Shown here in pieces: positions 1 through 64,000 of a stretch of DNA of 64,000 bases. The stretch's first letter is position 1, and each line of letters begins with the position of its first letter. Below the pieces are notes generated by a model. It saw only the letters and a list, made by a program, of their open reading frames with translations. It did not search any database and had not been told where the DNA came from. This DNA is from Bacteroidia bacterium. GTDB lineage: Bacteria; Bacteroidota; Bacteroidia; SpSt-205. The stretch is from contig BPGW01000005.1 of the NCBI GenBank assembly GCA_026003235.1, forward strand, positions 119,019 through 183,018, in the 5' to 3' direction. The position numbers and the translations under genes are program-made.

Positions 1-738
1 TTCAGTGTGGTGAGTGCCTTCCTCCAGTTTTTTGTTATCCCCCGCAATGTGCGTCGTATTGAGGAGTTTGAGTATAAGTACATCAAGAATCGGGTTTACT
101 TTGATCAGCGCCAGGTGCATGTGAAGCTTGCCGTGGACAGCTACTTTTTTGTGCGAGCTTTTGACAAATTTGATAAAGTGGGGTTCTGGGCTGTGATTGA
201 ACGGTATGCGGGCCCTCTTCTGACCGAGCGCTATGTGGCTGAAGAGGTGCAATGGCTGGCCCCGCAGAAGGCTTGGAGGTTTGTGCGGGTATGGCATTTT
301 GAGCCGGATCGCCGCCCCCGCTATCAGGCTCAGCTGGATACGATTTTACCCCTTTCGCCAGAGGATATCATTCGTTCGGAGCTCTACACACGCACCATGA
401 ATTTGCCTGAACTCTGGAAGGAGTACCAGCGCCAGCGATATGTAGGCGGGGACATAGCAAGCCTGTTGGAGATGGAGCTGCATGAGCGGGCGGCGATTCC
501 GTTAGCGTCGGTGATTTTGACGGCGTTGGGTTTTGCTTCGGCTTCTCGCAAGCGGCGAGGGGGTGTAGCCTGGCAAATCGGGCTGGGGCTGGTGCTGGCC
601 TTTGTGTATGTGTTTCTGTTGGTAATCGCCAAGAGCGCTTTGTCGGGCAAGAGTGGGTGGGCTTGGGTAGGGGTCTGGCTGCCAAACTTCCTTTTTACGG
701 CCGTAGCAGGGCTGTGGTTGTGGCGGGTGCCTAAGTGA
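1..738 (+). CDS. LptF/LptG-family permease, C-terminal part (5' truncated by window)
   Basis: The frame is open from base 1, so the beginning of the gene lies outside the window; the visible part is about 245 codons. The first two thirds form a soluble beta-rich region (the periplasmic beta-jellyroll in this family). Two strongly hydrophobic segments follow near the C-terminus, the pattern of LptF/LptG (YjgP/YjgQ). These proteins are the inner-membrane part of the LptBFG ABC exporter that moves lipopolysaccharide toward the outer membrane. F and G cannot be told apart here. The 3' end overlaps the convergent gene at 731-1279 by 8 bases. Confidence 0.75.
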   Translation, partial: FSVVSAFLQFFVIPRNVRRIEEFEYKYIKNRVYFDQRQVHVKLAVDSYFFVRAFDKFDKVGFWAVIERYAGPLLTERYVAEEVQWLAPQKAWRFVRVWHFEPDRRPRYQAQLDTILPLSPEDIIRSELYTRTMNLPELWKEYQRQRYVGGDIASLLEMELHERAAIPLASVILTALGFASASRKRRGGVAWQIGLGLVLAFVYVFLLVIAKSALSGKSGWAWVGVWLPNFLFTAVAGLWLWRVPK

Positions 739-1279
739 AAAGCCGAGCGTACGAAATACCGCTTACCAGTCCAAAAAGCAGTCCGCGTCCTACTTCGGCC
801 TTGGTGTGGGCTCCCTGGTGAAGGCGAAGGGCACCCACCGCTATGGCCAGGGCCGCAAGGAGGAGAAAGGCCCCAGGGTAGTGCCTTACATAGCCGGCGT
901 AAAACCCCGTGAGCGCAGCCCAACCGTAAGCATGGAAGGAATATTCCCACCGCCAGTGCACGAGGAAAGCCCCGAAGGCTACCCATAGCAAAAAACTCAG
1001 CCAGAAATGAAGTACAAGTTCGGCGGTAGCGGCCCATAGCCCCGCAATTACAAGGAGGTTCCATAAGAGCAGGAATCGGCGTGTGGAACCCAAGAGAAGG
1101 AGGATGTCAAGGGGGGTAGTTTGGAGCCAGAAGTACAGCATGCCTCCTACGCCCACTAAGAGGCCCCAAGCGGCGACGAGCCAGGCCCCCTGCCATTGGC
1201 TCCAATAAGAGATCCAGGCCGCCTCAAGGAGGGCGGGATGCGTCAAGAGAGCCAGCGCCGCCAGCGCCTTTTTCACCAT
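731..1279 (-). CDS. PAP2-like integral membrane protein
   Basis: A 182-residue protein that is almost entirely hydrophobic, with five or six likely membrane segments. Near the C-terminus it has HQGAHTKAEVGRG, which resembles the third phosphatase motif of PAP2 lipid phosphatases (R-x5-H-x3-D/E). The KxxxxxxRP and PSGH motifs of an active PAP2 enzyme are not evident, so enzymatic activity is doubtful. I chose the ATG at 1279 because it overlaps the stop codon of the upstream gene (ATGGTGA arrangement), which suggests translational coupling. The same frame stays open further upstream, but that part reads as non-protein sequence. Confidence 0.6.
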   Translation of the reverse strand: MVKKALAALALLTHPALLEAAWISYWSQWQGAWLVAAWGLLVGVGGMLYFWLQTTPLDILLLLGSTRRFLLLWNLLVIAGLWAATAELVLHFWLSFLLWVAFGAFLVHWRWEYSFHAYGWAALTGFYAGYVRHYPGAFLLLAALAIAVGALRLHQGAHTKAEVGRGLLFGLVSGISYARLFT

Positions 1280-1731
1280 TGAACCAGCAGGAGTAGCCCT
1301 CCTGGGGCCGGTCCCGCATAGAGGTAGAAGCCCTTCAGGTGGGCATCCGCGTAGGCTTCTCCGGCCTGCAAGCCGTACAACACAAAAAAGGCCAGCAAAA
1401 ACACATCCCGCTCTTTTCGGTAGCTTTCCCGCAAAAAGCGGAGGTTTTCTGGCGGCAGGGGTAAGGGGGAGGCGCCGGTAGCAAGCGCTTCTCGGTAGGC
1501 GCTGCGGTAGTAGAGGTAACGCTGGTGGCTGGAGTAAGCGAGCGCGCCGGTCAAACCCAGCGCTCCCCACACCAGGGGAGCTTTCCAATAAGCTCGGTTG
1601 TAGATTTGGCCAGCCCCAGGCAAAAGGACACTAAGCCACAGAGCTGTACGAGGGTTAGGCAGAGAGACCGAGTCTCTCTCTTGAGAGAAGGCTATGGCAC
1701 TTAGCCCTGCAAGCCACCACCATCGCTGCAT
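1273..1731 (-). CDS. DUF5683-like small membrane protein
   Basis: A 152-residue protein with an N-terminal signal-like hydrophobic stretch and then PNPRTALWLSVLLPGAGQIYN, typical of the small Bacteroidota membrane proteins annotated as DUF5683. Two hydrophobic helices flank a charged, tyrosine-rich loop (YYRSAYREAL). Function is unknown. The start at 1731 is preferred over the longer frame because a TACTTTTG promoter box (1751-1758, minus strand) lies just upstream. The divergent glycosyltransferase gene starts only 15 bases away and the two promoters interleave. It is co-transcribed with the PAP2-like gene, which it overlaps by 7 bases. Confidence 0.6.
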   Translation of the reverse strand: MQRWWWLAGLSAIAFSQERDSVSLPNPRTALWLSVLLPGAGQIYNRAYWKAPLVWGALGLTGALAYSSHQRYLYYRSAYREALATGASPLPLPPENLRFLRESYRKERDVFLLAFFVLYGLQAGEAYADAHLKGFYLYAGPAPGGLLLLVQW

Positions 1732-1733
1732 TT

Positions 1734-1741
1734 TATTTTTG
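1734..1741 (+). promoter_or_regulatory. TAnnTTTG promoter box for the GT4 gene
   Basis: TATTTTTG ends 5 bases before the ATG at 1747. It overlaps the start region of the divergent gene on the other strand. Confidence 0.6.
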
Positions 1742-1746
1742 GCCGC

Positions 1747-2904
1747 ATGACAAAAGTACGGGTTCTGCGTCTTATCAGTCGGCTCAATGTGGGGGGGCCA
1801 GCGCACCAGGCGCTTTTGCTCACGCGCGATTTGGATCCGACTCGCTACGAGAGCTGGCTCTTGGCAGGGCAGGAGCCCGCCGGCGAAGCGCGCGCCGTGG
1901 CCTGGATCGAGGCGTATGGGGTGCCTGTGTCCTACGTGCCTTTTTTGGAGCGAGAGCCTTCCTGGTACAAAGACCTACGGGCCCTCCTGTACTTGTGGCG
2001 TTTCATGCGCCAGAAGCGCCCTCACCTTGTGCACACCCATACGGCGAAAGCTGGAGCGTTGGGCCGGCTGGCGGCTTGGCTGGCGGGCGTCCCTGTGCGC
2101 ATCCACACCTTCCATGGGCATTCCCTGGAGGGGTACTTCTCGCCCTGGAAGTCCTGGCTCTATCGCCAAATTGAGGCTTTCCTGGCTCGCCTTACGCACC
2201 GTATCATAGCCCTTAGCGAGCGCCAGAAGCAGGACCTGGTGGAGCGCTTTCGCATAGCCCCTCCGGACAAAGTCGTGGTGATTCCCTTGGGGTTTGAGTT
2301 GGAGCGGCTGGATCGGTACGACCCCCACCAAGTTGCTGCCTTCCGTTCTACCTGGCAGGGTCAGGAAGAGGGGGCTCTCCTTCTGGGGTGGATTGGGCGG
2401 ATGGTACCCATCAAGCGCGTGGATAGGCTTCTCAAGGCTTTTGCGCAGGTAAGGGCTGCAGGGATGCGGGTTCGGCTCGTGCTGGTTGGGGATGGCCCCG
2501 AACGGCCAGCCCTGGAAGCTTTAGCCCAAACCCTGAAGCTTGGCAAAGCGGTCGTATGGGCCGGCCTGCAATGGGATATCGCTTCTGTGCTACGGGCCTT
2601 GGATGCGGTGGTGCTCACCTCGGACAACGAAGGCACCCCCGTCACGCTGATTGAGGCGCTTGCGTGTGGCGTTCCCGTAGCTGCCACGCCGGTAGGGGGG
2701 GTTCCCGATGTGCTGGAACAGGGAAAATGGGGCCTGTTGCTCACCGAACCCCTGGAGCAAAGCCTGCGGGCTTTCCTTGAGGGGCTGCCTCAAGCTCAAA
2801 GGCAGGCGCAGGCCGCCCAACCTTACATTCGTCAGCGATACGGAGCTACCCGCCTTCTTCAAGATATTGATAAGCTTTACCGTTCCTTGGCACCTGGGTT
2901 TTGA
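1747..2904 (+). CDS. Glycosyltransferase family 4 (GT-B fold)
   Basis: A 385-residue GT4-type retaining glycosyltransferase. The N-terminal half has the glycine loop NVGGPAHQALLL (about residue 15) and HTHTAKAGALGRLAA (about 95). The C-terminal Rossmann domain has GWIGRMVPIKRVDRLL and the donor-binding EGTPVTLIEALACGVPV segment (about 294-310), which carries the family's E-x7-E. It probably transfers an activated sugar in surface polysaccharide or glycolipid synthesis; donor and acceptor cannot be read from the sequence. The phosphohexomutase follows 15 bases downstream but has its own promoter box. No signal peptide or membrane segment is visible. Confidence 0.85.
   Translation: MTKVRVLRLISRLNVGGPAHQALLLTRDLDPTRYESWLLAGQEPAGEARAVAWIEAYGVPVSYVPFLEREPSWYKDLRALLYLWRFMRQKRPHLVHTHTAKAGALGRLAAWLAGVPVRIHTFHGHSLEGYFSPWKSWLYRQIEAFLARLTHRIIALSERQKQDLVERFRIAPPDKVVVIPLGFELERLDRYDPHQVAAFRSTWQGQEEGALLLGWIGRMVPIKRVDRLLKAFAQVRAAGMRVRLVLVGDGPERPALEALAQTLKLGKAVVWAGLQWDIASVLRALDAVVLTSDNEGTPVTLIEALACGVPVAATPVGGVPDVLEQGKWGLLLTEPLEQSLRAFLEGLPQAQRQAQAAQPYIRQRYGATRLLQDIDKLYRSLAPGF
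1751..1758 (-). promoter_or_regulatory. TAnnTTTG promoter box for the DUF5683-like gene
   Basis: TACTTTTG on the minus strand, 19 bases before the ATG at 1731. It lies inside the first codons of the divergent glycosyltransferase gene, so the two promoters overlap. Confidence 0.5.
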
Positions 2905-2907
2905 GCG

Positions 2908-2915
2908 TACTTTTG
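2908..2915 (+). promoter_or_regulatory. TAnnTTTG promoter box for the phosphohexomutase
   Basis: TACTTTTG, 4 bases before the ATG at 2920, overlapping the end of the intergenic gap after the glycosyltransferase. Confidence 0.6.
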
Positions 2916-2919
2916 CGCT

Positions 2920-4323
2920 ATGGCTCCGATTCGTTTTGGCACGGATGGGTGGCGAGCGGTGATAGGGCGGGACTTCACTTTTGCGGGCCTTAGCCGTATC
3001 GTGGAGGGCACGGCGCGCTGGCTCTTACAGAAGTACCCCCACCCCAAGGTGATGATAGGGTATGATTGCCGCTTCATGGCGGGGCGGTTTGCCGCGGCCG
3101 CAGCCCAGCACCTGGCCCACCGAGGCATAAAAGTGTATATCAGCCCTTCTTTTGTCACGACGCCTATGGTCTCGCTGGCTACGGTGCAGCACCAGAGCCA
3201 TCTGGGCGTGGTGCTCACGGCTTCGCACAACCCGCCGGAATACCTGGGATATAAACTCAAAGCTCCCTATGGGGGACCGGCGCCCGTTTCTATCCTACAA
3301 GAAATTGAAGCCCTTATCCCCGAAGAACCCATAGACCTGCCCGAAGCCTGGGAAGCTTTTCTGGAACGGCGCCAAATTGAGATCTACGACATGGAAGCGC
3401 TCTACGCCAACTACATCAAAGGGCGCTTTGACCTCAAAGCTCTGGCCGCCCTTCCCTATCGCATAGGGTTTGATGCGATGTATGGGGCTGGCCAGCGGAT
3501 TTTTCCGCGTCTCTTGCCAGGGCTGTATACCTTTCGCTGCGAATACAACCCCAGCTTCGGCGGGGTGAATCCCGAACCTATACCCAAAAACCTGGGTGAC
3601 TTTGCGCGCTTTGTGCAGGAGAAGGGCCTTGACTTTGGGTTTGTGCTGGATGGAGATGCTGACCGGATAGGTATGCTGGGTTCGGGAGGGCGGTATATAG
3701 ATGCTCATCACCTTATTCTGCTGGTTTTGCACTACCTGGTTCGGTATCGGGGTGAGCGTGGGCGGGTTATTTTGAGCCTGAGCTGTGCGGTAAGGGTGGG
3801 AGAATACGCCAGGCAAGCAGGCCTGCCTGTGGAAATCACGCCTGTCGGCTTCAAGTACATTGCGCAGCGCATGCAAGAAGCCCCCGATACCCTTCTCGGG
3901 GCCGAAGAGTCCGGCGGCATCGCTATCCCCTCCCACCTGCCTGAACGGGATGGGATCTTCATCGCTCTGTTGATTCTGGATATGCTTCGCCAGACCGGCA
4001 AGTCGCTTGACCAGCTTATTGAAGAGATTTACGACATGGTGGGGCCCTTTGCGGTGGATCGGCTGGATTGGCCGGTAGCGGACGAACGCAAAGCGGCTAT
4101 TTTGCGCCTGCTTCGTGAGGCGCCACCGTCTACTTTTGCTGGCCGTACTGTGGTCAAGGTAGATGCCACCGATGGGTATAAGCTGCTCCTTGAGGAAGGG
4201 GAAGCGGTGATGTTCCGAGCTTCGGGTACGGAGCCGATTCTGCGCATCTACACCGAGGCCTCTACGGCACAGCGGGCACGGGAGCTTATCACCGCCGGGC
4301 AAGAGCTGGTCATGCGCGCCTGA
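2920..4323 (+). CDS. Phosphoglucomutase/phosphomannomutase family protein
   Basis: A 467-residue alpha-D-phosphohexomutase that interconverts 1- and 6-phosphosugars through a phosphoserine. The opening FGTDGWRAVIG, the phosphoserine loop TASHNPPEY (about residue 100), the metal-binding DGDADRIGM (about 244) and the sugar-phosphate loop FRASGTEPILRIY (about 430) are all present. Length and motifs fit the Bacteroidota branch usually annotated PGM/PMM; a GlmM-like specificity cannot be excluded. It lies between the GT4 glycosyltransferase and an FAH-family gene that starts 3 bases after its stop, so it probably supplies sugar phosphates for nucleotide-sugar synthesis. Confidence 0.88.
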   Translation: MAPIRFGTDGWRAVIGRDFTFAGLSRIVEGTARWLLQKYPHPKVMIGYDCRFMAGRFAAAAAQHLAHRGIKVYISPSFVTTPMVSLATVQHQSHLGVVLTASHNPPEYLGYKLKAPYGGPAPVSILQEIEALIPEEPIDLPEAWEAFLERRQIEIYDMEALYANYIKGRFDLKALAALPYRIGFDAMYGAGQRIFPRLLPGLYTFRCEYNPSFGGVNPEPIPKNLGDFARFVQEKGLDFGFVLDGDADRIGMLGSGGRYIDAHHLILLVLHYLVRYRGERGRVILSLSCAVRVGEYARQAGLPVEITPVGFKYIAQRMQEAPDTLLGAEESGGIAIPSHLPERDGIFIALLILDMLRQTGKSLDQLIEEIYDMVGPFAVDRLDWPVADERKAAILRLLREAPPSTFAGRTVVKVDATDGYKLLLEEGEAVMFRASGTEPILRIYTEASTAQRARELITAGQELVMRA

Positions 4324-4326
4324 AGC

Positions 4327-4941
4327 ATGAAGATCGTTTGTGTGGCCCGCAATTACGCCTTGCACGCGCAGGAGATGGGCACCCCGCCACCCCAGCGCCC
4401 CGTGTTTTTTCTCAAGCCCTCTACGGCGTGGGCGGCTTCGGGAGAAATTCCTTATCCGTCTTTTTCTGAACGGCTGGAGTATGAGGTGGAGCTGGTGTTT
4501 CGCCTCAGTCGGGGAGGGCGGCCTCGCTACGTGGAAGAGGCTCTTTCGTTCTGCGATGCGATCACGGTAGGGATAGATTTTACGGCGCGAGACTTGCAGG
4601 CGCAGCTCAAGGCTCAGGGTTTGCCCTGGGAAATGGCCAAAGCTTTTGATGGGTCTGCTTGGTGGGGGGCTTGGCTCCCCATTCCCCCTGACTGGCCAAG
4701 CCGGCCCTTCCGCCTTTACCGAGGCTCGCACCTCCTGCAGGAAGGGCGAGGGCAGGATATGCTTTTTCCCCTGGCTCAGCTTCTTATGGAAGCTGGACGA
4801 TACTTTAGCTGGGAACCGGGCGATGTGCTTTTTACGGGCACCCCTCCGGGCGTCGGGCCTGTGGCCCCAGGCGACGCCCTACAGGTTTATTTCGATCAGC
4901 TCTGCTTAGGAGAGGTCTGGATAGTAAGCTCCCGCTTCTGA
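4327..4941 (+). CDS. Fumarylacetoacetate hydrolase (FAH) family protein
   Basis: A 204-residue single-domain FAH-fold protein. The N-terminal VARNYALHAQEMG, the metal-binding YEVELVFRLSRG, then GIDFTARDLQAQLK and the C-terminal FTGTPPGVGPVAPGD are characteristic of the short YcgM/FAHD1-type acylpyruvate hydrolase or oxaloacetate decarboxylase branch. These enzymes hydrolyse or decarboxylate 2-oxo acids with Mg2+; the exact substrate is not predictable. The start is 3 bases after the mutase stop, so the two are probably one transcript. It converges on the response regulator gene with 51 bases between them. Confidence 0.85.
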   Translation: MKIVCVARNYALHAQEMGTPPPQRPVFFLKPSTAWAASGEIPYPSFSERLEYEVELVFRLSRGGRPRYVEEALSFCDAITVGIDFTARDLQAQLKAQGLPWEMAKAFDGSAWWGAWLPIPPDWPSRPFRLYRGSHLLQEGRGQDMLFPLAQLLMEAGRYFSWEPGDVLFTGTPPGVGPVAPGDALQVYFDQLCLGEVWIVSSRF

Positions 4942-4992
4942 AGCCAGAAAGTAGGAGACAGATAGGCTCAGGCGCGCTGGACGGGGCGGGCT

Positions 4993-5685
4993 TTAGGACT
5001 GGGTTTTGAGCGTTTCCGGCTCTGGCACGAAGCGGTACCCGACCCCCTTGAGCGTCTCAATGTATTCGCTGCCGATTTTTTCCCGCAGCTTGCGGATATG
5101 CACGTCCACGGTCCGTGGGATCACATACGTATCTGTCCCCCAAACTCGGTCCAGGAGCGCGTCTCGGGAAAAGTACTTGTAGGGGCGGCTGGCTAAGACA
5201 AAAAGCACCTCAAACTCTTTTTTGGAGAGCGGGATGACCTGCCCTTGTTTGTGTACAGCGAATTCGTCGGGTACGATTTCCAGGCCAGGGAATTGGAGTT
5301 TTTGCAGGGGGGCAGCTCGGCGAGAGAGGGCCTTCAGGCGGCTGATCAGGGCTTTAGGGCGAATGGGCTTGACTAAAAAATCGTCGGCTCCCGCCTCAAA
5401 GCCGGCCATTTCGGCGTATTCCTCTGAGCGAGCCGTAAGGAAGATGATGTGACTTTCCCGAGTCTCGGGGAGCTTGCGCAGCTGGCGGCACACTTCCAAG
5501 CCATCCATGCCCGGCATCATGATGTCCAGCAGGATTAGGCTGGGCTGGTGGACGCGGGCCAGCTCAAGCGCCTTCTGACCGTCTTCGGCAGTCAGGGGTT
5601 CGTATCCTTCTTGCCGGAGGTTGTACGCTAAGACCTCTAAGACATCTGGCTCGTCGTCCACTATGAGCACCTTGCGGTTGATCAT
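4993..5685 (-). CDS. OmpR/PhoB-family response regulator
   Basis: A 230-residue two-domain response regulator. The receiver has the acidic pair D10-D11, phospho-acceptor D54 in LILLDIMMPG, T84 and K106. The C-terminal winged helix runs from about residue 130 to 222 with the recognition segment RTVDVHIRKLREKIG and the closing VRGVGYRF-like KGVGYRFVPE. It should bind direct-repeat DNA after phosphorylation. No histidine kinase is present in the window, so it is an orphan here. The nearest upstream co-directional gene is the sulfide:quinone oxidoreductase (43-base gap), which could share its transcript. Confidence 0.92.
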   Translation of the reverse strand: MINRKVLIVDDEPDVLEVLAYNLRQEGYEPLTAEDGQKALELARVHQPSLILLDIMMPGMDGLEVCRQLRKLPETRESHIIFLTARSEEYAEMAGFEAGADDFLVKPIRPKALISRLKALSRRAAPLQKLQFPGLEIVPDEFAVHKQGQVIPLSKKEFEVLFVLASRPYKYFSRDALLDRVWGTDTYVIPRTVDVHIRKLREKIGSEYIETLKGVGYRFVPEPETLKTQS

Positions 5686-5728
5686 CTGCGCAAGGCTAAA
5701 GAGACTATGTAAACTCTAAGTGAAGGGA

Positions 5729-6958
5729 TTATCCTTGCATTCGGCCGCGCAGAATAGCCCACCAGTACATACGGGGGAGGACTTCCCGTTTGAGCAGCCA
5801 CATGGAGTATCGTTCCTTGCTTTGGTCAAAGGGGAAAGTTTCCTGCGGCACCAGATCGTAATCAAACTCAGCTAAGATGAGTTTGCCATACCCGGTGATG
5901 ATGGGGCAGGCGCTATATCCATTGTAGCGATGGGCTTTCTCTCCTAAGTCCAGGGTACGGCTTCTGAGGGCATAAAGGAGGTTTTCAGCCAACACTTTGA
6001 CTTGCTTTCGGATGGCGGCGCCGGTTTTTGAGGTGGGAAGGTTAGCCGCATCCCCTAAAGAGAAGATATTCGGGTAGCGTACGTGCTGAAGGGTGTAGGG
6101 GTTTACATCTACCCAGCCAAGGGGGTTGTTGGGTACACTAAGGGGGCTTCTTTTGATAAAGTCTGGTGCGCTTTGGGGAGGCACCACATGAAGCATCTCA
6201 AAGGGAACCTCTACTTTTTGCGGGGGATTGGTATTTCTATTCTCAAAGGTGGCTATCTTTCTTTCCCCGTCTACGGCTATCAGCTCGTGTTTGAAGTGGG
6301 TCTCTATGCCGTACCGCTCTATAACTTTCAGGAGAGCGTCGGCGTACTTTTTCACGGCGAAGATGACGGTGCCTGCGGAGTAGAAGTGAACGAGGCCAGG
6401 CTTTAAGAGGCCTCGGCGGCGCAGGTTGTCCGCAGTAAGGAACATGATTTTTTTAGGGGCGCCGCCACATTTGACGGGGGTGCCAGGGGCTGTGAAAAGG
6501 GCTTGACCGCGGCCGGAAAGGGATTCCATCACTTGGTGGGTATACACAGCGGTCTCGGGCGTGTATACGCTGCAAATGCCATTTTTGCCCAGCCACTCCG
6601 GCAGGCCGGCTATTTTGTGCCAATCCAATTGGATGCCTGGGGCTACTACCAAAAAGTCATACGTGATACGGCTGCCTTTGCGGGTGATAACAGCGTTTTG
6701 TTCCGGCTCAAAGGTTTCTACGTAATCTTTGATCCACGTTATTTGGGATGGCACGTATTTTTTCTCTGGGCGGATAGTGTCCTCTACTTTGTAAGCGCCG
6801 CCTCCGACAAGGGTCCAGGCGGGCTGGTAATAATGGGTTTCGCTGGGTTCAATGAGAGCGATGGAGAGAGAGGGCTCCTTCCGCAAAAGGTAGTTCAGGA
6901 CAGAGAGGCCGGCGTTGCCGCCGCCCACTACCACGACGTTGTACCGCTGGCTTGACAT
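5729..6958 (-). CDS. sqr: Sulfide:quinone oxidoreductase, type II (SQOR-like)
   Basis: A 409-residue FAD-dependent membrane-peripheral oxidoreductase that oxidises sulfide to a persulfide or zero-valent sulfur and passes electrons to quinone. The FAD-binding VVVVGGGNAGLSVL (residues 7-20), the second FAD site FSLGDAANLPTSKTGAA (about 299-315) and the two redox cysteines in PVKCGGAPKK (C164) and SACPIITGYGK (C351) match the human SQOR/type II arrangement; a third cysteine is at 129. The ATG at 6958 gives the Rossmann start directly. The open frame running further upstream is antisense to rimP and nusA and is not coding. A TACATTTG box lies 30 bases upstream. It suggests sulfide detoxification or lithotrophic electron input. 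Confidence 0.9.
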   Translation of the reverse strand: MSSQRYNVVVVGGGNAGLSVLNYLLRKEPSLSIALIEPSETHYYQPAWTLVGGGAYKVEDTIRPEKKYVPSQITWIKDYVETFEPEQNAVITRKGSRITYDFLVVAPGIQLDWHKIAGLPEWLGKNGICSVYTPETAVYTHQVMESLSGRGQALFTAPGTPVKCGGAPKKIMFLTADNLRRRGLLKPGLVHFYSAGTVIFAVKKYADALLKVIERYGIETHFKHELIAVDGERKIATFENRNTNPPQKVEVPFEMLHVVPPQSAPDFIKRSPLSVPNNPLGWVDVNPYTLQHVRYPNIFSLGDAANLPTSKTGAAIRKQVKVLAENLLYALRSRTLDLGEKAHRYNGYSACPIITGYGKLILAEFDYDLVPQETFPFDQSKERYSMWLLKREVLPRMYWWAILRGRMQG

Positions 6959-6988
6959 AGGCGGAGGGGTTTTGGTTACAAATGTACA

Positions 6989-6996
6989 ACATAATA
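6989..6996 (-). promoter_or_regulatory. TAnnTTTG promoter box for sqr
   Basis: TACATTTG on the minus strand, directly preceded by TTG. The 30-base gap to the start codon is longer than at most genes here. Confidence 0.5.
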
Positions 6997-7062
6997 CTCT
7001 GATGCACTTGTTCCCTGAGTTGCGCTTTGGGGGGGCTGGGGGTGCCGCTGGGAGAAAATTGC

Positions 7063-7070
7063 TACCTTTG
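7063..7070 (+). promoter_or_regulatory. TAnnTTTG promoter box for rimP-nusA-infB-purS
   Basis: TACCTTTG, 6 bases before the rimP ATG at 7077. The AGGAG that follows is too close to the start codon (0-1 base) to act as a normal ribosome-binding site. Confidence 0.6.
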
Positions 7071-7076
7071 TAGGAG

Positions 7077-7556
7077 ATGGAGGCCCTACGGGAAATGGAA
7101 GCGCAGCTTGCCGAGGTGGTGGAGAAGTGGCTCGCAGAAGCTTTTCCCCGCGCCTTTCTGGTGGAGGCGCGCCTTCGGGTCAATCGCCCTGAACCCGAAG
7201 TGTACCTGCGCGTGGATACAGATACGGGGATCACTTTGGAGGAGTGCGTGCAGATACACTTGTATTTTCGGGAGCGCTTAAGGGAGCTTGACTGGCTTCC
7301 AGAGCATTGGGGACTTAGCGTGAGTTCGCCGGGGGTGGGTTCACCGCTGCGGCTGCGGCGCCAGTATCCCCAGAATATTGGCCGGCAGGTGCAGGTTCGC
7401 CGAATGGAAGGCCCCCCTGTGAGAGGCATCTTGAGTGCCGTAGACGAAGAGGGCATTCGGGTGCGCACCCCCAAAGGCGAGGTGGCCATCGCCTGGGACG
7501 CTATCGTGACGACCCGGGTGGAAGTGGGCCGTGGAACCGGCTTTAGAAGAAAATAA
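7077..7556 (+). CDS. rimP: Ribosome maturation factor RimP
   Basis: A 159-residue RimP (YhbC/DUF150) protein needed for maturation of the 30S subunit. The N-terminal alpha/beta domain ends in the conserved LSVSSPGVGSPLRLRRQY (around residue 80-97), and the C-terminal SH3-like barrel spans about 100-150. The family assignment is supported by its position directly before nusA and infB, the usual bacterial order. The first ATG is used; it sits 6 bases after a TACCTTTG box. Confidence 0.9.
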   Translation: MEALREMEAQLAEVVEKWLAEAFPRAFLVEARLRVNRPEPEVYLRVDTDTGITLEECVQIHLYFRERLRELDWLPEHWGLSVSSPGVGSPLRLRRQYPQNIGRQVQVRRMEGPPVRGILSAVDEEGIRVRTPKGEVAIAWDAIVTTRVEVGRGTGFRRK

Positions 7557-7570
7557 AAATTTGCGTGTCT

Positions 7571-8917
7571 ATGCCTCGGACGAAAGCGGCAAAACAGGCA
7601 GAAAAAGCTCAGCAAGAGCGGCAGCGGCTCTTTTCTTCCATGCAGGAGTTTATTCAGCAGCGGGGTATTCCGAAGGAGCAGTTTGCGCAAGTGCTGCGAG
7701 GGGCCTTGCTTGATGTTTTGGAGCGCAGTTTGCCTGAAGAGCGAAAGAAGACCGACGCTTTTTCGGTCATCGTGAACCCTGACACGGCCGATATTCAAGT
7801 TTTCAAGCGGCGCCTGATTGTGCCTGACGAAGACCTGGAGGATGAGACTTGGCAAATCTCGCTCAGCCAGGCCCTGGAGAAAGATCCTCAGGCCGAAGCG
7901 GGGGAGGAGTTCTTTGAGGAGATTCCGCTTCAGAGCCTGACTCGCATGCAGATTGAGCAGCTCAAGGTGCGGCTGCGCCAGCAGCTGCGGGACCTGGAGC
8001 GTCGGGCCCTCTACGAGCGTTACAGCCACATGGTGGGCGAAATCCTCACCGGCGAAGTGCTCAAAGCCACCCGAGACGAACTGATTGTGCTCCATGAGGG
8101 TAATGAGCTTTCGTTGCCCCGTCGGGAACTCATACCTGGCAAAGACGTGTATGTGCCTAAGGAAAGCCAGGCGGCCTATCGCCGGGATCGCTATGCTTCC
8201 AGCGTCGTCAAGGCCGTCGTAGCCCAAGTCTTGGACCCTCGTCATACCCCCCCTTCTCGGCCTATCGTTGTGTTGTCTCGCACTTCCCCGCTTTTTCTGG
8301 AAGCGCTGCTCAAGCTGGAGATTCCAGAGATCTACGATGGGCTCATCAGCGTCAAAAAGGTGGTGCGCATTCCGGGAGAGCGCGCTAAAGTCCTTGTAGA
8401 AAGCTACGACGAGCGTATAGATCCAGTAGGGGCCTGTGTAGGCGTCAAGGGCACCCGCATCAAGCCCGTAGTGGAGGAGCTGCGGGGCGAGTACATAGAC
8501 ATTATCCCCTACAACCCCGATGTCAAGCTGATGATCTCTCGGGCCCTGGCCCCTGCTACCGTCATGTATGTGGACCTCTACCCCAGCCGTCGGTACGCTA
8601 AAGTCTTCGTAGCCCCCGAAGAGTACGCCCGAGCCGTAGGCCGAGAAGGCATCAATGTGCGGCTGGCTCAGGACCTCTTGGGGTACGAACTGGACATTCG
8701 CGAAGTCTCTGAATACGGCGAAGAGGAGGATATTGAGCTTACCGAGTTTAGCGATGAGATCCCCGAATCCCTTTTGAAGGTGCTTCAGCGGGAAGGCTTC
8801 CATACGGCGCAAGCGGTGCTTCAGTTTCCCATTGACGAGCTGCAGAAGCGCACGCAGATTGACTTTCCGACTTTGCAGAGGATATATCAAATCCTTCAGG
8901 CTGAATTTGAAGAATGA
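7571..8917 (+). CDS. nusA: Transcription termination/antitermination factor NusA
   Basis: A 448-residue NusA. In order: the N-terminal RNA-polymerase-binding domain (about 1-145, with DVLERSLPEERKK-type helices), an S1 domain starting near GEILTGEVLKATRDEL (about 155), KH domains with GACVGVKGTRIKPVVEEL (about 295) and the second with AVGREGINVRLAQDL (about 355), and an acidic C-terminal tail with a short helix-hairpin-helix-like segment. I chose the ATG at 7571 over the GTG at 7565. Its stop overlaps the infB start by 4 bases (ATGA), so translation is coupled. Confidence 0.93.
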   Translation: MPRTKAAKQAEKAQQERQRLFSSMQEFIQQRGIPKEQFAQVLRGALLDVLERSLPEERKKTDAFSVIVNPDTADIQVFKRRLIVPDEDLEDETWQISLSQALEKDPQAEAGEEFFEEIPLQSLTRMQIEQLKVRLRQQLRDLERRALYERYSHMVGEILTGEVLKATRDELIVLHEGNELSLPRRELIPGKDVYVPKESQAAYRRDRYASSVVKAVVAQVLDPRHTPPSRPIVVLSRTSPLFLEALLKLEIPEIYDGLISVKKVVRIPGERAKVLVESYDERIDPVGACVGVKGTRIKPVVEELRGEYIDIIPYNPDVKLMISRALAPATVMYVDLYPSRRYAKVFVAPEEYARAVGREGINVRLAQDLLGYELDIREVSEYGEEEDIELTEFSDEIPESLLKVLQREGFHTAQAVLQFPIDELQKRTQIDFPTLQRIYQILQAEFEE

Positions 8918-11556
8918 GCGGGAAGTCGCGTAAACTTGCCGAGGTGGCGGTAGAACTTGGGGTGTCCACCTCCACCGTGGTGCAGGAGCTGAAGAAGCTG
9001 GGCTACGAGGTGCAGCCTTCTCCTACGGCACGGCTGGACGAAGAAGCTTATAAAAAGCTCTTGCGGCAATACGGCCGCACCGTGCCTGAAGCTGAAACAG
9101 AAAAATCGTCTACCCCCCCTCCAGAAGTTCCTGCGTCTGCAGAAGAGGCTGAGAAGCCTGCACCTTCCTTGCCCGTGAAGGGCAAGGTGGATCTGGATAC
9201 ACGCCGGCTGCGGTCCCGACTGGCTCCGCCTCCTCCTTCTCCGGCGCCCTTGTTGGCGTCAGAACCGCCGGTGGTCTCTCCACCACCGGCTCCTGCAAAA
9301 GAGGAGGCTCTGTCTTCAGCGGCTTCTGCTTCTGCGGTGGAGTCCCAAGCTCCCTCCCCAGCCTCGCCGCCAGCCCCCTCTTCTCCCCAAGAGTCTCCCC
9401 AAGAGAAGGAAGAACTGCTCAAAGAATTGGGGGTAATCGGCAAAATTGACTTGGGGCCGGAACGCCGTCCTAAACCCAGGCTCATCCTGCCTGAAGTGCA
9501 AAAGGAGCCTCTCTCGGTAGCCTCGTCAGAGCCGGCCGCTCCTCCCCCTTCTTTGCCTTCTACTGCGCAAGAAGCCTCTGAAGAAGAAGACCCTTCTAAA
9601 CGGAAACGGAAGCGCACCCGTAAAAAGCGCAAGGAAATAGGGGCAGCGCCGCCCGTAGCTAAGCCGACTTCGCCAGCGGCTGGACCACGGCGGCCCGTGA
9701 AGTCACAGCTCAAATCCACCGGGGATGTGGCCACACGGCGGCGCTTCCGTCAAGAAAAGTACAAACAGCGCGAACGCAAGCGCGAACAAGCAGAAAAAGA
9801 AGCGCAAGCCACCGCCTCTACCCTTCAGATAGCGGAATACATCACCGCAGCCGAGCTGGCCCAAGCGCTGGGCGTGCCCGTGAATCAAGTCATCGCCAAG
9901 TGCCTGGAACTGGGGTACCCTACCTCTATAAACCAGCGGTTGGACCGCGATCTGGCCGCCGTCGTAGCAGAAGAGTTCGGGTACAAAGTGGACTTCGTGA
10001 GCCTGGAGGATACGCTCGATCAGCTCACAGTGGTAGAAGAAGTGTCTGAAGACCTAATGCCCCGCCCGCCTATTGTCACCGTCATGGGCCATGTAGATCA
10101 CGGAAAGACCACGCTGCTGGACTACATACGCAATACCAATGTGGTGGCCGGGGAAGCAGGGGGCATCACCCAGCATATCGGGGCGTACGAGGTAACCTTA
10201 CCCTCAGGGCAAAAGATAACCTTCTTAGACACGCCAGGGCACGAAGCCTTCACCGCCATGCGGGCGCGAGGGGCTCAAATCACCGATATTGCGATTATCG
10301 TGGTGGCGGCCGACGATCATGTACGCCCGCAAACCCTTGAAGCCCTCAGCCACGCTCAGGCCGCTAATGTGCCTATTATCTTCGCCATCAACAAGATAGA
10401 CAAAGACACGGCCAACCCCGACCGCATCCGACAAGAGCTTGCCGAAGCGGGTTTCCTGGTAGAGGAGTGGGGCGGTCCCCATCCCTCCCAGCTGATCTCC
10501 GCCAAGAAAGGCCTGGGTGTGCCAGAACTCCTTGAGAAAGTGCTTATCCTGGCAGAACTCCTTGACCTCAAGGCGAACCCCCATCGTCCCGCCAAAGGCG
10601 TCGTGATTGAAGCCCAACTGGACCGAGCCCGAGGGCCTATCGCTACCGTGCTGGTCCAAACCGGTACACTTCGGGTAGGGGACATTGTGCTGGCGGGTCA
10701 GTACTTTGGCCGGGTACGGGCGCTCCTGGATGAACGAGGCCGACGCATTGAAGAGGCAGGTCCCTCCCAGCCTGTACAGGTGTTGGGCTTCAACGGGGTG
10801 CCTGAGGTCGGCGATAAGCTGTATGTGCTGCAGGAAGAAAGCGTGGCCCGAGAGATGGCCCATCGCCGCGCCGAACTGCTGCGCGAGCACATGCAGCGGC
10901 GGGTCTCGGGTAGTGTGCTTGAAGGGGTCGCCTCCGGCCAGGCTAAACAACTCAACCTCATCGTCAAAGCCGATGTAAGCGGTTCGCTGGAAGCCCTCAC
11001 CGATTCGCTCGTAAAGCTCTCCACGACAGAGGTCCAGGTGAATGTCATTCACCGCGGGGTAGGGCAAATCACGGATAGCGATGTGTTGCTGGCGCGGGCT
11101 TCTCATGCCCTTATCGTGGGCTTTCAGGTGCGGCCCAGTCACACCGCTCGTCAACTGGCCAAACAGCACAATGTGGAGATTCGCCTCTACAATGTCATTT
11201 ACGACATCATAGACGAGATCAAAAGCGCCCTGTCGGGGATGCTGGCTCCGGTCATCCAAGAGGAAAGCCTTGGCACCGCTGAAGTGCGCGAGGTCTTCAA
11301 AATCCCCAAAGTGGGTACGGTAGCAGGATGCAAGGTGGTGGAAGGAAAGGTCCTTCGGGGGGCTAAAGCGCACGTCATCCGCGAAGGGGTGGTCGTCTAC
11401 ACCAGCACCATCGCTTCCCTCAAGCGCTTCAAAGACGATGTAAAGGAAGTGACGGAGGGTTTTGAGTGCGGGCTCACAATGGAAGGCTTCCAGGATATCA
11501 AAGTGGGTGACCTGATTGAGTGCTTTGAGGAAGTGCAGGTCAAACGCTCGCTCTGA
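8914..11556 (+). CDS. infB: Translation initiation factor IF-2
   Basis: An 880-residue IF-2. The first 50 residues are an IF2_N helix (VAVELGVSTSTVVQELKKLG). A long low-complexity Pro/Ala/Ser/Glu linker follows to about residue 250, then a basic segment and a second IF2_N. The GTPase has G1 GHVDHGKTT (about 391), G3 DTPGHEAF (about 438) and G4 NKID (about 491), and domains 2-4 finish the protein. It delivers initiator fMet-tRNA to the 30S subunit. The linker is strongly biased, which leaves long open frames on the opposite strand. It shares one base with the next start (TGATG). Confidence 0.95.
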   Translation: MSGKSRKLAEVAVELGVSTSTVVQELKKLGYEVQPSPTARLDEEAYKKLLRQYGRTVPEAETEKSSTPPPEVPASAEEAEKPAPSLPVKGKVDLDTRRLRSRLAPPPPSPAPLLASEPPVVSPPPAPAKEEALSSAASASAVESQAPSPASPPAPSSPQESPQEKEELLKELGVIGKIDLGPERRPKPRLILPEVQKEPLSVASSEPAAPPPSLPSTAQEASEEEDPSKRKRKRTRKKRKEIGAAPPVAKPTSPAAGPRRPVKSQLKSTGDVATRRRFRQEKYKQRERKREQAEKEAQATASTLQIAEYITAAELAQALGVPVNQVIAKCLELGYPTSINQRLDRDLAAVVAEEFGYKVDFVSLEDTLDQLTVVEEVSEDLMPRPPIVTVMGHVDHGKTTLLDYIRNTNVVAGEAGGITQHIGAYEVTLPSGQKITFLDTPGHEAFTAMRARGAQITDIAIIVVAADDHVRPQTLEALSHAQAANVPIIFAINKIDKDTANPDRIRQELAEAGFLVEEWGGPHPSQLISAKKGLGVPELLEKVLILAELLDLKANPHRPAKGVVIEAQLDRARGPIATVLVQTGTLRVGDIVLAGQYFGRVRALLDERGRRIEEAGPSQPVQVLGFNGVPEVGDKLYVLQEESVAREMAHRRAELLREHMQRRVSGSVLEGVASGQAKQLNLIVKADVSGSLEALTDSLVKLSTTEVQVNVIHRGVGQITDSDVLLARASHALIVGFQVRPSHTARQLAKQHNVEIRLYNVIYDIIDEIKSALSGMLAPVIQEESLGTAEVREVFKIPKVGTVAGCKVVEGKVLRGAKAHVIREGVVVYTSTIASLKRFKDDVKEVTEGFECGLTMEGFQDIKVGDLIECFEEVQVKRSL

Positions 11557-11822
11557 TGGCGGTGTACGAAGTGTTGGTGTCGGTTTTGCCCAGGCCGGTG
11601 CTTTTGGACCCAGAAGGGGAGACAATTGGACGGGCTCTTCGTAGGCAAGGGCACCTCGCTGTGCAAGGGGTTCGCGCAGGGCGGGCTTTCCTCTTGCGCC
11701 TTGAAGCTCATGATGCCGAAGCAGCCCTCTCCTTAGCTCATGAAGTGGCCCGTACGCTCCTCTACAACCCCGTCGTAGAAACCTACACGATTCACCCTCC
11801 GCAGCCCGTGCAGCCCACCTGA
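11556..11822 (+). CDS. purS: Phosphoribosylformylglycinamidine synthase subunit PurS
   Basis: An 88-residue PurS. The pattern VLVSVLPRPVLLDPEGETIGRAL near the start and RTLLYNPVVETY near the end is typical of this small dimer, which bridges PurL and PurQ in the fourth step of purine synthesis. It overlaps the infB stop by one base (TGATG), so it sits at the end of the rimP-nusA-infB operon; I know of no standard reason for that position. purL and purQ are not in the window. A run of eight T (11843-11850) follows, but with no convincing hairpin. Confidence 0.85.
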   Translation: MAVYEVLVSVLPRPVLLDPEGETIGRALRRQGHLAVQGVRAGRAFLLRLEAHDAEAALSLAHEVARTLLYNPVVETYTIHPPQPVQPT

Positions 11823-11866
11823 ACGCAGCGCTACGGCCTCGGTTTTTTTTAGTCATCCCTAATCCT

Positions 11867-11874
11867 TAGCTTTG
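11867..11874 (+). promoter_or_regulatory. TAnnTTTG promoter box for the secreted paralog array
   Basis: TAGCTTTG, 7 bases before the ATG at 11882. It probably drives all three paralogs, as no box precedes the second or third. Confidence 0.55.
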
Positions 11875-11881
11875 CCTGGGT

Positions 11882-13099
11882 ATGGCGCGGGCAGCTTGGC
11901 TGACTATTTTTTGTACGGTTTGGGCCCAGTATGTAGGCATTGGGACGGCCATCCCGCTGGAAGCGGTGCACGTAGCGGGCGGTGATGTTCGTGTCCAAGG
12001 CCTCAGCGGTACAGGCACCGCCTTGGTAGGGCTCACAAGTCAGGGCGTGACTTACCGGTTAGATTTTTCGGGGAATGCCGCCGACTTTTTACGCGGCGAC
12101 GGAACCTGGGGACCCGACATAGGCGACTGGAAGCTTCCGGGCAACGCAGGCACCAATCCAACCCTCCACTTCTTGGGCTCTACGGACGCTCAGCAGCTGC
12201 GCTTGCGCACGAACAACACCGAGCGGGCCCGCTTCCAAGTGGATGGACGCATCCTGGTAGGTACCACGACGCCCCTCTACAATAAAGCCGTACTTCAGGT
12301 GCAGGGCGGCACCACGAACCGCGCTGTGTATGGATACAAAGCTTCCTCTTCGGGAGCCAGTGTGGTATTGGGTATCGCCACGCGGGGCGGGGGGCCGTAT
12401 GCAGGGGCTGTAGGTTATGGTGCGCAAGCTTCTCCCAGCGGTACTACTGTGCGCGGTGTGGGCTTGGTGGGCATGGTAGGGGTCCTGGATTTTATACACT
12501 GGGCCTTGGGACCGGGGATCGTGGGCACCGGACAAAACTACGGTATCGTGGCCTATGCAGAAAACACCACCGGAGACCGGGCGGCTGGCCGTTTTGAAGC
12601 GCCTGCGGGAGCAGGCCAAATTGTCCGCTCCCTCGTTTCGGCTTTTGTCGGAGGCACGCAGTACAAGATCTGGGGTACCGTTACGGGTGGTGGAGGTACC
12701 CCCGCTACCAGTACAGTCGTAGAGGCGCCTTCGGGCCAGCTCTATGCGATGGCTTGCCCAGAAGCGCCGGAGATTTTCTTCTTTGACCGCGGGCAGGCCG
12801 AGCTGGTTGGGGGGGAAGCCTACATCGCTTTGGATAGCGTGCTGGCGTTCAACCTGTATGTAGATGCAGCCTATCCCCTGTATGTGTTTTTGCAGCCCCT
12901 GGATCGGTCGTGCGGCCTTTATGTGACGGAACGCAGCCGGTTGGGTTTTCGGGTGCGAGCGACGGACTCCACTTGCCAGACGCGCTTCTACTGGTGGGCT
13001 GTGGCGCGCCGCAATGACACCTACACCCCAGAAGGCCTACGCATTTCCCGGCATGTCGGCGTACGTCTCCCCGAAGTCCCTGAAGAACTGACCCGCTGA
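11882..13099 (+). CDS. Secreted GIGT-repeat protein, paralog 1 of 3 (unknown function)
   Basis: A 405-residue protein with a signal peptide (cleavage probably near WAQ-Y at about residue 19). The first mature residues are YVGIGTAIPLEAVHV, the N-terminal signature of many Bacteroidota tail-fibre-like surface proteins. The middle contains DWKLPGNAGTNPTLHFLGSTD and glycine-rich beta-strand repeats. The C-terminal approximately 120 residues begin at CPEAPEIFFFDRGQ and include VFLQPLDRSCGLYV, a domain shared with the next two genes. This resembles a recurrent terminal domain in uncharacterised bacterial secreted proteins with a 'VFLTPLGDC-GLYV' core. No catalytic residues were recognised. It is the first gene of the array (12-base spacers). 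Confidence 0.7.
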   Translation: MARAAWLTIFCTVWAQYVGIGTAIPLEAVHVAGGDVRVQGLSGTGTALVGLTSQGVTYRLDFSGNAADFLRGDGTWGPDIGDWKLPGNAGTNPTLHFLGSTDAQQLRLRTNNTERARFQVDGRILVGTTTPLYNKAVLQVQGGTTNRAVYGYKASSSGASVVLGIATRGGGPYAGAVGYGAQASPSGTTVRGVGLVGMVGVLDFIHWALGPGIVGTGQNYGIVAYAENTTGDRAAGRFEAPAGAGQIVRSLVSAFVGGTQYKIWGTVTGGGGTPATSTVVEAPSGQLYAMACPEAPEIFFFDRGQAELVGGEAYIALDSVLAFNLYVDAAYPLYVFLQPLDRSCGLYVTERSRLGFRVRATDSTCQTRFYWWAVARRNDTYTPEGLRISRHVGVRLPEVPEELTR

Positions 13100-13111
13100 A
13101 TTTCCTGACCT

Positions 13112-14314
13112 ATGCGATACGCTGGAATAGCCGGTTTGCTTGTGGGCCTGGTAGCGGCTCAGAATACGAATGTGGGCATTGGTACGGCTACGCCTACCCA
13201 CCGGTTGCATATAGCTACAGGGACCTTGCGCGTAGAGGCGCTGAGTGGCACGGGCACTGTGCTGGCGCAGACGGGTGCCGTAGGCGTTCTGGGGCGATTT
13301 GCAGCGGCCTCTTCCGCTACACAGCTTTTGCAGGGCAACGCCGTGTGGGGTAGCGACGCAACCGACTGGAAGCTCCTGGGCAACGCAGGGACGAACCCCA
13401 CGCTGCACTTTGTAGGAACGACCGATGCGACAGACTTTCGGCTGGGTGTAAACAGCACGACCCGCTGGCGAATCCTTAGCACGGGTGAACACTGGGTGGG
13501 TGGTAATACCACCGCTACCCTCAATAACGCCCAGGTGTCGGTGGATGCTCCTGCGGGCTGGATAGCGGTGTACGGCCAAGTCACAGGTGGGCAAAGGCCA
13601 GCCATCCGCGGTACGGTGGGCGATAACAGCTCAGGTCCTGCCGTAGGCGCGGTCAACACCGCCTCGGATGGGTGGGGCGCTATCGGCATCGGCAGTGGAA
13701 GCACGATAGGCAACTTGCCTAATGACGGAGGCGGGGCTTACGGCGTTTCCACCGAGGCGGGCGTGGTAGGCAGTTATACGGGAGCCGATGGTTCAAGCCG
13801 GGCGGGAGGCGCTTTTGCCGTACGCGATGCTGGTGGAAACTACGATTGGGTTTATGTGGCGGGCTATGAAGGCGGCAATCAGCGAAAAATATGGGGTGTG
13901 GGCACCGCCTCCACGACCGTGCAATCGTACGGAAAGTATCATACACTCTTTTGCCCAGAGGCGCCGGAGGTCCTTCTATGGGATGCGGGTCGTTTCTGGC
14001 TGCAGGCGCAGCGTCAGTGGGTGCCCCTGGACTCCCTCCTGGCTCTCCACCTGGCTCCTCCTTATATGGTCTGGCTCCAGCCGTGGGGGGATCTCTCCTT
14101 GCGGGTGGTAGAGGTCTCCTCCCAAGGCTTCTGGGTAGAAGCGGATCAGCTTCCCACCCATCCTATTGAGGTGTCGTTTCTGGTGCAGGCGCGGCGGCTT
14201 GGCCCTCCTTCTTCGCCCTTCCACCTTGAACGCCTCCCCGCTGTGGAGCCTTCCCGATTTTTCACGCCGTTCCGGCCTGTCACCCAGTATCTAACCCCTG
14301 GCCAGCTCAAGTAA
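13112..14314 (+). CDS. Secreted GIGT-repeat protein, paralog 2 of 3 (unknown function)
   Basis: A 400-residue paralog of the genes on either side. The signal peptide MRYAGIAGLLVGLVAAQ is followed by NTNVGIGTATPTHRLHI, then DWKLLGNAGTNPTLHFVGTTD at about residue 90. The C-terminal domain starts at CPEAPEVLLWDAG (about 282) but is more diverged: the cysteine of the first paralog's QPLDRSCG is missing, and it reads VWLQPWGDLSLRVV. It lies 12 bases after paralog 1 with no promoter box of its own, so co-transcription is likely. Function is unknown; a surface fibre or trimeric beta-rich structure is a guess. Confidence 0.7.
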   Translation: MRYAGIAGLLVGLVAAQNTNVGIGTATPTHRLHIATGTLRVEALSGTGTVLAQTGAVGVLGRFAAASSATQLLQGNAVWGSDATDWKLLGNAGTNPTLHFVGTTDATDFRLGVNSTTRWRILSTGEHWVGGNTTATLNNAQVSVDAPAGWIAVYGQVTGGQRPAIRGTVGDNSSGPAVGAVNTASDGWGAIGIGSGSTIGNLPNDGGGAYGVSTEAGVVGSYTGADGSSRAGGAFAVRDAGGNYDWVYVAGYEGGNQRKIWGVGTASTTVQSYGKYHTLFCPEAPEVLLWDAGRFWLQAQRQWVPLDSLLALHLAPPYMVWLQPWGDLSLRVVEVSSQGFWVEADQLPTHPIEVSFLVQARRLGPPSSPFHLERLPAVEPSRFFTPFRPVTQYLTPGQLK

Positions 14315-14326
14315 ACCCTGAAAGGT

Positions 14327-15484
14327 ATGAAGCGTACGATATGGTTTTTGGCTGTAGGGCTTGCTCAGAATGTGGGTATCGGTACAACGGCTCCTACCCA
14401 CCGGTTGCACTTAGCCGATGTTTCGCCCACGGATAAAGGCCTTCTGCGGGTGGATGCGCTGGCTTCGCCGGCAGGGGCTATCGGGACTTTTTCGCCGGTC
14501 GGGAACCTGGGCAAGGTAAACTTCACTGGCGACCCGAAAGACCTTCTGCGAGGCGACCTCACTTGGGGCCCCGATGCGACCGACTGGCGCCTCGTGGGCA
14601 ACGCAGGCACCGACCCCACCCAGCACTTCCTGGGTACCACGGACAACCAACCTCTGGTTTTCCGCACAAATAGCGTGGAACGCATGCGTTTCCTTACCGA
14701 TGGGAGGGTCTGGATAAATACGACGACAGACCTTACGCCGGCCAATAACACCCTGAACATCCTCTCGCAGGCTGGAGCTGGCCAGAGGGCTCTCACCGCT
14801 CGGTCAGATACGATCGGGCTGTATGGGGAGGCTACGGCTGACTTAGGCCCGGGCATAGCGGGGGTCTATGCCAGCACAGCGACAGGGGGGATTGGTTTTT
14901 TTGCCCGCGGCAATGCGCTGAACACCTTCCCTACTGTTATCAATCCCGCAGGCTTTGTAGCCCAAGGCACTATACGAGGTATAATGGGAGAGGCGCGCTC
15001 TACCACAGTAGAACCTCGCATGGGCGGTTATTTCACCAATAATAGCGCTGCGACTTGGAGTCGTGTAGGGGCGCGCAGCGGAGGGAATAACTACAAGATC
15101 CAAGGCACAGGAACCGTGAATACGGTAGTTCAAAACGGCAAGGGTGGAGTTTACTTACTCACGGCGCCGGAAGCGCCCGAGTTTCTTTTTTTGGATTTCG
15201 GGCAGGCACGCCTGGAGCGGGGTCAAGCTTACATTGGCCTGGAGCCTGTGCTCTTGCCCCATATAGATACCCAGCGTCTGCAGGTGTGGGTTACGCCGCT
15301 TGAACCCTGTGCGGGACTATATGTGGTGCGAGATCCGGCTGGCAAGGGTTTTTACGTGCGAGAGCGCGGGTCCGGCCAAGGTGCCGTAGCTTTCATGTGG
15401 GGTTGGAGCGCTCCTGTCAAGAGCTGGGGGCGTTTTCCTCCTGTCTCTCCCCCGAGTCGGCGTTCCTCACCTGGCCAGCCCTGA
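14327..15484 (+). CDS. Secreted GIGT-repeat protein, paralog 3 of 3 (unknown function)
   Basis: A 385-residue third paralog. A very short signal region (MKRTIWFLAVGLAQ) is followed immediately by NVGIGTTAPTHRLHLADV, then DWRLVGNAGTDPTQHFLGTTD at about residue 85. The C-terminal domain starts at TAPEAPEFLFLDFGQARLE (about 287) and retains VTPLEPCAGLYVV. The last 68 bases overlap the convergent transporter gene, so the proline/serine-rich tail (FPPVSPPSRRSSPGQP) is encoded opposite the transporter's C-terminus and may be recently acquired. Function is unknown. Confidence 0.68.
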   Translation: MKRTIWFLAVGLAQNVGIGTTAPTHRLHLADVSPTDKGLLRVDALASPAGAIGTFSPVGNLGKVNFTGDPKDLLRGDLTWGPDATDWRLVGNAGTDPTQHFLGTTDNQPLVFRTNSVERMRFLTDGRVWINTTTDLTPANNTLNILSQAGAGQRALTARSDTIGLYGEATADLGPGIAGVYASTATGGIGFFARGNALNTFPTVINPAGFVAQGTIRGIMGEARSTTVEPRMGGYFTNNSAATWSRVGARSGGNNYKIQGTGTVNTVVQNGKGGVYLLTAPEAPEFLFLDFGQARLERGQAYIGLEPVLLPHIDTQRLQVWVTPLEPCAGLYVVRDPAGKGFYVRERGSGQGAVAFMWGWSAPVKSWGRFPPVSPPSRRSSPGQP

Positions 15485-17123
15485 GCTTAGAGTGCCAGTA
15501 CCCATAGCCAAAGTAGAGGGCTAAACCTACCGCTGTCCAAATTCCCAGACGCAGCCAGTTCTCTGTGTCCAGCTCAATGATAAGATAGAGGGCGCTGAGG
15601 GCGCCGAGCATGGGCAGCAGGGAGAGGTTATACCGCACGATGAAGTACCCCATCCCCATCACAAGCGCCAGAAAAACCCGGTAGCGCCATAGGCTTCCCC
15701 CGCGGGAGAAATCAAATAGCGATCGGAAGCCTTCGGGGTCCAGGGTGGCGGCCCAACCTATCCCACTAAGGGTCAGCCCCAGAAAAAGCCACCGGCCTGG
15801 TACTTTGGGCACCCGGAAGCGCGGGTTATACCCAGGTGGGGGGGCGTGGTGTAGGTACGCCACCCCCAGCGAAACGATGGCAAACGCCATGAGGGTGCCC
15901 ATGCTGGTCAGATCCACCACCACATGCAGGGACGAAAAAAAGAGGGGCAAAGCTACCACGACCCCTGTCAAAAGCGTGGCGAGGTGAGGGGTGCGAAAGC
16001 GAGGATGTACTTTCGCTAAGGCCGGCGGCAAGAGGCCATCCCGGCTCATGGTATACCAGATGCGGGGTTGGCCAAGCTGGAAAACCAGCAGCACGCTGGT
16101 CATAGCTACCACCGCACTCACAGCGATAACCCCTATCAAGAGCTTACGCAAGGACTCTGAGAGCGGTAAACGAGTAAAGACATAAGCCAGGGGGTCCGTT
16201 ACGGCCAGCTCTTGGTAGGGTGCCAAGCCTGTCAAGACCAGCGCCAGGGCTACATACAGAAGGGTGCACAGAACCAGCGAAAGAATCATCGCCAGGGGTA
16301 AGTCGCGGCGGGGATTGCGGGCTTCTTCGGCGGTGGTGGAGAGGGCGTCAAAGCCGATGTAAGCGAAAAACACGGCGCCTACGCCTCGCATCATACCCGA
16401 GAATCCGTGCGGCATAAACGCTTGCCATCGTGTGGGGTCTACGAAGAACGCGCCGATTCCAATCACCAAGAGCACAGCGCCGATTTTGAGGGCCACCATG
16501 AAGTTATTGGCTGCTCGGCTTTCCTGGATGCCTACATACGCCAGGGCGGTGACAGCGGCTACAATCAGGAGGGCGGGCAGGTTGAGCACGAGGGGGATGC
16601 TGGCTATGCGCGGGGCAGCTTGCCAAGCTTGGTAAGCCGAAGCCAGAGCGGGGTCTCTCGTCGTGAGGTAAGCCTGGGCCTGCTGCCAAAGCGTGACCGG
16701 ATCCGTCACAAGGTAGGGGGGTAAACCAAGGCCCCAGCTATGGAGCAAAGCCTGGAAATAGCCTGACCACGAAAGGGCTACAGCGATGTTGCCTATGGCG
16801 TATTCCAGCACCAGCATCCAACCTACAAGCCAGGCGACGACCTCTCCAAAGACCACATAAGCGTAGGTGTAGGCGCTGCCGGCGAGGGGTACGCTGGAGG
16901 CCATCTCGGCGTAGGAGAGGGCAGAAAGGCCCGCCACGAAAGCGGCTATCACAAACACCACCACCACCGAAGGGCCGGCCATAGCTGCCGCTTCGCCGAT
17001 GGTGCTGAAGATACCGGCTCCGATTACCGCCGCCACCCCCATCGCCGTCAGGTCCACAAGCGACAGCACACGGCGCAGGGAACTGGGCGATTCGGTGGCC
17101 GGTTTGCGGCGCAAAAGGTTCAC
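15417..17123 (-). CDS. APC-superfamily amino acid permease (cationic amino acid transporter-like)
   Basis: A 568-residue polytopic membrane protein of the amino acid-polyamine-organocation superfamily. The family signature GVAAVIGAGIFSTIGEAA covers the first membrane helix (about residue 32), followed by the helix VAGLSALSYAEMASSVPLAGS and about twelve more hydrophobic segments. Length and the extended C-terminal helices fit the CAT/YfnA-type transporters, so import of a basic or neutral amino acid by proton symport is likely. Its start overlaps the citrate synthase stop by 4 bases, so the two are co-transcribed. Confidence 0.85.
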   Translation of the reverse strand: MNLLRRKPATESPSSLRRVLSLVDLTAMGVAAVIGAGIFSTIGEAAAMAGPSVVVVFVIAAFVAGLSALSYAEMASSVPLAGSAYTYAYVVFGEVVAWLVGWMLVLEYAIGNIAVALSWSGYFQALLHSWGLGLPPYLVTDPVTLWQQAQAYLTTRDPALASAYQAWQAAPRIASIPLVLNLPALLIVAAVTALAYVGIQESRAANNFMVALKIGAVLLVIGIGAFFVDPTRWQAFMPHGFSGMMRGVGAVFFAYIGFDALSTTAEEARNPRRDLPLAMILSLVLCTLLYVALALVLTGLAPYQELAVTDPLAYVFTRLPLSESLRKLLIGVIAVSAVVAMTSVLLVFQLGQPRIWYTMSRDGLLPPALAKVHPRFRTPHLATLLTGVVVALPLFFSSLHVVVDLTSMGTLMAFAIVSLGVAYLHHAPPPGYNPRFRVPKVPGRWLFLGLTLSGIGWAATLDPEGFRSLFDFSRGGSLWRYRVFLALVMGMGYFIVRYNLSLLPMLGALSALYLIIELDTENWLRLGIWTAVGLALYFGYGYWHSKLRAGQVRNADSGERQEENAPSS

Positions 17124-18406
17124 CCCCGCTTAGCGATAGGTACGTAGTCGCGAAGCCCAGGTCCCATGTATACCTGCCGAGGGCGTACGATAGGCTCATT
17201 CGCTCGGCGCATTTCCCACCATTGCGCCAGCCACCCCGCCAGCCGCCCAAAAGCAAACATCACCGTAAACATCTCTACCGGTATACCTATCGCCCGATAA
17301 ATAATCCCCGAATAAAAGTCTACATTGGGATACAGCCGCCGCTCAATGAAGTAGGGGTCACTCAGGGCTACCTCCTCCAGCTTTTTTGCAATGTCCAGCA
17401 CAGGGTCGTGAATGCCTAACGCATTCAATACCTGGTCAGCTGCCTGCTTGATGATCTTAGCTCGGGGGTCAAAGTTCTTGTATACCCGATGCCCAAAGCC
17501 CATTAGCCGGAAGGGATCGTTTTTGTCTTTGGCTTTCTCTACCCACTTCTGCACATTTCCTCCGTCCGCTTTGATCATTTCCAGCATCTCTATCACTTCC
17601 TGGTTAGCTCCGCCATGCAGAGGACCCCACAAGGCGCAGATGCCCGCAGAGACAGAGGCATAAATATTGGCTCGTGAAGAACCTACCGTGCGTACCGTGC
17701 TTGTTGAACAGTTTTGCTCATGATCGGCGTGCAAAATCAAGAGCTTATCCAGGGCATCCACCACATGCGGGTCGGGCTCATAGTCGTAGGTGGGCATGCC
17801 AAACATCATGTACAGGAAGTTATTCACATAGCTGCGTTCGTTGCGGGGATAGATGTAAGGATGCCCCATGCGTTTTTTGTAGATCCAGGCGATCAGGGTA
17901 GGTACTTTGGCTAAGAGGCGAATGATGTTACGCTCTACGACTTCGTCGGGGGCGTAAGGGTCCAGCGATTCAGGATAAAAGGAAGAAAGCGAACACACCA
18001 CCGACGCCAGCACCCCCATCGGGTGCGCCGAAGAGGGAAACCCATCAAAAAACTTCTTGATGTCTTCATGGATGAGGGTGCGGGCTTTGATGCGCTCTTC
18101 AAAGTCTTCCAGCTGCGCACGGGTTGGAAGCTCTCCGTAAATCAGAAGATAAGCAACCTCCAGATACGTGGAGAATTCGGCCAGCTGCTCAATGGGGTAG
18201 CCGCGATAACGAAGTATACCCTGTTCGCCGTCTATGAAGGTGATCTGGCTGTAGGTGGAGCCGGTGTTCTTGTACCCCACATCTACCGTAATGTACCCTG
18301 TCTGGTCGCGCAGTTTGCTGATGTCCAGGGCTTTTTCGCCTTCGGTGCCTATGACGACGTCCAGTTCGTACGTGCGGCCTTCAAGGTGAAGCTGGGCTTT
18401 TTCCAT
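17120..18406 (-). CDS. gltA: Citrate synthase
   Basis: A 428-residue type II citrate synthase that condenses acetyl-CoA and oxaloacetate to start the TCA cycle. The catalytic triad regions are LHGGANQEVIEML (His, about 260), GFGHRVYKNFDPRA (His, about 305) and NVDFYSGIIYRAIG (Asp, about 364). The N-terminal YITVDVGYKNTGSTYS and IDGEQGILRYRGYPIE are typical of the Gram-negative hexameric form. A TATTTTCG box lies 4 bases before the ATG and a divergent bioD promoter is only a few bases further on. Confidence 0.95.
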   Translation of the reverse strand: MEKAQLHLEGRTYELDVVIGTEGEKALDISKLRDQTGYITVDVGYKNTGSTYSQITFIDGEQGILRYRGYPIEQLAEFSTYLEVAYLLIYGELPTRAQLEDFEERIKARTLIHEDIKKFFDGFPSSAHPMGVLASVVCSLSSFYPESLDPYAPDEVVERNIIRLLAKVPTLIAWIYKKRMGHPYIYPRNERSYVNNFLYMMFGMPTYDYEPDPHVVDALDKLLILHADHEQNCSTSTVRTVGSSRANIYASVSAGICALWGPLHGGANQEVIEMLEMIKADGGNVQKWVEKAKDKNDPFRLMGFGHRVYKNFDPRAKIIKQAADQVLNALGIHDPVLDIAKKLEEVALSDPYFIERRLYPNVDFYSGIIYRAIGIPVEMFTVMFAFGRLAGWLAQWWEMRRANEPIVRPRQVYMGPGLRDYVPIAKRG

Positions 18407-18410
18407 GCGG

Positions 18411-18418
18411 CGAAAATA
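18411..18418 (-). promoter_or_regulatory. TAnnTTCG variant promoter box for gltA
   Basis: TATTTTCG on the minus strand, 4 bases before the gltA ATG at 18406. It has C instead of T at position 7 of the TAnnTTTG motif. Confidence 0.4.
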
Positions 18419-18427
18419 CGGATAAAG

Positions 18428-18435
18428 TAGCTTTG
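18428..18435 (+). promoter_or_regulatory. TAnnTTTG promoter box for bioD
   Basis: TAGCTTTG, 6 bases before the ATG at 18442. It supports the ATG over the TTG at 18433, which lies within the box. Confidence 0.6.
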
Positions 18436-18441
18436 CCGAGC

Positions 18442-19077
18442 ATGCGAGGGCTTATTGTGACGGGCATTGGGACAGACGTGGGAAAGACGCATGTAGCCAC
18501 TGTGCTGGCTGTAGGGCTGGGCTGGCCCTATTGGAAACCCGTACAGACAGGCAGTCCTCCAGATCGAGAGGCTGTAGCCCGCTATGGCGTTTTTACCTGG
18601 CCGGAACGGTACCATTTGTCTTTGCCTGCCGCTCCGCTTGTGGCAGCTCAGGAGGCCGGCCTTACCCTTTCTTGGGAGGTGCTGAGCGCTCCCCCTCCGG
18701 CCGAACCCCTCGTGATTGAAGGGGCAGGAGGCCTCTTTGTGCCCCTCACCGAAGAGCGGTTTCTGATAGACCTCTTTGCTGCATGGGCCTTACCCCTGGT
18801 GCTGGTGGTGCGCCCTTACCTGGGAGCTATGAATCACACCTGGCTCTCTATAGAAGCGATCCAGCGGCGAGGCCTTCCTTTTCTGGGCATCGTGCTGAAT
18901 GGCACCACAGGCGATGTGAGCGAAAGGTACTTCCGGCAGGCTTTCCCTCTCCTGGGAGAAATCCCCTGGGGGCCTCTCCAAGACCCCTCCCGGGTTTTTG
19001 TGGAGTCTGGCCTGGCAGCGGCTTGGCAAGCTCATTGGTCGTCGTCCTCTTCTATGAGAGGCGGGTCAAAGTCCTGA
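18442..19077 (+). CDS. bioD: ATP-dependent dethiobiotin synthetase BioD
   Basis: A 211-residue BioD that closes the ureido ring of 7,8-diaminononanoate with CO2 and ATP in biotin synthesis. The Walker A loop GIGTDVGKTHVA starts at residue 8, with WKPVQTG at about 34 and the second nucleotide motif VIEGAGGLFVPL at about 93. The ATG at 18442 was chosen because the promoter box covers the upstream TTG. No other biotin gene is nearby. The 3' end overlaps the convergent PorE-like gene by 46 bases, giving an unusual serine-rich C-terminus. Confidence 0.9.
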   Translation: MRGLIVTGIGTDVGKTHVATVLAVGLGWPYWKPVQTGSPPDREAVARYGVFTWPERYHLSLPAAPLVAAQEAGLTLSWEVLSAPPPAEPLVIEGAGGLFVPLTEERFLIDLFAAWALPLVLVVRPYLGAMNHTWLSIEAIQRRGLPFLGIVLNGTTGDVSERYFRQAFPLLGEIPWGPLQDPSRVFVESGLAAAWQAHWSSSSSMRGGSKS

Positions 19078-21200
19078 CTCACCGGCTCCTCAAAATCCTC
19101 TCCCAGATCCGGCATCTCCATCTCAGGCGTTTGAAATTCAGGGTCCAGTGGAAATTCCTCTGGCTCTTCTACTTCTGGCGCCGGCACATCCCAGTCTTCT
19201 CCAAACAGGTAGTCCAGCCGCATCAGAAGGAGCTTTTCGGGAGGCACTTCTAAGATGAACTCTACTCGGCGGTTGCGGGCACGGTTTTCTTCGGTGGTGT
19301 TGGGGAGGAGGGGGCGATCGGGGCCATATCCTTCAGCTATGATTTGGTCCGGCGGCAAGCCCGTGGCCTGCAAGAGGTAGCGGCGGATGTTCTCTGCGCG
19401 CTGTCGGGAAAGCTTACGGTTGTACGCGGGGTCCCCCACCGCGTCGGTGTGCCCTTCAATGCGTAGCTTGACAAAGGGATACTTCAGCAAAAAACCTGCA
19501 ATGTAATCCAGCTTCGGATACGCTTCAGGGGTGATTTCGGCGCTGTTGGTGGGAAACTCAAGGTTTTCCAGCACGTAAGGGCGCTGCAGTTCAGCCGTGG
19601 TCAGCAGCAGCGAGTAGGTTTCGTCGTTCAGGAGCGCTACGGTATCGGGTATCCTGATGAGGTTCGTATCCAAGACCATGAGCTGGTACTGGCGGTTCTG
19701 CACCAGCATAAACTCAAAGTACCCGTATTGGTTGGCGAAGACGGGGGTGATTTCGGTGCCTTCGGTGAGATCGAGGGCGATGACGATGCCTACGAGAGGT
19801 TGGCCGGAGAGGGAGTCTATGAGGTAGCCTGCGAGTTTGGTGACTGCGTCAGGGCGAGCTTCCATGGGAAGCTCAAAAGAATAGAGATCAAAGTTACGGG
19901 GGTCTTTCCGAGTAGCTCGGGCATAGTAGATTTTATTCCCACGGCCGTCTATCGTGAAGTAATACTCATCGCCGTCGGTGTTGACGAGGGGGCCTAAGTT
20001 TCGGGGCTCTTCCCAGAAGGTTCCCATCCACCGGCTTTTGTAGATGTCGTATCCCCCGTAGCCGAGGGGTTGGCCTGTGGAGCTGAAGTAGAGGGTCTGG
20101 TACGGCTCGTAAAAATAGGGGGTCACTTCGTCGCCGAGGGTGTTGATGGTGGGGCCGAGGTTTTGGGGTGGGGCCCAGGTGCCATCCTCGCGCAAGCGGG
20201 TCAGGTAAATGTCCGATTGGCCAAAACCGTCAGGCCGGTTGGAAGCAAAAAAAAGCAGGCTATCGCCTACCAGGAAGGGGTGCGAATCCCAGTAGGACGA
20301 ATTGACGGTGGGGCCCAGGTTTTGGGGCTCCTGCCAGCGGCCGTTTTCATAACGGGCCAGGTACAGGTCGCACGAACCGTACCCCCCTGGCGCATCGCAC
20401 CGGGCCAGAATCAGAACTGTCCCGTCAGAGTTCAAGCAGGCAGACCCTTCGTTATAAGGGCTGTTGATAACATCCCGGAATTTTTCTGCGGGCTTGAAGC
20501 CTCCTCGCACAAAGTCTTGCTGGCTGTAGTAAAGGTCTTCGTTGCGAATCTGGTCGGGATCCAGGGCGGTGAGCAGGTTTTCCCGGCGGGAAGTGAAGAT
20601 CAGCACCTTGCCTGAAGGATGCATATAAGGGGCGTAATCGGGGTAAGGGGAGTTGATATGGGGGCCTAAGCTAAGCAGTACGCCTCGGGGAGGGGCCAGG
20701 GTGTCTATCTTTTGCCGCAGGCGAACAATCTTGCGGTAGTACTCCAAAGGCACCCATTCGCTGCGCCAGCGCTCTTGCAGGCGCCTATAGGCCACTCGTA
20801 TGGCCGAAGGCGCATTGTGCATGTTGCGCAAGCACAGCCCGTACAAATACGCGCTAAGGAGAGTATCGCCTCGGTATTCCCTTAGTTGGGCCCACTTCCA
20901 CAGAAGCTGGAGCGAAGTGGTGTCTCGGAAGTTCGCTGCCCGGAATTGGGTAATGTACTGCCGCAAAAGAGAGTCTAACTGGGAGAGGTTTTCCTCGGCT
21001 TCGGCTCGGGCGATGACTTTGAGGAGACGGGGGTTGCGGTAGGGACGGCTATCTGAAAAAAGATATGGAAAAGCGAGGGGAGGAGGCGTAATGACTTCGC
21101 CTTCCACAGGGCGCAGGTAAGTGCCAGCCAAAGGCCGCAGGCGGGGCTGCCCCCAAACCACAAGCCCCACCAGCCCCATTATCCCCCCAAAGAAACGCAT
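19032..21200 (-). CDS. PorE-like outer-membrane protein: helical repeats, WD40-like propeller, CRD, OmpA C-terminal domain
   Basis: A 722-residue secreted protein. After a signal peptide ending near VVWGQ (about residue 18) come helical repeats (about 50-155). A PD40-type propeller (about 190-430) follows, with strands such as YAPYMHPSGKVLIFTSRR and DIYLTRLREDGTWAPPQNLGP. A carboxypeptidase-regulatory-like fold (about 445-520) is next, then an OmpA peptidoglycan-binding domain (about 555-670) with LRIEGHTDAVGD and NRKLSRQRAENIRRYL. This TPR/WD40/CRD/OmpA order is that of PorE, the peptidoglycan-anchored T9SS component of Porphyromonas gingivalis; it may instead be one of the many paralogs. 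The acidic tail is low-complexity. Confidence 0.75.
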   Translation of the reverse strand: MRFFGGIMGLVGLVVWGQPRLRPLAGTYLRPVEGEVITPPPLAFPYLFSDSRPYRNPRLLKVIARAEAEENLSQLDSLLRQYITQFRAANFRDTTSLQLLWKWAQLREYRGDTLLSAYLYGLCLRNMHNAPSAIRVAYRRLQERWRSEWVPLEYYRKIVRLRQKIDTLAPPRGVLLSLGPHINSPYPDYAPYMHPSGKVLIFTSRRENLLTALDPDQIRNEDLYYSQQDFVRGGFKPAEKFRDVINSPYNEGSACLNSDGTVLILARCDAPGGYGSCDLYLARYENGRWQEPQNLGPTVNSSYWDSHPFLVGDSLLFFASNRPDGFGQSDIYLTRLREDGTWAPPQNLGPTINTLGDEVTPYFYEPYQTLYFSSTGQPLGYGGYDIYKSRWMGTFWEEPRNLGPLVNTDGDEYYFTIDGRGNKIYYARATRKDPRNFDLYSFELPMEARPDAVTKLAGYLIDSLSGQPLVGIVIALDLTEGTEITPVFANQYGYFEFMLVQNRQYQLMVLDTNLIRIPDTVALLNDETYSLLLTTAELQRPYVLENLEFPTNSAEITPEAYPKLDYIAGFLLKYPFVKLRIEGHTDAVGDPAYNRKLSRQRAENIRRYLLQATGLPPDQIIAEGYGPDRPLLPNTTEENRARNRRVEFILEVPPEKLLLMRLDYLFGEDWDVPAPEVEEPEEFPLDPEFQTPEMEMPDLGEDFEEPVSQDFDPPLIEEDDDQ

Positions 21201-21213
21201 AAGGCCGATTAGG

Positions 21214-21221
21214 CAAAAATA
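21214..21221 (-). promoter_or_regulatory. TAnnTTTG promoter box for the PorE-like gene
   Basis: TATTTTTG on the minus strand, 13 bases before the ATG at 21200. Confidence 0.55.
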
Positions 21222-21233
21222 CGCGCTCTTTCC

Positions 21234-23177
21234 TCATAAGCGGGGCGAAAGCTCTAACTCAGGCGGAACTTGAGGTGTAGTGAGCGGAACCTGTTCCATC
21301 GTCAGAGCTACGGCATCCAAACCATAGGCTTTCTCTACGGGAAGTGAAAGCTTATCCAGCAGCTGGTAAATCTGCAAAGCAAGCCTTTCCCGCGGGGAGA
21401 AGCGCGTGTCAAAGTTGATAATTCGTCGCACAAAGAGAAAGCGAAAGTCGCCGGGTTGGTGGTATTTGCGTAGGGCAGGATAGGGGCTCAGGAGGTCTAT
21501 TTCGTTGCGTTGGGCCAGGTGCTGGACCACCTGCCGCAATAGGAGATTCAGGCGAGGCTGCAGCTTGAAACCGATATAGAAGTCAATTCGGTACACGGTG
21601 CCTGGCACGTAAGGACAAACTCGGTAGGTGGCTTCGTAGGGGTCTTCGCTCACCGCCACATGCACGAACCAGTAAGTGCGAGCTCGTTTAGGTTGGCGGT
21701 TGAGGAGAACATACACAAGCCGGTGTTCTATTTTTGGGAGATGGGCGCTGGTGGTCAGGCAAACGAGGTGCGTAGCGAAGTAAGGTAAGTGCTCTTCCTG
21801 GCTTAGGTCGCGTAATCGTTCTAAGTAGGGACCGATGTCTACGAAATCGCTAAACTGCCGTTTGACTTGTTCGCCCCATCGCCAAAGTCCCATAAGCAGG
21901 GTGATGCCCCCGCCTAAGGCGAGGGCTATCCACCCTCCTTCTGGGAGCTTATGGAGGTTGGAGGCCAAGAAGACGCTCTCCATAGGGAGGTATACTACCG
22001 GTAGGAGAAAAGCCAGTCCACGCCACTGGGGCACCCGAAACCAGAAAAATAAGCTAACGAGGATGGTCGTCACCAGCAGTACGATGTTGATGGAGAGGCC
22101 ATAAGCAGCTTCCATGGCGCTGGAGCGCCGCATTGTGACCACGATTAAGACCACAAAAGCCAGCAAAAGCCAGTTGATAAGGGGCAGGTACATTTGGGAA
22201 CGGGTACGAGCAGGGTAGCGTACTTCCAACCGAGGCCATATGTTTAAACGGCTGGCTTCGCTGAAAAGGGTGAAGGCGCTGGTGATGAGCGATTGGCTTG
22301 CAATGATGGTAGCCAGCGTCGCTATGCCTACTCCTACAAAGAGCCAGTAATCAGGCAGGAGGAGGAAGAAGGGTTTTTCGGCTTCTTGTAGGACCAGGCC
22401 GTTTCGGTGGGCCAGCACCCAAGCGCCTTGACCGAAGTAGTTCAAGAGCAAGGCCGGCTTTACGAGCGTCCAAGCCAGCCGCACGGGGAGGCGCCCCACG
22501 TGTCCCATGTCCGCATACAAAGCCTCCACCCCCGTAATGCTGAGGAAAACCATCCCTAAGGCCAAAAACCCTTCTTGCGGATGCAGGCGAAAGAGGTCTA
22601 TAGCATACTGAGGGCTAAGAGCGGCCAGCACTTCCGGCTTCTTGAGCACTTGCCAGCCCCCCACGAACCCTAGAAAGGAAAACCACGCAAGCATGATAGG
22701 CCCAAAAGCCTTACCTATCCATTCTGTGCCGAACTGCTGAATCAGGAAAAGACCCACCAAAATCGCCACGACAATGGGCACGGTAGGAAGCCCCGGAAAG
22801 TGCAGCTGCAGCCCCTCTATGGCCGAAGTGACCGAAATCGCAGGCGTAAAAATGGAGTCGGCTAAGGTCATGGCGGCCCCCACTATCACCAGAGGGGCTA
22901 TCCAGGGAACAAACCGCCTAACCAGGACATAGAGGGCAAAAATTCCTCCTTCGCCGCGATTGTCGGCTCGCATCACCAGCAGCGCATACTTGACCGTGAC
23001 AAAGAGCGTGAGGGCCCAAAAAATCAGTGAGAGGCCGCCCAGCACGAGTACAGGGTCTATAGGCTTATCCCGCAGAAGGGCATCCAGCACATAAAGAGGC
23101 GAGGTTCCAATGTCCCCAAAAACGATGCCCAGCGCAATCAGGACTCGTCGGCTGAGAGAGGGACTACCTGACTGCAT
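21234..23177 (-). CDS. kup: KUP/HAK/KT-family potassium transporter
   Basis: A 647-residue Kup potassium uptake protein. The family start ALGIVFGDIGTSPLYVLDALL (about residues 14-34) covers the first membrane helix. Further signatures are DNRGEGGIFALYVLV, ADSIFTPAISVTSAIEGLQ and GVEALYADMGHVGR. About twelve membrane segments fill residues 10-460, followed by a cytoplasmic C-terminal domain of about 180 residues. It probably works as a proton-coupled K+ importer. Its start overlaps the stop of the helicase gene upstream by 14 bases, so it is the last gene of an rmlD-like/helicase/kup transcript. Confidence 0.9.
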   Translation of the reverse strand: MQSGSPSLSRRVLIALGIVFGDIGTSPLYVLDALLRDKPIDPVLVLGGLSLIFWALTLFVTVKYALLVMRADNRGEGGIFALYVLVRRFVPWIAPLVIVGAAMTLADSIFTPAISVTSAIEGLQLHFPGLPTVPIVVAILVGLFLIQQFGTEWIGKAFGPIMLAWFSFLGFVGGWQVLKKPEVLAALSPQYAIDLFRLHPQEGFLALGMVFLSITGVEALYADMGHVGRLPVRLAWTLVKPALLLNYFGQGAWVLAHRNGLVLQEAEKPFFLLLPDYWLFVGVGIATLATIIASQSLITSAFTLFSEASRLNIWPRLEVRYPARTRSQMYLPLINWLLLAFVVLIVVTMRRSSAMEAAYGLSINIVLLVTTILVSLFFWFRVPQWRGLAFLLPVVYLPMESVFLASNLHKLPEGGWIALALGGGITLLMGLWRWGEQVKRQFSDFVDIGPYLERLRDLSQEEHLPYFATHLVCLTTSAHLPKIEHRLVYVLLNRQPKRARTYWFVHVAVSEDPYEATYRVCPYVPGTVYRIDFYIGFKLQPRLNLLLRQVVQHLAQRNEIDLLSPYPALRKYHQPGDFRFLFVRRIINFDTRFSPRERLALQIYQLLDKLSLPVEKAYGLDAVALTMEQVPLTTPQVPPELELSPRL

Positions 23178-25320
23178 AGGGTGTAGAAGCTTTCAGGTGC
23201 TGAAGAAACTCCCATTTTTCAGCCCAGAAAGAAGCCCATGTGATTCGGTTGTTTTTGGGTGGAGGATCCACGAGGAGGTAGAGTCCTTCTCTGGGGCGTG
23301 TGGTGGCAACGTAGTGAAGGTTCACATTTTCCACCACCGTCTGGGCAAAGTAGCGGGAATATAACGCCTTGAGAGAGGAATCTTTAGCGTTGGCGGTGAT
23401 CTTTAGGGGCAATTCCGAGAGGGGCCGCTGACCTTCAAGAAGGTCCTGAACGGGCTCAGGCAGGGGCTGGAGCTCCACACGAGTCCAGTGGGGGCTATGC
23501 CATCGGGCTTCCAGCAAGCTCCAGTTCACGAAAGGCAGGATGACCGCCCTCCAGGCCAGTCCTTTGGCCTTGTGGATGGTCAAGACGGGGTAGTAGCCGG
23601 GCTGGGGGGGCATTTCCACGGGTATGTAGCGGCCCTTTTCCTCCCACCACCGCAAGAGGGCCTGGGCATCGTAGTGGGCATGCTCGTGAAGAAGCTCGTA
23701 AAGGCGAGACAAGAAAAAGTCCCAGTAGAGCGTTTCGGCTTTTCTAGGGGTGGTCTGCCAGATAGCGGCGAGCTTTTCCCATGCCTGCCATTTAGCCAGG
23801 GCATCTACCCCTGCGCTTTGTAGGGTTTCACTCAGCTCTTCGATCTGCTGAATAAAGCAGGGGAGGCACCCTGTCTCCACCTTCAGGAAGTGCTGGGTTA
23901 CGGGGGAGAGTTGCGGGAATTCAGCCAGAGCCTGCCAGGTGGCGGCCAGAGAAGCGCAGCTTCCCAGGGGTTTTTCCCGGATCTGGAGGGGCTGGCCAGG
24001 CAGCAGCGCCAGCAGCCGCTCAATGTCGTCATTGGCTCGCACGAGAAAAGCGGTTTCCTCTGGGGCTATCCCTTGCGCAGCTACCTCGCCCAGAATTCGC
24101 TTCAGATGGTCAGCCCTCTCGGCATCCGGATCTGACGGGGATAATAGCCATACCTCTACTTTCCCTGTCCAACTTCCAGCTGGAGGGGAGCTTGCTTTCT
24201 GCACCACCCAATCCGACTTGTAAAGGTTTGCTAACTCTTGGAGAGCGTATTTTCGGTGGTCGGAGGCTGACGATTGCTTTTGCGATTTTTGTTCCAAGAA
24301 GCAAAGTAAATAGGTATACAAGCAGTTGTTGAAGCTTACAATTTTGGGTCTGCTGCGATAGTTTTGATCCAAGACTTCTTGTTGGGTAGCTTGCTGCCAG
24401 AAATTCAGGAGGGTGTGGTAGTCGGCGCCGCGCCAGGCGTAGATAGACTGCTTGGGGTCGCCGATAAGGGTCACCCAAGGCGTGGAGCTTTGGCTTGTGA
24501 GTTCGTCTATGAGAGGCTTGAGAATGCCCCATTGCTGAGGGGAGGTGTCCTGCGCTTCGTCTATGAAGAGACGCTGGTAGAGGGCGGCGTGCTCTGCGAG
24601 CAATTCGGGCAGGTGATGCGCCACCAGCCAAACCAGATCGTTCACGTCCGCCAGGAATAGCCGCTGGGCTTGTTGGCGATAAGCTTGCAGGGCGTTTTCA
24701 AGGTGAGGCAGCAGTTTTTCTTCGGTGGGGTCCAGGTGGAGGGCCTTCTGCCACTCCTCGTTGAGCTGGGCCCTGCAGGTGGCAAGCTGGGCCTTGAGGC
24801 GGTTGCGGAGAAAGCCATGGCGCAGGAAAGCCAGCACATGCCGGCGCAGAAACCGATCTGGTGCCAGGCGGTAGGCTTTTTGCTGGACCTCGTTGCGCAG
24901 CTGCTGCCGCAGCGCCTGCAGAAAAGTAGGCTGCCTCACCTGGGCCAGCAACTCGGCTGTAAGACGATAAGACACTTCAATGGTCTCCTCATCCTCTACA
25001 ATGAGGTTAGCGTAGGTGGATAGGCCCAAGAGGGGGGCTAATAAAGTGTACCATTCGCGCACGAGCGCGTCTATCGTGCTGGTGTAGAGGGGGATTTCAC
25101 CCAGAAGCAGCTGCTTCAGGATAGGGGGGTTTTTTTGGGCAGCCAAAGCTAAGATACGCTGGCGCAATTCTCCCGCCGCATTTCGGGTGAAGGTGATAGC
25201 GAGTACGCTGGGTGGGGGGGAGGAGCTTACTTCCTGTACGACCAGCTCGGCCAATCGCTGGGTTTTGCCTGAGCCGGCCGAGGCCAAGATGATGCGCAGC
25301 GGCTGCTTGGGAGCGCTCAT
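23164..25320 (-). CDS. UvrD/AddA-like superfamily 1 helicase
   Basis: A 718-residue SF1A helicase. Walker A ILASAGSGKTQRL (about residue 11), motif Ia AITFTRNAAGELRQRI, Walker B FIDEAQDTSPQQW (about 252), motif III/IV GDPKQSIYAWRGAD, motif V LTIHKAKGLAWRAV (about 580) and motif VI YVATTRPREGLYL are all present. The sequence most resembles the AddA/RecB-like UvrD proteins of Bacteroidota. Those are usually more than 1000 residues with a C-terminal PD-(D/E)XK nuclease, which is absent here. A partner AddB is not in the window. A role in DNA repair or recombination is likely. It overlaps the upstream rmlD-like gene by 4 bases (ATGA). Confidence 0.78.
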   Translation of the reverse strand: MSAPKQPLRIILASAGSGKTQRLAELVVQEVSSSPPPSVLAITFTRNAAGELRQRILALAAQKNPPILKQLLLGEIPLYTSTIDALVREWYTLLAPLLGLSTYANLIVEDEETIEVSYRLTAELLAQVRQPTFLQALRQQLRNEVQQKAYRLAPDRFLRRHVLAFLRHGFLRNRLKAQLATCRAQLNEEWQKALHLDPTEEKLLPHLENALQAYRQQAQRLFLADVNDLVWLVAHHLPELLAEHAALYQRLFIDEAQDTSPQQWGILKPLIDELTSQSSTPWVTLIGDPKQSIYAWRGADYHTLLNFWQQATQQEVLDQNYRSRPKIVSFNNCLYTYLLCFLEQKSQKQSSASDHRKYALQELANLYKSDWVVQKASSPPAGSWTGKVEVWLLSPSDPDAERADHLKRILGEVAAQGIAPEETAFLVRANDDIERLLALLPGQPLQIREKPLGSCASLAATWQALAEFPQLSPVTQHFLKVETGCLPCFIQQIEELSETLQSAGVDALAKWQAWEKLAAIWQTTPRKAETLYWDFFLSRLYELLHEHAHYDAQALLRWWEEKGRYIPVEMPPQPGYYPVLTIHKAKGLAWRAVILPFVNWSLLEARWHSPHWTRVELQPLPEPVQDLLEGQRPLSELPLKITANAKDSSLKALYSRYFAQTVVENVNLHYVATTRPREGLYLLVDPPPKNNRITWASFWAEKWEFLQHLKASTPYAVR

Positions 25321-26207
25321 AGATGAAGCCTAATCTGAGCGAAAGCCTCTTCAGGGGTGTGGGGGTTGTAGCCAAGCGCGCGCGCTTTCTCAATGGAGAG
25401 GGGGCTGTAAGGCGGACGGGGAGCAGGTTGTACGAACTCTTCTCGGGTAAGGGGCTGGATTTTTTCTACTGGGAGGCCCCAGGCGGCTGCGGCTTTCTGA
25501 CCCAAGGAGCAGGGGGTTTCAAGGGTAGGGCCGGCCAGGTGATATATCCCCTGGGCCTGCTCGGTGGCTAAAAGGAGGAGCCCTGTCGCCAGGTCAGCGG
25601 CCCAGGTAGGGGTGCGCACCTGGTCGGTGAAGAGGGCTATCGTTCGGCCGGCCTTGAGCTGGTTGAGGACCCGCAGCAGGATGTTGTCACGCGGGGCGGT
25701 GGGAGCCCACCCATAGACCAACGCCGTGCGAGCGATAGCCCAGCAGCCCGGATACGTGCGCACCCACGCTTCAGCGGCGAGCTTGCTGGCGCCGTATACC
25801 GAGATAGGGGCTTCGTAATCGCCTTCTACATAGGGGCGTTGGAGAGCCGGGAAGCCGTCGTACACAAAGTCCGTGGATACCAACACAAACTGAGCCTTCG
25901 GCCGCAGTTCCGCCAGGGTTTCCACAAGGTAGCGAGTAGCGGTTACATTATGGAGCCAGCAGAGTTCAGGATTCTCCTGGCAGGCGTCTACCAGCGTCAT
26001 GGCAGCGCTGTGAATGACCACATCCGGTTCAGCCCACCGCAGAAGCCTTTCTACTTCGGCTCGCTGGGTGAGGTCGGCAGCGAGGTAAGGGTAGCCCAAG
26101 TTGGGATCCTCTCCCCGGCTGGTGAGAAAGAGCGTCATGGAAGGCGACGCTGCAGCGGCTATGTGGTAGCCCACCAAGCCTCGTGCGCCTGTGATCAAGA
26201 TGCGCAT
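25317..26207 (-). CDS. RmlD-like NAD(P)-dependent sugar-nucleotide reductase
   Basis: A 296-residue short-chain dehydrogenase of the extended type. It starts with ILITGARGLVGYHIAAAA, the NAD(P)-binding loop (residues 3-20), and has SAAMTLVDACQENPELCW, VSTDFVYDG and YGASKLAAEAW (about residue 136) with the catalytic Tyr and Lys. This pattern fits dTDP-4-dehydrorhamnose reductase RmlD, but rmlA, B and C are not nearby, so the substrate is uncertain. The start at 26207 is supported by a TACCTTTG box 4 bases upstream; the longer frame is spurious. Confidence 0.75.
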   Translation of the reverse strand: MRILITGARGLVGYHIAAAASPSMTLFLTSRGEDPNLGYPYLAADLTQRAEVERLLRWAEPDVVIHSAAMTLVDACQENPELCWLHNVTATRYLVETLAELRPKAQFVLVSTDFVYDGFPALQRPYVEGDYEAPISVYGASKLAAEAWVRTYPGCWAIARTALVYGWAPTAPRDNILLRVLNQLKAGRTIALFTDQVRTPTWAADLATGLLLLATEQAQGIYHLAGPTLETPCSLGQKAAAAWGLPVEKIQPLTREEFVQPAPRPPYSPLSIEKARALGYNPHTPEEAFAQIRLHL

Positions 26208-26211
26208 GCAC

Positions 26212-26219
26212 CAAAGGTA
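26212..26219 (-). promoter_or_regulatory. TAnnTTTG promoter box for the rmlD-like/helicase/kup transcript
   Basis: TACCTTTG on the minus strand, 4 bases before the ATG at 26207 and preceded by TTTGCC. Confidence 0.6.
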
Positions 26220-26242
26220 GGCAAACTCCTTGGGAGGCGTCC

Positions 26243-26518
26243 TTAGCCGATCTGGAACGTACTCTCGTGCAGGAGGGGCAGGTCTTTTTCCAGCTCTACC
26301 TGGGCAACTTGGGCTGCTGGGGAGCCCCGATAGGCCCACCTCAGGAAAAGCTCAAGCTTATCTGGGGGGCCCTCCACCTCAATCAGGACGGTGCCGTCGG
26401 GCTGATTGCGGGCAAAGCCCCCCAGCCCCAAACTTTGAGCCGTCATCTGGGCGTATTTGCGGAAAAAGACCCCCTGTACCTTGCCGTGGATGCGGAGGCG
26501 CCAGCGGGCTTTCTCCAT
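26243..26518 (-). CDS. acyP: Acylphosphatase
   Basis: A 91-residue acylphosphatase that hydrolyses carboxyl-phosphate bonds such as those of acetyl phosphate. The signature GKVQGVFFRKYAQ contains catalytic Arg20, and GGFARNQPDGTV contains catalytic Asn38; length and both motifs are complete. It starts 3 bases after the thiolase stop, so the pair is probably one transcript. This gene is intact even though its upstream partner is frameshifted. Confidence 0.9.
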   Translation of the reverse strand: MEKARWRLRIHGKVQGVFFRKYAQMTAQSLGLGGFARNQPDGTVLIEVEGPPDKLELFLRWAYRGSPAAQVAQVELEKDLPLLHESTFQIG

Positions 26519-26521
26519 CTT

Positions 26522-27701
26522 CTAATTGAGCCGTTCAAAGATGCCGGCAATGCCTTGCCCACCGCCTACGCAGGCGGTAACCAGCCCATATTTTTGGCCG
26601 CGCCGACGCAGCTCATTCAGAATCTGCACGGTGAGTTTGGCGCCCGTGCAGCCCAGCGGGTGGCCCAAGGCGATAGCCCCTCCGTTCACATTGAGCTTGT
26701 CCATAGGGAGTTCAGCCAGCTTGATTACGGCCAGAGGATTGCGCTGCGAAGGCCTCGTTCAGCTCAATCAGATCGATGTCAGCCAGGGAAAGGTTAGCTC
26801 GCTTGAGGGCTTTGGGTATGGCTTCTACGGGGCCGATGCCCATGAGGTGGGGTTCTACGCCGGCCACCGCATAGCCCCGCAGTACAGCTATGGGGGTGAG
26901 GTTATGGCGCTTGAGGAAACTTTCGCTCACCACCAGCACGAAAGCGGCTCCGTCCGAGGTTTGCGAGGAGTTACCTGCGGTGACTTGGCCGTTGGCGGCA
27001 AAAACCGGCTTGAGTTTGGCCAGCGCTTCCAGGTTGGTATCGGCGCGGGGGCCTTCGTCCGTGTCGTGCACGTACTCTCGAGTCACTTTCTTGCCGTCTT
27101 GCACTTCTACCAGCTGAACTTTGAAGGGTACGATGTCGTCTTTGAATTTGCCGGCGGCGATGGCTGCGAGGGCGTTTTGGTGGGAGCGCAGAGCGAAGGC
27201 GTCGGCCTCCTCTCGGGTAATGCCGTATTTTTTAGCGACCTCTTCGGCGGTCATGCCCATGTTGTAATACCACTCGGGGGCATGGAGGGCGTACTCGTAG
27301 TTGGGGACGATTTTGAAGCCGCCCATGGGCACCAGGGACATGGTTTCGGTGCCCCCGGCCAGGATGGCGTCGGCGTGGCCAGTGCGGATTTTGGCCACAG
27401 CCATGGCGATGGCTTCCAACCCAGAAGCGCAGTAGCGGTTGATGGTGGTGGCGGGCACTTCTTTGCCCAAGGCGCGCAGGGCAATGTATCGGGCCATGTT
27501 AAGGCCCTGTTCGGCTTCGGGGATGGCGTTGCCGCATATAAGATCGTCTATTTCTTTGGAGAAGTCAATCTGAGGTAGGTCGGCTTTGATCCTTTCTATG
27601 GTGGCGACGGCCAGGTCATCTGGGCGAACGGTGCGCAGACGCCCTCGGGGGGCCTTTCCTACGGCGGTGCGGTACCCCGCAACCAGGTAAGCTTCTTGCA
27701 T
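26522..27701 (-). CDS. Acetyl-CoA acetyltransferase (thiolase), frameshifted
   Basis: A type II thiolase of about 392 residues split into two frames. The N-terminal part (27701 down to 26712) carries the nucleophile Cys91 in [14 protein letters not shown] and the substrate-loop end [11 protein letters not shown]. The C-terminal part (down to 26522) carries the general-base His in [13 protein letters not shown] and the second Cys in TACVGGGQG. Reading resumes perfectly if one base is removed near 26733-26739 ([14 protein letters not shown]). Without this the product lacks two catalytic residues. It probably makes or cleaves acetoacetyl-CoA in fatty acid or ketone metabolism. A TATATTTG box precedes the ATG by 4 bases. 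Sequencing error is the most likely cause of the shift. Confidence 0.85.
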
Positions 27702-27705
27702 GCAG

Positions 27706-27713
27706 CAAATATA
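27706..27713 (-). promoter_or_regulatory. TAnnTTTG promoter box for thiolase-acyP
   Basis: TATATTTG on the minus strand, 4 bases before the ATG at 27701. It lies in the 15-base gap after the AlbA_2 gene. Confidence 0.55.
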
Positions 27714-27716
27714 CGA

Positions 27717-28394
27717 CTAAGGGCGAGCCAGGCTGGTGCCTTCGGGGAAGGGGGTTTCGTTGAGGTAAAAGCGTTCGCCCTCAGGAAGCACTTCTAAGCG
27801 CAATACACCAATCAAGGTGTATTTGACCAGGATTTTACGGGCTTTCCAGGCTTCGCGGGGTCCGAGGAGGGCGCGGAAGGCCGCCTCGTCTATGGAGGGG
27901 TTTTGCTGGAGGTAGGCCATGAGGCGGGCTTCCGCCTGGCGGTAGAAGACATGCTGAGGGTGCTTTTCGGCCCGCCAGAGGGCTTCCAGGAAACTGCCGG
28001 CAAGGCGGCTCTTATCGCTGACCCGCACATACGCACGCCGCGAGCCGTCTTCTTCCTTGACAAAAAAAGGGCGTTTGTCTGGCTGGGCCGGTATAGTCAC
28101 TTCTAAGATGTGCTTGTCTTCCCACAGGTGGACCTGGCTGGTGAAGAGGGGGGTAGGTTCCATATACCGCCGAGCGGCCAGGTCTACCATGTAGTACTCC
28201 TGTTCGGGGTCCACGCCGCAGATGCGTCCGTTGTCTTTTACGCCAATGAGGAGGCTACCTCCTTCTGTGTTGGCAAAAGCTGACAAGGTGCGGGCGATTT
28301 TGCGGGCGCTTTCTATGCGCTGCTTGAAGTCCAACTGAAGCCCTTCTCCGGCGGCGATGCGAGCCAAAAGAGGGGCTGCGTCCCACCCCGCCAT
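27717..28394 (-). CDS. AlbA_2/Schlafen-type putative DNA-binding ATPase domain protein
   Basis: A 225-residue protein. The first 110 residues match the AlbA_2 (AAA_4/Schlafen-core-like) domain: [29 protein letters not shown] is followed by [20 protein letters not shown] histone-like beta segment and a winged-helix-like C-terminal half come after it ([21 protein letters not shown]). Such proteins are often annotated as transcriptional regulators or RNA-processing factors; the role is not known. I prefer the ATG at 28394 to the TTG at 28424. It is divergent from fabG, 50 bases away. Confidence 0.65.
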
Positions 28395-28432
28395 ACCTCC
28401 CCCAAGGTACGGCTTTTTGGGCAAATAGCTGG

Positions 28433-28440
28433 TATGTTTG
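28433..28440 (+). promoter_or_regulatory. TAnnTTTG promoter box for fabG
   Basis: TATGTTTG, 4 bases before the fabG ATG at 28445. Confidence 0.6.
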
Positions 28441-28444
28441 CACC

Positions 28445-29170
28445 ATGTCTCGTTTAGCTGGCAAAGTCCTGCTTGTGACAGGAGGCACCCGGGGCATTGG
28501 CCGGGCTATCGTAGAAAAGCTTTTGCAAGAAGGAGCCCAGGTAGCCTTTACATACCGGGGTTCTCGGGAACTGGCGGAAAGTCTCGTAGCTACAGCCCCT
28601 GATCGTCTCCTTTCCTTTCAGGCCGATGTAGCCGATGCAGCTCGGACAGAGGCCATTGTGGCTGAGCTGATAAAAACCTGGGGGCGCATAGACGGCCTGG
28701 TCAACAACGCGGGTATCACGCAGGATAACCTCCTCCTACGCATGACAGAAGCCCAATGGGATGCCGTCCTTACCACGAATCTCAAGGGGGCTTTTTTGTA
28801 CACCAAAGCGGTGCTCAAGTCCATGATTTCCCAGCGGCGGGGCAGCATCGTCAACATCAGTTCTATTGTGGGTCTTGAGGGCAACCCCGGCCAAGCGAAT
28901 TATGCGGCTTCTAAGGCTGGGCTTATCGGGTTTAGCCAGTCGGTGGCTAAGGAAGTGGGTTCTCGCAATATCCGCGTCAATGTGGTGGCGCCAGGTTTTA
29001 TTCGCACCGACATGACGGCGGAGCTGCCTGCGGAGGAATGGAAGAAACGCATTGCGCTGGGGCGGCTTGGGGAGCCCAGCGAAGTAGCCAGCCTCTGCGC
29101 TTTCCTGCTGTCGGACGAGGCGTCTTACATTACGGGGCAGGTTTTTGTGGTAGATGGGGGCCTTTTGTAG
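28445..29170 (+). CDS. fabG: 3-oxoacyl-[acyl-carrier-protein] reductase FabG
   Basis: A 241-residue short-chain dehydrogenase that reduces 3-oxoacyl-ACP with NADPH in fatty acid elongation. The coenzyme loop [10 protein letters not shown] (residues 12-21), NNAG (87-90), catalytic S140, Y153 and K157 in NYAASKAG, and the C-terminal [11 protein letters not shown] are all present and in FabG spacing. Other SDR functions are possible, but length and motifs are typical of FabG. Its last 41 bases overlap the 3' end of ribD on the other strand. Confidence 0.85.
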
Positions 29171-30170
29171 GGGGGCGAGCTATCCAGACTTCTTCGGTAG
29201 GGGAGAGTCGCCGGCGCTTCCACTTGAGGGGGGGCCAGGCAGGGGCCCAGACGATGGCTTCTGGCGGCGGTAGGGGGGCTTCATACGACACCAGCACCTG
29301 CACCTCGTCGTACCAGCCCGCAGCCAAGAACTGTTGGAGAAGACGGCTTCCTCCTTCCACCAGGAGTGAGCTGACCCGGTGGTCGCGATACAGGCTCTGG
29401 AGAAAGTCCTTGTTGATCGTTTCAAGGGGCAGCCCAAGGAAGGGTTCGGGGAGGGTAGGCTTGCCCCGCCGAGGATCGTAAAAGACCAGGGGGCGCGGAG
29501 AAGGGCCTGGCCATAAACGGGCGGTAAGGCGGGGCTGGTCCAAGAGCCAGGTTCGGTACCCTACGGCGATGTGGCTATGGCGGGTCCGCAGGCGGTGGCC
29601 CCACACTCGGCCCCAAAAACCGGAGATGGGCCATAAGCCTTGGGTGCGGTGGCCAAGGATTCCTCCCGAGGGGTGGCCAGGGGTTTGGGCCCACTTGAGG
29701 GTGATGTAAGGCCGCTCATGGCGCACATGGACCCAGAAGTGGCGCAGAAGGCTTCGGAAGGGGCGGGGATCCGGGGCCAGGAGCACTTCCACACCGGCTG
29801 CACGGAGGGCCTGTATGCCTGCACCGTGCACAGCGGGGTTAGGGTCGCGCGTGCCTATCACCACCCGCCGGATACCGGCGTTGATCAGGGCAGGCACACA
29901 AGGAGGGGTCTTTTTACCTGTGTGGCAGCAGGGCTCCAAGGTTACATACAGCGTAGCTTGGGGAAGGAGTTCTGGTTTCTGCACCGACTCAAGGGCTACG
30001 ATTTCCGCGTGCGGCCCGCCAAAGTAAGCGTGATACCCCTCTCCTAAGACCTCTTCTCCTACGGCGATCACAGCTCCTACGGGGGGGTTCGGCTCTACGG
30101 CAGGGGGTGCCGCCCGCTTAGCCAGCTCCAACGCCCGTTCAAGATACAGCGCATCCCACGGCGTCAGCAC
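29130..30170 (-). CDS. ribD: Riboflavin biosynthesis protein RibD (deaminase/reductase)
   Basis: A 346-residue bifunctional enzyme for steps two and three of riboflavin synthesis. The N-terminal zinc deaminase has [16 protein letters not shown] (His54, Glu56) and [13 protein letters not shown] (Cys81, Cys90). The C-terminal half (from about 150) is the NADPH-dependent reductase with [11 protein letters not shown] and [12 protein letters not shown]. The start is a GTG at 30170, 6 bases after the stop of the upstream 925-residue protein, so it is probably the end of a longer transcript. The C-terminal tail overlaps fabG. Confidence 0.9.
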
Positions 30171-30176
30171 CGCTCT

Positions 30177-32954
30177 TTATCGTATGCTTAGCCGTCCTTC
30201 GTAGATGTCTTTGCCTTGGCGGTACAGGTAGCAAAAAGCCCGGTTTTTCGCATCCCATACGGGCGGGCTAAGCAGTTCTTTGCAGAGGGTTTCAGGGATA
30301 GGCTTGTCGTTCAGGACGGCGTACCAGCCATCCCGGCGTCGGGCAAAAAATAGAAGGGCCTTGCCATCGGGCGAAAAAGTGAGATGCTGGACAAAATCGT
30401 ACTGGTCGCTTTCGGTGTCGTTCCAGACGACGCCGGCCCAGGCGCCTTTTTTGCGGGCCACGTACGCCAGGTGTTCGCCTGAGGGGTTCCATGTGAGGTG
30501 CTCTACGGCAGAGTACAACTTGCCTAACTTACCGTCCCGCAGGACCGCTTGTCCTTCTGAGCCTTTGCGCACGATCGCGGCGTAACTGTCCCCCTGACCG
30601 CTAAAGCGGAGGATCGCTTCAAAAGGGCCTGCTTCGGGTGCCCCATTCACAAAAATATGGTGGCGTCCTTGGAGGACGGTGGGATAAATGACAGCGGGTT
30701 TGTTTCGGGTGATGAAGGGCCGCTCTGCGCGCTCGTAGGGGCCGAGCCGTTTTTTCTGCACGCCGACGAATTGTTGGTCCTTCTCTCGCACGAGGTAGGC
30801 TACGAATCGGCTATCAGGCGAAAGCGTAACGCCGCCGATGCCTTCGCCGAAAGTGAGTATCTCATGGTCCCACGTAATGCCGATTTGCTGCCCCTTCTGC
30901 ACCAGATACACCAGGTGGGCGCTATCTGCCGTAAACTGCACATCAGAAATTAGATCAAAGGGGTCACCCCACTTGTCACCCTCTTTGAGATGGAGCTTGC
31001 GATTTTTGAGGGTTACATAAACCATTCTTTGGCCGTCCGGAGAAAATGCCAGCTGATCCAAGTAAGGAGCAGGCTCACCATAGGTGTTTTTCAAGTAGTC
31101 GGAGATGACCCAGCGGTTTTTTTCTACTTGTACGATGTAGAAGAGGTCGTTCTCGGTGTTAGGACGGAAGGTAAGGTTCGTGACCTGGGAGAAAGGCCCC
31201 ATGCCGACATTATTCAAGAAGACGAACAGGTCTTCTCCTTTACGGCCTATGTAGGCCAAGTGCCGATGATTAGGAGAGAGGATGAGGCTGGCGACTTCTT
31301 CAAGAGGGCGGCCTTCTTCGCCATTGAGGTACACGCGGTAAGCCCCTTGTAAGCGGTGTTTGATGGCGATAACCTCACCGGTAGGACTTACGACCCAATT
31401 CAGCACTTCCTCAAAACGGTGTTCGGGCCGCCCTTTGCTCACGAGAAGAAACTCTCTTTCGCCATATTCCAGGAAGGCATACCAGCTAACTTTGCCTTCG
31501 TGGGCAAATATTTCGGCTTTTCGTACAATATCCTTTTCTGAGCGCAGGGAAAAAAGCTTGAGCGAATGGAAATCCACAGCTACGGGGGGGAAGTGCCCAC
31601 CCGTAGGGAAGGTAGGGGCTTTGAGCGGAAGGGAGACCCCGCTGGAAGGTGTAGAGCTGGAGGGAGGCGCCGAAGAAGCTGGGGAGGGGGGAGGGGATGG
31701 AACCGAAGGAGGGGGCGGAGCGGGGGGCGGGGCGGAGACGAGGGGCGGTTCAGTGGGGGGCGGGGGAGGCGGAGGGGGCGGGGGTACGAACGAGCGTTCC
31801 TGAAGCGCCTTTTTCTGAGCGGTTATCTCAATTTGTACGAGGCTTCGGACGACCTTGTCGGTGCCGCCCATTTCCTGGGCCTTCTTGATGAGGAAAACGA
31901 GACGGTCGTCCGAGATACGGCCTCCTTCTACGAGGGCTCGGATGAGGGGTTGGAGGCTCTGGGGAAAGCGGGCTTTCCCAGCTACAATTTGTGTCTCTAA
32001 TTCCACCAGGGCCTCAATGTGAGAGGGGGTCAGGTGGACCTCCTGCCCTCGCTGGAGGAGTAAGCGTTTGGCACCTTCGTCCAGGCGATGGGTTCGGAGA
32101 AGGGCCTGGATGAGCGGTACCAGGTACTCTGCGCCGAAGCTACCTGGGGCGGCCTTGCGCAAGCTTCGTTCTGCTTCCACCAGGGCTGAAAGCACGTCCG
32201 TAGGAATCCCTTCCTCTTGGGCCAGCTGTTCCAGAAAAGGCCATTCTTCTTCCGACAGGGCGCCTTTCTGGATAAAGCTCCGCACCAGGTAGCCTAACGC
32301 TTCTATGGGTGAAGTGCCTTTCTGACGGAGGCGGAGGTATTCTTGCAGGCCGTGGCTCACGGGGTCGGTCAGACGGGCTTCCCGGGCTAAGTCTATCAGG
32401 TAAGCCACTTCAACGGCTGGGAGCCCCTGCTTGTCCAGCAGGCGCAGAAGCTCCCAGTAGCTTTGAAGTGCTGTGGCGAGGCTTTTTTGCTGAGGGGCCG
32501 CAAGAAGGTTCAGCAGGGGGGTGAGGGTCTCAGGGGGCAGCTTGAGGGCTTGAGCCTGGGTAGCCAGCCAAGGAGAGAGCGTAGCTGGGTCTCCCAGCCC
32601 CTCCACGGCCCGCAACAGGCGCACCATATACCGCAAAGCCGGCACACGAGGCACTTGAACCAGCACCTGCACCAAATCCACTGGCAGGCCCAGGTACTGC
32701 GCTATCTCCAGGAGGAAAGGCATGTGCCGGGAGGCTTCTTCTTTGAGGGTGCTCACGAGCTGCCCTAAGGCCTCGATGCGTTTGGAGGTCTCTGGACTGC
32801 CCTGGACTAAACGCGCTTCTACCAGGGCTCGCAGGATAGCTTCGGAGCAGCCTAAGGTATCTGCATTTTGCCGGAGGAAGGACCAATCCTCCGCCGATAT
32901 CTCCGGAGTTTGGACCATCTCCTGGATGAGGGGCCAAAGCAGCTCTATCTCCAT
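30177..32954 (-). CDS. Large cytoplasmic helical-repeat / Pro-rich linker / WD40-like propeller protein (unknown)
   Basis: A 925-residue protein with no signal peptide. Residues 1 to about 395 are helical repeats of roughly 60-90 residues with a recurring W/F-L-xx-A/N...LVEAE pattern (for example DWSFLRQNADTLGCSEAILRALVEA and EWPFLEQLAQEEGIPTD). A Pro/Ser linker (about 396-450, including ten consecutive prolines) joins it to a TolB/PD40-like beta-propeller (about 455-925) with many LTFSPDGKALLFFARRR-type blades. I do not recognise the family. Propellers of this type are usually periplasmic or extracellular, so a cytoplasmic one fused to a helical array is unusual. It lies between sppA (9 bases upstream) and ribD (6 bases downstream). 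Confidence 0.6.
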   Translation of the reverse strand: MEIELLWPLIQEMVQTPEISAEDWSFLRQNADTLGCSEAILRALVEARLVQGSPETSKRIEALGQLVSTLKEEASRHMPFLLEIAQYLGLPVDLVQVLVQVPRVPALRYMVRLLRAVEGLGDPATLSPWLATQAQALKLPPETLTPLLNLLAAPQQKSLATALQSYWELLRLLDKQGLPAVEVAYLIDLAREARLTDPVSHGLQEYLRLRQKGTSPIEALGYLVRSFIQKGALSEEEWPFLEQLAQEEGIPTDVLSALVEAERSLRKAAPGSFGAEYLVPLIQALLRTHRLDEGAKRLLLQRGQEVHLTPSHIEALVELETQIVAGKARFPQSLQPLIRALVEGGRISDDRLVFLIKKAQEMGGTDKVVRSLVQIEITAQKKALQERSFVPPPPPPPPPPTEPPLVSAPPPAPPPPSVPSPPPSPASSAPPSSSTPSSGVSLPLKAPTFPTGGHFPPVAVDFHSLKLFSLRSEKDIVRKAEIFAHEGKVSWYAFLEYGEREFLLVSKGRPEHRFEEVLNWVVSPTGEVIAIKHRLQGAYRVYLNGEEGRPLEEVASLILSPNHRHLAYIGRKGEDLFVFLNNVGMGPFSQVTNLTFRPNTENDLFYIVQVEKNRWVISDYLKNTYGEPAPYLDQLAFSPDGQRMVYVTLKNRKLHLKEGDKWGDPFDLISDVQFTADSAHLVYLVQKGQQIGITWDHEILTFGEGIGGVTLSPDSRFVAYLVREKDQQFVGVQKKRLGPYERAERPFITRNKPAVIYPTVLQGRHHIFVNGAPEAGPFEAILRFSGQGDSYAAIVRKGSEGQAVLRDGKLGKLYSAVEHLTWNPSGEHLAYVARKKGAWAGVVWNDTESDQYDFVQHLTFSPDGKALLFFARRRDGWYAVLNDKPIPETLCKELLSPPVWDAKNRAFCYLYRQGKDIYEGRLSIR

Positions 32955-32963
32955 ACGCTTAGC

Positions 32964-34694
32964 TCAGTAAAGGTTGAACTCTATCCATCGGGCTTGGAAG
33001 ACAGCCGGCAGAGGCGTCCGCATGGCGCCAAATAACAAAGAGGAGGCGGTGCTCTGGATTTTCTTTATCCACTTCTCAAAAAAAGACTCCGGTTCGGGCA
33101 GGGAGATGACCTCGTAGTCAGCGAGTTGAGCGGCTCGGGCTGCGAGGGTCAGGGCCGTTTCAAGGCCGCCGAGGGTATCTACCAGGCCGTGGCTGAGGGC
33201 ATCTTGCCCCGACCATACCCGCCCCTGGGCAATGCTATGCACGGCGTCACGCGAGGGATATCGCCGCCCTTCCTTCACCACCTGAAGAAACTCCTCATAA
33301 ATGCCGTCAATCTCCGACTGCAAGCGAGCGGTTTCCTGCGGGGTAGCTTCGCGGTATGGGCTCAAAAAGTCAGCGTACTGCCCCCCTACGCGAACCCGAT
33401 CGGTCGTTAGGGCTAACTCCTTCTCCAGGAGGCCTTTCACCTCAAAGAGAAGCCCTATTACGCCGATAGAGCCCGTAATCGTCGTAGGTTCGGCGACGAT
33501 CTTGTCGGCAAACGCTGAAATGTAGTACCCTCCCGAAGCGGCAACGCCGCCCATAGAGACAACGACCGGCTTTTTCGTCCGCAGTTCTTTTACGGCGCGA
33601 GCGATCTTATCGGAGTCCAGCACGGCGCCGCCAGGGCTATTGACCCGCAGCACCACAGCCTTGATTTTGTCGTCTTGCAGGGCTTTTCGCAGGAGGGGAA
33701 CCAGTTTTTCGGCTTGGAGCTCGCTCTCAGGGCCGATTTCCCCTTCGGCATACAGGAGAGCCACCTGCGCCTTTTTCTTAGAAGGCTTTTCTGAGCGGCT
33801 GAGGGCTTGGACCGAAACAAACTCTGGTTTTTCTTCCCCTTCTGGGATGAAGCGGCGTACCCAGACCTGCCACGGCAGAAGCGTGTCTACGAGGCGCTTT
33901 TCGCGTGCTTGCTGCGCTGAGAAGAAAATATACCGGTCAGGCCAAGTGCGTAAACTTTCTGCGGAAAGGTCCCTTCGCCGTGCGATAGAGTCTATCCAGT
34001 TGGACCATACATCTTCCAGGAGGGCGGTGATTTGGGCGCGGTTATCAGCCGAATAGCCGGTTTCCGTGAAGTTTTCTGCGGCGGACTTATAAGCGCCGGT
34101 GCGGAAAAGGCGAGGTTTGACCCCCCATTTTTCTAGGAAGCGTCGGAAAAACACCCCTTCAGCGACAAGGCCATTCCATTCTACCGCCGCTCCTGAGCCG
34201 GGATACAAGATCACCGTGTCGGCATAGCTGGCTAAGTAGTACGTCAGTTCGGTGAAATAGTCGCCGTAGGCGTAGATGGGCTTGCCGGTTTTTTGCTTAT
34301 AGGATAGGAGCCACCGGCCGATTTGCTGGACCTGAGCTGGACGGGCCGATAGGTCGCCCAGTCGGAGGACTACGCCTGGGATGTCAGACTTTTTCTGGGC
34401 TGTTTCCAGAGCCCGGCGAATTTCCTCCAGGGTAGCCGTTTTTTCTTCGGGTGCGCCGAAAAGCCACCGCTGCCAAGAAAACGAAGGCCATTCGGAAGCC
34501 TCGTTTTCTTTTAGCTCACCTGAGAGGTTCAGGAGGAGCCAGCCGGCTTGAGGGGCAGGGAGGCCATCGCTGGAGCGGCTGGCTAAAATGCCTCCCGCTG
34601 TAGTCAGGGCTCCCACCAGCAAGAGGCCCCCTATAAACATGGCCAGCAGAAAAGCTAAGGTGAAGGCGAGGAGCGTGCGGAGGAAGCGCCACAT
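32964..34694 (-). CDS. sppA: Signal peptide peptidase SppA, 67K type
   Basis: A 576-residue membrane-anchored serine protease that degrades cleaved signal peptides. One N-terminal membrane helix (about residues 5-32) is followed by two tandem SppA/ClpP-like domains. The catalytic Lys is in RTGAYKSAAENFT (about 200) and the nucleophilic Ser in GGVAASGGYYIS (about 383), the split-domain dyad of 67K SppA; the LRVNSPGGAVLDSD loop precedes it. A TAACTTTG box 4 bases before the ATG gives it its own promoter, despite the co-directional nadE upstream. Confidence 0.9.
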   Translation of the reverse strand: MWRFLRTLLAFTLAFLLAMFIGGLLLVGALTTAGGILASRSSDGLPAPQAGWLLLNLSGELKENEASEWPSFSWQRWLFGAPEEKTATLEEIRRALETAQKKSDIPGVVLRLGDLSARPAQVQQIGRWLLSYKQKTGKPIYAYGDYFTELTYYLASYADTVILYPGSGAAVEWNGLVAEGVFFRRFLEKWGVKPRLFRTGAYKSAAENFTETGYSADNRAQITALLEDVWSNWIDSIARRRDLSAESLRTWPDRYIFFSAQQAREKRLVDTLLPWQVWVRRFIPEGEEKPEFVSVQALSRSEKPSKKKAQVALLYAEGEIGPESELQAEKLVPLLRKALQDDKIKAVVLRVNSPGGAVLDSDKIARAVKELRTKKPVVVSMGGVAASGGYYISAFADKIVAEPTTITGSIGVIGLLFEVKGLLEKELALTTDRVRVGGQYADFLSPYREATPQETARLQSEIDGIYEEFLQVVKEGRRYPSRDAVHSIAQGRVWSGQDALSHGLVDTLGGLETALTLAARAAQLADYEVISLPEPESFFEKWIKKIQSTASSLLFGAMRTPLPAVFQARWIEFNLY

Positions 34695-34698
34695 GGGA

Positions 34699-34706
34699 CA
34701 AAGTTA
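34699..34706 (-). promoter_or_regulatory. TAnnTTTG promoter box for sppA
   Basis: TAACTTTG on the minus strand, 4 bases before the ATG at 34694, inside the 28-base gap after nadE. Confidence 0.6.
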
Positions 34707-34722
34707 GCCGGTTCGGGGAAAG

Positions 34723-36564
34723 TTAGGAAAAAGGGGCGTGCAAGATGGGGAAACGGGCGGCGCTTCGGGGGTCTACATCGTGCCCATCCACATGAAAAGC
34801 TGGGGCGGACCGCTCGCGCTTCCACTGGCTTGCGTGAAAGAGGCGTAAAAAGGTGTCGGCCCAGGCGAGAGGTAGGTTTTGAGCTTCTAAGAGGGCACGA
34901 AGCTGCGAGGGGGAAGCCCCCTTGCGTACGAAAGCGATGTCCAACTCGTTCAAGACGGGGTAGGGGAAAAGGTCTTCTTCGTCGGTTTGGGGGCCGGGGC
35001 GCAGTTCGGCGGTGGGGGCAGCCAGGGCAATCTCGCGCAGGGCAGGCCATCCAAAGTGGTCGGCGGCCCAGAGGGCCCACGCTTTGAGGTCGGCTTTGGC
35101 CAAGCCACCCAGGGGGGCCAGCCCTCCCGCCGTGTCACCGTCCATGGTGCTGTAGCCTACGATAAGTTCGCTGCGGTTGCTGGTGGTAAGCAAAAGCGCT
35201 CCCAGGAGATTGGCCACCATCCAAAGGGCCGGAACTCGGGCCCGTGCTTGGAGGTTTTGCCGGGCAATATCGTGCTTTTCCCACGAGAGAGGCTCCCCTA
35301 ACCACGCCATCACAAGCGCTTCATAAGCGTCTACGATAGGCTGCACGTCCCACGCATGAAAGGCTAAGCCCACCTCCTGGGCCAGCCGCTGAGCCCGCAG
35401 GAAAGTGGCTTGGCTACTCTGGGCGGTGGCCTGGTAAAAAGTGTACACCCTTGGCTCAAAGCCTTCAGGCAGGTAAGAGAGGCGCTCGCGGTAGAGCTGG
35501 GGAGGTAGGCGTTCCTGGGCCCACTTCAGCGCCAAGTGGGCCAGAAGGGCGCACGCCGCTGAGTCAAGCCCCCCAGACAGCGAGACCACAAAGCCCCGGC
35601 TGCGTGACTTCCAAAGGTAGTCCCACAGGCCCATCGCAAGGGCTTCGGTGAGTTCTTGCCATACAGAAAAGGGTTGTCCAGCTACCCCACCCGGCAAACG
35701 GCCCCCGCTTGGCTTGGAAGGGTCTGACGCTTGCAGAGGAATAGGCCGTGCTGGGAACGGCGCATGATTCCTTTGGCCGCTGCGCAGGAGATCGTCTTCT
35801 GAAAGGGCCACGCCCACCCACTCTCCGTCGCCATACCCAAACGAGGGAGCCGAAGCCAGAATCTCCCCTTCGTACGCAATCACCGCTTCGCCGCCGTACA
35901 AGAGCTTGCCGGCTTCGTTGCCCAAGAGGTTGGCGTAGGCGTAAACGCAGTGGTAGCGGTAGCTGCTCTCGGCAATGAGACGAAGACGACGAAGGGTCTT
36001 GCCCATTTCGTAAGGAGAAGCGTTCAGGCTTAGAGCAATATGGGCGAATGTTTTCTCAAGTGGGCGCCCAGGCTGCCAAGCATCCTCGCAGACTTCTATC
36101 GTTACATACAGAGGTCCCCATTGAAAGACAAGTTCATGTCCTGCGGGCACACCGGTTCGGGGTTCCACGAAGGGTTCGGCAGGGGCGGGCCGAAACCACC
36201 GAGGCTCGTAAAAGACGCCTTCGTGGGGTAGGGTGCGCTTGAGCTCAAAGCCCCACACTCGGCCCTCTCCGATTAGGGCGGCGGCGTTGTAGAGGGCATT
36301 CCCCACCGCTAAGGGAAGGCCTACCGCCGCATACAGGCCTTCCGTATAAGGAAGGAGCGCCTGTAGACTTTCCCAAGCTTTTTCCGCTACCCAGGGATGC
36401 CAGAAAAAGTCTCCACACTCGTACCCCGACAGGCACAGCTCGGGAAAGACGATGAAGTCTACACCGGCTTCACGAGCTTTTTTTAGATAGGCGACAAGCC
36501 GGGCGTGGTTGCCTTCAAAGTCCAAGGGTGTGGTGCGTAGGGAGGCGGCGGCTATCCGGATCAT
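34723..36564 (-). CDS. nadE: Glutamine-dependent NAD+ synthetase
   Basis: A 613-residue two-domain enzyme that makes NAD+ from nicotinic acid adenine dinucleotide. The N-terminal nitrilase-type glutaminase has the Glu in FPELCLSGYECGD, the Lys in FELKRTLPHEGVFYE and the Cys in VTIEVCEDAWQP. The C-terminal synthetase has the ATP-pyrophosphatase loop SLSGGLDSAACALLA (about residue 285) and TTSNRSELIVGYSTMDGD. All three catalytic residues of the amidase are present. It starts 27 bases after the S9 peptidase stop. Confidence 0.92.
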   Translation of the reverse strand: MIRIAAASLRTTPLDFEGNHARLVAYLKKAREAGVDFIVFPELCLSGYECGDFFWHPWVAEKAWESLQALLPYTEGLYAAVGLPLAVGNALYNAAALIGEGRVWGFELKRTLPHEGVFYEPRWFRPAPAEPFVEPRTGVPAGHELVFQWGPLYVTIEVCEDAWQPGRPLEKTFAHIALSLNASPYEMGKTLRRLRLIAESSYRYHCVYAYANLLGNEAGKLLYGGEAVIAYEGEILASAPSFGYGDGEWVGVALSEDDLLRSGQRNHAPFPARPIPLQASDPSKPSGGRLPGGVAGQPFSVWQELTEALAMGLWDYLWKSRSRGFVVSLSGGLDSAACALLAHLALKWAQERLPPQLYRERLSYLPEGFEPRVYTFYQATAQSSQATFLRAQRLAQEVGLAFHAWDVQPIVDAYEALVMAWLGEPLSWEKHDIARQNLQARARVPALWMVANLLGALLLTTSNRSELIVGYSTMDGDTAGGLAPLGGLAKADLKAWALWAADHFGWPALREIALAAPTAELRPGPQTDEEDLFPYPVLNELDIAFVRKGASPSQLRALLEAQNLPLAWADTFLRLFHASQWKRERSAPAFHVDGHDVDPRSAARFPILHAPFS

Positions 36565-36591
36565 CCCTGGAGCTAAACAAAAGCAGCCTCG

Positions 36592-39247
<2,656 letters not shown>

Positions 39248-39252
39248 CTCGC

Positions 39253-39260
39253 CAAAGGTA
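39253..39260 (-). promoter_or_regulatory. TAnnTTTG promoter box for the S9 peptidase
   Basis: TACCTTTG on the minus strand, preceded by TTTTGAC, 5 bases before the ATG at 39247. Confidence 0.6.
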
Positions 39261-39261
39261 G

Positions 39262-40669
39262 TCAAAAGTTACCAGGGGCAGTTCGGGGGAGTCGCAGCAG
39301 TGGGTAGTTCCAGCCACCTATCACGCCAAGCCCTGCTACCGAGAGGCTCACCCGCCAAAACCAAGCCTCTTCGGGGATGTCCAGCAGAGAAGGTAGAAGG
39401 GCCACGACTACCCCAGGCAGAAGCGGTGCCACCGGAAAGGCTCCCGGTAGGTGCTTGCGTCCCATCAGCACCGATAGCGCTACCATCGCCCCATAAGCCG
39501 CAAGCGTCGTCCACGCCGAGGCCTGGTAGCCATACCGAGGTATGCCATAAAGGTTGCCCACCCACGTGATGACGCTGCCTACAGCCGTGATGAAGATCCC
39601 CGTTGTGGGCCTTTCAGTCAGCTTGTACCAGATGGAGGTCTGGACCAGCGAACCCATTAGGAGGTTGGCCCAGAGGAGGATCGGCACCACAGAGAGGGCA
39701 GCGTGGTAGGCTGGTGGGAAGAGAGGCGCAGGCAGAAGGCCCCCCCCACGTGGTGGTCACGAGGGGCTTAGCCCAAAGGGAAAGCAAGAAAACGCCAGCC
39801 AGCCCTACTGTATGGAAAAGTATCCAGCTTCGCCGGTAAAAGGAAGTCTGGTGGGCATACAGGCCCAGAAAGAGGGGTTCACCTGCTTGGCGGTAGGCCT
39901 GCACGAAGAGCGCCAGGGCCATGGCTATTTTGTAGGCAGCGCTATAAAGGGCGGTTTGCTCAAGGCTGTAACGGGCCAAAAGCACCCGATCCAGCACATC
40001 GTTGGTGGCGCCGAGGAGGCCTATGGCCGTCAGCGTCAGGCCGTAGCTGAGCAGAAGGCGGGCGGGGGGGGCTTCGTCTTGGCGGGGGCAGGGAGGAGCC
40101 CACGCCAGAGCCCAGCCCAGCCGCAAGAGGGAAGTCGCCAGGTTGACCCCCAGAATGAAAGGGAGCCCCCAGCCTTGTACCCCTACGCCCCACAGGTTGG
40201 CCAGCAGAAACAGCGCTACATGCGTGAGCTGGATGATCGCAAAGCGAAGGGGTCGGCCGATAGCGCGCTGATAAGCCAGGGCAAAGCTGCCCCAGGCATC
40301 TACTGTCCATATTGCCAGCGTCAGCCAAAGGAGGTAGGGGGCTTCGCCGTAGCCTAAGAAGGGGGCTATCCATGGCACACTCAGCCCAAGCAGAAGCGCC
40401 AGGATCCCGCCTACAGAGCCTGTTAGCTTGAGCGCTTGCCAGAAAGAGCTGTCTTGCCCTTTTCCGAAGCGAAAGTAAGCTGTCTCCATGCCGGCACCGG
40501 CCACGATCAGCCCAAATACCATCCACGAGTACAGCTCGGACATCCGTCCGAAGTCTTCTACGCTCAGCCGGTGGGCATACAGCGGTGTAAGCGCCCAGTT
40601 CAGGAGGCGGGCTGTGGCGGTCGTGAGTCCGTACACCGCGCCGTGGGCGGTGAGCCGGCGGAGGGACAC
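39262..40669 (-). CDS. Polysaccharide flippase (Wzx/MATE-like), frameshifted at a G8 tract
   Basis: A polytopic membrane protein of about 468 residues once the frames are joined. The first 320 residues have about nine or ten hydrophobic helices and the opening [22 protein letters not shown]. The second frame continues with [25 protein letters not shown] and three or four more helices. The join is at an eight-base G run in the coding strand (39740-39747); seven G restores the frame. It probably flips lipid-linked oligosaccharides, consistent with the other envelope genes here. The start is GTG at 40669, 3 bases after a TACCTTCG box. Confidence 0.8.
39740..39747 (-). repeat. G8 homopolymer (C8 on plus strand) in flippase gene
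   Basis: Eight consecutive G in the coding strand at the point where the flippase frame is lost. Seven G would keep it open. It could be a slippage-prone contingency tract or a homopolymer sequencing error. Confidence 0.8.
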
Positions 40670-40672
40670 CCC

Positions 40673-40680
40673 CGAAGGTA
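40673..40680 (-). promoter_or_regulatory. TAnnTTCG variant promoter box for the flippase
   Basis: TACCTTCG on the minus strand, 3 bases before the GTG at 40669. Confidence 0.4.
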
Positions 40681-40693
40681 CTTAAAACCGCAA

Positions 40694-40711
40694 GGCCCCC
40701 TTGCGGGGGCC
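40694..40711 (-). terminator. Intrinsic terminator of the small barrel-like gene
   Basis: A perfect 7-bp GC stem (GGCCCCC / GGGGGCC) with a 4-base loop. On the minus strand it is followed by TTGCGGTTTT. It lies 37 bases past the stop of the 40748-41221 gene and before the flippase promoter. Confidence 0.6.
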
Positions 40712-40747
40712 AACCCAGAACCCACAAAAAAAGACCTTCCCCCTATC

Positions 40748-41221
40748 TCAGAAGCGGAGACGGAGACCGCCTCCCACATCTACCAGCGCACGGGGAGACG
40801 AAATGGGGGTATACAGCATCGCCTGGGCGAAGGCTTCTACGGGGCCCAGGGGCAGCAAAAGACCCCCACCAACGTGCCCCAGAATGTCTACTGCGGTTTC
40901 TTGGCCTGTCTGGCGCAGGCGGAGGCCCCCTTCTATGTATGGGGCGAGGCTGCTGCCGCGGCCGCAGGCTCCGCTTCCACACACGGCGGTGTTGAGGTAC
41001 TGTTGGAAAGCCACCCCTGCCGTGAAGCCGCGCCCTTGGTCCAGCCCCGCCGTGACGGCGAGGTTGAGGTAGGGGTTGCCGCCCGCCGCAAAGCGCGCGC
41101 TCACAGCCCGCACCCCGTCTTTGCTGACCAGAAAGCCAACCGCTTTTTCACCTGCCGGCTGGGCGAACCCTACCAGGCTCAAGCCCAGCACCAGTCCCGT
41201 GATTTTTAGCTCGTGACGCAT
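40748..41221 (-). CDS. Small secreted beta-barrel-like protein (unknown)
   Basis: A 157-residue protein with a signal peptide (MRHELKITGLVLGLSLVGFA, cleavage near residue 20). The rest has alternating hydrophobic strands with glycine turns (for example PYLNLAVTAGLDQGRGFTAGV) and ends in the strand GGGLRLRF. A terminal phenylalanine is typical of outer-membrane barrels assembled by the Bam complex. Eight strands or fewer would fit the length. The family is not recognised. It has a good intrinsic terminator downstream and so is a single-gene transcript. Confidence 0.55.
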   Translation of the reverse strand: MRHELKITGLVLGLSLVGFAQPAGEKAVGFLVSKDGVRAVSARFAAGGNPYLNLAVTAGLDQGRGFTAGVAFQQYLNTAVCGSGACGRGSSLAPYIEGGLRLRQTGQETAVDILGHVGGGLLLPLGPVEAFAQAMLYTPISSPRALVDVGGGLRLRF

Positions 41222-41294
41222 ACGCTACATATACGACCCAAGGGGGGAGAGAGGTTGCAAGAGGGGGCTTGCGAGAGCTAATTTTTTTTTTTTC

Positions 41295-41302
41295 TAACTT
41301 TG
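41295..41302 (+). promoter_or_regulatory. TAnnTTTG promoter box preceded by T12 tract
   Basis: TAACTTTG, 4 bases before the ATG at 41307. A run of twelve T (41282-41293) lies immediately upstream and may act as an UP-like or bending element. Confidence 0.6.
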
Positions 41303-41306
41303 CCGC

Positions 41307-41570
41307 ATGACTCACCCAAAAGTACAGGCTGCTGTATTCTCTCTGCTGGGCACCCTGAGCGCTTATGCGCAAGTAGAACAGACGAAACCTGCTGTCATGG
41401 AAGCCAGGCTGCTTCAGCAGGCACCCCGTCCAGTTGTGGAGGATAGCGTGGCTGTCCTCCGCCAGGTTAAGGTGCCACGGGAAGCACCCGCTGCCCCGGC
41501 TATGGAGCCTCGTCCTGCGGCCCCGGCTACCTTACCTTCCCAAACCCCTCAAAACCCTCGTCGCCTATGA
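41307..41570 (+). CDS. Small secreted Pro/Ala-rich protein (unknown)
   Basis: An 87-residue protein with a signal peptide (cleavage near SAYAQ-V, about residue 22). The mature part is about 65 residues rich in Pro, Ala, Val and Arg, with no cysteine and no recognisable domain. It ends PSQTPQNPRRL. The stop overlaps the next start by 4 bases (ATGA), so the two are translated together. A linker, a chaperone or a secreted accessory to the downstream T9SS cargo are all possible. Confidence 0.55.
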   Translation: MTHPKVQAAVFSLLGTLSAYAQVEQTKPAVMEARLLQQAPRPVVEDSVAVLRQVKVPREAPAAPAMEPRPAAPATLPSQTPQNPRRL

Positions 41571-43054
41571 GCCGCCTCCTTCCTTGGCTGGCAGGCTTGC
41601 TTGTAGTAATAGCCGGTAGCCCTCTTCTGGCTCAGCCTCCCAATGATAACTGCGCTAATGCCCTCCCCATTAGCATCGGGGGCTGCCTAAATAACCAGAC
41701 CACCCAGGGCGCTACTCTGCAGGCTGGTGAAAATACCGGCTGCGCTACCGGGGTAGGCTCGTCGGTCTGGTATTACTTCCAGGCAGGACTAAGCGACAGC
41801 GTGCTCCGGCTCACGATCGATGTTACGGCTGTAAATCGGTGTGCTGGCTCGGCCGTGGTCTATGGCCCCTACAACGCAGCACCGACTTGCCTCCCTACCA
41901 ATGCTCAGCAGGTCAACTGCGACAATGTTATTTACGGACTCAACTATGGTGGTAGCGGCTCCAATAGCGCCTACTACGTAGATGTGCCGGTGGTGCCGGG
42001 AAGGTACTACATGGTGCAGGTGCTGGGGGCTACTGGCGGACCTTGCAATGGGGCGTACATTAACTTTAACATTTGCCTGGACAGGGCCTGTAACCACTGC
42101 GGCAACTTGTGTGTTACTAACGTGTGTAACTATCCTTCCAATACAGCTCCCTCTGTAAGCTGGGTGACGAGCAATTGTACCCCTGTCACCCTCAACCCTC
42201 CAGCCGACTCGTACTCGGATGTTCAGCAGTGTTTCAGTTTCACCGCGGTGAACACAACGATGAACCTGACGGGTGTGGTCAGCTCAACCTGCGGCAATGC
42301 TCAGTTTTACTCCCTCTACTGGACGCTGTACAGCAATACCTGCGGCTACATTACGGGCCCCGTCAATTACTTTGGTGCAGGAGGGACGCAAATTACAGGG
42401 CTTACTCCTGGACAGACGTACCGGATATGCATGCGGTACGAAATCAGCCTCAGTTCTCCCGGCAATAACCCCTGCAGCATAAGCCAGTTTTATCTGGCGA
42501 CCTATGCGGCTCCGCTTGCGGTGGTGCTGGCTGACTATCGGGTACAGTGCCGGGGCGATGCCGTGGAGGTGCAGTGGGCTACAGCCCTGGAAGAGGAGGT
42601 GGCGTACTTCTCCTTAGAGCGGCGACTTCCCGGTGGTGATACCTATGAGTCGGTGGCGAAAATTTTACCCCAGGGAGGCCGAGGGCTGAAAACCTACGCC
42701 TGGACCGATGAAATGGGGGTTTTGCGAGGTACCCGTTATCGCCTCGTGGAGGTTACCCTTCAGGGGCAGGAGGTGGTTCTGGCGGAAGAGGAAGTGGGCC
42801 TGTGCGGCCAGGAGTCGGTGCGCTGGCTGGTGCAGGAGGGGGGCCTGACGGCGGCGCTTTTCAGCGATAAAAGCGGAGCGTGGGAGGTGTCGTTGTATGA
42901 CCTGCAGGGGCAGGAAATACTCTCCAAACGGACCTATATAGGGGCTGGGGGTTCCTATGTGCCCCTGGCCGAAGGGCTCAAGCCAGGCTTATACCTGGGC
43001 CGCGTGCAGGGTCCTACAGGGCGGGTGCATTGGGGCCGGGTGCTCGTCCCGTAG
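41567..43054 (+). CDS. Secreted Cys-rich protein with T9SS-type C-terminal domain
   Basis: A 495-residue protein. A signal peptide ends near SPLLAQ (about residue 23). The N-terminal domain (about 24-165) has six or more cysteines and reads PPNDNCANALPIS, a common opening of Bacteroidota secreted proteins. A second Cys-rich beta domain (about 175-310) follows, then VVLADYRVQCRGDAVEVQWATALEEE (about 317-340), which begins the fibronectin-like segment before a sorting domain. The last 80 residues, including WEVSLYDLQGQEIL and LKPGLYLGRVQG, are a type A-like T9SS C-terminal domain. It should be exported to the cell surface or medium. Its function is unknown. Confidence 0.72.
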   Translation: MSRLLPWLAGLLVVIAGSPLLAQPPNDNCANALPISIGGCLNNQTTQGATLQAGENTGCATGVGSSVWYYFQAGLSDSVLRLTIDVTAVNRCAGSAVVYGPYNAAPTCLPTNAQQVNCDNVIYGLNYGGSGSNSAYYVDVPVVPGRYYMVQVLGATGGPCNGAYINFNICLDRACNHCGNLCVTNVCNYPSNTAPSVSWVTSNCTPVTLNPPADSYSDVQQCFSFTAVNTTMNLTGVVSSTCGNAQFYSLYWTLYSNTCGYITGPVNYFGAGGTQITGLTPGQTYRICMRYEISLSSPGNNPCSISQFYLATYAAPLAVVLADYRVQCRGDAVEVQWATALEEEVAYFSLERRLPGGDTYESVAKILPQGGRGLKTYAWTDEMGVLRGTRYRLVEVTLQGQEVVLAEEEVGLCGQESVRWLVQEGGLTAALFSDKSGAWEVSLYDLQGQEILSKRTYIGAGGSYVPLAEGLKPGLYLGRVQGPTGRVHWGRVLVP

Positions 43055-43055
43055 G

Positions 43056-44414
43056 TCAAGAGGTGAGGGTGGCCACCACCTGCTCGCGCGTCAGCCCCCC
43101 CAGGCTGCCAGAGGAAAGCAGCGCTATAACCCCCTTCCGGGTGCGGCGCATCGCTTGCCCAAGCGCTTCCCGAAGGGCCTCGGGATGGGTGAACCACCGG
43201 AGGCCTTTCCCCAAGGCCACCTGTAAGGCTTCCAGGTTCCCGCCTTTTTGCTCCAGGATGGCTGGCTGGACGAAAAGCCACTTATGGTGGGCCTGTCGCA
43301 GCGCGTGACGATACTGCGCAGCGAAACTCGGTAGCAGACTGCTGTAAGTGTGGAGTTCCAGCACCGCTATGAGGGGCAGTTTGGGGAAAGCCTCCCGCAA
43401 GGCGGCTAAGGTGGCTTCCACTTTGCTGGGGGCGTGCGCAAAGTCCCGAATCACCACAAGGTCGGCCTCCTCGTACCACACTTCCTGGCGCAGGGGGGGA
43501 AGGCTCAAGTTGGCGGCCACTTCGGCGAAAGCCGAGGAGTCTATGAGCATCTCTTCCAGCACGCGCCACACCGCCGAGAGGTTGAGGAGGTTGTGTCGGC
43601 CCCAGAAGCGGAGGGGAACCGTGCGCCGCCCTATCTTGACAAACCATGTCCGGCCTTTGTGGAAGGAGGGCAGGGGTTCGTAAGGGTAGAGATAATGCCA
43701 GCCTGGCCGGAGGGTCTTTTCCACGAGGGCCTTCACCAGGGGGTCTGTGGCGTTGTAGAAGCAGGCTCCCCCCTTGGGAAGGGTGTGTAGAAGATGCAGG
43801 AAGGCTTCCTGGTAGCTTTCTGGCGTGGGGTACACATTGGCGTGGTCCCACGCCAGGCCAGTGAGGATCAGCCAGTGGGGCCGGTATACGGCCGCCTTGG
43901 GCTGGGGGTTCCAGACTGAGGCCGGGTATTCGTCCCCCTCCAAGATGAAAGTAGGCGCCGCAGTTAGCCGAAAAGAAGTCTCCAACCCCGGAGGTACAGC
44001 CCCGATTAGCCAGTCCGCTTCAAAGCCCAGCTGATGAAAAGCCTGCACGAGGAAGGCGGTGGTGGTGGTTTTGCCGTGGCTACCGGCCACGACGATGCGG
44101 TGTTTGTGGGCGCTTTCTTTGGCGACGAGGGTAGGCATGTCCCATAGGGGCAGGTTTAGGCGCTGCGCAGCAAGGAGCTCCGGGTTGTCGGAGCGCGCAT
44201 GCATGCCCACCACCACCAGGTCAAGGTCTGGCCGGATTTTTTCTGGGAACCAGCCTTCTTCCGGGGGCAGGAGGCCTGCCGCAGCCAACCGACTGCGGGC
44301 CGGTTCTTCAATACGGTCGTCTGAGCCCGTCACCTGGTAGCCTTGCCCTTGGAGATGAAGGGCCAGCGCATGCATAACGCTACCCCCAATGCCTATGATG
44401 TGGGCTTTGCGCAC
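43056..44414 (-). CDS. mpl: UDP-N-acetylmuramate:L-alanyl-gamma-D-glutamyl-meso-diaminopimelate ligase
   Basis: A 452-residue Mur-ligase family enzyme that re-attaches recycled murein tripeptide to UDP-MurNAc. The N-terminal Rossmann loop is HIIGIGGSVMHALALHL, the ATP loop GSHGKTTTTAFLV lies at about residue 108, and EGDEYPASVW plus ILTGLAWDHANVYPT are the Mpl version of the substrate region rather than MurC's. I use the GTG at 44414 because the upstream TTG at 44423 overlaps the TACCTTTG box. It converges on the T9SS cargo gene with one base between stops. Confidence 0.85.
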   Translation of the reverse strand: MRKAHIIGIGGSVMHALALHLQGQGYQVTGSDDRIEEPARSRLAAAGLLPPEEGWFPEKIRPDLDLVVVGMHARSDNPELLAAQRLNLPLWDMPTLVAKESAHKHRIVVAGSHGKTTTTAFLVQAFHQLGFEADWLIGAVPPGLETSFRLTAAPTFILEGDEYPASVWNPQPKAAVYRPHWLILTGLAWDHANVYPTPESYQEAFLHLLHTLPKGGACFYNATDPLVKALVEKTLRPGWHYLYPYEPLPSFHKGRTWFVKIGRRTVPLRFWGRHNLLNLSAVWRVLEEMLIDSSAFAEVAANLSLPPLRQEVWYEEADLVVIRDFAHAPSKVEATLAALREAFPKLPLIAVLELHTYSSLLPSFAAQYRHALRQAHHKWLFVQPAILEQKGGNLEALQVALGKGLRWFTHPEALREALGQAMRRTRKGVIALLSSGSLGGLTREQVVATLTS

Positions 44415-44420
44415 TTCCCA

Positions 44421-44428
44421 CAAAGGTA
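44421..44428 (-). promoter_or_regulatory. TAnnTTTG promoter box for mpl
   Basis: TACCTTTG on the minus strand. It places the start at the GTG at 44414 (gap 6) rather than the TTG at 44423. Confidence 0.55.
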
Positions 44429-44465
44429 AAAGCGGGTTTGGGTTGGAAGGTCAGCCGGAGAGGCG

Positions 44466-44473
44466 TATCTTTG
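44466..44473 (+). promoter_or_regulatory. TAnnTTTG promoter box for the gamma-carbonic anhydrase
   Basis: TATCTTTG, 3 bases before the ATG at 44477. It is divergent from mpl, with 62 bases between start codons. Confidence 0.6.
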
Positions 44474-44476
44474 GGC

Positions 44477-45046
44477 ATGGCGATTATTCGGCCCCTTTTG
44501 GGGAAAGTCCCGCGCATTGGGGAGGGCACCTTTTTGGCCGAGACGGCTGTTGTCATCGGCGATGTGGAAATCGGTCGGGACTGTAGCGTGTGGTACCACG
44601 TGGTGATCCGGGGGGATGTGCACTTCATTCGGATTGGGAACCGCACCAACATCCAAGATGGGGCTATCTTGCATTGCACCTACCAGAAAGCGCCGCTCGT
44701 GATTGGGGACGAAGTGACCATTGGCCACGGGGCGATCGTCCACGGTTGTACGCTCGGGAATCGGGTGTTGGTGGGTATGGGGGCTATCATTCTGGATCAT
44801 GCTGAAGTGCCCGACGAAGTGCTCATTGCGGCGGGGGCGCTTGTGCCGCAGGGGGCGCGCCTGGAGTCGGGTTACTTGTATGCCGGCGTGCCTGCTCGTC
44901 CTATCAAGCCGCTTTCAGAGGAGCAGCGCCAGAGCTTGCTTCAATACGCCAGCCGCTACGTGATGTACAAGGCGTGGTACAGCGGAGAGGGCCTGACCCA
45001 GCAAGCAGACCCTTCCGGGGCTGGGGAGTTATCAGAGGTTGGCTAA
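44477..45046 (+). CDS. Gamma-carbonic anhydrase family protein
   Basis: A 189-residue left-handed beta-helix protein built from hexapeptide repeats (IGDVEIGRDCSVWYHVVIRGDVHFIRIGN and following). The zinc-ligand histidines are recognisable in GAILHCTYQKAP and TIGHGAIVHGCTLG. It ends in a C-terminal helix with RYVMYKAWYSGEG. The family includes true gamma-class carbonic anhydrases and YrdA/PaaY-like proteins without proven activity, so hydration of CO2 is only likely. The start was chosen from the promoter box. Its 3' end overlaps the convergent M28 peptidase by 15 bases. Confidence 0.82.
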   Translation: MAIIRPLLGKVPRIGEGTFLAETAVVIGDVEIGRDCSVWYHVVIRGDVHFIRIGNRTNIQDGAILHCTYQKAPLVIGDEVTIGHGAIVHGCTLGNRVLVGMGAIILDHAEVPDEVLIAAGALVPQGARLESGYLYAGVPARPIKPLSEEQRQSLLQYASRYVMYKAWYSGEGLTQQADPSGAGELSEVG

Positions 45047-46084
45047 AGTCCAGGCCAGGGCGGCCATCAGGGCTGCGCTCCGTCGCAATCGGTCAGGCTC
45101 AATCTTGTCTACGTCGTCGCTGGGACGGTGATAATCGTCGTGTAGGCCCCCAAAATAGAACACCGCTGGCACCCCCTTCCGCGCAAAGGCATAATGGTCG
45201 CTGCGGGTGAAGAGCTTCTGCGGGTCGTTCGGGTCATCGTAGCGGTAGTCAAACTTCCATCCGCAGCAAAGGGCGTTGACGGCTTCGTGCAGCTGACGCA
45301 GACGGGGGGTGGCCCTGTCTGAACCGATGGCGTAGAGGTGTAGCGGTTCGTCTTGGTGTTCTTTGTCTCGGCGGCCCAGCATGTCGGTGTTGATCACGGC
45401 GAGGACCGAGTCTATCGGCAAGAGCGAGTCCCGCACGAAGCGAAAGGCTCCCAGTAGGCCTTTTTCTTCGGCGGCGGTGTGGAAGAAAACGATGGAGCGG
45501 CGAGGAGGTGGAAGCTGGCTCAAGAGGCGGGCCGCTTCCAGGAGGACGGCGGTACCCGATCCGTTGTCGTCGGCGCCGTTGTAGACCTGGCCTTTTTCAC
45601 TGGTGCCCAGGTGGTCGTAGTGGGCGCTTAGGATGACATACTGCGTAGGATGCACGGTGCCCCGCCGGATAGCAAGCACATTCCAGGCCTGGAGCGTATC
45701 GTAGGAAGGAGGCGGGGTAGAAGGGGCGGCTTTGCGCTTGCGAGATTGGGGCTTGGAGGTAGGCGGAGGGTCCTTCTTGGGGCTCAGGAGCGGGAAAGCA
45801 TGTACATAGCCGTTTGGCAGGAGCGGCGCGTTACCCCAGCGCTGGTGCTGCACGATCAGGTAGGTGGCGGCGACCTTCTCAAAGGGGGTGCCTGCATCCC
45901 GGCCTTGCATAGCGTCACTGGCCAGAAACCCCAGGTGGGCAAGCGCTTCCGATTCGGAGGCTTGATCGTAGAGGGAACGAAGCCTCGCCGTATCTAAGGC
46001 TAAAGAGACGGGGTAAAGCCGGTCCAGCAAGGTAGAAGACTGCGCCCACAACAGGCCGGCGACTCCTAACCGGGCTATCAGCAT
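45032..46084 (-). CDS. M28-family zinc aminopeptidase
   Basis: A 350-residue exported metallopeptidase. A short N-terminal hydrophobic signal (MLIARLGVAGLLWAQ) is followed by the M28 core. Metal ligands are in SAHYDHLG (His, about 170), NGADDNGSGTAVLLE (Asp), HTAAEEKGLLG (catalytic Glu and ligand Glu), NTDMLGRRD (Asp) and the late His in SDHYAFARKGVPAVFYF or GLHDDYHRPSDDVDKI. A low-complexity KPQSRKRKAAPSTPPP insert sits at about residue 115. It probably removes N-terminal residues from peptides in the periplasm. It overlaps rpiB upstream by 7 bases. Confidence 0.85.
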   Translation of the reverse strand: MLIARLGVAGLLWAQSSTLLDRLYPVSLALDTARLRSLYDQASESEALAHLGFLASDAMQGRDAGTPFEKVAATYLIVQHQRWGNAPLLPNGYVHAFPLLSPKKDPPPTSKPQSRKRKAAPSTPPPSYDTLQAWNVLAIRRGTVHPTQYVILSAHYDHLGTSEKGQVYNGADDNGSGTAVLLEAARLLSQLPPPRRSIVFFHTAAEEKGLLGAFRFVRDSLLPIDSVLAVINTDMLGRRDKEHQDEPLHLYAIGSDRATPRLRQLHEAVNALCCGWKFDYRYDDPNDPQKLFTRSDHYAFARKGVPAVFYFGGLHDDYHRPSDDVDKIEPDRLRRSAALMAALAWTLANL

Positions 46085-46512
46085 AGGTGCGGAGGGTTGA
46101 TTTGGCTAAGGCGGCGTTCATGGCGTCCGCCCTCAAAAGCTGTCTCTAAGAAAGCTTGGACGGCCGCTTGCGCTTCCTCGGTCGGGATGAACCGGCCGGG
46201 CAGGCAAAGCACGTTGGCGTCGTTGTGTGCCCGGGCTAATCGTGCAATTTCTCGGTTCCAGGCTAAGGCTGCCCGCAGGTGAGGGTACCGGTTGGCTGTG
46301 ATGCAGACGCCGTTGCCGGTGCCGCAGATCAGGATAGCCCTTTCCTCTGCGGGGAAGCGTTCGGCCAGCTTGTGAACCCACAAGGGGTAGTCGGTGCTGT
46401 CGGGGGTGTAGGTTCCGAGATCCTCCACCTCATAGCCCTGAGCGGTGAGCCACTCCACAAGCGCTTGCTTGAGGGCAAAGCCGGCATGATCGCTGGCTAA
46501 CCACACGCGCAT
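46078..46512 (-). CDS. rpiB: Ribose 5-phosphate isomerase B
   Basis: A 144-residue RpiB that interconverts ribose 5-phosphate and ribulose 5-phosphate. LASDHAGFALKQALVEWL holds the phosphate-binding His9, and ILICGTGNGVCITANR holds the active-site Cys63. RAALAWNREIARLARAHNDANVLCLPGR completes the Rossmann-like core. It overlaps the M28 peptidase start by 7 bases, so both share a transcript. A TACCTTCG variant box lies 3 bases upstream. Confidence 0.92.
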   Translation of the reverse strand: MRVWLASDHAGFALKQALVEWLTAQGYEVEDLGTYTPDSTDYPLWVHKLAERFPAEERAILICGTGNGVCITANRYPHLRAALAWNREIARLARAHNDANVLCLPGRFIPTEEAQAAVQAFLETAFEGGRHERRLSQINPPHLC

Positions 46513-46515
46513 AAG

Positions 46516-46523
46516 CGAAGGTA
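46516..46523 (-). promoter_or_regulatory. TAnnTTCG variant promoter box for rpiB-M28
   Basis: TACCTTCG on the minus strand, 3 bases before the ATG at 46512. It is preceded by TTTTGAC, as at the S9 peptidase gene. Confidence 0.4.
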
Positions 46524-46548
46524 GTCAAAACCAGCCGCTTGAGCTGTG

Positions 46549-46556
46549 TATTTTTG
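46549..46556 (+). promoter_or_regulatory. TAnnTTTG promoter box for fabH
   Basis: TATTTTTG, 3 bases before the ATG at 46560. It rules out the upstream TTG at 46539. Confidence 0.6.
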
Positions 46557-46559
46557 GGC

Positions 46560-47546
46560 ATGCCGCGTGCTGTGATTCAGGGGGTAGGGATGTATGTTCC
46601 TCCCCGCGTTGTAACCAACGAAGACCTGAAAGCGTTTTACGACACGAGCGACGAGTGGATTTACAGCCGGTCGGGTATCAAGGAGCGGCGGTGGGTGGAG
46701 GAGCCGGCCAGCACGGCCGAACTGGGGTATTTTGCCGCACAGGAAGCGCTTGCCCGCGCAGGTAAGCGTCCCGAGGACATAGACCTCATTGTTTTCGCCA
46801 CGCTAAGCCCGGATATGTACTTTCCGGGGTGTGGGGTGCTTCTGCAGCATAGGCTGGGCCTGGAGACGACACCGGCTTTGGATATTCGGCAGCAGTGTTC
46901 GGGCTTTGTGTATGGGCTCAGCATTGCGCAACAGTACATTGAGACGGGCCGGTATCGTACGGTTCTGCTGGTAGGGGCCGAAATACAGTCCACGTGGATT
47001 GACTACAGCCCTGAGGGGCGTACGGTGGGGGTGCTGTTTGGGGATGGGGCCGGGGCCGTCGTAGTAGAAGCCACCGAGGAGCTGGATCGGGGTGTTCTTT
47101 CCACGCACCTTTTCAGTCAGGGGGCCTACGCTCGCGAGCTGTGTGTGGCCGAGCCTTCCTCCGCGACTCGTCGGCATGAACTGCCCGGCAGCTATGGGAT
47201 GCGTCCCTACATGAATGGGAAGGAGGTGTTTCGGCATGCTGTGCAGCGGATGGGCCAGGCCATTCAAGCGGCTTTGTCTGCCCAGGGCTGGAACCCCGAA
47301 GAGGTCGATCTGTATGTGCTACACCAGGCTAACGTCCGTATTGTGGAGGCGGTGGCGGAATTTTTCGGCCTCCCGATGGCGAAGTTCTTCAACAACATCC
47401 ACAAATACGGCAACACCACCTCGGCCAGCATCCCCATTTGCCTGTACGAGGCCCAGGCCGAGGGAAAGCTAAAGCGGGGGGATAAAGTGATCCTGGCCGC
47501 CTTTGGTTCAGGCTTCACGTGGGGTAGTGCTGCGCTGATTTGGTAA
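46560..47546 (+). CDS. fabH: Beta-ketoacyl-ACP synthase III FabH
   Basis: A 328-residue condensing enzyme that starts fatty acid synthesis from acyl-CoA and malonyl-ACP. The nucleophile is Cys113 in DIRQQCSGFVYGL, the catalytic His is in LHQANVRI (about 254) and the Asn in HKYGNTTSASIPI (about 284); length is as expected. There is no nearby plsX, fabD or acpP. The next gene begins with a TTG that overlaps the fabH stop by 7 bases, which suggests read-through translation into it. Confidence 0.9.
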   Translation: MPRAVIQGVGMYVPPRVVTNEDLKAFYDTSDEWIYSRSGIKERRWVEEPASTAELGYFAAQEALARAGKRPEDIDLIVFATLSPDMYFPGCGVLLQHRLGLETTPALDIRQQCSGFVYGLSIAQQYIETGRYRTVLLVGAEIQSTWIDYSPEGRTVGVLFGDGAGAVVVEATEELDRGVLSTHLFSQGAYARELCVAEPSSATRRHELPGSYGMRPYMNGKEVFRHAVQRMGQAIQAALSAQGWNPEEVDLYVLHQANVRIVEAVAEFFGLPMAKFFNNIHKYGNTTSASIPICLYEAQAEGKLKRGDKVILAAFGSGFTWGSAALIW

Positions 47547-48496
47547 AAAAGCCTATTTTGCGATTTGTGGAAGAGTCGCCGCTGATCATTCGGGATGTGC
47601 AAGACCTGGAGCGCATCCTGCTGGCGCATCCAGCGTGGCGGGAACGCCTGCGCCAACTTTTGCTGAGCGAAGACCTGGCTGCTCTACCCCAGCGTTTTGA
47701 GCGCTTCGTGACGCAGGACCACGCTCGCCTCAGCCAAACCCTTGAGCAGGTAGGTGAGCTGCTCGCCAGGCTCACGGAAGAGAACATTAAGCTAGCCCAG
47801 CAGGTCAACCTTCTTACCCAGCGGATGGAGCGGGTGGAAGCGCAGATTGAGGCTTTGACCCAGCGGGTAAATGACTTGACCGAGCGGATGGAGCGGGTAG
47901 AAGCGCAGATTGAGGCTTTGACCCAGCGGGTAAATGACTTGACCGAGCGGATGGAGCGGGTGGAGGTCCACATTGCTACCCTGACCCAGCGGATGGATCG
48001 GGTAGAGTCCCAAATTGAAGCCCTTGCCCAACAGCTCAAGCGGAATACCGACGATCTGGGTGAGCTCAAGGGTATTATTCTTGAGCTGCGTCTACCTCGC
48101 AAAGCGGTGGCGCTCTACCGGGAGGAGTTCAGGGCTATTCGTGTGGTGCCTGAGGAAGAGTGGGCGCGCCTCCTGGACGAAGGCGAGGAGAAAGGTTACC
48201 TGTCAGGACCCGAAATCTCGGACCTTAGCCAGGTGGATGGGGTGATAGAGGCGTTTCGGCGCTCAGACAACCACCCTGTAGCCCTTGCTGTGGAAGTGTC
48301 AGCGGTAGGAGATCGCCAGGATGTGGAGCGCGCTGCGCGCCGGGCGAAGCTGCTGGCCCGCCTGTACAGCCGGCTCCGTGGCTATCCCGTGATAGGTATC
48401 GGAAGCGTTACAGCGCGGCAGTTTACCCAAGGCGCCCGAAAGCTGGCTTCCGTTCGTGGGGTAGTGCTCAAAACCTTCCCTATCAAGCTCCGCTGA
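47540..48496 (+). CDS. Coiled-coil protein with PD-(D/E)XK-like C-terminal domain (parental copy)
   Basis: A 318-residue protein. Residues 1-75 are a helical head, and about 75-170 are a parallel-type coiled coil made of 14-residue units (LTQRMERVEAQIEA and variants). The C-terminal domain (about 185-318) reads VALYREEFRAIRVVP, then LAVEVSAVGDRQDVERAARRA and YPVIGIGSVTARQFTQ. It resembles the uncharacterised PD-(D/E)XK-like, DUF3782-type proteins common in thermophilic and cyanobacterial genomes. Nuclease activity is unproven. The start TTG at 47540 overlaps the fabH stop. It is the left member of a tandem duplication; the second copy is fused to a lipoprotein signal. Confidence 0.65.
   Translation: MVKKPILRFVEESPLIIRDVQDLERILLAHPAWRERLRQLLLSEDLAALPQRFERFVTQDHARLSQTLEQVGELLARLTEENIKLAQQVNLLTQRMERVEAQIEALTQRVNDLTERMERVEAQIEALTQRVNDLTERMERVEVHIATLTQRMDRVESQIEALAQQLKRNTDDLGELKGIILELRLPRKAVALYREEFRAIRVVPEEEWARLLDEGEEKGYLSGPEISDLSQVDGVIEAFRRSDNHPVALAVEVSAVGDRQDVERAARRAKLLARLYSRLRGYPVIGIGSVTARQFTQGARKLASVRGVVLKTFPIKLR
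47811..48040 (+). repeat. 42-base coiled-coil repeats, first gene
   Basis: Degenerate in-frame 42-base units (14 residues, two heptads), some with a 21-base RVNDLTE insertion. Confidence 0.7.
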
Positions 48497-48529
48497 TAGG
48501 TGTAACCTCCGGCTAACCGGCGCTAATTC

Positions 48530-48537
48530 TATCTTTG
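48530..48537 (+). promoter_or_regulatory. TAnnTTTG promoter box, duplicated copy 1
   Basis: TATCTTTG, 6 bases before the ATG at 48544. It is duplicated with the surrounding spacer at 49701. Confidence 0.6.
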
Positions 48538-48543
48538 GGGAGC

Positions 48544-49668
48544 ATGCCTCAGAAGGTTGGGTGGATGCTACTCGTGCTTCTTCTGGCGGGCTGTAAAGAG
48601 AATGCTCAGCGTCCCAAACAACCGTCTACCGCACGCTTCTGCGTAGATACCATTGCGCTGGACACCGCAAATCGGCTGCCTTTTGCCAGGCTCATGGAAG
48701 AGAACATCAAGCTGGCCCAGCAGGTCAACCTTCTTACCCAGCGGATGGAACGGGTGGAAGCCCAAATTGAGGCTTTGAGCCAGCGGGTAAGTGACTTGAC
48801 CGATCGGACGGAGCGGGTGGAGGCTCAGATTGAAGCTCTGACCCAGCGGACGGAGCGGGTGGAAGCTCAGATTGAAGCTCTGACCCAGCGGATGGAGCGA
48901 GCGGAAGTCCAAATCGAGGCTTTGACCCAGCGGATGGATCGGGTGGAGGCTCAGATTGAAGCTCTGACCCAGCGGATGGAGCGGGCGGAAGTCCAAATTG
49001 AGGCTTTGACCCAGCGGACGGAGCGGGTGGAAGCTCAGATTGAAGCTCTGACCCAGCGGATGGAGCGGGCGGAAGTCCAAATTGAGGCTTTGACCCAGCG
49101 GTTAAATGACTTGACCGAGCGGATGAAGCGGGTAGGGGTCCATATTTCTAGCCTGACCCAGCGGATGGATCGGGTAGAATCCCAAATTGAAGCCCTTGCC
49201 CAACAGCTCAAGCGGAATACCGACGATCTGGGTGAGCTCAAGGGTATTATTCTTGAGCTGCGTCTACCTCGCAAAGCGGTGGCGCTCTACCGGGAGGAGT
49301 TCAGGGCTGTTCGCGTGGTGCCTGAGGAAGAGTGGGCGCGCCTCCTGGACGAAGGCGAGGAGAAAGGTTACCTGTCAGGACCCGAAATCTCGGACCTTAG
49401 CCAGGTGGATGGGGTGATAGAGGCGTTTCGGCGCTCAGACAACCACCCTGTAGTCCTTGCTGTAGAAGTGTCAGCGGTAGGAGATCGCCAGGATGTGGAG
49501 CGCGCTGCGCGCCGGGCGCAGCTGCTGGCCCGCCTGTACAGCCGGCTCCGTGGCTATCCCGTGATAGGTATCGGAAGCGTTACAGCGCGACAGTTTACCC
49601 AAGGCGCTCGGAAGCTGGCTTCAGTTCGCGGGGTAGTGCTCAAAACCTTCCCTATCAAGCTCCGCTGA
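48544..49668 (+). CDS. Chimeric lipoprotein-signal / coiled-coil / PD-(D/E)XK-like protein
   Basis: A 374-residue chimera created by the tandem duplication. Residues 1-46 are nearly the same as the start of the next gene, including the lipobox LLLAGC (Cys18 or so). From ARLMEENIKLAQQVNLL onward it matches the coiled-coil gene on the left. The coil is expanded by six 14-residue units. The C-terminal nuclease-like domain is intact and almost identical to its parent. If expressed, it would carry a predicted cytoplasmic domain into the envelope. It has its own promoter box and no stop codon inside, so it is a real open gene rather than a remnant. Confidence 0.75.
   Translation: MPQKVGWMLLVLLLAGCKENAQRPKQPSTARFCVDTIALDTANRLPFARLMEENIKLAQQVNLLTQRMERVEAQIEALSQRVSDLTDRTERVEAQIEALTQRTERVEAQIEALTQRMERAEVQIEALTQRMDRVEAQIEALTQRMERAEVQIEALTQRTERVEAQIEALTQRMERAEVQIEALTQRLNDLTERMKRVGVHISSLTQRMDRVESQIEALAQQLKRNTDDLGELKGIILELRLPRKAVALYREEFRAVRVVPEEEWARLLDEGEEKGYLSGPEISDLSQVDGVIEAFRRSDNHPVVLAVEVSAVGDRQDVERAARRAQLLARLYSRLRGYPVIGIGSVTARQFTQGARKLASVRGVVLKTFPIKLR
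48735..49210 (+). repeat. 42-base coiled-coil repeats, expanded in chimeric gene
   Basis: About ten in-frame 42-base units in three recurring versions (QRMERVEAQIEA, QRTERVEAQIEA, QRMERAEVQIEA), six more than in the parent. The pattern looks like duplication of multi-unit blocks. Confidence 0.75.
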
Positions 49669-49700
49669 CAGGTGTAACCTTCGGCTAACCGGCGCTATCC

Positions 49701-49708
49701 TATCTTTG
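49701..49708 (+). promoter_or_regulatory. TAnnTTTG promoter box, duplicated copy 2
   Basis: TATCTTTG, 6 bases before the ATG at 49715. The spacer matches the one at 48497-48543. Confidence 0.6.
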
Positions 49709-49714
49709 GGGAGC

Positions 49715-51127
49715 ATGCCTCAGAGGGTTGGGTGGATGCTGCTCGTGCTTCTTCTGGCGGGCTGTAAAAAGGATGCCCCGCGTCCTAAACAACCGCCTAT
49801 CGCGCGCTTCTTCGTAGACACCATTGCGCTGGACACCGCGAATCGGCTTCCTTCGCGGTTTGTACTAAGGTGGTATGGAGACGACCCAGATGGGTGCATC
49901 GTGGGATACGAGCTGCGGGTGAACGGCGGAGCCTGGGCTTTCACGACGGCGCAGGAAAGCACCTTCGTGGTGCCCTTTGCGCCTGGCGAGGTGTACAAGG
50001 ACCTTGTTTTTGAGCTGCGTGCTGTGGATAACGACGGCCTTCGCAGCGAGCCACCGGCGCGTCTGCGCGTGCCCCTGCGCAACTCTCCGCCGCTGTGCCG
50101 CCTGGATCCCCAAGCGTTACCGCCCGATACAACCTTGCCGGCTATAACGCTCTTTTTGCGGGCCACCGATCCAGATGGCGATGAAACCGTGGAAAGCCTG
50201 TATGTGCGCATAGGACCTTCTTCGCCGTGGATAGCGCTGGAGCCTCGTCACACCCTCCTGACCTTGGTTCCGGAAGACCCGACTGCTTCTTCGGCCACCC
50301 TTCTGTATAGCGACACGCGGCTCGTGCCGATTTTACGGGTGCCTATTCCTCTGCCTCTGAATGATACGGTGCGGTTCTATGTGCGAGCGAAAGATCAGGG
50401 GGGGCTTTTCTCGGAGCCTGACAGCACGCGGCCTATCTACCTACGCCGTAAGACGGGAGACTGGCTGGTGATGGATAGCTGGAGCGATGAGACGGCATAC
50501 GGGACGCTGGCGCCGGATATGGCGGCGGCTTGGGGCAGCTACGACTACTGGAATCTACGCAATCCCGCTCAAAGACCCCCTATAAGGGTTCCGACTTGGC
50601 TCCACATCTGGCGTTTGTACCCCCGGGTATGCTGGATAGGCAATGTGACGGCCTTGCCTGAGCTGGAAGCGTCCGAAGCGCTCATTGAAAGCTACCTTGT
50701 GGGTGGGGGGCGATTGTTCCTCAACTTTCCCTTGCCCAGCAGTATAGAGGCGCGTTCGCCGGTGTTTCGGTTTGGCCCCATGGATAGTATCGCTGCCAGT
50801 CCTCAGAATGGCGTGCTGGCTCCAAGCTCTCCTGTCAGCAGCCAAGTAAGCGGGTTCCCAGACTTAGCCAATGGGCTTCCCTACTTCTTGAGCGGGGTGA
50901 ATCCTCCTTTTCCGAAGGGTACAGCCCAAGTCTTGTACACGATGCCAAACCTCCTCCAGGGCAATGGGCAGCCATGGCCGGCTTCGGGCAGTCGGGTGGC
51001 GGCTGCTGCTTTCCCAGCCGCTTCCCCAGGCCGCTATACGCAGGTCTTCTTCATCCTGCCCCTTCACCAGCTTAGTGGAGATCGGGTGGCTTTCCTACAA
51101 GCTCTCCAAACAGCGCTTCAGCCATGA
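49715..51127 (+). CDS. Lipoprotein with fibronectin/Ig-like domains (unknown)
   Basis: A 470-residue lipoprotein. The signal MPQRVGWMLLVLLLAGC has a clear lipobox with Cys17. Two beta-sandwich domains follow: the first, with RFVLRWYGDDPDGCIVGYELRV, at about 45-130, and a similar one with FLRATDPDGDETVESLYVRI at about 145-240. The C-terminal half (from DWLVMDSWSDETAYG) has no recognised domain, but its SYLVGGGRLFLNFP resembles GldG-like or type-1-glutamine-amidotransferase-like segments in secreted proteins. It overlaps the TonB-dependent receptor start by 4 bases, so the two probably act together at the outer membrane. Confidence 0.65.
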   Translation: MPQRVGWMLLVLLLAGCKKDAPRPKQPPIARFFVDTIALDTANRLPSRFVLRWYGDDPDGCIVGYELRVNGGAWAFTTAQESTFVVPFAPGEVYKDLVFELRAVDNDGLRSEPPARLRVPLRNSPPLCRLDPQALPPDTTLPAITLFLRATDPDGDETVESLYVRIGPSSPWIALEPRHTLLTLVPEDPTASSATLLYSDTRLVPILRVPIPLPLNDTVRFYVRAKDQGGLFSEPDSTRPIYLRRKTGDWLVMDSWSDETAYGTLAPDMAAAWGSYDYWNLRNPAQRPPIRVPTWLHIWRLYPRVCWIGNVTALPELEASEALIESYLVGGGRLFLNFPLPSSIEARSPVFRFGPMDSIAASPQNGVLAPSSPVSSQVSGFPDLANGLPYFLSGVNPPFPKGTAQVLYTMPNLLQGNGQPWPASGSRVAAAAFPAASPGRYTQVFFILPLHQLSGDRVAFLQALQTALQP

Positions 51128-54015
51128 ATCGTTTCTGGATAGCTTGGGTCTCGTTGGCGATTCTGTGGGCTCAGAAGGGTAAAATCAGCGGCCTCGTCAA
51201 AGACAAGACCACGGGCGAGCCGCTTGTGGGAGCTACGGTAGCGCTCGTAGGCACCTACAAAGGGGGCTACACGGACGAAAATGGACGCTTCGATCTGGGC
51301 GAAATCTCCCCTGGCACCTACACGCTACGGGTTTCGTATGTCGGCTACAACGAACTGCTCCTTCCTAACCTCACCCTCAAGCCTGGTCAGACCCTGACGC
51401 TCACGGTGCCGCTCTCGCCGGTAGGAACCTCCTTGCAGACGGTGGAAATTATCGGGGATCGCCCGCTGGTGAACCTGGAATCGGGCAAGTCAGACCTTCG
51501 TGTGTCGGGTGATCAAATAAGCCAGACCACGGCGGTGGATGTGCAGAGTATGGTTTCCCTCATGCCGGGCGTGGCGCAAACGCTGGACGGCCTGCAGATA
51601 CGCGGGGGGCGCGTGTATGAGACCCAGTATGTCGTGGAAGGCGTCAACGCTCAGGACCCGCTCGCAGGTACGGGTTTCGGGGTGGAGATTTCGCAGGTGG
51701 CCATAGAAGAGCTGGAGGTAATCACCGGGGGGATGGATGCAGAGTACGGCGATGGCACTTCAGGGGTGGTGGCGGTCCGGCTCAAAGAAGGAGGTTCAAA
51801 GTGGCGCCTCTCAGGCCGGTATATGCGGGACGGGCTCGGTGGGGCCGTGCCTGCCTGGGGATGGAATACGGATATCTTCAACCTCGCGGCAGGCGGCCCC
51901 TTGTACAAGGACTCCACCGGCAAACCCCGCTTGTCTTATTTCGGGGCCTTTGACTTGCGGCTCACAGACGAATACTTCGGTGTGCGGGCCAGCCAGCTTC
52001 GCAGCAGCCTCCTTGAGGAAAGCGCCGGCCGCGACCCTTTCTACCGGCTGGTGACTCGCCCACTCGGCTCGCCTTCCAAAAGCGAATTCTTCGCCCCTCG
52101 CCAGGACAACAAATGGTCCTTTACCTCAAAGCTCGCCTATTACCTGGATGCCCGCACGCGCCTATCCCTTTCCGTCCAGCAGAGCCTGGCTATCAACCAA
52201 AATACTCGTTCCCTCCAAATCATCGGCAGTGACCAGATCATGGTGCCCGGTTTTCAGTATCTTTTTGCCCTTCAGCCCGATAACGCCAACACCTACACGC
52301 ACCGCTCCAACCTCACGGTGTTGAAGCTCAACCGCATCTTGAGCAAAGTCTGGACGGGCGAACTCACGGTGGGGCGGCTCTTCGTGAACCTGCGCGCCGA
52401 CGCCAACGGGCGGCCCTTCCGCGATTCGGTCGTACGGCAGATCTACGATCCCGCTTCTATCGTGACGGATCCGGTTTCGGTGTATAACCCTGGCGATAGC
52501 ATCGTGTACGTAAATCCCGGTCCTGGCCTCTACAACAATGGGGGAATCGCCACCTTATGGCACGATCACGTGGCCGAGGAGTACACCTTCAAGGCGAAAT
52601 TCACCTACCAACCGCGCAGCGTGGCGCACTTCTGGATTGGGGGGTGGGAGCACCGGGAGCAGTTTTACCAATGGATAGATGTGACCCGGCCGTGGGTAGG
52701 GGCGCCGATCCGGCTGGATAACGGTCAAGTGTACGCTTCCAACCGCATTGGCAGCAGCAACGACATTTGGCGGGTACGACCTGCTACCGGGGGGTTTTTC
52801 TTGGAAGACCGCATTCGCTACAAGGGCATCGTAGCCAGTCTGGGCGCGCGGCTCATGTACTGGGCGCCGGGCCGCTTCGTGGATCAGGCCGTAAAGAACC
52901 CCCAAGCCCCCGTGCTGGAATCGGTGCGCGAAGCGTACCTCAAACAGACGATCCCCTTCCTGGGGCGCCGCTTCAAGGTAAGGTTCCTGCCCCGCCTAAG
53001 GGTGTCCTTTCCAGTGACCGACAACCATGTGCTGTTCTTCAACTATGCGCATTCCACGCGGCTGCCCCATCCCCGCTTCGTGTATGCGGGGCTGGACCCC
53101 GTCTATCAGAATCGTTCCTTCCTCGCTAACCTCGGCAACCCCAACCTCAACCCCGAAGTCAATGTAGGCTACGAAATCGGCCTGAAGTCCAACTTGGGTA
53201 AAGGATGGGCCCTCCAGGTGAGCGCCTTCTACAACGACAAGTTTGACTTTATCGTGAATCGGGTCATCAGCATTCGGGACTGGACGGGGCGCTTTACGGA
53301 ACGGGCTTTTGCGGTGAACCTGGACTATGCGCGGGTGCGCGGGCTGGATGTGTTTCTCCAGCGGCAAGTGGGCACCTGGCTAAGGCTCGCCGGCGCCGTC
53401 ACCTACCAGGTCGCCACCGGCAAGTCCAACTCGGCCCTGGAGTCTTTGCTGCAGATTCGCCAAACGGGCCGCAACGACGCTGCTGAGGAGTTCTTTTTAG
53501 CCTGGGATCGACCTTGGGATATCAAGCTGTGGGGCATTTTGCAGAGTCCCCCGGCTTGGACTTCACCGTATTGGCGGGGATGGACGGCTTTTGTTTCCTT
53601 CACCTACAAGTCAGGCCTGCGTTACACCCCGTATGTGCTTGTGGGGCAGGATGACTTCTCCGGGCGGCCCATCTACGAAATGCAGCCTGGCCCTTCGAAT
53701 ACTGCGATTGGCAGCCCTTGGCGGTGGGTGGACCTGCGCCTCACACGGAGCTTTTGGGGAGGCCGGCTCTCCGTCTTTGTTGAAGGGCGCAATATCTTTA
53801 GCTGGAAAAATGCGGCTATCATCAACCCTGTTACCGGAAGCGCTTACGAATACCCCGATGATGTGCCTTTTTCCTGGCGAGACCCCAAGTATCCCAATCC
53901 TCTGGACAGTGGCCCCCCTCCCACGAATCCAGCCCGCTATTTGCCTCCTCGGCAGGTCTTTGTGGGGCTCAACTGGTCGTTCAGTAAGGAGCCTGCTTCT
54001 GCCCAGAAGCCCTAA
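51124..54015 (+). CDS. TonB-dependent receptor with carboxypeptidase-regulatory N-terminal domain
   Basis: A 963-residue outer-membrane receptor. A short signal peptide (to about ILWAQ) is followed by the CarboxypepD_reg-like domain GLVKDKTTGEPLVGATVALVG through TLRVSYVGYNE (about 20-85). The plug has VQSMVSLMPGVAQTLDGLQIRG and EELEVITGGMDAEYGDG (about 140-215). The rest is a long barrel with many aromatic strands, ending PPRQVFVGLNWSFSKEPASAQKP; the final strand is followed by an 8-9 residue tail. No SusD-like partner is present. The coupled upstream lipoprotein may fill that place. The ligand is unknown. Its end overlaps recG by 4 bases. Confidence 0.85.
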   Translation: MNRFWIAWVSLAILWAQKGKISGLVKDKTTGEPLVGATVALVGTYKGGYTDENGRFDLGEISPGTYTLRVSYVGYNELLLPNLTLKPGQTLTLTVPLSPVGTSLQTVEIIGDRPLVNLESGKSDLRVSGDQISQTTAVDVQSMVSLMPGVAQTLDGLQIRGGRVYETQYVVEGVNAQDPLAGTGFGVEISQVAIEELEVITGGMDAEYGDGTSGVVAVRLKEGGSKWRLSGRYMRDGLGGAVPAWGWNTDIFNLAAGGPLYKDSTGKPRLSYFGAFDLRLTDEYFGVRASQLRSSLLEESAGRDPFYRLVTRPLGSPSKSEFFAPRQDNKWSFTSKLAYYLDARTRLSLSVQQSLAINQNTRSLQIIGSDQIMVPGFQYLFALQPDNANTYTHRSNLTVLKLNRILSKVWTGELTVGRLFVNLRADANGRPFRDSVVRQIYDPASIVTDPVSVYNPGDSIVYVNPGPGLYNNGGIATLWHDHVAEEYTFKAKFTYQPRSVAHFWIGGWEHREQFYQWIDVTRPWVGAPIRLDNGQVYASNRIGSSNDIWRVRPATGGFFLEDRIRYKGIVASLGARLMYWAPGRFVDQAVKNPQAPVLESVREAYLKQTIPFLGRRFKVRFLPRLRVSFPVTDNHVLFFNYAHSTRLPHPRFVYAGLDPVYQNRSFLANLGNPNLNPEVNVGYEIGLKSNLGKGWALQVSAFYNDKFDFIVNRVISIRDWTGRFTERAFAVNLDYARVRGLDVFLQRQVGTWLRLAGAVTYQVATGKSNSALESLLQIRQTGRNDAAEEFFLAWDRPWDIKLWGILQSPPAWTSPYWRGWTAFVSFTYKSGLRYTPYVLVGQDDFSGRPIYEMQPGPSNTAIGSPWRWVDLRLTRSFWGGRLSVFVEGRNIFSWKNAAIINPVTGSAYEYPDDVPFSWRDPKYPNPLDSGPPPTNPARYLPPRQVFVGLNWSFSKEPASAQKP

Positions 54016-56118
54016 GCGGTGAAGAGCTCCAGGCTGTGCCGGGCTGCATACTGGCCCAGGAAGCCAAGGAGGTCCGGATAACGATAGAGGTGGGGGTCTT
54101 CGTTCACGAGCTCTTGGGCAGCTTGACGGGCTTGGCGTAAGATAGGCTGGTCCTCAATAATATCTGCGACTTTGAATTCAGGCAGCCCACTCTGCTTAGT
54201 GCCTAAGAAATCGCCGGGTCCGCGTAGCTTGAGGTCTATTTCGGCGATGTGAAAACCGTCCTGGTACTGCACGAGCGCTTTGAGGCGCTGCAGGGCTGTG
54301 TCAGACAGGTCATTCGGCGCCATGAAGATGGCGTACGAGGCGTGGGCGCCACGGCCAACCCGACCGCGCAGTTGGTGGAGCTGCGACAACCCAAAGCGGT
54401 CGGCGTGTTCCACAATGAGCACCGTGGCGTTGGGCACGTCTACGCCCACTTCTACCACCGTGGTGCCTACCAGGATGTGCGTGTGCCCCATCTTGAAGAG
54501 CTGCATTTCCCGTTCTTTGCGTTCGCTGTTCATGCGGCCGTGGATCATCCCTACCTTGTATTCGGGGAAGGTCTGTTGGACGAGGGCATAGCCTTCTTCC
54601 ACTGCTTTGAGGGCGAGCTTTTCGGACTCTTCCACGAGGGGGTAGATGATGTAAGCTTGGCGGCCCTTTTGGAGTTCGGCGCGTAGGAGGTTCCATACTT
54701 CTCGCCGGTGGGCTTCTGTGCGCACGAGGGTTTGGATAGGCTGGCGACCAGGGGGCAGTTCGTCAATGATGGATACGTCCACATCTCCATACACCGAGAG
54801 AGCGAGGGTGCGGGGAATAGGCGTTGCGGTCAAGAGAAGGTTATGAGGGCGGTAAGGATGAGCTTTTTCCCAGAGGGCAGCCCGCTGTTTGACCCCGAAT
54901 TTGTGCTGTTCGTCTATGATGGTGAGGCCCAAGCGGGCATATTGGACTTTGTCCTGGAAGAGGGCATGCGTTCCAATCACGCAGGGCAGTTCGCCGGTAG
55001 CGAGCTGGGCCAGGATGCGCCGCCGTTCTGCGGGGCGGGTGCTGCTCAGCAAAAGCCCCACCGGAATGCCCAAGGAAGAAAGCCACTTGCGGAAGCTACG
55101 AGCATGCTGTTCAGCCAGCACCTCCGTGGGGGCCATGAGCGCGACCTGATAGCCGTTACCTATCGCAATCAGCGCAGCAAAAAGGGCCACGATGGTTTTT
55201 CCGCTACCCACATCCCCTTGAATCAGGCGATTCATGGGGGTACTCAGGGCCATGTCCGCCCGAATCTCCTTGATGACCCGCTTCTGGGCGTTGGTCAGGG
55301 AAAAAGGAAGGTATTTGTGGTAAAACTCGTGCACGAGAGGTCCTACCTCCTTGAAGGCTGGTGCGGTGTACTGGCTTTTGAGGAAGTACTTGCGGCGAAG
55401 CAGGAGCACCTGCAGGTAGAAAAACTCCTCAAACTTGAAGCGGTGGAGGGCTTTTTCGGTCTCTTCCAGGGAGGTCGGTAGATGCAGAGCCCGAAGCGCC
55501 TCGGGTAGAGGCAGCAGCCCATAGCGGGTTCGTAGGCTTTCAGGTATAGGGTCAGGCCGCTCAAAACGGGTGAGGCGATACAGCTCTTCGTACAGGCTGC
55601 GGAAGCGTTTTTTGTCTAAGCCCATCTGGCGGAGTTTTTCGGTAAGGGGATAAATAGGATAGATACGCAGGAAGGTCTGGGTTTGTTGGGCTTCGGTCAG
55701 GAGGAGGAGTTCGGGGTGGGCGATGCGGAGGGTACCTTTCTGGAAGGTAGGCTGGCCGATGCAGAGCACTTCCTGGCCTGCCGTAAACTTCTGGCGGATC
55801 CAGTCCCATCCATGGTACCAGACTAATTCCATCCAGGCTTGGCCGTCGTAAAGGGTGGTAGAGAGAATAGCGCGCTGGGATTTGGGCAGCGCTCGCACCT
55901 GAAAGCTGCCCAGTTTGCCCTCGAAAGACCGCTTCTTGATCAGGTTTGGCTTGGGCGATAGGGGTAATCTGGCTGTAGTCTAAGTACTTGCGGGGGAAGT
56001 GCCAAAGGAGGTCTTCGTACGTGCGAAGGCCGAAAGCCTCTTCCAGGGCGGCGGCGCGACGAGGCCCCATGCCCTTGAGGTAAGCAAGGGGGGTTTGCCA
56101 GACGCTGCGGTCGGGCAT
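54012..56118 (-). CDS. recG: ATP-dependent DNA helicase RecG, frameshifted in the wedge domain
   Basis: A RecG of about 701 residues after repair. The N-terminal frame starts at 56118 (MPDRSVWQTPLAYLKGMGPRR). It is lost near 55917-55921 and resumes as KLGSFQVRALPKSQRAILS when one base is removed. The second frame carries the rest: Walker A GDVGSGKTIVALFA, Walker B TIIDEQHKFGVKQRAALW, motif III TATPIPRTLALS, QLHQLRGRVGRG and the RecG C-terminal ALVQYQDGFHIAEIDLKLRGPGD. RecG remodels stalled forks and Holliday junctions. Only the OB-fold wedge is interrupted. It starts 2 bases after the stop of the large secreted protein. Confidence 0.88.
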
Positions 56119-56120
56119 GC

Positions 56121-59100
56121 TTACTCTTTCGCAAGCCGGCCGCGATAGCGCTGGCCCTCCGGCCCTTCCAGCTCTACGAGGTAGTACCCCGAAGCCAGGT
56201 GCCGCACCGCCACCGACTGAAGCCCTCCCTGAGAAAAACTCTCTTCAAGTACTTTTTTACCCGTGGCTTCATACAGACGAAGGCGCCAGAGACCTACCTG
56301 AGAGGGGAGAACAAGATAGAAAATCTCTTGGGCCGGGTTGGGGTAAAGCTGGATTACGCTCCCACCTGCGCTGTGGAGGGCAGAAGGAGACGAAGGCAAA
56401 GTGCGTTGGACGACGACGGTTTGCGTGACGGTATCGCTGCAGTTGTAATTGCGTGCAATGAGGACTACGGTGTAGGTGCCAGGCTGGCCGTAAGCGTAAG
56501 AGGGAGAGGGGGCGGTGCTGGTGTCGCCGGTGCCAAAAAGCCACAGGTAGCTGGTAGCACCCGTGGAAGTGTTGGTGAAGTAGACTGTACCGCCGCCGGT
56601 GCTTAGCTCTACCGGGTTGGGGGTAGCGGTAAAGCTGGCCTGCAAAGGCAGGGTGGCACAATCCCAGAGCGCTTCCACAAGCTGGATGGCGGTGTCGGTA
56701 CATAGGCCGTTGCTCACCGCCAGCACCACTGGGTACAGCCCGGCCTGGGTGTAAGTATGCGTCGGGTTGGGGAGGCCGCTCACGGGCGGCGTCCCATCGC
56801 CGAAGTTCCACGTCCAGCTCGTGGGCGTGGGGGTAGTCTGGTCTGTAAAAAGCGCCGGCTGCCCTACTTGAACCGAAGCAGGGCCAGAAAATTGGGCGGT
56901 GAGCGGAGCGCCTAAGGTCAGCGTGACCTCGTCAGAAGCGGTACAACCCGCGCTGTTTTGCGCGATCACGGCGTAGGTACCCGAGGCTGTAGCGGTGATT
57001 TGACAGGCCGTGGTGGAAAGAGGGCTGCCGTTGAGGGTCCACTGGCAAGTGGTGGCGTTAGGCCCAGCATCAAGCACCACCGAAGGCGCACAGAGCTGTT
57101 GGTCCGGTCCTAAGTCCACCGAGAAGGTCGCATAGGTCACGACCACGGTATCTCTGCCTGTGCAGCCATAGGCGTTGCTCACGAGAACGGCGTAGGTTCC
57201 ACTCTGGGTAGCGGTGAGGGTTTGGGTGGTGGCGATGGGCACGCCGTTCAAGGTCCAGAGGTATTGATTGCCAGGGAGGCCCGCATTCAGTACAGGGGGC
57301 GGGTCTCCGGCACACAGGGTAAGGTCCGGCCCCAGGTTCACGGGAAGGGCAGACACCACCGAGAGGTTGAAGGTGTCACGGGCCTCGCATCCGCCTGGAT
57401 AAGAGACCACCACGGCATATTGACCGGGATTGGAGGCCTGAATAGAAGCCGTGCCGGTGGCCAGAAGGTTCCCGTTGTAGAACCAGCTAATTGTAGCTCC
57501 CGGCAGGGCATTTGCGGAAAGAGGGATGGGTGGGTCGCCCGTGCAACGGAAGGTATCTTGCGGTAAGTTCACGACAGGGTTGCTTACGACGATGAGGCTC
57601 ACGCTATCCCAAGGGGACCAGCCGCAGCAGGTGGTTTGGACCCGTAGTTTGATCCAATACTGGCCGGGTGCAGCGAAGGTGACAGGCCCAGGGTTCTGTA
57701 CGGTAGCGGAGGCTGGGCTTCCCCCGCTAAAGTCCCATTCATACGCGTCGGCAACGGTCGGCGTGGAGAAAGTTACCGGCGTGCCTGCGCACACGCTTGG
57801 TTGGGAAGCCGTGATTTGAGGGAGGACGCTTGCCCGGGGGATCAGCACGAAGTCCGCGTAAGTGTAAGGCAGACCATCCACCAGGAGGGTAGGGGTTTTT
57901 GCGCCGGTGGTGGGGTAGCTCACCGTAGCGGTGGGGGTCGTAGCAGAAGGGGGAACCCCGCCGGTATTCCATACAAAGTAAGACCCCGCTGCTGAAGTAG
58001 CCAGGGTAACGGTCTGATAGGTACAGGCAGAGAGATTGTCTACGGTGATGGGGGGTTCAAGGGGGTTGTAGCCGTTCTGGACGATGGCGGGGTAAGTTCC
58101 GGGGCCGGGGTGCTCGTAGAGGGGGTAGGCTACGCCAGGGGAGCCGTTTCCTCCTCGTCCGCCGTTCCCTCCCCGTCCGCCGTTTCCTCCCCGTCCGCCT
58201 GCCCCGCCTTCGCAGCCGGCGGCGCTACCTCCGGTCAAGAGGCGGTCATTTCCGGGCAGGCCGCCTAGCCCGCCTGCCCCTCCCAGCCCACCGGCGCCGC
58301 CTATGCCCGCTCGTCCAGCTCCAGCCGTCGTGAGCTGGCAGTCTTTGAAGACGCCGTTCGGGCCATTGTTCCAGAGAAATACGGCGAAGCTGGCGCCACC
58401 GGCCGTGCCATGGGTGCCGTGGGTGCCTCGTTGGCCGCCTTCGCCGCCTCCGCCTCCGCCGCCTCCGGGGCTATTCCAGTTGTAGGTCGCGCCTCCCAGC
58501 CCGGGTATGCATCCAATGCTACCACCTCCACCTCCCCCTCCACCTCCGCTCCCATCGGTGCCATCGGTGCCGTCGGTGCCGTCTTGGGGCACAAAATACC
58601 CACCTACAAATTGGGCTACGCCATCCTGCCCGTCTTGTCCATCCTGGCCATCTTGTCCAGGTTGGCCGTCCTCGCCGGTGTGGGCCGGGTCAGTGAAAAG
58701 GGTTGGGCAATTGTTGAAGTAGTTGATGATGTCGGTGGCGTTGAGGCCGTTAGAGCAGTAGCAGAGGCCGGGTTTGCCTGCGCCGCCGAGGCCGGCTCCG
58801 GGTCCGTTGCCGGGCTGGCCAGGCTGGCCGTCGGGAGCCGAGATGACGCTGGCGTCACACAGCGAGCAGAACACGCAGTTGGTGCCGGTGCCTCGGGCTC
58901 CTCCGTTGCCGCCAGCGCCTCCGGCTCGGGCCCCGCCAGACCAGCTGCTACCTCCTGCACCGCCCAGGTTTGTATAAGGGGGGGTAGTCGGGTCGCAGCG
59001 CTTGCACCCCAGCCCGCCGGGCCCGCCAGGCGCGCCAGCTGCCCCATTCGTGCCGGGCGTCCCATCTACCCCGTCTCCGCCTTTGCCTGCATGGACCTTG

Positions 59101-59579
59101 CACCGGGCAAGGGTATAATCCCGACAGCTATGGAGGTAAATCCCATACGTGGAAATGCCAGGTCCCGGCGCGTCCGCCACCTCAATCTCAAGGTCCTGCA
59201 ACCGAAACCCTTTCTTGCCTATCGCCTGGATAGCGGTGAGACGAGGAGGGTTGGGCTCTACATTAGCGGCGGTGCGCACGAGCTTCGTCGTGGCGGTGTT
59301 GGTTTTTTTCCATCCCTGCGCCGGAAGGTAACCCCCTTCCAGGATTACGCTGTCAAGGGGCAGCGTGATGGGCGCCGTCAGGGTGTAAGTGCCCGCAGCC
59401 AGCCTTACGTACCGAGCAGAGGGAGAGATAAGACTCAGACCATACGAGAGATTGGCTGGGTTGGCTCGGGTGCCCGCCGCTCCACTGCTGGCCCCCGTCG
59501 GGGTTACATAAATAATACCACATTCCTGGGCTACAAGCAGCCCACTCAGCAAGCCCACGATACCTAAGCTCCGACTCAT
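56121..59579 (-). CDS. Large secreted Gly-rich/PKD protein with T9SS sorting domain
   Basis: An 1152-residue protein. A signal peptide (to about LLVAQ) is followed by a beta-helix-like region (about 20-165; YVTPTGASSGAAGTRANPANL). Next is a Gly-rich block (about 165-505) with collagen-like G-x-y runs (for example GQDGQDGQDGQDG and GGRGGNGGRGGNGG). Several Ig/PKD-type domains (about 520-1070) follow, with WNFGDGTPPVSGLPNPTHTYT as the clearest PKD. The last 80 residues (IQLYPNPAQEIFYLVL to the end) are a T9SS C-terminal sorting domain. It is probably a surface adhesin or sheath protein. The start was chosen from the TATCTTTG box 5 bases upstream. Confidence 0.78.
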   Translation of the reverse strand: MSRSLGIVGLLSGLLVAQECGIIYVTPTGASSGAAGTRANPANLSYGLSLISPSARYVRLAAGTYTLTAPITLPLDSVILEGGYLPAQGWKKTNTATTKLVRTAANVEPNPPRLTAIQAIGKKGFRLQDLEIEVADAPGPGISTYGIYLHSCRDYTLARCKVHAGKGGDGVDGTPGTNGAAGAPGGPGGLGCKRCDPTTPPYTNLGGAGGSSWSGGARAGGAGGNGGARGTGTNCVFCSLCDASVISAPDGQPGQPGNGPGAGLGGAGKPGLCYCSNGLNATDIINYFNNCPTLFTDPAHTGEDGQPGQDGQDGQDGQDGVAQFVGGYFVPQDGTDGTDGTDGSGGGGGGGGGSIGCIPGLGGATYNWNSPGGGGGGGGEGGQRGTHGTHGTAGGASFAVFLWNNGPNGVFKDCQLTTAGAGRAGIGGAGGLGGAGGLGGLPGNDRLLTGGSAAGCEGGAGGRGGNGGRGGNGGRGGNGSPGVAYPLYEHPGPGTYPAIVQNGYNPLEPPITVDNLSACTYQTVTLATSAAGSYFVWNTGGVPPSATTPTATVSYPTTGAKTPTLLVDGLPYTYADFVLIPRASVLPQITASQPSVCAGTPVTFSTPTVADAYEWDFSGGSPASATVQNPGPVTFAAPGQYWIKLRVQTTCCGWSPWDSVSLIVVSNPVVNLPQDTFRCTGDPPIPLSANALPGATISWFYNGNLLATGTASIQASNPGQYAVVVSYPGGCEARDTFNLSVVSALPVNLGPDLTLCAGDPPPVLNAGLPGNQYLWTLNGVPIATTQTLTATQSGTYAVLVSNAYGCTGRDTVVVTYATFSVDLGPDQQLCAPSVVLDAGPNATTCQWTLNGSPLSTTACQITATASGTYAVIAQNSAGCTASDEVTLTLGAPLTAQFSGPASVQVGQPALFTDQTTPTPTSWTWNFGDGTPPVSGLPNPTHTYTQAGLYPVVLAVSNGLCTDTAIQLVEALWDCATLPLQASFTATPNPVELSTGGGTVYFTNTSTGATSYLWLFGTGDTSTAPSPSYAYGQPGTYTVVLIARNYNCSDTVTQTVVVQRTLPSSPSALHSAGGSVIQLYPNPAQEIFYLVLPSQVGLWRLRLYEATGKKVLEESFSQGGLQSVAVRHLASGYYLVELEGPEGQRYRGRLAKE
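58130..58720 (-). repeat. Simple repeats in Gly-rich segment
   Basis: Tandem 9- and 18-base units encoding GRGGNG, GTD and GQD triplets. They are likely to vary in copy number and to be hard to assemble. Confidence 0.6.
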
Positions 59580-59584
59580 CTCCA

Positions 59585-59592
59585 CAAAGATA
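59585..59592 (-). promoter_or_regulatory. TAnnTTTG promoter box for the Gly-rich/PKD protein
   Basis: TATCTTTG on the minus strand, 5 bases before the ATG at 59579. It probably also drives recG. Confidence 0.6.
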
Positions 59593-59646
59593 GGGGGCCG
59601 ATGCCGGCTTACCAACCTGCTTTGTTTGCTATCAAAACATTTTTTG

Positions 59647-59654
59647 TACCTTTG
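59647..59654 (+). promoter_or_regulatory. TAnnTTTG promoter box for the CUB-repeat protein
   Basis: TACCTTTG, 4 bases before the ATG at 59659, with an AT-rich TTTG-containing segment about 20 bases upstream. Confidence 0.6.
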
Positions 59655-59658
59655 CGGC

Positions 59659-62365
59659 ATGCGCAAGTCCCTTGCTCCGTTCCTTGTTCTCCTTCTGGGA
59701 GGCAAGGTTTACAGCCAGTGCAGTGTAAATGCCAGCGGCACCCAGACGATTGATCTCAGTGCTTTGGGATGCTGCGCCGGATTGAGTTTTTACGATAATG
59801 GTGGATCAGCTGGCAACTACGGTAATAATCGTCGCGATACTGTCTACTTTGTGAATCCAGGAGGGCGATTGCAGGTAAGTTTCAGCAGCTTCAGTACAGA
59901 AGCGGGTCTCTGACGTGCTTTCCATTTACGATGGGCTGGGACCGAATGCACCGCTGGTAGGGCAGTACAGCGGTGCAGCGGTGCCGCCGCCGTTTGTGTC
60001 GAGTACGGATACGGTGACGATGATTTTCTATTCAGATGGGAGCACCGTGTATGCGGGTTGGGGGGCTACGGTAAGCTGCGTAAGTGGGCTCACGAGATAT
60101 GCGTTGGGGCCGGGCAGCCCAATGTTCACCGTGCCGTGTGGGGACTTTTATAGTTTCACAGACGACGGGGGAACCGCCGGCTTCTATAGCGAAGGGATAG
60201 ACGATACGGTTACTTTTTCTCCTTCGGATGCGAGTCAGCATCTGGTTGCGGCGTTTCCGTATCAGGTGGATTTAGGGGCAGGGGACACCTTGTGGGTGTA
60301 TGCGGGTTCGGTGAGTGGAGGGGCTTTGCTGGCGGTGTTTACGCAGGGCTCGTCACGGGCAGATACGGTGGTAGCTCCGCAAGCGGGCCAGCCCCTGACT
60401 TTTCGGTTCCAGTCCAATACAGATGGAAGTCGGGGGCGGGGCTGGGGCGCACGGATCTATTGTGCAGCTACGGCGCCCCAGCCTGTGAGCTACATGGGTG
60501 CAGGTGTGCGGTATGTGGGGTGTGGAGCGCTGCCTTACAGGTTGTATGATAGCGGTTCGCCGGGCCTGCTTGCCGGGGGGCGAACCGCCTACGGAAACTA
60601 CGCCAACAACGAAATGCGCGTCCTGACTTTTGCGTCGGCCGGCCTGGCTTCTCCTGTGCAGGTGCGATTCACCGCCTTCACCACCGAAAGTGGTGTGGAT
60701 TGGTTGGAAGCGTACGATGGAGCCAACACCGCAGCTCCCCTCATAGGTCGGTGGTCTGGTGCGAACACACCCCCTGTGATAGAGAGCACCGGTCCTTACC
60801 TGACAGTGCGGTTTTCTTCTGACGGTACGACTAACTACAGTGGATGGGTCGCCCAGGTGAACTGCACCGGCCGGCCTATCCCTCCGATTTACCGCATGGT
60901 CCAGCCTACGCAAGCCGAATCCGTGTGTGAAGCGCTCTTTTACGACGACGGTGGACCAGAGGGGGACTACACCTCCCCCCAAACGCGTACCTTCACTTTC
61001 TGCCCCCCTTCTGCGGATAGCTACCTGGTGGTGCGCTTCCCGTATGATTTTCTGCTGGCCAGGGGAGATACGCTGTGGGTGTATGAGGGGCCTTCTTCTA
61101 CTCCGCAGGCCGAGCTGCTGGGGATCTATACCCTACGCAATGAAGGTGAGCAGATAGCGACTACCCGTCCTGGGTGGTGTTTGACTTTTCATTTCAGGGC
61201 CGCCTCTACGCTTGGGCAGCGGCGGGGATGGGCCGGCCTTGTGCGCTGCACCGCAAGCCCCGATACTTCCATCACCTATATGGGCCATGGCTTGCGACGC
61301 ATGTGTAACCTACGCTTCTACGATAGCGGCCGGCCTTATCGCATAGGCGACAACGGACGAGGCGGATACGGAAACTACGCCAATAACGAGCGAGATACCC
61401 TCCTCCTTCTAAGCCCTGGGGGCTGCGGAGGGGTGCAGGTGCAGTTTACGGACTTCACCACAGAAACCTGCTGCGATCTCCTTCGTCTTTATGACGGGGG
61501 CACTACGGCCAGCTCTCTATTGGGGTCGTATAGCGGCTCTTCCCTGCCTAATAGTGGGAATCCTATCGTCAGCGGAGGGGATAGCCTCCTCGTGGTGTGG
61601 TCTTCTGATGGAACGACCAATTACCGGGGCTGGGCGGCTCAGGTGAGCTGTTCAGGCAGGCCGCAGGCGCTCGTGAACGGAGCACCAGCCGGCTCTCTGT
61701 GCGGGCGCGACAGCGTGGCTTTGACCGCTTCTCCCAGCGGCGCAGGCTATACCTACCTGTGGAATACTGGAGCTACCACACCTTCCATCTGGGTGCGTTA
61801 CCCAGGTGGCACCTACTACGTGGCTGTAACCTCACCTTCGGGATGTGTGGCCGTCTCGCCGTCGGTTCAGGTTTTCTTTTATGCGCCGCTTGATACAAGC
61901 GTGCAAGTCAGCGGAAGCGGGGTAGGCACGGCTACCCTCACAGCCCAGGGCTGTAGCAGCGGCCTCACCTGCACCTGGATAAACTGCTCCAGCAGGCAAG
62001 CGGTGGGTTCTGGAGCCACCTTTATGCCTTCTCAGGCTGGGGAGTACGCTGTGGTCCTGTACGATCCGAACACGGGCTGCCGGGATACTTCGGCGTGTTA
62101 CCTGGTAGACGTAGCTGCCCGCCTGGCTGCTGAGGAGGCTGGAGTGCGTCTTTGGCCAAACCCTTCTACGGGACGGGCCTGGCTTGCGGCGAGTGTACCC
62201 TTGGTCCGTGTGGAGGTGTGGAATCTGGAGGGGCGCCGAGTGCTTTGGCGGGAAGGCCCCCTCTACCAAGCCGAACTGGCGGTGCCTGAGGTAGGCTTGT
62301 ACCTGGTCCAGCTGTACACTTTAGATGGAGACTGTCGTACGCTGCGCTGGCAGGTAAGCCGATAG
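59659..62365 (+). CDS. Secreted five-CUB-domain protein with T9SS sorting domain, frameshifted in first CUB
   Basis: About 901 residues after repair. A signal peptide (to about GKVYSQ) leads into five CUB-like domains of about 110-125 residues. Each has a SFYDNGG- or FYDSG-type opening, a LxxYDG or LWVYxG strand, and a GW-A-V-x-C end. The first frame stops at a TGA (59911-59913) within CUB1. Removing one base near 59903-59910 restores STEAG-SDVLSIYDGL, matching CUB3 (FTTESGVDWLEAYDG) and CUB5. An Ig-like domain and a T9SS C-terminal domain (VRLWPNPSTGRAWLAAS to the end) finish the protein. It is probably a surface adhesion or binding protein. Confidence 0.8.
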
Positions 62366-62399
62366 GCGGCGGGGTTGCGGCTATATCCCGCAAGGGAGG

Positions 62400-62407
62400 T
62401 AAATTTG
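62400..62407 (+). promoter_or_regulatory. TAnnTTTG promoter box for the EGF-like lipoprotein
   Basis: TAAATTTG, 8 bases before the ATG at 62416. Confidence 0.5.
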
Positions 62408-62415
62408 TAGCAAAC

Positions 62416-62945
62416 ATGCGCTGGGGATGGATAATGCTGGGGCTGGTAATGGCGGGGTTTTGGCTGGGCTGCAGGCGGGGTAGCTGCGAGGGCGTAGCCT
62501 GCCTTAATGGAGGCACTTGTCGGGGTGGGCGCTGCCAGTGTCCTCCTGGTTTTGGGGGTAGCCGCTGCGAAACCAAATGGAGCGATGCCATAGTCGGGCG
62601 CTACACGGTAGACGATCGCTGCCGGGTGGTGGGTCTTATCCCGCAGTACGAGGCTGCTATTACCGCTTCTACGGTGTATCCGGATGTGGTGTATTTTGAG
62701 GGCTTTGGGGATATTGCTTGCGAAGGGCAGAAGATCCGAGTGGAAGCGCGCCTGACCAGCCCTACTACCCTCACCATAGAGCGGCAGAGCAGTTGCAACC
62801 GCCGCTATACGGTGGAGGGTTCGGCTACCTATCGACCCTACTCGCAAACCGTTCGCTGACCGTGGACTACTACTTCCGGGACTTTCAGACGGGGGTCGTG
62901 GACACCTGCTCGGCGCACGTGGGTCAAGTACTGAGCAGCAGGTAA
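62416..62945 (+). CDS. EGF-like domain lipoprotein, frameshifted near the C-terminus
   Basis: About 176 residues after repair. A lipoprotein-type signal (GLVMAGFWLGC, Cys near residue 19) is followed by an EGF-like module with six cysteines in CEGVACLNGGTCRGGRCQCPPGFGGSRCE, which must be read as two adjoining pieces (residues about 24-52). A lipocalin-like beta domain with four more cysteines completes it. The visible frame ends at 62859. Adding one base near 62849-62854 (a T in the GTTCG run) continues it as SLTVDYYFRDFQTGVVDTCSAH to 62945, the expected last strands. It is probably surface-exposed; no function is known. Confidence 0.68.
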
Positions 62946-63060
62946 CAAAAAGCTCTTTTTGGAATGCTAGCTTTTAGCCAGAGAAGCCAAGGTATTTTAG
63001 CTTTCTGAGGTTAGGCCACAAGCTGTACCAGGTCCCATGCCAGTACGGCCAGCGCTTTTT

Positions 63061-63944
63061 TTATGTCAGAGGGACTATCGTTGCCGGTTTTATATCCTTG
63101 AGTTCCCCCAAGCTATAAATGTCAAAAGAGAAATGAAGTTTAGGTTTTCGTAAGTCATACGAAGAAGTCCAAAAGGCATTGCGAAAAAAATAGATCAGCC
63201 AGTGCTGATTAGGGTCTGTTGGATCGAAGCTGTATTTTATTTCAGAAATGAATTTATCAACTAAATTTAGTTTTAGGTGGAAAGTCCTTCCACTCAAGGG
63301 TGATTTCATAGAGAAATGAATGGAAGAATGTTGCCAAGGTTCTTTCAGCGTGGGGTAAGCCAGTCTATCCAGAATACGTAGCTTGTCTCTTCAAGCGATT
63401 GCCAGTTAGCTATGAAATCAGCTACGAAGGGACGCTCCTGAGGAGTGAAATGCATCCAAGCTATCGCCGTATGTAGACTTTGCTGGATTACTCTCTCTAT
63501 CTCGTCCGGTTTTGTTTTACCGAAATATTCAAGGAGAGCCCTAAGTAGCCGCGTACTGAAAGATAAGCTCGCCGTGAATAAAGCATACTTCCGGAGAAAC
63601 AAAAAATGGCAGGCCCCTTTTTCTGTGAGAGCTTCTTACTTGGGAGGGGGGCAATGGTAGAGGTATCCTCTACATAGCAGGCCAGTTGGGGCGTGGAGGT
63701 GCGCACGCGGCACGTCTTAAGAGCCTTTTCTATATCTGTAGGGCTAAAGCTGGGTAAGGGATAATCCCGCACCTGGGAGGGTGTCTAAATAGGTGGCTAA
63801 GCGAATACCCAACATAGTGTCGGCACTCACCAGATAAATCGGGATCTTTTCCAGCGGTTCACCCAAGAAAGTAACCCGCTTTTCTAAAGCTTGCCATACT
63901 TCTGCCGATAATTTTACGCTGGAATCTATATTCTTTACGATCAT
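63061..63944 (-). pseudogene. Unknown gene broken by three indels, AT-richer than the rest
   Basis: Four short minus-strand frames (from 63944, 63772, 63602 and 63309) follow one another end to end and join into about 294 codons if one base is removed near 63775 and one base added near 63640 and near 63350. Pieces include SAEVWQALEKRVTFLGEPLEK, LPSFSPTDIEKALKTCRVR, ALLEYFGKTKPDEIERVIQQ and IKYSFDPTDPNQHWLIYFFRN. No family is recognised. The base composition is clearly lower in GC than its neighbours, which suggests transfer or decay. The ATG at 63944 (second methionine) is preferred to the GTG at 63950. The upstream end of the gene's region lies near the window edge. Confidence 0.5.
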
Positions 63945-64000
63945 GGGCACGAAGAAGGGTTAGTCCCTGAACTCTCTTCTTGCACTCCCCTGGAAGCCTC

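Follow-up and report, generated by a model that had tools for sequence, protein, structure and literature searches.

The locus raises the question of how a gene that begins like a lipoprotein and ends like a coiled-coil protein came to lie between the two genes it resembles, and whether it is a working gene. The window, a 64,000-nucleotide stretch of a Bacteroidia bacterium contig (BPGW01000005.1), contains in this order gene A, a chimera made of the start of B and the end of A, and gene B; both A and B are whole. All features lie on the forward (+) strand, and positions are those of the window. Gene A (47567..48496; entry P0002 of our homologue set) encodes 309 aa from a GTG start; an upstream TTG at 47540 is an alternative start that gives 318 aa. 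Its product has a helical N-terminus followed by a coiled coil, and it ends in a domain for which models and a fold match predict the PD-(D/E)XK fold. Gene B (49715..51127) encodes a 470-aa protein, judged to be a lipoprotein by its lipobox; a Pfam search at E 0.1 assigned it to no family. A TonB-dependent receptor gene follows B, and the two (49715-54015) are a conserved pair, found together in all six congeneric loci that have B. Lipoprotein B and the receptor probably work as partners.

The chimeric gene (48544..49668; P0001) encodes 374 aa and is open from the ATG at 48544 to the stop at 49668. Its product consists of residues 1-46 of B, one codon that spans the join and residues 67-309 of A. 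In a base-by-base comparison the gene matched B as far as 48682 and A from there on, beginning with 48683; the join (48682..48683) is in frame and gives rise to the junction peptide DTANRLPFARLMEEN. The duplicated unit comprises the 3' part of A, the spacer and the 5' part of B. Copy 1 is located at 47763..48682 and copy 2 at 48683..49853; the latter is longer because of an expansion of the coiled-coil repeats. The copies are identical at 461/471 positions in the C-terminal domain (48026-48496 in A, 49198-49668 in the chimera), at 108/116 and 92/100 positions in the two coil ends, at 26/28 in the spacer and at 141/156 in the promoter and lipoprotein start. A repeat finder likewise reported two families, D3 (300 nt, 95%; 47877-48176 and 49049-49348) and D4 (157 nt, 90%; 48526-48682 and 49697-49853). 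The similarity between the copies is far above chance.

The duplication ends inside A at 47763 and inside B at 49853 and leaves both parents intact, as expected of a join-point chimera made by direct duplication. The order of A, B-start/A-end and B is what remains when a tandem duplication breaks within each of the two genes, and this origin of the chimera is well supported. The sequence-only reading had already proposed such an event; its coordinates for the duplicates (47765-48682 and 48685-49853) were right within 2 bases, and the intact in-frame chimera and the duplicated spacer that it described are both present. No microhomology was visible at the join in the base-by-base comparison; zero bases there are common to both parents. 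We rejected an origin by unequal crossing over between homologous coiled-coil repeats, since the join lies outside the repeats.

The duplication placed sequence signals of B in front of the A-derived part. The chimera begins with a lipoprotein-type signal peptide, MPQKVGWMLLVLLLAGC (48544..48594), which by pattern match is a short signal peptide that ends in a lipobox with its cysteine (LAGC); the lipobox noted earlier is thus confirmed at the level of sequence pattern. The sequence TATCTTTG, which we take to be a Bacteroidota -7 box of the TAnnTTTG type, occurs at 48530..48537 before the chimera and at 49701..49708 before B, and in both cases it begins 14 nt 5' of the ATG. B is preceded by a TAnnTTTG box in all six congeneric loci. 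No clear -33 or upstream element was recognized by eye before the chimera or B in the window; a TTTAC-like element, seen by eye further upstream in the congeneric B loci, was not found before either window copy. The earlier proposal of a promoter therefore stands for the box, but not for an upstream element. The window has 37 long ORFs, the chimera and B among them, and in 11 of these a TAnnTTTG lies between -60 and +45 relative to the first start codon, compared with about 1.2 expected. Nine of these boxes are located 5-21 nt upstream and two are 10 and 28 nt inside the ORF, a placement that suggests that 5' leaders are very short or absent in this organism.

Downstream of the join, the chimera has an expanded array of 42-nt (14-aa) coiled-coil repeats (48797..49101). 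The arrays differ between the copies, with 63-nt x 2.4 in A versus 42-nt x 7.3 in the chimera. The C-terminal domain (49198..49668), which is 98% identical to A on the DNA level, has a predicted PD-(D/E)XK fold and retains D289, E308, S310 and D317. The alpha/beta core of this fold is present in the predicted models. The chimera itself was modelled, and the fold search was made with the model of A only; model and fold match together bear out the nuclease-like fold suggested earlier. An active nuclease is a different matter. The active-site pattern of PD-(D/E)XK nucleases, D ... (D/E)-x-K, is absent, with a serine in place of the motif lysine. In a 38-row alignment the motif D and E and the serine at the K position occur in 38/38 sequences; in a 51-row alignment the E is found in 51/51 and the serine in 50/51 members, which leaves an active enzyme unsupported. 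The one lysine occurs in P0119, which among the 120 homologues listed of 124 is the one that carries PF12644 and the DUF3782 name. Judged from these alignments, loss of the classical active site in this family may have followed its split from the DUF3782 proteins.

The PF12644 profile found no match in the genome of the window (0/1) at E 0.001; as a control, the same profile gave a signal in 2/14 control genomes and was above the cut-off in 1. The C-terminal domain alone matched no Pfam family above cut-off, and among PDB sequences it had weak matches only (best E 0.0083). The mismatch endonuclease EndoMS has the usual catalytic lysine. The C-terminal domain of EndoMS/NucS (PDB 2vld, 5gke) compares at 12-15% identity, and no coiled coil is shared. 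A role in a defence system was considered and rejected; for both A and the chimera, the PADLOC (25 per protein), Pfam and NCBIfam matches listed fall on the coiled coil or extend across it, and they are uninformative.

The copies have not diverged evenly. Differences affect 10/471 sites in the C-terminal domain, compared with 15/156 in the promoter and lipoprotein start (Fisher P 0.00015) and 16/216 in the coil ends (P 0.0018). Approximate synonymous distances are 0.23 for the lipoprotein part, 0.22 for the coil start, 0.13 for the coil end and 0.058 for the C-terminal domain; these estimates are rough, as the stretches are short. Recombination with other repeat units may also have affected parts of the coil. 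The C-terminal domain is separated from the lipoprotein part plus coil start with P 0.008, and with P 0.010 when the coil end is added. The simplest reading of these distances is an event old enough for a dS of about 0.2, with the C-terminal half probably converted with A afterwards. The description of the duplication as recent holds only in part, given the dS of about 0.2 outside the C-terminal domain. In the lipoprotein part, the outgroups P0121 and P0122 side with B at all six polarizable amino-acid differences (of seven), although at one of these six the residue is present in P0122 only. This agreement identifies the lipoprotein part of the chimera as the copy that changed.

Next we considered the relatives of both parents. 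B was found in six of the nine genomes of the same genus that were searched (63-70% identity). In a look-up for the unduplicated A-B state, all six loci had the B-TonB arrangement without A, and no relative of A or KAS III was present in the flanks read. A contig scan with P0122 gave four B loci (L033-L036, from 'Bacteroidia bacterium' MAGs), none with A in the stretch read; they appear to repeat four of the six congeneric loci. The A family is patchy, with a match in 3/12 genomes of the GTDB family, the genome of the window included; in one of these (G005) the match covers the coil only. The genome of the window itself has seven A-family loci, against no match in 8/10 congeners. Besides A and the chimera, these comprise three further intact members (C6:97908, C4:122003 and C4:37359) and two broken ones. 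Of the latter, C6:23348-24399 (L004, L008) is split into three pieces that occupy three frames, and C1:317102-317773 (L011, L012) is interrupted by shifts of frame and a stop; longer look-alikes, P0030 and P0011, occur elsewhere. Among the matches listed, named ones are mostly from Thermomicrobium and other thermophile-type bacteria. The distribution of the family hints at horizontal transfer.

The homologues came from a search of a large protein set in which only the 7996 candidates that shared the most words were scored. Those that look full length open with a conserved helical stretch, which the chimera does not have. A lipobox in the first 40 residues occurs in the chimera only, among the 120 homologues listed of 124 matches, and its absence from the other 119 led us to reject the acquisition of a ready-made lipoprotein fusion. 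By eye, no lipobox start was seen in the frames read of the A-family paralogues in the same genome either. A separate search with residues 1-60 of the chimera returned the chimera alone among 17 candidates; this is a poor negative, since it missed P0121, which has VDTIALDTANRLP in common with the chimera. Within groups of look-alikes the lengths often differ, by eye, by multiples of 7 residues, and gain and loss of coil units look normal for the A family.

Tandem duplications that put a downstream promoter before an upstream coding part have been described in bacteria (PMC11111574, with reference to Anderson and Roth 1978 and to the citrate case in E. coli). The present duplication resembles the promoter capture described there in that no homology is required and the promoter of the downstream gene comes to lie before the upstream coding part. 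It differs from the cases given there in that its join lies within the coding part of each gene and brings a lipoprotein-type signal, and in that the chimera is natural, with no laboratory selection. PMC4786415 describes DUF3782 proteins with a coiled-coil stalk before a PD-(D/E)XK domain, including stalked bacterial members without nonads; A and the chimera have the same kind of stalk before their PD-(D/E)XK-fold domain. Unlike the DUF3782 type, they have a serine where P0119 retains the motif lysine, and in the chimera a lipoprotein-type signal replaces the N-terminal helical part. Among the papers listed by our literature search there was no identical case of a chimera by duplication, which is not a claim that none is in print. 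Chimeras by tandem duplication are a known kind; what is unusual here is the lipoprotein-type signal carried along in frame.

Taken together, we consider it probable that a tandem duplication by illegitimate recombination generated a gene, likely transcribed from the copied B box, for a predicted lipoprotein with a coiled coil and a PD-(D/E)XK-fold domain. Ends inside A and B would have left the intact in-frame chimera; the join probably formed without homology, and illegitimate recombination is the likely route. Later the coiled coil would have grown by 14-residue units and the C-terminal half would have been homogenized with A by gene conversion; transcription from the copied promoter box is likely, and the protein is presumed to be made and exported. 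The likeliest reading of the sequence is a join-point gene that the cell probably expresses but whose function is optional. Our best guess is that the chimera is optional to the cell, either as a by-product not yet lost or as a weakly constrained gene. This explanation concerns one sequence on one contig of a draft genome (11 contigs, 82% complete), and the linker counts against it: in codons 18-46 the chimera differs from B by six amino-acid and six silent codon changes, as in relaxed sequence. It is unlikely that the chimera is instead a working new gene, an envelope-anchored coiled-coil/PD-(D/E)XK-fold protein under selection. In favor of this reading, the 17-residue signal has one amino-acid and one silent change, that is, 2/17 changed codons compared with 12/29 in the linker (Fisher P 0.049); the changes in the coil repeats preserve the frame; and with P0004 as comparison the 157-residue C-terminal domain has zero amino-acid changes specific to the chimera. 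The low synonymous divergence of this domain means, however, that gene conversion can explain its conservation. When neutral mutation at 0.11/site was simulated (2000 runs for each frame simulation, starting from the present-day chimera), 1.6% of the copies stayed stop-free over the whole frame and 9.5% in the part 5' of the C-terminal domain, the fairer figure since conversion resets the C-terminal half; at 0.05/site these values rise to 15% and 30%. The pooled differences between chimera and parents (22 synonymous, 18 nonsynonymous) include too few nonsynonymous ones for two neutral copies (P 0.00007), which constraint on A alone could explain. Against one neutral and one frozen copy the pooled P is just 0.048 (0.060 for the A part, 0.33 for the lipoprotein part), in a simple count that ignores transition bias, the inclusion of which would weaken the signal. 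Constraint on the chimera is thus marginal, hinted at by the sequence but not proved. A working gene would also have lost the conserved N-terminal region of its family and gained a lipobox that no other listed homologue has.

Two further explanations concern the history of the locus rather than its function, and both involve P0004, a near-identical A of 288 aa with one coiled-coil unit fewer, on a 33,287-base contig. As the genome of the window has no third such copy, P0004 evidently belongs to a different genome that is closely related. At all three amino-acid differences between A and the chimera in the C-terminal domain it carries the residue of the chimera, while its N-terminus is that of A. 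The more distant P0034 has the residue of A at one of these sites and that of the chimera at another; the third lies past its end. Either the A of the window changed or P0004 is a recombination product of both copies. The second option is the basis of a possible though less favored scenario, in which strains of the P0004 type lost the chimera by recombination between the C-terminal parts of A and chimera, so that the duplication would be unstable and polymorphic and not new here. At the I/V site the residue of P0034 is that of A, which makes the valine look like a shared, derived state; yet the scenario draws on three sites only, and a P0004-like ancestor plus changes in the A of the window would explain two of them. 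The mixed features of P0004, together with the single occurrence of the chimera in an incomplete draft, could also be taken as signs of an assembly or strain-mixing artefact. This we regard as improbable, because the copies are about 10% apart in signal and linker, their repeat numbers differ and the join sequence is unique; strain mixing would not create a new B-to-A join point.

In a single rearrangement an existing domain received a promoter box, a start, an export signal and a lipid anchor site; the case is a clear natural one, in which parents and product adjoin. Through the predicted lipoprotein chimera, a domain that is normally internal would likely come to lie on the cell envelope, where a role is possible. 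Should the chimera be expressed, it would offer a datable case of protein relocation in a bacterium. If it is not, it would show that intact-looking chimeric genes can persist, partly via gene conversion, and would caution against equating an open frame with function.
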